IMG/VR virus record: IMGVR_UViG_3300046691_000244
Span: 1 to 24,494 of that record
Direction: 5' to 3' (one strand)
Source: a virus
DNA: 24,494 bases
A program made the translations under genes and the position numbers. A model generated the notes under the pieces. The model was given only the letters and a program-made list of their open reading frames with translations. It was not told the DNA's origin and searched no databases. Shown here piece after piece: positions 1 to 24,494 of the stretch (position 1 is the first letter of the stretch; every line of letters begins with the position of its first letter).

Positions 1-330
1 GAAACCATCTTTGGTGAGGCGCAGCACTTCGGCCTCGCCCGCCATCGGGTTAAAGATAATGTCCGGGTGAGGGTTGGTCGAAGCGGTTATGGAATAGCCC
101 GCTTCGATACCATTCAGCTGGCCGACCCATGAGTGCTGCGCCGATAGTTCGCCACAATTCACCGCCTGCGCGGGAGTGGCTTCGGCTACTGGTGGCGCGG
201 TATCTTCCACAAGCAGGCCGGTGCCGTCACATGGCATGCAGCGCACAGTATCGATGGAAAGCATGCCCTGACGTTTTCCTCGTCCGTTGCAGAAATTGCA
301 TGGCGTTGGCAATTTAATTTCGTTCATCAT
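1..330 (-). CDS. Small protein with two CxxCxGxG-like zinc motifs (partial, runs off left edge)
   Basis: This open frame starts at 330 (tandem ATG ATG; the second ATG at 327 is an alternative) and runs leftwards off the window, so the C-terminus is not seen. The first 45 residues contain CNFCNGRG and CMPCDGTG, a pair of knuckles like the DnaJ cysteine-rich repeat, so it probably binds one zinc ion. The visible remainder is polar with no membrane segment. It is the last visible gene of the leftward operon and follows the gene at 358-552 after a 27-base gap; upstream of the start there is only a weak GAAAG ribosome site. Similar small zinc-knuckle proteins are common in phage early regions and have no agreed function. 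No specific function is assigned. Confidence 0.65.
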   Translation of the reverse strand, partial: MMNEIKLPTPCNFCNGRGKRQGMLSIDTVRCMPCDGTGLLVEDTAPPVAEATPAQAVNCGELSAQHSWVGQLNGIEAGYSITASTNPHPDIIFNPMAGEAEVLRLTKDGF

Positions 331-357
331 GTTCTTTCGTGCCCTGTGGGCGAAGGG

Positions 358-552
358 TTATTCGGCATTCACTGCGTAGCGTTTGATCTGATCCGATTGA
401 TTCGGCGTGAGATAAACTTCAGTACTAGCTATGGCTCGGGCTGGAACGTCATCGATAGGCACCAGTTCGCGCGCCATTTCCTCCGCTTCCTCTTCCGAGC
501 TGGCAATCACGCCGAACTCGACGCGGACGCTCACTGCGTAGTAGTCGCTCAT
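358..552 (-). CDS. Small acidic hypothetical phage protein
   Basis: A 64-residue protein that I do not recognise. The start is well supported: AAGGAG sits seven bases before the ATG and the ATG overlaps the TGA of the preceding gene (ATGA), so it is probably translationally coupled. The sequence begins with a beta-like segment, has an acidic helical stretch around residues 18-29 (SSEEEAEEMARE), and lacks cysteines and membrane segments. It belongs to the distal part of the leftward operon. Confidence 0.6.
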   Translation of the reverse strand: MSDYYAVSVRVEFGVIASSEEEAEEMARELVPIDDVPARAIASTEVYLTPNQSDQIKRYAVNAE

Positions 553-1550
553 TTCGTCTCCTTAGCGGCCAGGGCGGCGTCGATGTCGCGTTCGAAATAG
601 ATTTCAATGTCTTCTAACGGAACGGATTTTGCTGGCCTGATTTGAACTTGCCACCATCCGGCGTAGAGCCCAATCTTTGATTTTATTAGCCTGTACCGTG
701 CAGCATCTTGACTATCCCGGCTTTGATTGCCATTGGTCGCTTCAAGATAAAGATTGTGCGTTCCGTCAGGAAGATCGGCTTGAAGCTGGAACTCTGTATT
801 CTCCAATCCCCTCCATTTGGAAATGGTGACGGTAGCGATTACCGCATCCTTGGCATCCTCTTGGCTGCTACTGGCAGCGGCGATGCACTGGCGAATCTGT
901 TGTAGGAATCCTATCGTGGTGTGTTTACTGTAGTTGCCTTGCGCTTCAATGTTCTCGATCAGACTGTCGAGTATTTCTAAGCCTTCGGCGGCGTCATCAC
1001 TCAGCGTGGCCGGTGCTGGCTTGGCTAAATCCGCCAGATTGCGCTCGACGCGAATATACTCGTCCAGAGCTGCGCGCCATACCTCAGGGCCGTGTTCGCA
1101 GTCATGGAGCAGGCCGCTGACAATCGTGTCCAGCGTGAATTCCTGCGTAACATCGTCCGCTGTAAATGGCGCTGGCGCAGCCTGTGCCTGATAGCGCTTG
1201 ATTGCGCCATTGGCGGCCTTCAGTTCTTCGCTTAGTTCGCAGTAGCCGACATACACGCGGGCCGCCGATAGCTTCCCCGCGCGCAGGTTAGCAAGCGTGA
1301 TCGCCTCGTATGGGGATTGCTCCACCACTTGTTGCGCATCTTTGGCTTCGCCCGGCTGCGCCTGAAGGGCTGCGCGCTCCTTCAGATTACTGACATGGCG
1401 TACAGCATCGGCCAGCGCAGCGCTTTCAATAGCAAGGGCTGCGCGGAGGTCACGTAATTCATCGCGCATGTAGCTTGCGCAATCGTGGTCGCGCCAATCT
1501 TTACCGAATTCCTCAACCATCCGGTCGTCCCATCGTTTAGGCGCGCTCAT
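549..1550 (-). CDS. Hypothetical protein sharing a duplicated module with its upstream neighbour
   Basis: The start is placed at 1550 rather than the longer frame beginning at 1595, because AAGGA precedes this ATG and the ATG overlaps the TGA of the upstream gene. The resulting protein has 333 residues. Its N-terminal third is helical and probably coiled (many Ala, Glu and Arg). The middle has an LEILDSLIENIEAQGNYS segment followed by QQIRQCIAAA that matches the C-terminal end of the upstream protein almost motif for motif. The C-terminal part looks beta-rich and contains YRLIKSKIGLYAGWW. No enzyme motif, signal peptide or membrane segment is visible. Function unknown; the shared module suggests the two proteins are paralogous in part or bind a common partner. 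Confidence 0.7.
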   Translation of the reverse strand: MSAPKRWDDRMVEEFGKDWRDHDCASYMRDELRDLRAALAIESAALADAVRHVSNLKERAALQAQPGEAKDAQQVVEQSPYEAITLANLRAGKLSAARVYVGYCELSEELKAANGAIKRYQAQAAPAPFTADDVTQEFTLDTIVSGLLHDCEHGPEVWRAALDEYIRVERNLADLAKPAPATLSDDAAEGLEILDSLIENIEAQGNYSKHTTIGFLQQIRQCIAAASSSQEDAKDAVIATVTISKWRGLENTEFQLQADLPDGTHNLYLEATNGNQSRDSQDAARYRLIKSKIGLYAGWWQVQIRPAKSVPLEDIEIYFERDIDAALAAKETK

Positions 1551-2695
1551 GGCTGTCCTTCCGGTGATGGGGCTGTAAATGCAGCGGCCACGCACTGGCG
1601 CAACTGACCGAGCATGATGAGCGTGACTTCCTGGCTGTAATTGCCATGCTTGGTGATGCTATCGATCAGTTGATCGAGAATTTCCAGCGCCTCTTCCGAA
1701 GTACAATTTGTGCCGAACTCGTCGCGCAGATCGGCGGCTAGTTGCAGGTGGCTGTCGGCGCAGGAATCGGCGTATGCGCGGAGCGCGGCGGGAGCGTGGG
1801 CGTCGTGGCGCAGGGCCATGCAGGCGCGGCCACTGTTCAGCAACTCGGCAAGCTTCACATCGCGCTGGTCGGACATGCGGACCCATGACGTGCCAAATGG
1901 GTGCTTGATGGCGATGTTCCACGCTTTGCTGTCTGCCGCCTGGAAAGCTCTCAAGGTGACGCTCGGCGGCAGTTCCTCGCCCATGGCTGTAACCACGCAC
2001 GTTCCATTGCATTTGAGGCACCGAACACCACGAATCTCACCCGGCACACTGGAACCTTTGCAGGCAGGGCATTCAGCTTCCTCGCCTATGGCCGGGGCGG
2101 GGATGTGGATAGGACTGTCAACTTTACCTTTGGTCGCTACCGCGCTCACTCCATTTGTAGGAACGTCAGCAGGACGCCATATATGACCGCAACCGTGGCA
2201 TAGGTGTGAACGGTGGGGCTCGTTTTTCCAATTCGGTGTGCGATCATCCGGCGCATCGATGTGTTGTAAGCCGCAAGATGGGCAGTGCAGAACGATATCC
2301 ACCAGCTTCACCTGCACTGGCGCTTCCGCCTTCGCTGGCTGTGCTGCGATCAAGGCTATGGCAGCTTTGCGGAATGCCTCAAATCCTTCCCGGTGTGTAG
2401 CCAATTCCATGTCGTCAATCGCGGTTTCGTCGATGTCTTCTGGCTCAACCCATTTGATAGCCATGATCTCCGCGCGCAGATCGCCGCACTGGAACGATCG
2501 CTCATCCGGCGCTGCGCACTGTGATGGCGCGGCTAACGCATCTTCTACAGCCTTCAGTGCGCGAACGCTGTCAGGCTGCGTGCCAGCTTTCACAACAAGC
2601 GTCATGAGGTGGTCCAGCGCCCATGCGATCTGTGCATCTGGTAGCGCGCACTGTGCCTGCGGGGTCATCTTGTCATTTAGAGGATTGAGGTCCAT
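1547..2695 (-). CDS. Zinc-ribbon phage protein
   Basis: The start at 2695 is preferred to the one at 2710: GGAG lies nine bases upstream and the ATG overlaps the TGA of the small membrane gene (TGATG). The protein has 382 residues. Around residues 130-175 is a CPSCG...HRSHLCHGCG...WRPADVPTNGV block that I recognise as a recurrent zinc-ribbon segment of proteobacterial phage proteins. A second cysteine set, CPACKG...CLKCNG, follows about 50 residues later. The C-terminal 45 residues (ALEILDQLIDS...GNYSQ...LRQCVAAAF) are the module repeated in the next gene downstream. Two treble-cysteine sites suggest nucleic-acid or protein binding, but the role is unknown. Its 3' end overlaps the next start by four bases. 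Confidence 0.75.
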   Translation of the reverse strand: MDLNPLNDKMTPQAQCALPDAQIAWALDHLMTLVVKAGTQPDSVRALKAVEDALAAPSQCAAPDERSFQCGDLRAEIMAIKWVEPEDIDETAIDDMELATHREGFEAFRKAAIALIAAQPAKAEAPVQVKLVDIVLHCPSCGLQHIDAPDDRTPNWKNEPHRSHLCHGCGHIWRPADVPTNGVSAVATKGKVDSPIHIPAPAIGEEAECPACKGSSVPGEIRGVRCLKCNGTCVVTAMGEELPPSVTLRAFQAADSKAWNIAIKHPFGTSWVRMSDQRDVKLAELLNSGRACMALRHDAHAPAALRAYADSCADSHLQLAADLRDEFGTNCTSEEALEILDQLIDSITKHGNYSQEVTLIMLGQLRQCVAAAFTAPSPEGQP

Positions 2696-2811
2696 CACGC
2701 TGCACTCCATTCAACATATACGTCGACCATGGCGCCGGTCCACAGGCCAAGCACCACGATCACCAGGATGATCAGGCCCCAGTTCGGGCCGGTTTGCGGT
2801 TTGTTTTTCAT
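2695..2811 (-). CDS. 38-residue single-pass membrane protein
   Basis: A very short gene supported by its ribosome site (AAGGGA before the ATG at 2811) and by the TGATG overlap with the next gene. The protein begins MKNKPQTGPNWG, followed by one strongly hydrophobic stretch, LIILVIVVLGLW, and a short tail with DVYVEW. It is expected to insert in the inner membrane with a short basic N-terminus. Nothing marks a function. Small membrane proteins in phage early operons may act in superinfection exclusion or host takeover, but that is only a class-level guess. Confidence 0.6.
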   Translation of the reverse strand: MKNKPQTGPNWGLIILVIVVLGLWTGAMVDVYVEWSAA

Positions 2812-2821
2812 GGCATCCCTT

Positions 2822-3004
2822 TCAGTTGGGGTTGAGTTCAAGTGCCACACAATCAGCGCAGTACCGCTTGCGGCCGATATTCTTACTCCCGGTGAGTCCC
2901 TTGCGCTGCTGGCACTTGGCGCAGTGGAAGGTGAAGCCCGGGCCGCGTGACGTGCAGTTGCCGCGTGCGCGCTCTTTGCCTACCTGGTCGGGGCTGGGGA
3001 TCAT
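2822..3004 (-). CDS. Small zinc-finger protein (two CxxC pairs)
   Basis: A longer frame reaches 3082, but the start at 3004 overlaps the TGA of the upstream ASCH gene in the ATGA pattern used throughout this operon, giving 60 residues. CAKC and CADC pairs separated by about 18 residues (...RKGLTGSKNIGRKRY...) make a compact zinc ribbon. The surrounding residues are basic, consistent with nucleic-acid binding. Function unknown. Confidence 0.6.
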   Translation of the reverse strand: MIPSPDQVGKERARGNCTSRGPGFTFHCAKCQQRKGLTGSKNIGRKRYCADCVALELNPN

Positions 3005-3603
3005 GGCAGCACCCGCTTGAATTCGACCGCCCATACCCATGGATTGGCGTTCCAGCTCTCGGCGCCATTGATCGATTCCCACAATTCGCGAAAGGCGCGA
3101 ATCGACGGTGGTAGGAATTCGCCAGCGCAGTACCCGCCCTTGTGGCGATCTTCGATATGGACGCCCTCTGCGCGCGCATCGGTCTCACTGATGCTCTGCA
3201 GCTGCTCCACGCGTACGCTGATGATCTCCAGCAGGATGCGGCTGTCGGCACGGAACATATGGATGGATGGCGTCCACTTCTTCACTTTGCAACGCGCGCC
3301 GTCGTCTTCATCGGCGCGGTACGTGAGCCGACAGCCGATGTCCGCGTAGGCTTCGCGCACCCAAAGGCGCTCGCGATGACCGCCGTAGGGGCACGCATCA
3401 CCGGCCATGCCATGCGCTTCAGGTATTTGTGTCGAGGAAACCGTGACCATGGACTGGAAAGCGTTGCATGGCCACCAAAATTCACCAGGCTTGTCAGGAA
3501 CTGGCTCAGGTTGCGGCTTCATAATTCGCCGCGTCTGCGTCTTGCTGCCGTCCAGCAGGGCGCGCACCATTGGGGCGCTGAAGAGGATAGGGCGCTCTTT
3601 CAT
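3001..3603 (-). CDS. ASCH-domain-type phage protein
   Basis: The 200-residue product opens with KERPILFSAPMVRALLDGSKTQ followed by TRR, the hallmark of the phage ASCH-like family often labelled 'morphogenetic protein' in databases. In the ASCH/PUA-like fold the basic TQTRR segment lies in the putative RNA-binding cleft; that is family knowledge, not shown here. RLWVREAYAD in the middle and WVWAVEF at the C-terminus are further family landmarks. Length is normal for the family. The gene overlaps both neighbours by four bases. The true substrate of these phage ASCH proteins is not established, although RNA or modified-nucleoside binding is the usual proposal. Confidence 0.75.
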   Translation of the reverse strand: MKERPILFSAPMVRALLDGSKTQTRRIMKPQPEPVPDKPGEFWWPCNAFQSMVTVSSTQIPEAHGMAGDACPYGGHRERLWVREAYADIGCRLTYRADEDDGARCKVKKWTPSIHMFRADSRILLEIISVRVEQLQSISETDARAEGVHIEDRHKGGYCAGEFLPPSIRAFRELWESINGAESWNANPWVWAVEFKRVLP

Positions 3604-4103
3604 GCGACCTCCGCTGTGGCATGGCGTGGCCGGCGCGCCGCCAGCGCGGCCTTGTAACTGGCCTTGGCGTCCTTCAAGGTCTTGCCGTACTCACCGGTCG
3701 CGCGCGACGAGCGCAGGCGCACCCACCCGTATTTCGGGTCGCTTGACCAGTGGCTAGGGTGGTAGTCGCGCTTCGGCACTTCGATCCCCAACCACTCGGC
3801 GAACGACTCGCAGACCTCGCTCCGCAGGTATTCCTCGTACCGGCTGTATTTCGGCGGGGGCGGTAGCAGATCCAGCGCCAGGGTGCGGCCGGCATCGGTG
3901 ACCAGGAACAGGATGTCGTCAGGATCACAGAAAGCCGGCGCCGCGCGGCGAACCATCAGGCCCATCGCTTCCAGCTCCGTCAGTTCCGGCATGGCGTAAT
4001 GGCCGTCGCCTGCGACGTAGTGATTGCGGTACGGCGTGCGATGCTCAGGCGTCAGGCCTAGCGTGTGATGCAGGATGTCCAACTGTTTTTCGGTGACGCT
4101 CAT
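3600..4103 (-). CDS. Hypothetical phage protein
   Basis: A 167-residue protein with ATGA overlaps at both ends. The N-terminal half (EKQLDILHHTLGL, then LTELEAMGLMVRR and LFLVTDAGRTLAL) resembles a winged-helix-like arrangement that ends in a beta hairpin. The C-terminal half holds GWVRLRSSRATGEYGKTLKDAKASYKAAL. I do not recognise the family from sequence alone, although similar proteins occur in Burkholderiales prophages next to ASCH genes. No cysteine motif, signal peptide or membrane segment is visible. Confidence 0.65.
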   Translation of the reverse strand: MSVTEKQLDILHHTLGLTPEHRTPYRNHYVAGDGHYAMPELTELEAMGLMVRRAAPAFCDPDDILFLVTDAGRTLALDLLPPPPKYSRYEEYLRSEVCESFAEWLGIEVPKRDYHPSHWSSDPKYGWVRLRSSRATGEYGKTLKDAKASYKAALAARRPRHATAEVA

Positions 4104-4360
4104 GCCGAAGCCCTCCCCACGCGGTCGATATGCCGCTTAGCGACGCTCAGGCGCTGCGATACCTGCTGGCGCTCCCTTACCAGCTTGGCAGCCTGCTTGC
4201 AGTGCGGGCAGTCACAGGCACGCATGGTTGCCCCCCCGTTAGGGCAGCGCAGCAATTCCGCGCCCAGGTCGCGCGTGAGTTTCAGGGCGTGAGCCGAAGC
4301 GCGCACAAATTCACGGCAGGCGGCCAGGGCTTGCTGTTCGATGGTGAGGCGGGTATTCAT
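4100..4360 (-). CDS. Small hypothetical protein with CxC-HxxC-like cluster
   Basis: A longer frame reaches 4468, but the start at 4360 overlaps the TGA of the preceding gene (ATGA) and gives an 86-residue protein beginning MNTRLTIEQQALAACREFV. It is mainly helical and contains LLRCPNGG and ACDCPHC, which together could bind a zinc ion. The C-terminus is basic. The family is not recognised. Confidence 0.55.
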   Translation of the reverse strand: MNTRLTIEQQALAACREFVRASAHALKLTRDLGAELLRCPNGGATMRACDCPHCKQAAKLVRERQQVSQRLSVAKRHIDRVGRASA

Positions 4361-4692
4361 GGGGCCTCCGGTGCCGTACGCCGCGCCCAGCACCACTGCG
4401 GCCCGTCTTCTGTATCGCCGATGCACAGCGTGAACCAACCGTCGCCGGCCGGCGCCGTCGGTTCCCATCCGGAGAAGTCGCAGCCGCCCTCATCGAAAAT
4501 CGCGATGTAGACGGGGTGATCCATATCCTCGCCGTCGAGGCAAGCATGCCTGATTTCCAGCTGCTGCTCGGCTTGCCAGGCGCGCCACTCGTCGCTCTGG
4601 CCCTCTTCAAACTCGGGCATGTCCGGGTGCCACCAGCAGCCGGTTTCGTCGCGCATGACCCGCGCCGGTTGAATCAAATTCATTGTGTTCAC
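4357..4692 (-). CDS. Hypothetical phage protein, Trp-rich
   Basis: A protein of about 111 residues with many aromatic residues (GCWWHPDMPEF, EWRAWQ, DGWFTLCIG, QWCWAR). I recognise this as a recurrent early phage protein of unknown role. The start is uncertain: a strong GGAGG lies only four bases before the GTG at 4692 and thirteen before an ATG at 4683; 4692 is kept. The 3' end overlaps the next gene by four bases. Confidence 0.6.
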   Translation of the reverse strand: MNTMNLIQPARVMRDETGCWWHPDMPEFEEGQSDEWRAWQAEQQLEIRHACLDGEDMDHPVYIAIFDEGGCDFSGWEPTAPAGDGWFTLCIGDTEDGPQWCWARRTAPEAP

Positions 4693-4700
4693 GCTGCCTC

Positions 4701-4940
4701 CTAGTGGAACTCATTTATCTTCACGTCCGGCGACTCGGTCCGCACCTCATCAAGCGCGCTTTCAAGCCAGCCGCGCACGAAGTCTTCACCCTCAACGGTG
4801 CGAAGCAATTTGTACGAGATCATCAGTAGGGCGCTCAGATATGAACTGCGCTCCTCTGGCTTGAGGCGGGGTAGGATTGCCACTGCCTTGAGCGCTTCTT
4901 GAACCATGGCGCTGTCGGTGCTGTTTTCGTGGGCGCTCAT
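4701..4940 (-). CDS. Small helical hypothetical protein
   Basis: A 79-residue, mostly helical protein ([22 protein letters not shown], then a helix containing LLMISYKLL). Its start overlaps the stop of the rdgC-like gene upstream in the ATGA pattern. No known motif, membrane segment or cysteine pair is seen, and function is unknown. Its stop lies eight bases before the next gene, within the sequence that supplies that gene's ribosome site. Confidence 0.6.
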
Positions 4941-6184
4941 GCTGCCGCTCCCGCCGCTACCACGGTGTACACGCCCTGCGTGCCGGTGATCACGCCCTTG
5001 GCCGCCATCGCCTCGATCAGTCGCGCCGCGCGGTTGTAGCCGATCACCAGCGTGCGCTGCACCAGCGAGACCGATGCACGCCGCTGGGCGCGAACGATGG
5101 ACACGGCCTGGTCGTAGAGCGGATCGCTGGCGCCGCCGTCGCCGAGCGGGATGATATCTTCGTGCGGCACTACGGTCAGGCCGCGATCACGTAGGCCTTG
5201 AGCTACGCGCTCATTCAGTGACAGCACCGGGCGCTGCTCACGCACTGGCTCGTTGCCCTTGGCTGGTTCCGCTGGCCGCGCCACAGGCGCTTCGCCCTCG
5301 CACGCGCCACCCAGCGCCTCCACCACGTCGGCCAGCATCTTGGCCAACTCGCCGGTCATCAGCATGAAGTCGCCGTCGAAGCGCTCGTCGTCGTTGCGGG
5401 TGCTCGCCTCGGTTTCCTTCAGCACATCCAGCGGCTTGATCGACTTGATGGCCAGCGACTCGTCCAGAACGAAGGAAATCTTCGACTCCCAGGTCATGGC
5501 CAGGCGCGTGCACTGCTTGCCGGCGGCGATGTGGCGGCGCAGTTCGTCCGCTTCCAGCGTGTGGCGCACGTACTTGACCTGGGCTTTGCTCTCGCCGGTG
5601 GCGCGCATGGTCACATCGCGGTCGATCGTGAAGCCGGCGGGCGCCTCGTCCGATTGCAGCCATTCAGTCATCACGCCCACCGGCGGGCGCTGCACGCGCA
5701 GGCTTTCCAGCGGCATGCGGTCGACCGCTTTGAGCAGCAGCTTGATTACTTCGTCGGCCTTCGAGGGGCTGGCGGCGTCAACGACCAACCAGCCGTGCAC
5801 AGGGTCGATCCAGACGTTGGTGGTACTGGCGACACTGAACGCGCGCGGCAGCAACTCGTCGGCGACGCGCTCACGCAGTTCCTTCATAGCCTTCTTGCTG
5901 GGCGCGAAACCCTGCGCCTCTTCCATCTCTGCGGCGCGGGCCTTGGCCACCTGGTTGATGACGGTGGCAGGAAGCAGCTTCTTTTCGGACTGCAGTTGGA
6001 TGAGCCACTGGCCATTGACGACGTGAACCAGGTCGGCGCCGCGCGGTGCGGCCCAGCCCTGGCGCAGCAGCTCGTTGCTGCTGGCGGGCGTGAAGGCATG
6101 GGGTGCCAGCGCGGTCATCATCTGCTCGGCCGTGAATGCCCAGCCAGCGGGCAGGCAGTAAATTTGTGCGTTTTTGAAGAACAT
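4937..6184 (-). CDS. rdgC: RdgC-like recombination-associated protein fused to an FtsK-gamma-like winged helix
   Basis: A 415-residue protein whose first ~293 residues read as RdgC: it begins MFFKNAQIY, and has the [43 protein letters not shown] and [12 protein letters not shown] family segments. RdgC forms a ring on double-stranded DNA and limits RecA; this is known for the family. Ordinary RdgC is about 300 residues. Here a Pro/Ala linker (roughly 294-320) leads to residues 353-402, containing [18 protein letters not shown], then [19 protein letters not shown], which closely matches the FtsK gamma domain, the DNA-reading winged helix that in FtsK recognises KOPS and contacts XerD. The start has GGGAGA eight bases upstream, just after the reverse-transcriptase stop. 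The gamma assignment is by motif recognition only. Confidence 0.85.
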
Positions 6185-6187
6185 CGT

Positions 6188-7128
6188 CTATCTCCCTGTA
6201 TTGGTGGGGCCGGTATGGCTGAACATTGCTTTGTAGGAGGTGAGCGCCTGGCTGCGGTCGTAGCCGCCCACCTCATGCTGGCGCAGGCGCTGGTGGTACC
6301 GGCGCCGGCCGTAGGCGCCCACGGAGATATGGTTTGGCCAGACGATGTAGCCGAGGAAGGGCACGCCGTCGGCCACCGGCGCCACGCGCACCTTTTTCGG
6401 GTGGATGGTCAGGCCATCTGCAGCGAGTCGCTCAACGATCGCGGCACTGATCGCCATCAGCTGCTCGCGGGATTCGCCCAGGATCACCATGTCATCCACG
6501 TATCGGACGTAGTGGCGGACGTGCAGCACTTCCTTCAGCCAGTGGTCGAAATCGTTCATGTAGACGTTCGCGAAGAGCTGACTGGGTAGATTCCCAATAG
6601 GCATTCCTTTGTCGCGGGTGCGCCGGTACAGACTCGTGGCCGGGAACAGGTGGTCATGCTCATCGCCTGAACGGAACGAATCCACCAGGTTCACCAGCAG
6701 AGTGCGGATGTCCTGGTCGCCGATGTAGCGCAGGATCCGCGCCTTCAAGAGCGAGTGATTCACCGAATAGAAATACTTCGAAATGTCCAGCTGCAACACC
6801 CACTTAGCATCCCGCGCGCGGGCAAAGTCAGCAAGTTGCCGTAGGTGTCCGCGATGAAGCGGGGCTGCCAGATCGGCAGCATGTAGTCGTAGAGCATCCA
6901 GTGCACGATCCGATCCTTCATCGGCGCGTCGACGACATGCCTGAATTTCTTCTCGCGGATGACGAACGTCTTGTACGGCCCGAAGGTGTAGCGGCGCTCG
7001 CGCAGCTGCTGCTGGATGCTGGCCACGTAGCGTAGCGGATCGTCGCCGAAGCGCTGCACGCGTGGGCACTTGGACTTGTTTTTCCGCGCTTTAAGCCAGC
7101 AGCCGAACAGGCGGGACAGGTCGGTCAT
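6188..7128 (-). pseudogene. DGR reverse transcriptase, disrupted by a deletion/frameshift
   Basis: Two minus-strand frames together encode one DGR-type reverse transcriptase. The N-terminal part begins at 7128 (MTDLSRLFGCWLKARKN) and runs through GPYKTFVIREKKFRHV and PRFIADTYGN. The C-terminal part continues in another frame with LADFARARDAKWVLQLDISKYF (the first catalytic Asp), PIGNLPSQLFAN (the DGR-type motif 4), YVRYVDDMVIL (YxDD box) and PFLGYIVW, and stops at 6188. The change of frame is at 6835-6841. Functional DGR enzymes have about a dozen more residues here, including a GKGTH motif, which are absent, so both the frame and a conserved loop are lost. A seven-base CGGCAAC at the junction would fit a deletion between short direct repeats (inference). 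An assembly error is less likely, because residues are missing as well as the frame. Confidence 0.85.
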
Positions 7129-7298
7129 GCGATGGAACGGTGCTGGCGCTGGGCCGCTTTCCGCTGCGGCACTCGGAAGCCCCGCAGCGGTTTTCGGTTT
7201 GGCGCAGCGCCGTGCTTTCGGGTTTATCCCAGGAGCTGATCGACCAAGAATTGGCTTTCCGTGAGCAGGCTCAGCGTCTAAGCATGTAATTTTTGGGT
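7129..7298 (-). ncRNA. Spacer between TR and RT, probable 3' part of the DGR template RNA
   Basis: This 170-base stretch lies between the template repeat and the RT start and has no convincing gene. In the Bordetella phage DGR the RNA segment 3' of TR, before the RT gene, is essential for priming and cDNA synthesis; the same layout here makes this the likely equivalent. A GC-rich inverted repeat, CTGCGG...CCGCAG around 7160-7185, could form part of a structured RNA. The function is inferred from position. Confidence 0.5.
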
Positions 7299-7413
7299 CA
7301 GCGGAAGCCGACATTGTCGTTGGCGTTGGACGGATTCGCGTTGTTGAGCCTGAACACGCCGGCGTCGTCGCCGTCGTTCCAGTAGCCGCCGCGGATGAGC
7401 GCATTGCCGGACC
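7299..7413 (-). repeat. DGR template repeat (TR)
   Basis: A 115-bp non-coding repeat between the accessory gene and the RT gene. Read on the minus strand it is full of AAC/AAT codons at the sites that vary (TGG AAC GAC; CTC AAC AAC GCG AAT; TCC AAC GCC AAC GAC AAT), as expected of a DGR template. It matches VR1 at 99 of 115 positions and VR2 at 101 of 115, without gaps. All mismatches are at the 23 sense-strand adenines of the TR. The invariant block at its 3' end, GTCGGCTTCCGCTG, corresponds to the IMH region of the VRs; immediately beyond it the TR diverges from them. Confidence 0.95.
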
Positions 7414-7436
7414 TACCAGACCACCCCCTTCGTTGA

Positions 7437-8291
7437 TCATGATGCTGCCTTTCCGGCGCGCAGCAGGCCGCCGACCAGGCGACCAAGCTCAACGGCTAAG
7501 CCAGCGCGGTGGTCGAATGCAAGTTTGAGCTTGCTTAGCCGTGGGGCCTGGGTCAGATAGTGTTTGAGAAGGTCGATGTCGGCCGAGATGGCATGCAGCA
7601 CGGCGCGGCGGTCCGCAGCCGTCCCGTAGGCGTACACGTTGCCCATGACCCGAGCCATACACGCACGCACGTTCTCGCCAAAGGTGACGCGCAGGTCGCG
7701 CGGCATCTTGATGATGTCGTGCAGCAGCTGCGTGTCCAGGTCCTGGGCTTGCGTCTTCAGCTTGAAGCCGGCGCTGTCGGGGTTGGCCAGCAGTTGTTTC
7801 GTTGCAGTCTGGTTGACCTCGCCGCGAGCGCGCAGGTCTGCAATTACCTGCTGAACGATCTTGTCGGAGACCGCATTAAGGACCGAAGCATTGGCGCCGG
7901 CCTGGTCGGAAACGTAAAGCGTGTAGCCTTCGGCACGGCTGCCGAGGTAGACAACGTACGGGATCTGGAATTCCTCCACCATGGACCACAGCCGCTTTTT
8001 GAAATTCCCGGCGGGGAAACCCACGCGAATGTGCGGCGCGTCGCTGGTATTGACCAGTCTCAGCTGATAGTTTTTGAGGGTGTTGAGTGCGTGCGCCGTG
8101 CGGTCGTAGCCGTGCAGGAAGCGGCCGACTTGCACCAGTACGAGGTGTCCAGGATGCTTCTGTTCCAACTGGGCCGAGACGTCGGCCATCGGATCTTCCT
8201 GACCGAGACCGACCTCGATTCCACGATATGCGCGAATCGAGAACTGGCCCATCTCGGCCTGTGTCGGTACTTGCGATTCGGATTTCGGCAT
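7437..8291 (-). CDS. DGR accessory protein: MutS-N-like domain joined to an Avd-like helical bundle
   Basis: A 284-residue protein between the target gene and TR, in the place of avd in the Bordetella phage DGR. Residues ~45-120 (HPGHLVLVQVGRFLHGYDRTAHAL, then RVGFPAGNFKKRLWSMVEEFQIPYVVYL) resemble the mismatch-recognition N-terminal domain of MutS, a type reported in DGR accessory proteins as 'MutS-like'. Residues ~185-280 (LLHDIIKMPRDLRVTFGENV, ...HAISADIDLLKHYLTQAPRL..., LAVELGRLVGGLLR) are helical, basic and patterned like Avd, which in Bordetella is a four-helix-bundle pentamer that binds RT and the template RNA. The ATG at 8291 has AGGA seven bases upstream. The frame is intact, in contrast to the RT. 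The two-domain reading is by motif recognition and should be checked by structure prediction. Confidence 0.75.
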   Translation of the reverse strand: MPKSESQVPTQAEMGQFSIRAYRGIEVGLGQEDPMADVSAQLEQKHPGHLVLVQVGRFLHGYDRTAHALNTLKNYQLRLVNTSDAPHIRVGFPAGNFKKRLWSMVEEFQIPYVVYLGSRAEGYTLYVSDQAGANASVLNAVSDKIVQQVIADLRARGEVNQTATKQLLANPDSAGFKLKTQAQDLDTQLLHDIIKMPRDLRVTFGENVRACMARVMGNVYAYGTAADRRAVLHAISADIDLLKHYLTQAPRLSKLKLAFDHRAGLAVELGRLVGGLLRAGKAAS

Positions 8292-8320
8292 TTTCGTCCT
8301 GCCTATTCAGTGTTGAGAGG

Positions 8321-8347
8321 CCCGGTCACCGCTGCGCAGTGACCGGG
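8321..8347. other. GC-rich hairpin downstream of VR1 (DGR target-recognition type)
   Basis: CCCGGTCAC and GTGACCGGG form a perfect nine-base-pair stem, extendable to twelve with one wobble, around a GCA triloop. It lies 25 bases after the stop codon of the VR1 target gene. In the Bordetella phage DGR a hairpin/cruciform just after VR enhances retrohoming. There is no T-run after it, so it is not a typical intrinsic terminator. Confidence 0.7.
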
Positions 8348-8356
8348 AACCAGTGT

Positions 8357-8387
8357 CCTGTGACCAGAGACCTACAGGGTTTTGGTG
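8357..8387 (-). other. Conserved 31-bp flank at the 3' end of VR1
   Basis: These 31 bases match 10489-10519 beside VR2 at 30 of 31 positions. They cover the last four codons, the stop and the bases after it. The TR does not share them, so they are not copied from TR and are presumably kept because the target site needs them (the IMH side of homing) or through gene duplication. Confidence 0.7.
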
Positions 8388-9142
8388 CAGCGGAAGCCGA
8401 CAGAGCCGTAGGCGAAGGACGGACGCGCGTAGAGGAGCCTGAACACGCCGGCGTCGCCGCCGTCGTACCAGCAGCCGCCGCGGAAGAGCGCAATGCCGGA
8501 CCAGCCGCTTCCGGCGCGCGGCCGCCAACCCATGCCGCGCTCCATGGAGGCATACGGCGCAGTGGCGATCGATGGTGAGTCGGCAGCAAAGGCCTGCGTG
8601 GTCAGACCGTTGGCGTCACCTTGGACATCGTCGAAGACCCAGGTTTCGGCGTTGCCGGCGGCATCCATCACAGCTTCGCCGTTAGACAAGTAGAAGGTAC
8701 GACGTTCGGAAGGATCGCTCGACACGAAGTCGCCGGCATACGGCTCGTTGACGTCGTCCAGGTCGAGGTGCAGGCCTTGGTACATGTTGCCTTCGCCGAC
8801 CGTGCCGCTAATCCAGTTCGCATCCTGCTGGAACAGGTTGAACGCCAGGGCCAGCGCTTGCGTCTCGGTGATCAGCGAGAAGCCCTCGTCGGCGCAGGCC
8901 TTACGCGCATCGGCGTAGTTGATACCGACCCATGGCTTGCCGGTGGCGCTCACGACGGCTTTGCCGTTCGCGCCCTTCGAGCACAGGTACTGGCCGACTT
9001 GGAACGCTGGCACGACGATGCTTGGACGGGCGATGATGCCGTCGACGATCACGCAGGGCAGCGTGGTCTCGGGCACGGTGACGAAGAGGTTTTGCTCGAC
9101 TGCTGCTACTGCGTGCTGCTCGGTGTGGGTGGTGGTGTTCAT
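8372..9142 (-). CDS. DGR target protein 1 (C-type-lectin/FGE-sulfatase-like fold, variable C-terminus)
   Basis: The start at 9142 (MNTTTHTEQHA) is preferred to 9178 because AGGAG lies five bases before it; the protein has 256 residues. It has the pattern of DGR variable proteins with the formylglycine-generating-enzyme version of the C-type lectin fold: FVTVPETTLP near the start, KPWVGINYADARKAC, then NAETWVFDDVQGDANGL, and the hallmark RGGCW...GVFRL...GSVGFRC at the end. The final ~39 residues (214-252) are encoded by VR1; diversified positions include Ile, Phe, Cys, Tyr and Gly in the RGGCWYDGGD area and Leu-Tyr, Arg, Phe, Tyr-Gly-Ser further on. No signal peptide or membrane segment is present, so it is probably cytoplasmic or virion-borne. 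The ligand is unknown. A parent fold with FGE activity is not implied. Confidence 0.9.
   Translation of the reverse strand: MNTTTHTEQHAVAAVEQNLFVTVPETTLPCVIVDGIIARPSIVVPAFQVGQYLCSKGANGKAVVSATGKPWVGINYADARKACADEGFSLITETQALALAFNLFQQDANWISGTVGEGNMYQGLHLDLDDVNEPYAGDFVSSDPSERRTFYLSNGEAVMDAAGNAETWVFDDVQGDANGLTTQAFAADSPSIATAPYASMERGMGWRPRAGSGWSGIALFRGGCWYDGGDAGVFRLLYARPSFAYGSVGFRCTKTL
8388..8502 (-). repeat. DGR variable repeat 1 (VR1)
   Basis: A 115-bp copy of the TR at the 3' end of target gene 1. It differs from the TR at 16 sites, every one an adenine in the sense-strand TR, while all 92 non-adenine positions are unchanged. Replacement bases include T, G and C. Seven template adenines remain unchanged. 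This is the adenine-specific signature of mutagenic retrohoming. Confidence 0.95.
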
Positions 9143-9174
9143 GATGCTCCTAAGTTTTTTTTGGGGTATGAACT

Positions 9175-9263
9175 TCATTTGATGCTGGTAATGCGACTGT
9201 CCTGGTGCACCTTGTACCCGGCGCGTGTCAGGGTGGCTTGTCCGTGTAATGCACTCGGATCAT
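9175..9263 (-). pseudogene. Possible tiny frameshifted ORF
   Basis: An ATG at 9263 overlaps the preceding stop (ATGA) and has AAGGAG seven bases upstream, yet the frame stops after 11 codons (MIRVHYTDKPP). Continuing in the -1 frame after the CCC gives LTRAGYKVHQDSRITSIK and stops at 9175. The whole could be a 29-residue peptide disrupted by an indel, or the short frame could be a coupling leader for target gene 1. Weak case. Confidence 0.25.
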
Positions 9264-9463
9264 TTCGGCTCCTTCGACCTCGGCGCCCGGCGCGCGTCAG
9301 CCAGCATGCGGTCGGCGACAGCCTGCAACCGGTCGCGGTCCTCAGCTGCTGATTCGTTGGCGCGGAAACTCTTGCTGGACCGCAGGCGCGACCTCGTTTG
9401 GCACTGGCGCGCCGCAGCTCGATCCAAGCGTGCCAGTCGTTGTTCCTCGGTTTCGGTTTGCAT
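9260..9463 (-). CDS. Small charged helical protein
   Basis: A 67-residue protein, almost entirely charged and helical (ETEEQRLARLDRAAARQCQ; AAEDRDRLQAVADRMLADARR). GGAGG precedes the ATG. It overlaps the 3' half of the competing frame 9342-9569 by 122 bases, so one of the two may be shorter than drawn or not real. Function unknown. Confidence 0.5.
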   Translation of the reverse strand: MQTETEEQRLARLDRAAARQCQTRSRLRSSKSFRANESAAEDRDRLQAVADRMLADARRAPRSKEPK

Positions 9464-9569
9464 GCACCCTCCGCAGCAATTTAGCGGCCCGCGCGGTGGC
9501 GCTGGCCAGTCGGATTGAATGACTGAATGTGTGGCCGGCGCGCCAGGTGCGCCAGGCTGAGCGGATCAC
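9342..9569 (-). CDS. Possible small basic phage protein
   Basis: A GTG at 9569 overlaps the TGA of the preceding gene (GTGA), the same coupling used elsewhere in this operon. The first ~35 residues (VIRSAWRTWRAGHTFSHSIR) look like a genuine short phage protein; the C-terminal half is low in pattern and lies antagonistically in frame over the 9260-9463 gene. Possibly the original stop was lost. Function unknown. Confidence 0.4.
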   Translation of the reverse strand: MIRSAWRTWRAGHTFSHSIRLASATARAAKLLRRVHANRNRGTTTGTLGSSCGAPVPNEVAPAVQQEFPRQRISS

Positions 9570-9709
9570 GGATGCCATACCGCGCTCACTTCCTGCAGGG
9601 CGGCTAGCACCTGCTGCTGCGCTTCGTCATCGCTGCGCGCGGCGTCGATATAGAACAGGCCCAGGAGGCTAAAAGCGGTGAGGGCACGGATCCATGGACG
9701 CCAACTCAT
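9566..9709 (-). CDS. 47-residue protein with N-terminal signal anchor
   Basis: The start at 9709 (MSWRPWIRALTAFSLLGLFY) overlaps the TGA of the gene before it (ATGA). Two arginines precede a hydrophobic segment of about 14 residues, then a polar tail (DDEAQQQVLAALQEV). It is probably a single-pass inner-membrane or exported peptide. It forms a pair with the membrane protein immediately upstream. Function unknown. Confidence 0.5.
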   Translation of the reverse strand: MSWRPWIRALTAFSLLGLFYIDAARSDDEAQQQVLAALQEVSAVWHP

Positions 9710-9849
9710 GGCAAACTCGCTACTGCGGCGCCGGCCACATCGGCCAGCCATTCAGCCAGCGCGACCAGCATCACCATGACCACAACCAGCGCGCCGCCGT
9801 TACGCTCGCACCAGCCGCCCGGCGCGCCGAAGAGGACACGCGCGTTCAC
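9706..9849 (-). CDS. 47-residue single-pass membrane protein
   Basis: This short frame begins with GTG at 9849, which overlaps the TGA of the upstream gene (GTGA), and ends in an ATGA overlap with the next. After a short N-terminus with CERNGG it has one strong hydrophobic stretch, ALVVVMVMLVALAEWLADV, then a small-residue tail. It is an inner-membrane protein by prediction. No lysis-gene hallmark is visible, and its early-operon position argues against a holin. Confidence 0.5.
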   Translation of the reverse strand: MNARVLFGAPGGWCERNGGALVVVMVMLVALAEWLADVAGAAVASLP

Positions 9850-10061
9850 GCCGCAACTCCCGGCCGCGCTGCCAACTGCATAGCACCGCAGCGAAAGTGA
9901 TCATCGGCCTGCACGGCGCCAGCCGGCATGTAGTCCGGCGCGTCCAGCGTGCCACTCATCAGAGAACCGAGCAGGCCGCTGTCCTGATAGGCGTAATCCA
10001 GGTGGTCGTAGACCCGTTGCTGTGCGATGCGGCCGCCGGTGGCGAGGATGATCGATTTCAC
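9846..10061 (-). CDS. Small hypothetical phage protein
   Basis: A 71-residue protein starting with GTG at 10061 in a GTGA overlap with the preceding stop. It begins with a beta-like segment (KSIILATGGRIAQQRVYDHLD) and continues with a Gly/Ala/Pro-rich region. No motif is recognised. Its position among coupled small genes is the main support. Confidence 0.5.
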   Translation of the reverse strand: MKSIILATGGRIAQQRVYDHLDYAYQDSGLLGSLMSGTLDAPDYMPAGAVQADDHFRCGAMQLAARPGVAA

Positions 10062-10246
10062 AGGGCACCTGCTGTGACCAGGACCGCGCGGCGCTCGTTG
10101 GCGCGAACCATGCCATCAGGCGAAATACCCTCGACCTCCAGCTTCGCGGCGACGACTGTTTTCTGCTTCAGCGTCATAGCGTTGAGCATCACGCTGATGA
10201 TGCGGTCCGCCTTACGCAGCTCTTCGATCACGACTGTTGCGTCCAT
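10058..10246 (-). CDS. Small helical phage protein
   Basis: A 62-residue protein with a good ribosome site (GGAG six bases before the ATG at 10246). The sequence is one long helix (VIEELRKADRIISVMLNAMT) followed by a short beta-like part (GMVRANERRAVLV). Its stop is coupled to the next GTG start. The family is not recognised. Confidence 0.55.
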   Translation of the reverse strand: MDATVVIEELRKADRIISVMLNAMTLKQKTVVAAKLEVEGISPDGMVRANERRAVLVTAGAL

Positions 10247-10288
10247 CTCGATCTCCTGGTGAATAGCGCCGGGTGGCTCCGGCGGTTG

Positions 10289-10438
10289 CTAACGCGAACG
10301 AACGGTGGGCGTGCCTATCAGGCCCCAGCCCAGCTGGCGGCGAACTTCTTCGGGCGACGGTGGTGGCAAGCGGGACAGCGAGCGCTGCTTACCCCAGATG
10401 CGGACTTGCTCTTTGGTTGGGTGAGTGACTGTTGCCAT
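10289..10438 (-). CDS. 49-residue basic phage protein (RRQLGW type)
   Basis: A short frame starting at 10438 with GGAG seven bases upstream. The product, MATVTHPTKEQVRIWG... LPPPSPEEVRRQLGWGLI, resembles a recurrent family of tiny phage proteins with a Pro-rich middle and an (I/V)RR(E/Q)LGW segment. It sits directly after target gene 2 and its downstream hairpin, which shows the operon continues past VR2. Function unknown. Confidence 0.6.
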   Translation of the reverse strand: MATVTHPTKEQVRIWGKQRSLSRLPPPSPEEVRRQLGWGLIGTPTVRSR

Positions 10439-10455
10439 GACTATCTCCAATTAAT

Positions 10456-10476
10456 GGCCGCCGCTACGCGGTGGCC
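10456..10476. other. GC-rich hairpin downstream of VR2 (DGR target-recognition type)
   Basis: GGCCGCCGC and GCGGTGGCC pair around a TAC triloop: nine base pairs with one central G-T wobble on the plus strand. It lies 27 bases after the VR2 target stop, almost the same distance as the VR1 hairpin. Its stem sequence is unrelated to that of VR1, so the structure rather than the sequence is conserved. There is no T-run. Confidence 0.65.
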
Positions 10477-10503
10477 TGATACCCGCGACCTGTGACCAGA
10501 GAC

Positions 10504-11406
10504 CTACAGGGGTTTGGTGCAGCGGAAGCCGACACCGTCGTCGGCGCTGGACGGAAACGCGCCGCCGAGCCTGAACACGCCGGCGCCGTCGCCGTCGCTC
10601 CAGTAGCCGCCGCGGATGAGCGCACGGCCGGACCAGTCGCGGGCCCCGTCGGGCCGGTAGCCCATGCCGTTCACGCAGGAAGGGTAGGGCGCCATGATCA
10701 GGGATGGCGAGTCGTCAGCGATGCGGGTGCACAGGCCATTGCTGTCCCCTTGGACGTCGTCGTAGACCGCGGTATAGATGTTGCCGGCCAGGCCGTAGAC
10801 CTTTTCGCCGTTGGCCAGCACGTGCCAGCTGCGTTCTTCTGGGTCGTCGCTCACGTAGTCAGCCGCTTGCGCGCTGCGCACCGTGCCTTTGTGCAGGCCC
10901 TGGAACACTTTGCCCATGCCGACGGCGCCGCCGGTCCAGTTCTCGGCCTGCTGTACCACCTGCAGGCGGATGGCCAATTCCTGCGACTCGCGCGCCAACT
11001 GATAGCCGGCCGCCGCGCACGCAGCTGCAGCGTCGTTGAAGCTGACGTTCACCCACGGTTTCGACGAAGCGCTCAGCTGCAGCGCGCCGCTATCATCTTT
11101 CGACGCAGGGTACTTGGCGTACTTGAAGGCGGGCACGATGCGACCATTCGGCAGCGTCGTCTCGGCCACGGTGACGAAATGCTCTTCGGCCACCAGCCCG
11201 AGGCTGGACATCAGCGAGGGCGATCCGGACACGACGCGCCGCTCGGCGTCGAGAACGATCAGGTGCAGGCCGGAAGCGGAGTGGCGGAACTTCGTGAAGC
11301 CCTCCCATGCGCTTTCAACGGCCAAGCCGGTGATATTGCGGTCATGCAGGCGCGCGGTGAAGGTGCGCTCCTCGATCAGTTCCAGTGCTGCTGCGGATTG
11401 GTTCAT
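10504..11406 (-). CDS. DGR target protein 2 (C-type-lectin/FGE-sulfatase-like fold, variable C-terminus)
   Basis: The start at 11406 (MNQSAAALELIEERTF) has GGAG six bases upstream; an upstream ATG at 11418 lacks a site. The protein has 300 residues. From about residue 75 it parallels target protein 1 (HFVTVAETTLPNGRIVPAF; KPWVNVSFNDAAAACAAAGY; AVYDDVQGDSNGL; DWSGRALIRGGYW; DGVGFRCTKPL). It has an extra N-terminal domain of ~70 residues (ESAWEGFTKFRHSASGLHLIVLDAERRVVSG) absent from protein 1. VR2 encodes residues ~258-296. Diversified residues include Arg, Ser, Gly-Gly, Phe, Ser, Asp and Gly, where the template has Asn. No signal peptide. It is the second gene of the leftward operon, ~9 kb from any visible structural gene. 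Ligand unknown. Confidence 0.9.
   Translation of the reverse strand: MNQSAAALELIEERTFTARLHDRNITGLAVESAWEGFTKFRHSASGLHLIVLDAERRVVSGSPSLMSSLGLVAEEHFVTVAETTLPNGRIVPAFKYAKYPASKDDSGALQLSASSKPWVNVSFNDAAAACAAAGYQLARESQELAIRLQVVQQAENWTGGAVGMGKVFQGLHKGTVRSAQAADYVSDDPEERSWHVLANGEKVYGLAGNIYTAVYDDVQGDSNGLCTRIADDSPSLIMAPYPSCVNGMGYRPDGARDWSGRALIRGGYWSDGDGAGVFRLGGAFPSSADDGVGFRCTKPL
10520..10634 (-). repeat. DGR variable repeat 2 (VR2)
   Basis: A 115-bp copy of the TR at the 3' end of target gene 2. It differs from TR at 14 sites, all adenines of the sense-strand template; the 92 other positions are unchanged. The set of altered adenines differs from VR1 and many shared sites carry different bases, so the two VRs were mutagenised in separate events. 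Confidence 0.95.
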
Positions 11407-11417
11407 CGTGAACTCCA

Positions 11418-11735
11418 TCAGTGAGGGGCTTTGATTTCGTTGGCAGCCACCAGCGCCGCGGTCGCGTAATTCGCGATCCGCTTGTGCTGAGCCGTGGATG
11501 CGATGTGCTTCATGGCGAACACCATGTCCTCGTAGTTGTTGACGGCGCGGACGATGAGATCACCGGCGTTGACGCCCGCTGCCTGGCTCTTGTCCTTGCG
11601 CGCAGCTGTGACACTTACGCCCTGGTCAATGCCGAACAACTGACCGAAGGCGTTGCCGCTGCCGTCAACCAGCAGGGTAGCGTTGCTTCCGTCTGTGAGA
11701 CCGAGGCGGATCGGCAGGTCGAGGGCGGTTTTCAT
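11418..11735 (-). CDS. First gene of the leftward operon, hypothetical phage protein
   Basis: The start at 11735 (MKTALDLPIRLGLTDGSN) is chosen over 11783 because GGAG lies six bases before it and the longer frame would begin inside the operator/promoter. The 105-residue protein has a beta-rich N-terminus (ATLLVDGSGNAFGQLFGI) and a helical C-terminus (DMVFAMKHIASTAQHKRIANYATAALVAANE). I recognise the C-terminal pattern as common in phage early proteins of unknown role. As first gene after the repressed promoter it is expected early in lytic growth. Confidence 0.65.
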   Translation of the reverse strand: MKTALDLPIRLGLTDGSNATLLVDGSGNAFGQLFGIDQGVSVTAARKDKSQAAGVNAGDLIVRAVNNYEDMVFAMKHIASTAQHKRIANYATAALVAANEIKAPH

Positions 11736-11769
11736 GGTGAGCTCCGGTGTTTGGTGAGACGATGAAATC

Positions 11770-11811
11770 AGTTTAGCAAACACTAAAGCGCAAGGTCAAG
11801 CAAATACTAAA
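11770..11811 (-). promoter_or_regulatory. Leftward early promoter with two operators
   Basis: On the minus strand a TTGACC -35 (11794-11799) is followed after 18 bases by a TAAACT -10 (11770-11775). A perfect operator TTTAGCAAACACTAAA (11772-11787) overlaps the -10, and an imperfect one (11796-11811, right half CTAAA intact) overlaps the -35. The start point would be near 11763, about 28 bases before the first gene. Identical operator arms recur at 12957 and 12995, so the same repressor very probably controls this promoter. Confidence 0.75.
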
Positions 11812-11854
11812 CTTCATGACAAAATTATTTTGTCGCGTTGCTTTACGACGGACG

Positions 11855-11877
11855 AAAAAATGCCCGGCGGACCGGGC
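11855..11877 (-). terminator. Rho-independent terminator for the 11920-12180 gene
   Basis: On the minus strand a GCCCGG/CCGGGC stem with a four-base loop is followed by a run of six T. It ends the transcript of the 11920-12180 gene before the leftward promoter and so separates lysogenic from early transcription. Confidence 0.8.
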
Positions 11878-11919
11878 GTTGTACTAATGCGGGAAGAGGG
11901 GTGCGGTCGAGGAGGGGGG

Positions 11920-12180
11920 CTACCTACGGGTCATATATTCAGGCTCAACATCCCGAGCGGCCAGTATGCCGCGGTCAAATGCGCTAGACGTTTGCGGGTC
12001 TGCTTCGATAAATGCACGCTCCACCGGATCGGCTTGGCGCCAGTAGTTCATACCGGCCTGGAACTGCGCCGCTTGCCGGGAGGCATACCACCTCTTGAAT
12101 GCTGCAAGTGGATTGCGTGCAGCCCTAATCGTTTGAGTGTGACTAGCGTCTCGATCTAAGTCTCTTGCGACTCGCGGCAT
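11920..12180 (-). CDS. Small basic protein in the immunity region
   Basis: An 86-residue protein with an excellent ribosome site (AAGGAAAG before the ATG at 12180). It is mostly helical and rich in Arg and Ala (AAFKRWYASRQAAQFQAGMNYW, DPVERAFIEADPQT). It has its own -10-like element (12232-12237) and terminator (11855-11877), so it is a separate unit that may be expressed in the lysogen. It could be an immunity or exclusion accessory, but no motif supports a specific function. Confidence 0.65.
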   Translation of the reverse strand: MPRVARDLDRDASHTQTIRAARNPLAAFKRWYASRQAAQFQAGMNYWRQADPVERAFIEADPQTSSAFDRGILAARDVEPEYMTRR

Positions 12181-12444
12181 GATCTTTCCTTTTTATTTTT
12201 CGATCGGTGGTCGACGCTGATTCAGTGATTAATTATACAAAACGTTGTTGACGCGAAATCTATTCAATTGTTGCACCCACCTGAACTGGAGACCATCCGT
12301 AACGGCGCGAGTGTGAGAATTCGTTACATTCACTCACGGACAGATACGAACAGATAGGGGTGAAAAATACATCTATGTAACGTTTTACCGGTTGGTAAAA
12401 GGTCTATATTGATTGCTTGTTATGAAAAATAGAACGAGGACAAC
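12181..12444. promoter_or_regulatory. Divergent intergenic region with two candidate promoters and a palindrome
   Basis: This AT-rich gap separates two divergent genes. On the minus strand a perfect TATAAT (12232-12237) lies ~50 bases before the 12180 start. On the plus strand a TATATT (12405-12410) lies ~35 bases before the 12445 start. The perfect palindrome TTTTACCGGTTGGTAAAA (12383-12400) sits just upstream of the latter and looks like an operator unrelated to the TTTAG-N6-CTAAA set. GTAACG occurs at 12299 and 12377 and inverted at 12322. Confidence 0.5.
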
Positions 12445-12666
12445 ATGACAGATGAGGAGCGGTGGATCGCAGCATGGCGCGCGATGGATGATGACTGCAG
12501 GAGTGATAATCTCGTTGCAATGGAGGGTCAGGCCAGGGCATTCCCGAGAAAATCGCCGGCGAAATTAACTCTTGTTCGCGCCGGCAGCGCCCTTAATGGA
12601 GGGCTTCAAGTCCTTGATATATTGCATGACCCTGCGCCGCCGCCCAATATCCAAATCGTAAAATAA
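12445..12666 (+). CDS. Small hypothetical protein, convergent with the repressor gene
   Basis: A 73-residue protein starting MTDEERWIAAWRAMDDDC, with GAGG seven bases before the ATG and a promoter-like element with palindrome just upstream. Its last 34 codons lie antisense over the end of the repressor gene (102-base overlap), so the C-terminus may be constrained by that gene or the frame may originally have ended earlier. The family is not recognised. Rightward transcription here would also make antisense RNA to the repressor. Confidence 0.45.
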   Translation: MTDEERWIAAWRAMDDDCRSDNLVAMEGQARAFPRKSPAKLTLVRAGSALNGGLQVLDILHDPAPPPNIQIVK

Positions 12667-12948
12667 GCCAAGCAACGCAAAAGCCTCGGAGTCCATCCAG
12701 GGCGGCGGACTGGCGGGTGATGGCGCCATCACTTTACTTGCACCCTCGTCCAAATCCTCTTGAGAACCTATAGGCGTATCCAAATACCCAGTCCCCATTT
12801 TGTAATCATCCTCAAGACGCCTGGCGACCTTTTCTCCGAAGGATGCGGTGCCCTTCAGCTGAGAAAACAAGCTTTTCTCCTTGGTAGGGACGCCATGTGT
12901 GGCTACCCATTTTTCTAGGTTCTTACGGCGAATGTCGATTATGTCCAT
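12565..12948 (-). CDS. Short CI-like phage repressor (HTH only)
   Basis: A 127-residue protein whose N-terminus (RRKNLEKWVATHGVPTKEK, SLFSQLKGTASFGEKVARRLEDDY) is the helix-turn-helix of a common phage CI-type repressor. Such repressors usually continue into an S24/LexA-type peptidase domain of ~120 residues; here only a Pro/Ser linker and a short helical tail (FALLGLFYDLDIGRRRRVMQYI) follow, the latter typical of HTH-only phage regulators. It lies opposite the cro-like gene, between paired operators, and is its expected antagonist. No ribosome site precedes the ATG; a TAAACT -10-like hexamer ends six bases before it, suggesting a leaderless message. Without a self-cleavage domain, induction by RecA-stimulated autocleavage is not expected. 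Confidence 0.8.
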   Translation of the reverse strand: MDIIDIRRKNLEKWVATHGVPTKEKSLFSQLKGTASFGEKVARRLEDDYKMGTGYLDTPIGSQEDLDEGASKVMAPSPASPPPWMDSEAFALLGLFYDLDIGRRRRVMQYIKDLKPSIKGAAGANKS

Positions 12949-12956
12949 GACGCGAG

Positions 12957-13012
12957 TTTAGTATTTTCTAAAGAAGTATTCACTTGACAGTCGGTTTAGC
13001 ATTCACTAAACT
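12957..13012 (+). promoter_or_regulatory. Rightward early promoter and two repressor operators
   Basis: TTGACA (12984-12989) and TAAACT (13007-13012) with a 17-base spacer form a good sigma-70 promoter whose start point would fall at about 13019, the A of the cro ATG. Two perfect operators, TTTAGTATTTTCTAAA (12957-12972) and TTTAGCATTCACTAAA (12995-13010), cover respectively the likely repressor-promoter -10 on the minus strand and the rightward -10. Arms TTTAG and CTAAA with a six-base AT-rich centre are the same as at 11772-11787. Confidence 0.8.
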
Positions 13013-13018
13013 CGCTGC

Positions 13019-13276
13019 ATGGACCTCAAAACCTACATCTCCGGTGAGCGCGGACGCGCCAAAGCCCTGGCCGCGAAAATCGGCATATCCCCGTCATTCC
13101 TGTCGCAAATTGCACGCGGAACAGCGCCGGCTTCGCCGCGCCGTTGTGTCGATATCGAGGTTGCTACCGATGGCCAGGTCACCCGGAGAGACATGCGCGA
13201 CGACTGGCGAGATATCTGGCCCGAAGCGCAACCCGCATCCACCGCCAACATAGCACCAGCCGAGCCGTCTGGCTAA
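13019..13276 (+). CDS. Cro/YdaS-type helix-turn-helix regulator
   Basis: An 85-residue protein that begins MDLKTYISGERGRAKALAAKI and continues GISPSFLSQIARGTAP...RRCVDIEVATDGQVTRRDMRDDW..IWPE. This is the YdaS/Cro-like family, a short HTH whose recognition helix is in SPSFLSQIARG. In phages it sits divergent from the CI repressor and shuts it off during lytic growth. The start is firm because the family begins at this Met. No Shine-Dalgarno sequence precedes it, and the predicted transcription start is at the ATG itself, so translation is probably leaderless. Confidence 0.9.
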   Translation: MDLKTYISGERGRAKALAAKIGISPSFLSQIARGTAPASPRRCVDIEVATDGQVTRRDMRDDWRDIWPEAQPASTANIAPAEPSG

Positions 13277-13302
13277 CCGAATTCGTAACACCCGCAGTAG
13301 AA

Positions 13303-13322
13303 GTCCCGAAGTCCTGAAGTCC
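13303..13322 (+). repeat. Tandem GTCCYGAA repeats
   Basis: GTCCCGAA, GTCCTGAA and a partial GTCC follow each other directly, between the cro-like gene and the next gene. Each unit equals the left half of the origin iteron found in the initiator gene (GTCCCGAAT...). The match to the iteron half may be chance, or it may be a secondary binding site. Confidence 0.5.
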
Positions 13323-13342
13323 GCATCACTAGGAGAAATGAA

Positions 13343-13612
13343 ATGGGTAAGCGCAGCGAATCGGAAGTCCGCAACCTGGAGCTCAAAGGCTACACCTCCA
13401 AGGCCGTCTATGACGCCGCCGTAGCCAAGTGCAAAAGGATCGGTCTTTCTCATAGCAGTGCCGTTCATTGTTTGTTTAAGCGGTGGGTTGAGGAAGAGAT
13501 TAGCTCATCAGCAGGCAAAGATGAATGGTCCAAGTTAGGACAGGTATTCGGTCTGCCGTCGTTTGGCAGCCGGGTGAACTACGGCAGCTCGCCGGCCCGG
13601 CTTCGTCCCTGA
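13343..13612 (+). CDS. Small basic protein of the early right operon, unknown
   Basis: An 89-residue protein with AGGAG nine bases before the ATG. It begins GKRSESEVRNLELKGYTSKAVYDAAVAKCK and continues with a helix RIGLSHSSAVHCLFKRWVEEE. The position after cro is that of CII-type activators, but no helix-turn-helix is clear. An alpha-helical DNA-binding role is possible but unproven. Confidence 0.6.
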   Translation: MGKRSESEVRNLELKGYTSKAVYDAAVAKCKRIGLSHSSAVHCLFKRWVEEEISSSAGKDEWSKLGQVFGLPSFGSRVNYGSSPARLRP

Positions 13613-13709
13613 AACGATAGTACTGGAAGGGCTGTCAGGTAATCGCCGGCTGGTCTGGAAGCAAAGCGAGTCCGCCGCATAGGCGGTACGAACCCACCTG
13701 AGGAAGCCT

Positions 13710-13892
13710 ATGCACCCACCGAGCGCTAGGGGTGGCCCAATAAACGCCACTCCAGAGGAAAGGGTAGTAGCGATGGCGAAGAAGTTCAGGGAAGCTCAAA
13801 AGGCCTACTACGCCGAGAGGACCCCAGAGAATAGTCGCAAGTTGCGCCTCGCTCAGGTGAATCTCGAAGACGCCATCGACAAGATGCTCTGA
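13710..13892 (+). CDS. 60-residue helical protein
   Basis: A strong ribosome site (GAGGAA six bases before the ATG) supports the start. After a short N-terminus (MHPPSARGGPINATPEE) the rest is an amphipathic helical pair (MAKKFREAQKAYY, NSRKLRLAQVNLEDAIDKML). Function unknown. The ~95 bases before it hold only a small CCGCC/GGCGG hairpin. Confidence 0.5.
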   Translation: MHPPSARGGPINATPEERVVAMAKKFREAQKAYYAERTPENSRKLRLAQVNLEDAIDKML

Positions 13893-13942
13893 GACAGAAA
13901 TACCCGGCGGCTCCGGCCGCCACCACCAACGCCGAGGACCCC

Positions 13943-14086
13943 ATGAGTAAGCCGCATATCCCACAAGAGCATGGCGCGGAGACGCTACCGACCCAGCCGG
14001 GCCACGTCATGCCCCGCGAACACTACGAAGGCCTGCTTCGTGAGGCCATGGAGCGGCAGGACGAGCACCAAGGCGGCCAGCCATGA
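13943..14086 (+). CDS. 47-residue hypothetical protein
   Basis: A short frame beginning MSKPHIPQEHGAETLP with GAGG seven bases before the ATG and ending in an ATGA overlap with the next gene. The second half is helical (REHYEGLLREAMERQDEH). Its support is ribosome site plus coupling. No family is recognised. Confidence 0.5.
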   Translation: MSKPHIPQEHGAETLPTQPGHVMPREHYEGLLREAMERQDEHQGGQP

Positions 14087-14532
14087 CAATCCCATCCCGC
14101 ACCCAGCACCGCATCGATATGCTGTCAGCCTTGCTCACTGAGCTCGGCCGGCACGACATCACCACGGTCCAGGCCACGCAGTCCCTTGACTGCACCCGCG
14201 GCGCCGCGAAGAAGCTCGTACGCGAGCTGCGCGCGGCCGGGCTGATCAAGGTCAGCACGTACATCGACCGCCGCGTACCGCTGTTCCACCTGGTTGGTAG
14301 CCCTGAGCAGATCGCAAAATTCATGGCCGATATCAGCGTCCCGCCGACGCCACGCACCCCGGCGCCATCGCGCACGCTGGTGGAGCGCTGCCTGGCCGAT
14401 CCGTCGCGCCATCTGCATATCGCACGTGACGACGAGCCGTTCGTGCCCCGGCTGCACCGCTTCAAGGCTTTCCGCGACGATCTGGTTGCGGCATTGTTCG
14501 GCGCACCAGCTGCGCACGGGGCGCGGGCATGA
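14083..14532 (+). CDS. Winged-helix-type regulator
   Basis: A 149-residue protein. Residues ~5-65 (RIDMLSALLTELGRHDITTVQATQSLDCTRGAAKKLVRELRAAGLIKVSTYI...VPLFHL) have the spacing of a winged helix: helix, turn, recognition helix in TRGAAKKLVRELRAAG, and a beta hairpin. A Pro-rich linker and a C-terminal helical region (ERCLADPSRHLHIARDDE) follow. It is the first sizeable gene of the right operon after cro and may regulate late or replication genes; its target is unknown. Four-base overlaps at both ends. Confidence 0.65.
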   Translation: MTIPSRTQHRIDMLSALLTELGRHDITTVQATQSLDCTRGAAKKLVRELRAAGLIKVSTYIDRRVPLFHLVGSPEQIAKFMADISVPPTPRTPAPSRTLVERCLADPSRHLHIARDDEPFVPRLHRFKAFRDDLVAALFGAPAAHGARA

Positions 14533-14726
14533 AGCGCGATATCACAGTGGTGGGCGAACCCACCGAATGGGAATTGGTCGATCCCATCAAGCCAATGCGC
14601 ATGTTCTCCGCCGAAGAACTTCGGGCGGCAATGGGATTCCCGTCGCCAGTAACGCTTATTCACGAAAGCCCACCGTGCGCGAATAGCTGCCGCCCCATCT
14701 CCATCACCCTGGAGAACGAGCAATGA
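14529..14726 (+). CDS. Small protein preceding the methyltransferase
   Basis: A 65-residue protein coupled at both ends by ATGA overlaps. It contains PIKPMRMFSAEELRAAMGFP, which resembles the 'R-(M/L)-(T/A)-PRELFRAQGFP' segment near the C-terminus of cytosine-C5 methyltransferases, including the one encoded next door (LRMLAPRELFRAQGFP). It could be a detached relic of such a domain. The tail has a CANSC pair. Function unknown. Confidence 0.55.
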   Translation: MKRDITVVGEPTEWELVDPIKPMRMFSAEELRAAMGFPSPVTLIHESPPCANSCRPISITLENEQ

Positions 14727-16843
14727 AGCGCGACCTCATGAGCATGCAGCTCGACCTGGGCAATGAGCTGATCATCGACAACTTCGCTGGCGGCGGCGGA
14801 ACGTCCACCGGCCTGGAATGGGCCTTCGGGCGCCCGGTCGACATCGCCATAAATCACGATCCGGAAGCACTGGCCATGCACGCCGCGAACCATCCGCACA
14901 CGAAGCACCTGTGCGAAAGCGTGTGGGATGTGGACCCGATCAAGGTCACAAACAACCAGCCGGTCGGCCTGGTCTGGCTCAGTCCGGACTGCAAACATTT
15001 CAGTAAGGCCAAGGGTGGCACACCCGTTTTGAAGGCTATTCGCGGGTTGGCCTGGGTGGCCGTGCGTTGGGGTTATAAATCGAAGCCTCGCGTCATCATG
15101 CTCGAGAATGTGGAGGAGTTCAAAACTTGGGGGCCATTGATCATCGGCGACGATGGTTACTTGTATCCTGACCCCGAGTTCAAGGGACGGACGTTCGAGG
15201 CATTTAAAGATGTGCTGACCATTGGCCTGCCCAGAGATCACCCGGATTTCAATGAGATTCATGAAATACTGGGTGACGACGTCCCGATCGAGGCATTGAT
15301 CGCGGGTCTTGGCTACACAGTCGAGTTCCGTGAGCTGCGTGCCAGTGATCACGACACGCCAACGATCCGCAAGCGTCTATTCATGATCGCACGCCGCGAT
15401 GGGCGACCAATTTTCTGGCCCACGCCAACACATGGCGCGCCGAAGACGCCCGCGGTCCAAAAGGGTAAGTTGCGCCCGCACCGTACTGCCACCGAGTGCA
15501 TCGACTGGTCGCTGCCGTGCCCATCCATATTCGACCGCAAGAAGCCGCTGGCCGAGGCCACGCTGCGCCGCATCGCCAAGGGCATCATGCGCTACGTGGT
15601 AGACGCGGCTGAGCCGTTCATCGTAGGGCAGGGCGGTCCGATCTACTCTGGTAAGCCGAAGTCAACGGCTGAACCATTTGGCACCCTGACGACCGAAAAC
15701 CACCGCGCCATTGTGTTGCCAACCATTGTCCCTGTGACGCACCAGGGCGGCGACCGCAGCGAATCAGTGAACGATCCTTTCCGTACCATCACCGGTGCGC
15801 AGCGCGGTGAGAAGGCCCTTGGGGTGGCGACGCTGGTTCAGGTCGGTTACGGCGAGCGCAAAGGCCAAGCGCCGCGAGCGCTCGATATCGAGAAGCCGTT
15901 GGGTACAGTCGTTGGGGAGAGTAAGCACGCCCTGGTGACGGCTTTCCTGAACGAGCACGCGAACGCCACCAACCAGCGCGTGATGCCCGTCGACGAGCCG
16001 CTGCGCACGATCTGCGCACAAGTGAAGGGTGGCCATTTTAGTATGGTGGCCGCGTCGCTGGTCGGCGTTGGCGGGCGGGCAGGTGATAGTCGGCCGCGCG
16101 GCGCCGATGAGCCAATGGCGACGATGACCGCGAAAGGCGACACAGCGCTCGCCACCGCATTCCTCGCGAAACATTACACCGGCGTGGTTGGATCGGATTT
16201 AGATACCCCGCTCGGCACCGTCACGAGTTCCGACCACCACAGCCTGGTCACGGCGCACATCCAGCGCGACATGGGTCAGAGCGTCGGCCATGCAGCTGAT
16301 GCGCCACTGGGGACGATCACCGCGGGCGGTGGCGGCAAGTCAGCCCTCGTGGCCAGTAGCCTCGTGAAACTGCGCGGCACCAGCACGGCGGCCGGCATGG
16401 ACGAGCCTTTGGGCACGATCAGTGCCGGCGGCCAGCACCACGCCGAAGTGCGCGCCTTCCTGCTCAAGTACTACGGCAGCGATCAGGATCCGCGTCTGGA
16501 AGAGCCGCTACATACGGTCACCAGTAAGGATCGCTTCGGCCTGGTCGCGATCCACGGCCAGGACTACCAGATCGTAGACATCGGCCTGCGCATGCTAGCG
16601 CCGCGCGAGCTCTTCCGGGCGCAGGGCTTCCCCGAAAGTTACATCATCGACAGCGTGCCGGATTGGGAAAAGCTGTTCGTGGACGGCGAACAGGTGGCCG
16701 ATGTGAAGAGTATTCCGTGGCGCGCGCTGACCAAGAGTTCCCAGGTCCGCATGTGCGGCAACAGCGTGTGCCCACCCATGGCGCGCGCCCTAATTGAAGC
16801 GAATTTTGGCCACGAGCGCGAGCTCACCGGGAGGGCAGCATGA
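14723..16843 (+). CDS. Cytosine-C5 DNA methyltransferase with a nine-repeat target-recognition region
   Basis: A 706-residue enzyme, far longer than the usual 300-450. Family motifs are all present: IDNFAGGGGTS (motif I, SAM binding, ~18-28), SPDCKHFSKAKGG (motif IV, with the catalytic Cys90), LENV (motif VI), TIRKRLFMIAR (motif VIII), ELFRAQGFPESY and QVRMCGNSVCPPMA (motifs IX-X). It should transfer methyl groups from SAM to cytosine C5 in DNA; the Pro-Asp-Cys variant in motif IV is known in phage enzymes. Between motifs VIII and IX lie nine degenerate repeats of 32-38 residues built around (D/E)(E/A)PLGT(I/V)(T/S). In C5 enzymes this is the target-recognition region. No restriction enzyme is adjacent, so it is probably a phage modification that evades host restriction. 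ATGA overlap with both neighbours. Confidence 0.9.
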   Translation: MKRDLMSMQLDLGNELIIDNFAGGGGTSTGLEWAFGRPVDIAINHDPEALAMHAANHPHTKHLCESVWDVDPIKVTNNQPVGLVWLSPDCKHFSKAKGGTPVLKAIRGLAWVAVRWGYKSKPRVIMLENVEEFKTWGPLIIGDDGYLYPDPEFKGRTFEAFKDVLTIGLPRDHPDFNEIHEILGDDVPIEALIAGLGYTVEFRELRASDHDTPTIRKRLFMIARRDGRPIFWPTPTHGAPKTPAVQKGKLRPHRTATECIDWSLPCPSIFDRKKPLAEATLRRIAKGIMRYVVDAAEPFIVGQGGPIYSGKPKSTAEPFGTLTTENHRAIVLPTIVPVTHQGGDRSESVNDPFRTITGAQRGEKALGVATLVQVGYGERKGQAPRALDIEKPLGTVVGESKHALVTAFLNEHANATNQRVMPVDEPLRTICAQVKGGHFSMVAASLVGVGGRAGDSRPRGADEPMATMTAKGDTALATAFLAKHYTGVVGSDLDTPLGTVTSSDHHSLVTAHIQRDMGQSVGHAADAPLGTITAGGGGKSALVASSLVKLRGTSTAAGMDEPLGTISAGGQHHAEVRAFLLKYYGSDQDPRLEEPLHTVTSKDRFGLVAIHGQDYQIVDIGLRMLAPRELFRAQGFPESYIIDSVPDWEKLFVDGEQVADVKSIPWRALTKSSQVRMCGNSVCPPMARALIEANFGHERELTGRAA
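15662..16552 (+). repeat. Nine degenerate protein-coding repeats in the methyltransferase
   Basis: Nine units of ~32-38 codons, each with a core such as AEPFGTLT, NDPFRTIT, EKPLGTVV, DEPLRTIC, DEPMATMT, DTPLGTVT, DAPLGTIT, DEPLGTIS or EEPLHTVT, followed after 6-12 residues by a hydrophobic H(A/S)LV-like strand. Similarity is at protein level; the DNA has diverged, so this is an old repeat array. Confidence 0.8.
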
Positions 16844-17013
16844 GCACCAATCCTTTGCAGGGCAGCGCCCTCGCCGACAAGATCATAGCCGCCGCGCTGC
16901 ACAACATCGATGCGCACCTGGCCCGCCTGAAGGCTAAAGCGGCCATCGCTGCTGCAGCGCAGGCCATGCCAATGGCCGATCGCCGGCTCCAGCCGGATGG
17001 GAGTGCTCCATGA
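16840..17013 (+). CDS. 57-residue helical hypothetical protein
   Basis: A short gene between the methyltransferase and the PP-loop gene, coupled to both neighbours through ATGA overlaps. The product is Ala-rich and helical (ADKIIAAALHNIDAHLARLKAKAAIAAA in two overlapping helices). GGGAGGG lies upstream of the ATG. No family is recognised. Confidence 0.5.
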   Translation: MSTNPLQGSALADKIIAAALHNIDAHLARLKAKAAIAAAAQAMPMADRRLQPDGSAP

Positions 17014-17162
17014 ATCCAGCCGCCGTCAAGCGCGATGCCATGCCAACCGGCGCCCCGATGGTCACCTTCACTTCGCGTCCCGTGCACGCACACATGCAGC
17101 GCATCGCCCAGCTGCAGTTCGCGTTGTTAATGCTGAAGTTGGGCGTGAGGATGGTGGCATGA
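17010..17162 (+). CDS. 50-residue hypothetical protein
   Basis: A short gene starting MNPAAVKRDAMPTGAP, with ATGA overlaps at both ends and GGGAG before the ATG. The C-terminal half is an amphipathic, mildly hydrophobic helix (HMQRIAQLQFALLMLKLGV). It may be soluble or membrane-associated. Function unknown. Confidence 0.5.
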   Translation: MNPAAVKRDAMPTGAPMVTFTSRPVHAHMQRIAQLQFALLMLKLGVRMVA

Positions 17163-18388
17163 ACCAGGGTGACATCTTCGCGGCCGGCGCCCAGCGCCTG
17201 CAGATGACCGATTCCATCGAACTGACAATTCAGTCTCTGCTGGCCTACTGCGCCGAGCACGACCACTGGGGCATCGCCTGGTCTGGCGGCAAGGACTCGA
17301 GCGCAACCCTGACGCTGATCATCTGGCTGCTCGACACCGGTCGCATCCCGCGCCCCAAGTCGCTGACGGTCTTCTACGCCGACACACGCCAGGAATTGCC
17401 GCCGCTAGCCATCGCCGCGCGCCAGATCATGGACGAGCTGGCTGAACGCGGCATCCGCGTTGAGATCGTAATGGCGCCAATGGATAAGCGCTTCATGGTC
17501 TACATCTTGGGCCGCGGCGTGCCACCGCCGAACAACAACACGCTGCGCTGGTGCACGGGGCAGATCAAGATCACCCCGATGGAGAACGCCCTGCGCGACC
17601 GGCTGGACCAACTGGACGGCCAGATCCTGATGATCACCGGCGTGCGCCAGGGTGAGAGCGCGATCCGCGACCAGCGCATCGAAATGAGCTGCGGAAAAGA
17701 TGGCGCGGAGTGCGGGCAGGGCTGGTATCAGCAGGTTCTGCCCAACGCGAAAGGGCTGCGCGGCCGGCTGGCCACGTTGGCGCCGCTCCTGCACTGGCGC
17801 GTCTGCCACGTGTGGGAGTGGCTGCGTCACTGGGCCCCGCAGGCCGAGTTCGGCGACTGGAGTACAGCCGCCATCGCCGAGGCTTACGGTGGGGACGAGG
17901 CCGAGGAAGTCAACGCACGCACGGGCTGCATAGGCTGCCCGCTGGCGGCCGAGGACAAAGCGCTCGACACGATTCTGACCAATCCGCAATGGGCGTATCT
18001 GGAGCCGCTGAAAGGCATCAAGCTGTTGTGGCGCGAACTGCGCCTGCCGCAACACCGCCTTCGCAAGGCTGGCTTGGAAATCCTCAAGAGCGGGAAAATT
18101 GCGGCCAACCCGCAGCGTATGGGGCCGCTGACGTTCGAGGCCAGGCTTATGGGGCTGGAGCGCGTGCTGGGCATTCAGGCTGCTGTGAACGCAGCGGCGC
18201 GCTCCACCGGTCGGCCAGAGATCGATCTGATTAATGCCGAGGAGGAGGCGCGCATCCGCGAGTTGATCGCGCTGGAGACCTGGCCGGACGGCTGGGATGG
18301 CGACGAGCCGCTGGCCACCACCATCATGGACACGGTGTATGCGAATGGCGCCGTGCAGCCGCGGCTATTCTCGGAGGCGGAATTATGA
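17159..18388 (+). CDS. PP-loop ATPase of the PAPS reductase/DndC-like family
   Basis: The start at 17159 is used because it overlaps the previous stop (ATGA); a longer frame from 16997 covers the small gene upstream and is rejected. The 409-residue protein has the PP-loop SGGKDSS at residues 42-48, VFYADTRQELPP, and then RWCTGQIKITPM, MITGVRQGES and TGCIGCPLA. The family activates a substrate by adenylation; PAPS reductases reduce sulfate esters and DndC mobilises sulfur for DNA phosphorothioation. The conserved cysteines (RWCT, and C-I-G-C) recall the Fe-S ligands of DndC-like members. Phage copies have no agreed role. Lying next to a methyltransferase, it may take part in DNA modification, but no dndD/E partners are visible here. 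Confidence 0.8.
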   Translation: MNQGDIFAAGAQRLQMTDSIELTIQSLLAYCAEHDHWGIAWSGGKDSSATLTLIIWLLDTGRIPRPKSLTVFYADTRQELPPLAIAARQIMDELAERGIRVEIVMAPMDKRFMVYILGRGVPPPNNNTLRWCTGQIKITPMENALRDRLDQLDGQILMITGVRQGESAIRDQRIEMSCGKDGAECGQGWYQQVLPNAKGLRGRLATLAPLLHWRVCHVWEWLRHWAPQAEFGDWSTAAIAEAYGGDEAEEVNARTGCIGCPLAAEDKALDTILTNPQWAYLEPLKGIKLLWRELRLPQHRLRKAGLEILKSGKIAANPQRMGPLTFEARLMGLERVLGIQAAVNAAARSTGRPEIDLINAEEEARIRELIALETWPDGWDGDEPLATTIMDTVYANGAVQPRLFSEAEL

Positions 18389-18561
18389 TGTACGACCTCG
18401 CCCGCGCAGAGCGCCAGCACCGCGCCATTCAGGCCGACAATAAGCCGCCGATGTATTTCACCATGCGCACCTGCACCGGCGAGTGCCGCCGGCAGCGCTC
18501 AGTCGGACAATTTTCACCCGGCAGCACGGTGTGCATTCGCTGCGCGCGGAGGGCGCCGTGA
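18385..18561 (+). CDS. 58-residue zinc-binding protein
   Basis: This frame begins with ATG ATG at 18385/18388, overlapping the preceding stop (ATGATG), with GGAGG upstream. It contains CTGEC and CIRC ~23 residues apart, a possible zinc knuckle, and is basic (RRQRS, CARRAP). It ends just before the opposite-strand gene. Similar small basic zinc proteins are common in phage early operons. Function unknown. Confidence 0.6.
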   Translation: MMYDLARAERQHRAIQADNKPPMYFTMRTCTGECRRQRSVGQFSPGSTVCIRCARRAP

Positions 18562-18568
18562 ATTCCAT

Positions 18569-18892
18569 TTATCTATTCAATGACACAATCGAAACGATAA
18601 GCGCCAGTACTGAAACAAAGGCCGCGAAGAGTGCTGCCCGTGCCGATGTGCCTGACGTCTTTGCTGATTCAGCAGCCGCAATAGATGAGGACTCAGCTGC
18701 CAACACACTCCGTTCCGCCAGTTCGAGCTGCTGTGCTTCGATTTTACTGCGCGCCGCTGATTCAAATTCGTCTACCCATTCTCTGACGGCCAGGTTCATC
18801 TCGCCATCTGACCAAGTGCCGATTGAAGCGCGCGCCCAATGTATGCCGTTTTGGCTGCATTCCTTGCGCCTTAACTCCCGCCTTTCGTCCAT
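18569..18892 (-). CDS. Opposite-strand membrane-anchored helical protein (moron-like)
   Basis: A 107-residue gene read against the right operon, with a strong ribosome site (AAGGAAATCCG before the ATG). The N-terminus is charged (MDERRELRRKECSQN) and the middle a long, probably coiled helix (EFESAARSKIEAQQLELAERS). The C-terminus ends in one membrane segment, ALFAAFVSVLALIVSIVSL. It would be a tail-anchored inner-membrane protein facing the cytoplasm. An isolated reverse-strand gene in an otherwise one-way operon is typical of a moron expressed from the prophage; exclusion of other phages is one possible role (inference). The -10 is not evident. Confidence 0.65.
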   Translation of the reverse strand: MDERRELRRKECSQNGIHWARASIGTWSDGEMNLAVREWVDEFESAARSKIEAQQLELAERSVLAAESSSIAAAESAKTSGTSARAALFAAFVSVLALIVSIVSLNR

Positions 18893-18894
18893 CG

Positions 18895-18917
18895 GATTTC
18901 CTTATCAAAAGGAAATC
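18895..18917. promoter_or_regulatory. Palindrome carrying ribosome-binding sites for both divergent genes
   Basis: GATTTCCTT and AAGGAAATC form a perfect nine-base inverted repeat with a five-base centre. On the plus strand its AAAAGGAAA is the ribosome site of the gene at 18923; on the minus strand AAGGAAATC is that of the gene at 18892. On either RNA the hairpin would sequester the Shine-Dalgarno. Confidence 0.65.
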
Positions 18918-18922
18918 TTAGC

Positions 18923-19372
18923 ATGAAGCGTTCTTCGCTCAACCCCAGCACCACGCCCATGAAGCGCACCGGCTTCGCGCGCGGCATTCGCATCGAGGCC
19001 CGCGAGGTGTCGAAGCTGCTCCGCGCGCCGGCGCGCAAGTCCGCCATGAAGACGCGCCAACGCCCACGCACGCCGGCCGACATCGCATTGCATGACCGCC
19101 TGGCCGCGCTGGGCTGCATCGCCTGCATGAAGGATGGCAAGTGCAACACGTACGTGAGCATCCACCACATCGATGGCCGCACGAAGCCCGGTTGCCACCA
19201 GCTGGCGCTGCCGCTATGCGCCGGACACCATCAGCAGAACACCGGCGAGGACAAGACCTTGATTGCGATCCATCCGAACAAGGCCCGCTTCGAGGCGCGC
19301 TACGGCACCCAGCGCGAATTGCTGGCCGAGTGCCGCGCATACATCAAATTCTTCGACCGAAAGGACTGGTGA
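18923..19372 (+). CDS. Ref-like RecA-dependent nuclease (HNH-type)
   Basis: A 149-residue protein with a basic N-terminal tail (RSSLNPSTTPMKRTGFARG) and a compact domain: C65IAC68..C74, H81-H82-I-D-G-R-T-K-P-G-C-H92, LPLC99..H102-H103, followed by HPNKARFEARYGTQRELL. This matches the phage P1 Ref family, an HNH-like nuclease that cuts double-stranded DNA in RecA-made displacement loops. The histidines and cysteines expected to bind metal are present. In phages it is thought to promote recombination. The ribosome site is inside the upstream palindrome. Confidence 0.8.
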   Translation: MKRSSLNPSTTPMKRTGFARGIRIEAREVSKLLRAPARKSAMKTRQRPRTPADIALHDRLAALGCIACMKDGKCNTYVSIHHIDGRTKPGCHQLALPLCAGHHQQNTGEDKTLIAIHPNKARFEARYGTQRELLAECRAYIKFFDRKDW

Positions 19373-19373
19373 A

Positions 19374-19793
19374 ATGAATATCGAATTTATCGATCTGGGG
19401 GGGGGCTTGATCATGGGCGCCTTCTGCGTGTACGGCATCAGCCACAGCATCTGCAAGGCCAATGCCGCGAAAAAGGTGGCTCCCTACGAGACGGTGGACG
19501 GGGAGCGTCGCTACTTCACCCCAGCGGAATGGGCAGCGCGCCGCGATGCGCTCGCCGACCAGTTATTCGGCGACGGCAAGCGGCCCGTCAAGGTCAGTCC
19601 GGAATTCGACGCGCCGCAGTTCTGCGCCGACTGGCTTGGCACCAACCCCGCCCAAGTCCGCAACCCCGTCGTGATGGTACGCGGGATCAAGCGGGACAAG
19701 CACGGACACGTGGTTAAAAAGAATGGCGCCGAGGTAGAGACCTGGCTGAATTATTCCGCCGAGTGCGAGCGCCTCGGCATCAAGGAGACCTGA
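19374..19793 (+). CDS. Hypothetical phage protein with a poly-G tract near its start
   Basis: The start at 19374 (MNIEFIDLGGGL) directly follows the previous stop; a reading from 19263 is rejected because it overlaps the nuclease gene. The protein has 139 residues. A run of nine G (19397-19405) encodes the Gly-Gly-Gly at residues 9-11; one base more or less would shift the frame. A moderately hydrophobic stretch (LIMGAFCVYGISHSI) follows and could insert in a membrane. The rest is soluble (YFTPAEWAARRDALADQLF). Function unknown. Confidence 0.65.
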   Translation: MNIEFIDLGGGLIMGAFCVYGISHSICKANAAKKVAPYETVDGERRYFTPAEWAARRDALADQLFGDGKRPVKVSPEFDAPQFCADWLGTNPAQVRNPVVMVRGIKRDKHGHVVKKNGAEVETWLNYSAECERLGIKET

Positions 19794-19794
19794 C

Positions 19795-20697
19795 ATGGAT
19801 GACCAACAAATTTATGCCCTTATGGCCAAGACCCCGAAAATCCGCCCGGTGCAGATCGCCGACGCGCTGGATCAGGAGCTGGACGATGTGAAAGAGAAGC
19901 TACGCTACCTGGTGGCCATGGGCAACGTGGTGCAGCGCAGCGGCTTTTCACCGAACGGTCACGCCGCGCAAGTCTATGACCTGAGCGAGCAGTTCAAATG
20001 CTCGCGCGAGGGCTCGGAACTACTGGGCCACATCCTCAGCCAAGTGGCACCTATTGCGCAGACGGTGCCGGAGGTGCCTACTCAAGCACCTACCATCGCA
20101 CCAACACCGGCACCCAGCGCCGCGCCGGTCGACACGCCAGCACCAGCGACCAAGCCAGCCAAAGACGAGCCAGGCCGCGCCGCACGCGCCCTGGCCTTCA
20201 TTGAAACGCACGGCAGCGCGACGGACGCCCAACTGCGCGCGCTCATGGGGCTGCCGGATGACGTTTGGCCGTCCACCTATTTGAGTAAAGACGCACAGGC
20301 CGGGCGAGTGGTGAAGGTGGGCCACGAGTGGAGGCCGGGTAATGGCAAGCCGCTGCGCAAACTAAAGCGCCAACCCGCGTTCGGCGGCCCGTTGAGCCTG
20401 CCGGGCGCCTCGCCGTTCGATGTGCCAGCCCCAGCGCCGGCGGTGCCAAAGGTAAAGCGCCAGGCCTCCAAACCAGTGCCAGCTGATGCGCCAGAACCGG
20501 CACCGGCCGCACCTGCGCACGCGGCACCACCACTCCGCTGCGGTGTCTGGCTGGATGGCGTGTTCGAATTGCGGCGCGGCGGTGTTACGACGGAAGAGTT
20601 GACCCAGGCCGAAGCTTTGGTCATTCGCGACTTTTTGAACCGCGTGCTGCCGGCCGCAGCTTCGTCACGTAACGGGGCTGAGCATGCTGAAGCATGA
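19795..20697 (+). CDS. Winged-helix protein with Pro/Ala linkers
   Basis: A 300-residue protein, start at 19795, one base after the previous stop. Residues 1-62 (IRPVQIADALDQELDDVKEKLRYLVAMGNVVQRSGFSPNG) form a winged-helix-like domain. A Pro/Ala/Thr linker of ~35 residues follows. Residues ~128-185 (GRAARALAFIETHGSATDAQLRALMG...AGRVVKVGHEWR) look like a second small winged helix, then a second Pro/Ala linker, then a C-terminal GVWLDGVFELRRGG domain. It probably binds DNA at two sites and may help the initiator; there is no direct support for that. Its end overlaps the next gene by 14 bases. Confidence 0.65.
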   Translation: MDDQQIYALMAKTPKIRPVQIADALDQELDDVKEKLRYLVAMGNVVQRSGFSPNGHAAQVYDLSEQFKCSREGSELLGHILSQVAPIAQTVPEVPTQAPTIAPTPAPSAAPVDTPAPATKPAKDEPGRAARALAFIETHGSATDAQLRALMGLPDDVWPSTYLSKDAQAGRVVKVGHEWRPGNGKPLRKLKRQPAFGGPLSLPGASPFDVPAPAPAVPKVKRQASKPVPADAPEPAPAAPAHAAPPLRCGVWLDGVFELRRGGVTTEELTQAEALVIRDFLNRVLPAAASSRNGAEHAEA

Positions 20698-20917
20698 ATG
20701 CACAGGGCAGAACGCCGCCGGCGAATACTTGATTACATATCCGACGCCTGGCTGCAACGTGCGTACCGTGGCGGGCGTTGCACTCACGGCCGCCGGCGCC
20801 GCAGTGGAGGCGAAACGCTTGAATGGCCTCCAGTTGGCGCGCGAGAAGGCCCTGCAGGCTGACCGCGTGGCTCGTGGCCTGGGTGGGCTCTATCCGGGAT
20901 TGGACCGCCCTGCATGA
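20684..20917 (+). CDS. 77-residue hypothetical protein upstream of the initiator
   Basis: It begins MLKHECTGQNAAGEYLITYPTP and continues with an Ala-rich helix (LTAAGAAVEAKRLNGLQLAREKA). It overlaps the preceding gene by 14 bases and the initiator start by four (ATGA). No family recognised. Confidence 0.55.
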   Translation: MLKHECTGQNAAGEYLITYPTPGCNVRTVAGVALTAAGAAVEAKRLNGLQLAREKALQADRVARGLGGLYPGLDRPA

Positions 20918-22059
20918 GCAACACGCCGCAACTCGAAGACGGTTTCACGATGCTGGCCAACGAGCTCATGGAGAGCGTCCTTGGCTTTGGGTTTTCGCAT
21001 CGTGAGCAGTCGATCGTGTTCACTATATTTCGGAAGACGTACGGGTACGGGAAGAAGGAGGACGACATGTCAGCCTCGCAGATCGGCGCGATGTGCGGCA
21101 TCACGCGTCAGCATGTCACCACGACGCTGAACCTGCTGGCACTGCGCAACGTGATCAACAAACGGCCTGGCCGCTTTGGGTCGATCATCAGTATTCAAAA
21201 GGACCATCGTAAATGGATCACTGCCGAGCAGATGAGGGCCTTGCCGACTAGTCCCGAATCGGGACAGGTGGATAGTCCTGAATTGGGACAAGTAGGCGAG
21301 GGTGGCGATTTGCCGGCTGACGCTGCGCTAGTCCCGAATAAGGACACCTGTCCCGAATTGGGACTAGTCCCGAATAAGGACGCCACTAGTCCCGAATCAG
21401 GACAGGTCGATAGTCCCGAATCGGGACACACAAAAGAAAACCTTCCAAAAGAAAACCACCAAAAGAAAACATCTTGCGCTCCGCAAGCGGAACGCGATTC
21501 GGTTGACGACCTACCAGCAGGCAAGAAACAACGCCGGGCCATGACGGGTGCCAACCAGGAATTGCAAGACCGTTTTGATCGCTTCTACGCAGCTTATCCG
21601 CGCAAGAAGTCGCGCCTTGCGGCCGAGAAGGCCTTCGCGAAACTGAACCCTGACGAGCAGCTAATGGCGGCGATCCTTGTCGGCCTGGAGCGGGCCATGA
21701 AATCGGGCGACTGGCGCAAAGGCTTCATCCCGCACCCGGCCAGCTGGATCAACAACGGAGGATGGATGGACGAGATCCAGACCGCCTATAGCGACGAGGA
21801 GCTTGCTGTGATCCAGCTCTTCAACGACGTCCTGGGTGGTCAGCTTGGCACCGTCTCTGAGGTGCTGTTCGATGCTCAACGTGCCGCGGCGATACGCGAC
21901 TTCATGACTTTCTCGGATAAGCCCGACTTCATTGCTCGCGTCTTCCCCTGGGTCCTGAAAAATGCAGATCTGCCGCCGCACGTGGGCTTCGACTGGCTGA
22001 TCAGCCGGGTGGGCTTCGACAAGGCCACCGGCGGCCAACACACGAGGAAAGCAGCGTGA
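20914..22059 (+). CDS. O: Phage replication initiator, lambda O-like, with the origin inside the gene
   Basis: A 381-residue protein. Residues ~1-100 (EDGFTMLANELMESVLGFGFSHREQSIVFTI, then RKTYGYGKKEDDMSASQIGAM, TRQHVTTTLNLLALRNVI) form the phage O N-terminal domain, a winged helix that binds origin iterons. Residues ~113-170 are unusually repetitive (SPESGQ, SPELGQ, VPNKD) because the DNA there is an iteron array. After an AT-rich stretch, the C-terminal domain carries DRFYAAYPRKKSRLAAEKAFAKL and FIPHPASWINNGGW, as in initiators that load the helicase. The dnaB-like gene follows with a four-base overlap, the classical O-helicase arrangement. The protein would bind the origin and recruit the helicase. 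Confidence 0.85.
   Translation: MSNTPQLEDGFTMLANELMESVLGFGFSHREQSIVFTIFRKTYGYGKKEDDMSASQIGAMCGITRQHVTTTLNLLALRNVINKRPGRFGSIISIQKDHRKWITAEQMRALPTSPESGQVDSPELGQVGEGGDLPADAALVPNKDTCPELGLVPNKDATSPESGQVDSPESGHTKENLPKENHQKKTSCAPQAERDSVDDLPAGKKQRRAMTGANQELQDRFDRFYAAYPRKKSRLAAEKAFAKLNPDEQLMAAILVGLERAMKSGDWRKGFIPHPASWINNGGWMDEIQTAYSDEELAVIQLFNDVLGGQLGTVSEVLFDAQRAAAIRDFMTFSDKPDFIARVFPWVLKNADLPPHVGFDWLISRVGFDKATGGQHTRKAA
21251..21427 (+). repeat. Seven origin iterons (GTCCCGAATNNGGAC)
   Basis: Seven 15-bp near-palindromic copies begin at 21251, 21275, 21331, 21350, 21367, 21389 and 21413. The first and last are GTCCCGAATCGGGAC; the others differ by one to three bases and always keep GTCC.GAAT..GGAC. 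Most spacings are 17-24 bp, with one 56-bp gap. They lie inside the initiator gene, as the lambda iterons lie in gene O. Confidence 0.9.
21428..21476 (+). other. A-rich unwinding region of the origin with three CAAAAGAAAAC repeats
   Basis: Directly after the last iteron, CAAAAGAAAAC occurs three times at 21431, 21446 and 21460 (14-15 bp period). All purines are on one strand and GC content falls sharply. Such a strand-biased A-rich stretch beside iterons is the expected DNA-unwinding element. Confidence 0.85.
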
Positions 22060-23432
22060 ACGATCCCACCATCCTGGCGGCTCCGCCGCATAGCATCGAG
22101 GCCGAGCAGGCCGTGCTGGGTGCCATCCTGCGCTTCAATGACGCATTTGACCGCGTGGGCGACCTGCAGGCCAAACACTTCTATCGAGAGGATCACCGCA
22201 CGATTTATACCGAAATTGTGCATCTGGTATCGAAGGGTCAGCCGGCCGACACAATGACCGTCTGGGCAGCACTCCAGAGCCGTGGTGGCGCGTCTATCGA
22301 CGGCCTGGGCCCGTACCTCAACCAGATCGCGCAGAGCGTGCCCAGTGCCGCCAACGTGGCCACCTACGCCAAAACCGTGGTCGACCGCGCGCTGCTGCGT
22401 GCCATCATCCAGGTGTCGGACCAGATCAGCGGCCTGGCCTTTCGGCCTGCGGGCAAGAGCGCCGACCAAGTGCTGGACTCGATGCAATCGATGATCACCT
22501 CGCTAGCCGAGCGCCGGGTGCGCAATGAGCCACGCATGATTCGTGAGGTGCTGCTCGACTTCATCGAAGGCATGACGAAGCGGGCCGAGGGGCACGAGAG
22601 CGCCATGTCAACAGGCATCCCGGAGTTGGATCGCATGTTCAATGGAGGCCTCCGCAAGGGCCAGCTGATTATCGTGGCCGGCCGCCCATCGATGGGCAAG
22701 ACCGCGCTGGCGGCTGACGTCGGCCTGAACCTGGCCGAGAACCTGAGCGTGCTGATGTTCAGCATGGAGATGGGTTCGCAGGAGATCGCCGGCCGGGCGC
22801 TGGCGAGCCGCGGCAACGTTGCCCTGACTAAGGTGATGGGGCGCATCGGCGACGACGAGCAAGAAGTCTGGAACCGAATCAGCGCCGGCATTGGACGCTT
22901 GGACGATGTGCGGTTTTCGATCGACGAGACGGCGGCTATCACGCTGTTGGAACTCCGACTGAAAGCGAAGGCCTGGAAGCGCAAGCATGGACTGGACGCC
23001 ATCCTGGTGGACTATATCGGCCTGATGAGCGGCGGCGAGGGCGATAAGCGCGCCGACCAGATCGGGTCCTACTCGCGTGGTTTGAAGGCACTGGCCAAAG
23101 AGCTGGACGTGGCGGTGATCGCGCTGGCCCAGCTTAACCGCAAGTCAGAAGACCGCGCCGACCGTCGGCCGATCCTGTCCGACCTGCGCGATTCGGGCGA
23201 GATCGAGCAGGACGCCGATATCGTCATGTTCGTGCACCGGCCCGAAATGCACAGCCCAAGCGTCGAACAACTACGCGGCTACACCGAAGTGATGATCCGT
23301 AAGCAGCGCAGCGGTGCGCTCGGCGACGTGCACCTGATGTTTGATGGACCGACATGCCGCTTTTCGGCCTGGTCGGGCGCCCCGCCGCCGCAGACTGAAG
23401 CGAAGCAGGGCCGGTCAAAGTTTGACGGATGA
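22056..23432 (+). CDS. dnaB: Replicative DNA helicase, DnaB family
   Basis: A 458-residue protein of normal DnaB length. The N-terminal domain (PPHSIEAEQAVLGAIL at 10-25) precedes the RecA-like motor with Walker A GRPSMGKT at 209-216, LMFSMEMGSQEIAGR, a Walker B region (LDAILVDYIGLM), the ALAQLNRKSEDR motif and LRDSGEIEQDADIVMFVHR. It forms the hexamer that unwinds the fork 5' to 3' and interacts with primase. It is coupled to the initiator (ATGA), implying that the phage brings its own helicase rather than borrowing the host one. Confidence 0.95.
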   Translation: MNDPTILAAPPHSIEAEQAVLGAILRFNDAFDRVGDLQAKHFYREDHRTIYTEIVHLVSKGQPADTMTVWAALQSRGGASIDGLGPYLNQIAQSVPSAANVATYAKTVVDRALLRAIIQVSDQISGLAFRPAGKSADQVLDSMQSMITSLAERRVRNEPRMIREVLLDFIEGMTKRAEGHESAMSTGIPELDRMFNGGLRKGQLIIVAGRPSMGKTALAADVGLNLAENLSVLMFSMEMGSQEIAGRALASRGNVALTKVMGRIGDDEQEVWNRISAGIGRLDDVRFSIDETAAITLLELRLKAKAWKRKHGLDAILVDYIGLMSGGEGDKRADQIGSYSRGLKALAKELDVAVIALAQLNRKSEDRADRRPILSDLRDSGEIEQDADIVMFVHRPEMHSPSVEQLRGYTEVMIRKQRSGALGDVHLMFDGPTCRFSAWSGAPPPQTEAKQGRSKFDG

Positions 23433-23839
23433 CACTAAAAATCATATGCAACCGACAATTCATTCTGGAGCGCCACTTGGTAAATAGCGAAATCATGAAC
23501 GCAGCGAACATGCGCCTGGCCACACTCTTTGGCTGGACCAATCTTTTTGCCCTGGGTGGTGCGCTGCTCGGTACACCACCGGCCGGCGCGCCGAGTTGTC
23601 GCGGTCAGGCGCTTGTGCCGGACTGGTGTCGTGACTGGCGGCCAACGGGTCCGTTGATCGGCGCCTATGGTATCGAATTGCAGTGGGTGAACGGCGACAC
23701 CGCCGTCACTGCGCTGGCGAGCACGAGCCAGATGCACGAGGGATTCACCGAACAGTTGGCTGACCATGCGAATCTCGACGATGCCGTGCGACTCGCGATT
23801 GTCCGCGCGGTCACGGCAATGCTGGAGCGGCGGCCATGA
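23429..23839 (+). CDS. Phage protein resembling the NinX/DUF2591 family
   Basis: The frame starts at 23429 in an ATGA overlap with dnaB; a Met at residue 23 (23495) is a possible alternative. The 136-residue product contains PDWCRDWRPTGPLIGAYGIEL, WVNGDTAV and a helical C-terminus with DDAVRLAIVRAVTAML, which resemble phage proteins of the DUF2591 type. That assignment is by pattern and is moderate. Function unknown. Its stop is overlapped by the next gene. Confidence 0.6.
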   Translation: MTLKIICNRQFILERHLVNSEIMNAANMRLATLFGWTNLFALGGALLGTPPAGAPSCRGQALVPDWCRDWRPTGPLIGAYGIELQWVNGDTAVTALASTSQMHEGFTEQLADHANLDDAVRLAIVRAVTAMLERRP

Positions 23840-24210
23840 CGGGTATTGTCTGGAGGAAGCCTGGCGCGACCAAGAAAAAGCCGAAGTACGGCAATTCGAA
23901 GGCGACGCTGAACGGCGAGAAATTCGATTCGCGGGCCGAACTGGCTCGCTACCAGGTGCTGCTCAAGCTGCAGCACGCTGGCGGAATCAGCCAGCTCACC
24001 CGTCAGGTGTCGTTCGTGCTGGCGCCGAAGGCCGTCGTGGGCGGCAAGCTGAAGCGCAGCCTGATCTACCGGGCGGACTTCCAGTATTGCGACCACGCGA
24101 CCGGCCGGATGGTCGTGGAGGACGTCAAGGGCATGCTGACCGAGGCTTACAAGATCAAGCGGCACCTCATGAAAACGCTGCATGGCATCGACATCGTGGA
24201 GACAAAATGA
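23836..24210 (+). CDS. DUF1064-like phage nuclease-type protein
   Basis: A 124-residue protein with KYGNSKATLNGEKFDSRAELARYQVL, then GGISQLTRQVSFVL, RADFQYCDHATGRMVVEDVKG and TEAYKIKRHLM. This matches DUF1064, a restriction-endonuclease-like fold with a D...E-x-K core (E in RAELARYQ, D/E-x-K in VEDVKG), found in many phages near replication genes. A role in resolving or trimming DNA junctions has been proposed for related proteins. The start is coupled to the upstream stop. Confidence 0.8.
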   Translation: MTGIVWRKPGATKKKPKYGNSKATLNGEKFDSRAELARYQVLLKLQHAGGISQLTRQVSFVLAPKAVVGGKLKRSLIYRADFQYCDHATGRMVVEDVKGMLTEAYKIKRHLMKTLHGIDIVETK

Positions 24211-24494
24211 GCGTGGACGTGTTCAAGCCGGGCAAATCGAAGGTCTGGCACTACCGCTTCCAGGTGGGCGGCAAGCGTGTGCAGCGTACGACGCGCGAGG
24301 CGTCGAAGACCCGGGCCGAGGCCGTGGCCCGGCGCGCCTACGACGCCGCGGTGGCGCGCGACAATGGCGGCCAGCCAATGGTAACGCTACGCGAGATCAT
24401 CAAGATGTGGCTGGAGGTGCACCGGCCGATCTATAGCGCGCACCATATTCGCACGGTCGATGGATTCGCCAGGCTGCACCTGTACGACCTGGGC
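24207..24494 (+). CDS. int: Tyrosine integrase, N-terminal part (runs off right edge)
   Basis: The start at 24207 overlaps the previous stop (ATGA). The 96 visible residues (VFKPGKSKVWHYRFQVGGKRVQ, RTTREASKTRAEAVARRAYD, then LREIIKMWLEVHRPIYSAHHIRTV) are the arm-binding domain and the start of the SAM-like core-binding domain of a phage tyrosine recombinase. The catalytic domain lies beyond the window. It is co-directional with replication genes, at the end of the early right operon. Confidence 0.85.
   Translation, partial: MSVDVFKPGKSKVWHYRFQVGGKRVQRTTREASKTRAEAVARRAYDAAVARDNGGQPMVTLREIIKMWLEVHRPIYSAHHIRTVDGFARLHLYDLG

Follow-up and report, generated by a model that had tools for sequence, protein, structure and literature searches.

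In every diversity-generating retroelement (DGR) one locus has to yield both a protein, the reverse transcriptase (RT), and a template RNA, and the balance between these two uses is the question raised by the locus described here. The window (the whole stretch of 24,494 nucleotides analyzed) carries on its minus strand two target genes with a putative formylglycine-generating-enzyme (FGE)/lectin fold, an accessory gene, a template repeat (TR), a spacer RNA and an RT gene. Our preferred reading, with a probability of roughly 0.83, is that of an adenine-mutating phage DGR in which the RT is translated from an ATGA start through the TR and the spacer, and in which the RT was later disabled in this copy.

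One template and two variable repeats

The TR is located at 7298..7414 (minus strand), within the RT-frame ORF. The sequence-only reading had delimited it at 7299-7413, matching VR1 (8388..8502) and VR2 (10520..10634), both on the minus strand, over 115 bp without gaps. These coordinates are correct, and the repeat reaches 117 bp when the outermost A-wildcard bases are counted. Along the sense (minus) strand, from 7413 to 7299, the template contains 23 A, 17 T, 40 C and 35 G. VR1 differs at 16 of the 23 template adenines (A>T 9, A>G 4, A>C 3) and VR2 at 14 (A>G 11, A>T 2, A>C 1), and the claim that the mismatches are confined to these adenines was borne out (16/16 and 14/14, with none on the other 92 bases). 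The chance of such an adenine-only pattern is 1.6e-14 for VR1, 2.3e-12 for VR2 and ~4e-26 jointly. The VR 3' ends lie at most 16 nt from the stop of both target genes, and the IMH/IMH* difference at the 3' ends is present in the pairs displayed (VR ...CGCTGCAC vs. TR ...CGCTGACC). No further VR was found in the whole 24,494-bp record, a linear IMG/VR viral fragment beyond whose ends others may lie.

Non-adenine substitutions in related alleles, considered from the start as possible counterevidence, were searched for in 30 related loci with 49 TR/VR pairs. We found ~890 changes at template adenines, and the A-only match covered the entire repeat in nearly all pairs, with a shorter A-only run in only a few (in L014, L020, L022, L026 and L036). 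When the window is compared with its three nearest relatives, the VRs differ at 44–76% of the template-A sites and at 0/91 of the other sites, whereas the target genes upstream of the VR differ at 5–18%. Since the 91 non-A sites are unchanged within and between related phages despite the divergence of the flanking gene sequence, this concerted evolution of TR and VR is, at the sequence level, direct evidence of TR-to-VR copying, and it supports the mutagenic retrohoming proposed earlier. An origin of TR and VRs by ordinary gene duplication and divergence under selection is hardly credible: the two targets are indeed paralogues, with 50% identity overall, but the changes are exclusively at adenines, the non-A identity of the repeat is maintained while the remainder of the genes diverges, a DGR RT and Avd adjoin, and the non-adenine substitutions that duplication predicts at similar rates were not seen. 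Judging from the repeats and the DGR-type RT beside them, this is a genuine DGR of a bacterial virus, with one TR and two independently mutagenised VRs.

Target genes and accessory protein

Besides the repeats there are an accessory gene, a target fold, a spacer RNA and an apparent translated-template arrangement, none of which had figured in the sequence-only reading. Target gene 1 (8372..9178, minus strand) is an ORF of 268 aa of the PHROG sulfatase-modifying-factor family, although its relatives suggest a start at the ATG of MNTTT, giving 256 aa. Target gene 2 (10504..11418, minus strand; an ORF of 304 aa with a C-terminal VR) belongs to the same family. Its match to Pfam FGE-sulfatase is weak (E 0.0095), and its AF2 model, of low confidence in the VR loop, resembles FGE, the Thermus DGR variable protein TaqVP (5vf4) and Mtd (1yu1-1yu4) with E values of 0.003–0.02. 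For a target with the VR at its 3' end, a C-type-lectin fold is thus predicted, with low confidence for the VR part. Hairpins are found ~41 nt downstream of VR1 (8323..8345; CGGTCACTG / CGGTGACCG) and ~42 nt downstream of VR2 (10456..10476; a 9-nt stem with one mismatch and loop GTA). The hairpin search alone is lax (31% background), but both place and sequence are conserved, and 45/46 VRs of the family have a hairpin at a similar place, 27–42 nt downstream. The loops found here are unlike the GRNA of Guo et al. (PMC3240598).

The accessory protein (7437..8291, minus strand; 284 aa) appears to be a fusion of an N-terminal MutS mismatch-recognition domain I and a C-terminal Avd four-helix bundle. 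The match to NCBIfam DivGenRetAVD has an E value of 6.8e-7, under the model's cut-off, and those to Pfam bAvd and MutS_I are weak (E 0.21 for MutS_I). The assignment comes mainly from Foldseek searches with the AF2 model, which retrieved MutS 1nne (E 9.6e-4) and the DGR Avd structures 8ub7_E (TMt 0.81) and 4dwl_D (TMt 0.78). A mismatch-recognition domain would thereby be tied to a machinery that has to put mismatched DNA in place. The sole matches in the annotated phage collection, to Res of P1/P7, were weak and judged unrelated.

A deletion in the reverse transcriptase

The RT ORF as present (6760..7440, minus strand) comprises the leader and the N-terminal RT (PHROG reverse transcriptase, E 2.4e-25) and is terminated by a frameshift after 226 aa, vs. 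mostly 424–450 aa in intact relatives. Comparison with these relatives places the junction of a 37-bp deletion at 6827..6840 (minus strand); the RGTHAAVRR motif was lost and the frame shifted. The C-terminal part (6188..6832, minus strand; RVT_1, E 4.1e-21), with its YVDD and GMPIGNLPSQ motifs, is now out of frame. All 32 close relatives (32/32) are intact at this site, and the junction was found in no other IMG/VR contig searched. A programmed frameshift rescuing the RT was ruled out, since the 37 bp lost include a conserved motif and the 32 close relatives have both halves in frame. The earlier description as a DGR with one template and two targets stands, but the window copy, a DGR by descent, does not have an intact RT and is probably dead. 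A link to known RT-linked DGRs was evident in an intact relative, whose RT has the BPP-1 DGR RT as its nearest solved structure (E 3.9e-36).

With the RT broken, the VRs must have been written before the deletion or by an RT acting in trans, or else an error of assembly or sequencing has mimicked a deletion in an element that is active. We consider such an error unlikely, though by no means negligible. The absence of the junction from other contigs would fit it, as would the intact appearance of the accessory gene, the targets and both VRs and the lack of any drift at the 184 non-A VR sites of this copy; on the other hand, the deletion is a clean one of 37 bp and not a homopolymer slip, and DGRs with a dead RT but intact TR/VR have been reported earlier (PMC3521204). 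The neighboring gene (4937..6184, minus strand), outside the DGR proper, codes for RdgC fused to an FtsK gamma domain according to the domain search, and RdgC is found near the DGR in many relatives.

An open frame through the template and the spacer

The spacer, or scaffold, RNA between the TR and the RT core (7129..7297, minus strand) has a covarying predicted secondary structure, with two-sided changes in 19 of 40 pairs (RNAalifold, 33 loci), and gave no match in Rfam. The TGACC at the TR 3' end (7296..7300, minus strand) is predicted to pair with the spacer GGTCG at 7241-7245 (nearly invariant), and RNAalifold covariation marks a stem-loop (CCGCTGCGG...CCGCAGCGG) at 7161..7190 (minus strand). 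The 3' limit of the scaffold is marked by cargo genes that enter directly after it.

The same stretch appears to be under selection for an open frame. The TR and the spacer form in the RT frame a leader (7129..7440, minus strand) that is stop-free in every coupled relative, i.e., in the 52 loci where the ORF spans TR and spacer and then enters the RT. It begins at an ATGA (7437..7440, minus strand), which combines the start codon of the RT-frame ORF with the overlapping accessory stop, TGA, and has GGAAAGG before it. This arrangement is conserved: of 63 distinct loci, 62 have the ATGA at the end of the accessory gene and 53 have a Shine-Dalgarno core before it, vs. 0/52 before the RT core and a background of 6%. 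The 52 coupled loci contain no stop in 5,573 codons of the leader frame, vs. 108 and 108 in the other frames. Since the loci are related, such raw counts overstate independence, and a parsimony test using each descendant's own codon context is a partial remedy: stop-creating substitutions numbered 0, where 20 were expected for the spacer (60 loci; P ~1e-9) and 24.5 for TR plus spacer (49 loci), the other frames being near or moderately under expectation. The distance from the accessory stop to the RT is 296–323 nt and always 2 mod 3 (first 38 loci), and two coupled loci, L128 and L147, have ~240 extra nt, in frame. In a distant DGR group (L156-L192), which lies outside the present reading and where the TR abuts the RT start, TR stops do not discriminate frames. 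Neither codon position nor N/S gives a signal in the spacer, so the case for translation is made up of openness, frame-preserving indels and start signals.

Granting translation, its sole purpose might be to guard the transcript from Rho-dependent polarity, with no competition between ribosomes and reverse transcription. We regard this as a serious possibility, if somewhat short of even odds. Some 300 untranslated nt between the accessory gene and the RT would be a polarity risk in a proteobacterium, the leader ORF is maintained whichever gene comes next, and it ends at the RT ATG in 9/10 BPP-1-like loci with a shifted frame. Yet the spacer structure overlaps the coding stretch, and to judge from its predicted folding a ribosome passing through would have to disrupt the scaffold, if only for a short time.

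It is improbable that, as in BPP-1, the RT has a start codon of its own downstream of the spacer, with the open frame of the TR incidental to high GC and to the constraints of VR coding and RNA folding. BPP-1-like RTs do use their own ATG in 55/57 loci, the leader has no selection at the amino-acid level, and an ATG stands at the RT core start in 11/52 coupled loci. However, chance openness does not predict the missing stop-creating changes (0 vs. 20–25), nor the compensating indels, nor the frame maintained across 548–557 nt in L128 and L147, and the Shine-Dalgarno core lies at the ATGA and not at the RT core. In addition, the codon aligned with the window's Met7128 is a non-start leucine codon (CTA, CTC, CTT, TTA) in 18/52 loci and CTG in 17. 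An own ATG arises where the frame is uncoupled (9/9 uncoupled loci, Fisher 1e-5 against the coupled ones), and in 8/9 of these the leader ORF enters another gene in frame and ends 1–4 nt over the RT ATG. In-frame potential starts between the TR end and RT+30 nt occur in many of 49 coupled loci (ATG in 25, GTG or TTG in 15 more). The window's subclade has such an ATG (7128) after the spacer, without a Shine-Dalgarno core, and an internal RT start there is possible.

Still less probable is a role of the leader as a functional protein domain of the RT. The leader would always be translated under the coupled-translation model, and it is fused to the RT or to other proteins, but these fusion partners are unrelated, the stretch has no family match, and its N/S ratio is 0.99 of expectation. 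This value and the lack of codon-position bias rule out a conserved protein; openness is conserved and the amino acids are not, which makes the leader peptide probably a by-product.

A possible working of the element

Under our preferred reading, the RT with its MutS-Avd partner would copy the TR RNA into adenine-mutated cDNA (an enzymology taken from Bordetella phage BPP-1), which would replace VR1 or VR2 at the 3' ends of the two lectin-like target genes. The RT of this lineage would have no separate ribosome site downstream of the TR; translation would restart at the ATG overlapping the accessory stop, traverse the TR and the structured spacer RNA and so reach the RT. With ribosomes passing from the ATGA into the RT, one stretch of RNA would be both message and template/scaffold. 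Selection would hold the frame open, not the amino acids, the likely gain being coupled expression of the accessory protein and the RT. Ribosomes and the RT-Avd complex may in addition compete for the same RNA. In the window, the 37-bp deletion would have disabled the RT afterwards.

We extend this tentatively, and with rather less than even confidence, to the whole lineage: template and scaffold would be coding sequence, ribosomes coming from the accessory gene would produce the RT, or a cargo enzyme substituted for it, and translation and reverse transcription would compete, so that a switch built into the locus would set the mutation rate. In BPP-1-like DGRs there may be a weaker form of this, with a translated leader ORF that covers the TR and stops at the RT start. 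If the template is translated as a leader of the RT, single stop-codon or frameshift changes make the balance between the two uses directly testable, and the arrangement corrects the annotation of the RT start.

Comparison with known systems

The element has an A-confined TR/VR pair, a DGR-type RT next to the TR and an Avd-type accessory protein. With the BPP-1 DGR (mtd-avd-TR-brt) it shares gene order, strand and the adenine-only signature, an RT for which that of BPP-1 is the nearest among solved structures, an Avd domain matching 4dwl and 8ub7, a spacer RNA with TR-end/spacer pairing and a hairpin after the VR. It differs in having two targets, in the apparent fusion of Avd to MutS domain I and in the location of the cassette in the rdgC/repressor region, not beside tail genes. 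Above all, the BPP-1-type architecture, with TR and spacer outside the RT ORF and an RT start of its own, is replaced in this family by the ATGA-coupled ORF, from which the RT would be read through the TR. MutS-like (MSL) DGR accessory proteins (PF01624) have been named before (PMC10053308) and likewise have MutS domain I in a DGR accessory gene; here the domain is seen fused to a recognisable Avd bundle.

Selection for translation through the TR seems unreported in the papers searched. A TR overlapping the annotated RT ORF was recorded in 2012 as DiGReF group 3 (PMC3521204), and the TR of this element likewise overlaps the 5' end of the RT ORF. There the overlap was treated as an annotation feature, the arrangement was held irrelevant and the RT and TR RNAs were taken as probably separate. 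In contrast, the overlap found here appears to be selected for an open frame and has a conserved coupled start.

Adenine-only copying into the variable regions

The minus strand of the window carries the diversity-generating retroelement (DGR) in the order target 2, target 1, accessory gene (7437..8291), template repeat (TR, 7299-7413) and reverse transcriptase (RT), and copying from the TR into the variable regions (VRs) of the targets is adenine-only. Alignment confirmed the gapless 115-bp match of the TR with VR1 (8388-8502) and VR2 (10520-10634) reported in the sequence-only reading. As claimed there, all mismatches fall on template adenines (30/30 in VR1 and VR2, joint chance about 4e-26), with different adenines changed and different bases chosen in the two VRs. 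The rule extends to related alleles: when template A was treated as a wildcard, 49 A-only TR/VR pairs were found in 30 close relatives, mostly covering the full repeat of 115-120 bp, and the same scan gave three more pairs in distant DGRs. One relative, L006, has a single TR and three VRs. Between the window and its three nearest relatives, 44-76% of the template-A sites of the VRs differ and none of the 91 non-A sites, in target genes that diverge by 5-18% upstream of the VR. This pattern shows that TR to VR copying went on after these phages split.

The VRs end in CGCTGCAC and the TR in CGCTGACC. A stem of about 9 bp lies 27-42 nt after the VR in 45 of 46 VRs; such a stem is required in the Bordetella phage DGR, BPP-1 (PMC3240598). 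A-to-C changes in the TR/VR pairs of the window and L005-L039 amounted to 1% at template AC and AG vs. 21% at AA, the reverse of the trend in BPP-1, where G misincorporation is raised at NAC (PMC12875486), and the RT of the window's lineage may have a different error spectrum. The window TR (7298-7414) has one adenine fewer than those of L005-L007 (GACGAC vs. GACAAC); few other changes in the TR were observed. In L032 a tandem duplication (4506-6763) runs VR, accessory gene, unmutated TR body with a VR-type 3' end, accessory gene and TR, and looks like the product of a TR x VR crossover.

Accessory protein, targets and genomic setting

The accessory protein gave Avd and MutS_I profile matches, both weak. 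In an AlphaFold2 model built from 32 relatives its N-terminal half resembles MutS domain I and its C-terminal half DGR Avd, so that the model shows a MutS-Avd domain fusion. MutS-like (MSL) DGR accessory proteins are already on record (PMC10053308), and the protein might act in mismatch handling. The target model, poor in the variable loop, resembles formylglycine-generating enzyme, TaqVP and Mtd; what the targets do we infer.

In protein scans a related RT was retrieved from 35 viral loci and the accessory protein from six bacterial-genome loci (two Duganella, Solimicrobium, Pseudothauera and two metagenome bins). The cassette, made up of target(s), accessory gene, TR and RT, is retained in nearly all relatives. 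The window is a linear viral fragment of 24,494 bp, and its repressor-like, methyltransferase, PAPS reductase, replication-initiation O-like and DnaB-like helicase genes suggest a temperate-type phage. Within the O-like gene, copies of ACTAGTCCCGAATCGGGACAGGTG that are related to one another and lie in direct and inverted orientation (21246-21428) are probably origin iterons, and an inverted repeat with 30-nt arms, 80% complementary (12943-13024), directly upstream of the repressor-like gene (12565-12948), is a probable operator region. An RdgC and FtsK gamma domain fusion is found at 4937-6184, and about half of the relatives likewise have RdgC only a few kb from their DGR. One phage contig (L016) also encodes, on its other strand (10869-11348, minus), a second RT of distant relationship (32% identity). 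Repressor and integrase genes flank the cassette of the Duganella genome L040, unlike that of BPP-1, which adjoins tail genes; downstream of the L040 RT are genes overlapping by 4 nt (DUF5131, DNA-repair-like).

The interrupted RT of the window

The N- and C-terminal halves of the RT are in different frames in the window but share a frame in every one of the 32 close relatives that have both. By alignment, the record carries a deletion of 37 bp, which takes out the RGTHAAVRR motif and causes a frameshift; its junction was found in no other IMG/VR contig. Either this RT copy is dead, and the VRs date from an earlier time or were written by an RT acting in trans, or the deletion is an assembly fault. 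No drift is seen at the 184 non-A VR sites of the window, so that at most about 1.6% divergence has built up since the last homing. Dead RTs alongside intact TR/VR are already known (PMC3521204). The N-terminal part of the RT of L132 is also interrupted by a frameshift, and this group may contain many dead RTs.

An open frame through the TR and spacer

Upstream of the RT core, the RT frame is open across the spacer and the TR. In all of the first 38 loci this frame has an ATG overlapped by the accessory stop TGA (ATGA), 296 to 323 nt from the RT core and always 2 mod 3, with no stop in 3,873 codons vs. 77 in each other frame. When the set was enlarged to 63 distinct loci, ATGA was present in 62, and the 52 in frame into the RT had no stops in 5,573 codons (108 and 108 in the other frames). 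A Shine-Dalgarno core precedes ATGA in 53/63 loci and the RT core in 0/52, over a background of 6%; the RT core begins with a non-start codon (CTA, CTC, CTT or TTA) in 18/52 and with ATG in only 11/52. These loci carry the signals of a coupled start. We infer that the leader (TR plus spacer) is actually translated and coupled to the RT; ribosome and RT may compete for the RNA. Searches largely confined to open-access papers turned up no description of selection favouring translation across a TR.

Two loci (L128, L147) have spacers longer by about 240 nt, and no stop interrupts their RT frame over 548 and 557 nt despite small ORFs in other frames. In eight others (L134, L135, L144, L151, L212, L219, L242, L247) the distance is 1 mod 3, and the ATGA ORF, after crossing the TR and spacer, continues in frame as another protein, whose end overlaps by 1-4 nt an ATG located 18 nt ahead of the RT core. 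These genes sit between TR/spacer and RT and continue the TR-encoded leader; Pfam matches were obtained for five of the eight proteins (D12 methylase, PAPS reductase, N6_N4 methylase, Dam, H-NS) and the rest are unknowns. L245 lacks ATGA and its RT has an ATG. With these eight loci, uncoupled RTs carry their own ATG in 9/9 cases, whereas coupled ones mostly do not (11/52; Fisher 1e-5).

To allow for the relatedness of the loci, substitutions were mapped onto a tree and the number expected to create a stop was derived from codon context. In the leader frame of the spacer (60 loci) there were no stop-creating substitutions vs. about 20 expected (other frames, 29 vs. 27 and 21-22 vs. 28), and over TR plus spacer (49 loci) none vs. 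24.5 (other frames, 39 vs. 56 and 36 vs. 41). The same test found no amino-acid selection on the leader (N/S 0.99), and together these sequence comparisons indicate that openness is under selection and the peptide is not. Two-sided changes in 19 of 40 predicted pairs indicate selection on RNA structure. The predicted pairing of the TR end TGACC with spacer GGTCG follows that of the BPP-1 spacer, which recruits the RT-Avd complex (PMC12875486).

Comparison with BPP-1-like loci

Of 57 BPP-1-like loci, 55 have an RT that starts at ATG and 18 have stops in the RT frame, and frame relations are mixed (37, 11 and 9), indicating that the coupled start is not general to DGRs. The -1 frame of avd in these loci (L047-L109) was, unexpectedly, mostly open over the TR, with no conserved start apparent. 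It reaches the RT in frame in 28 of 47 distinct loci, and in 9 of the 10 with a shift of 1 its end overlaps the RT ATG by exactly 1 or 4 nt; the 2 mod 3 group had 4 stop-creating changes in the RT frame vs. 19.5 expected. As a lead rather than a claim, translation of a leader over the TR may occur beyond the window's lineage and extend to DGRs of the BPP-1 type.
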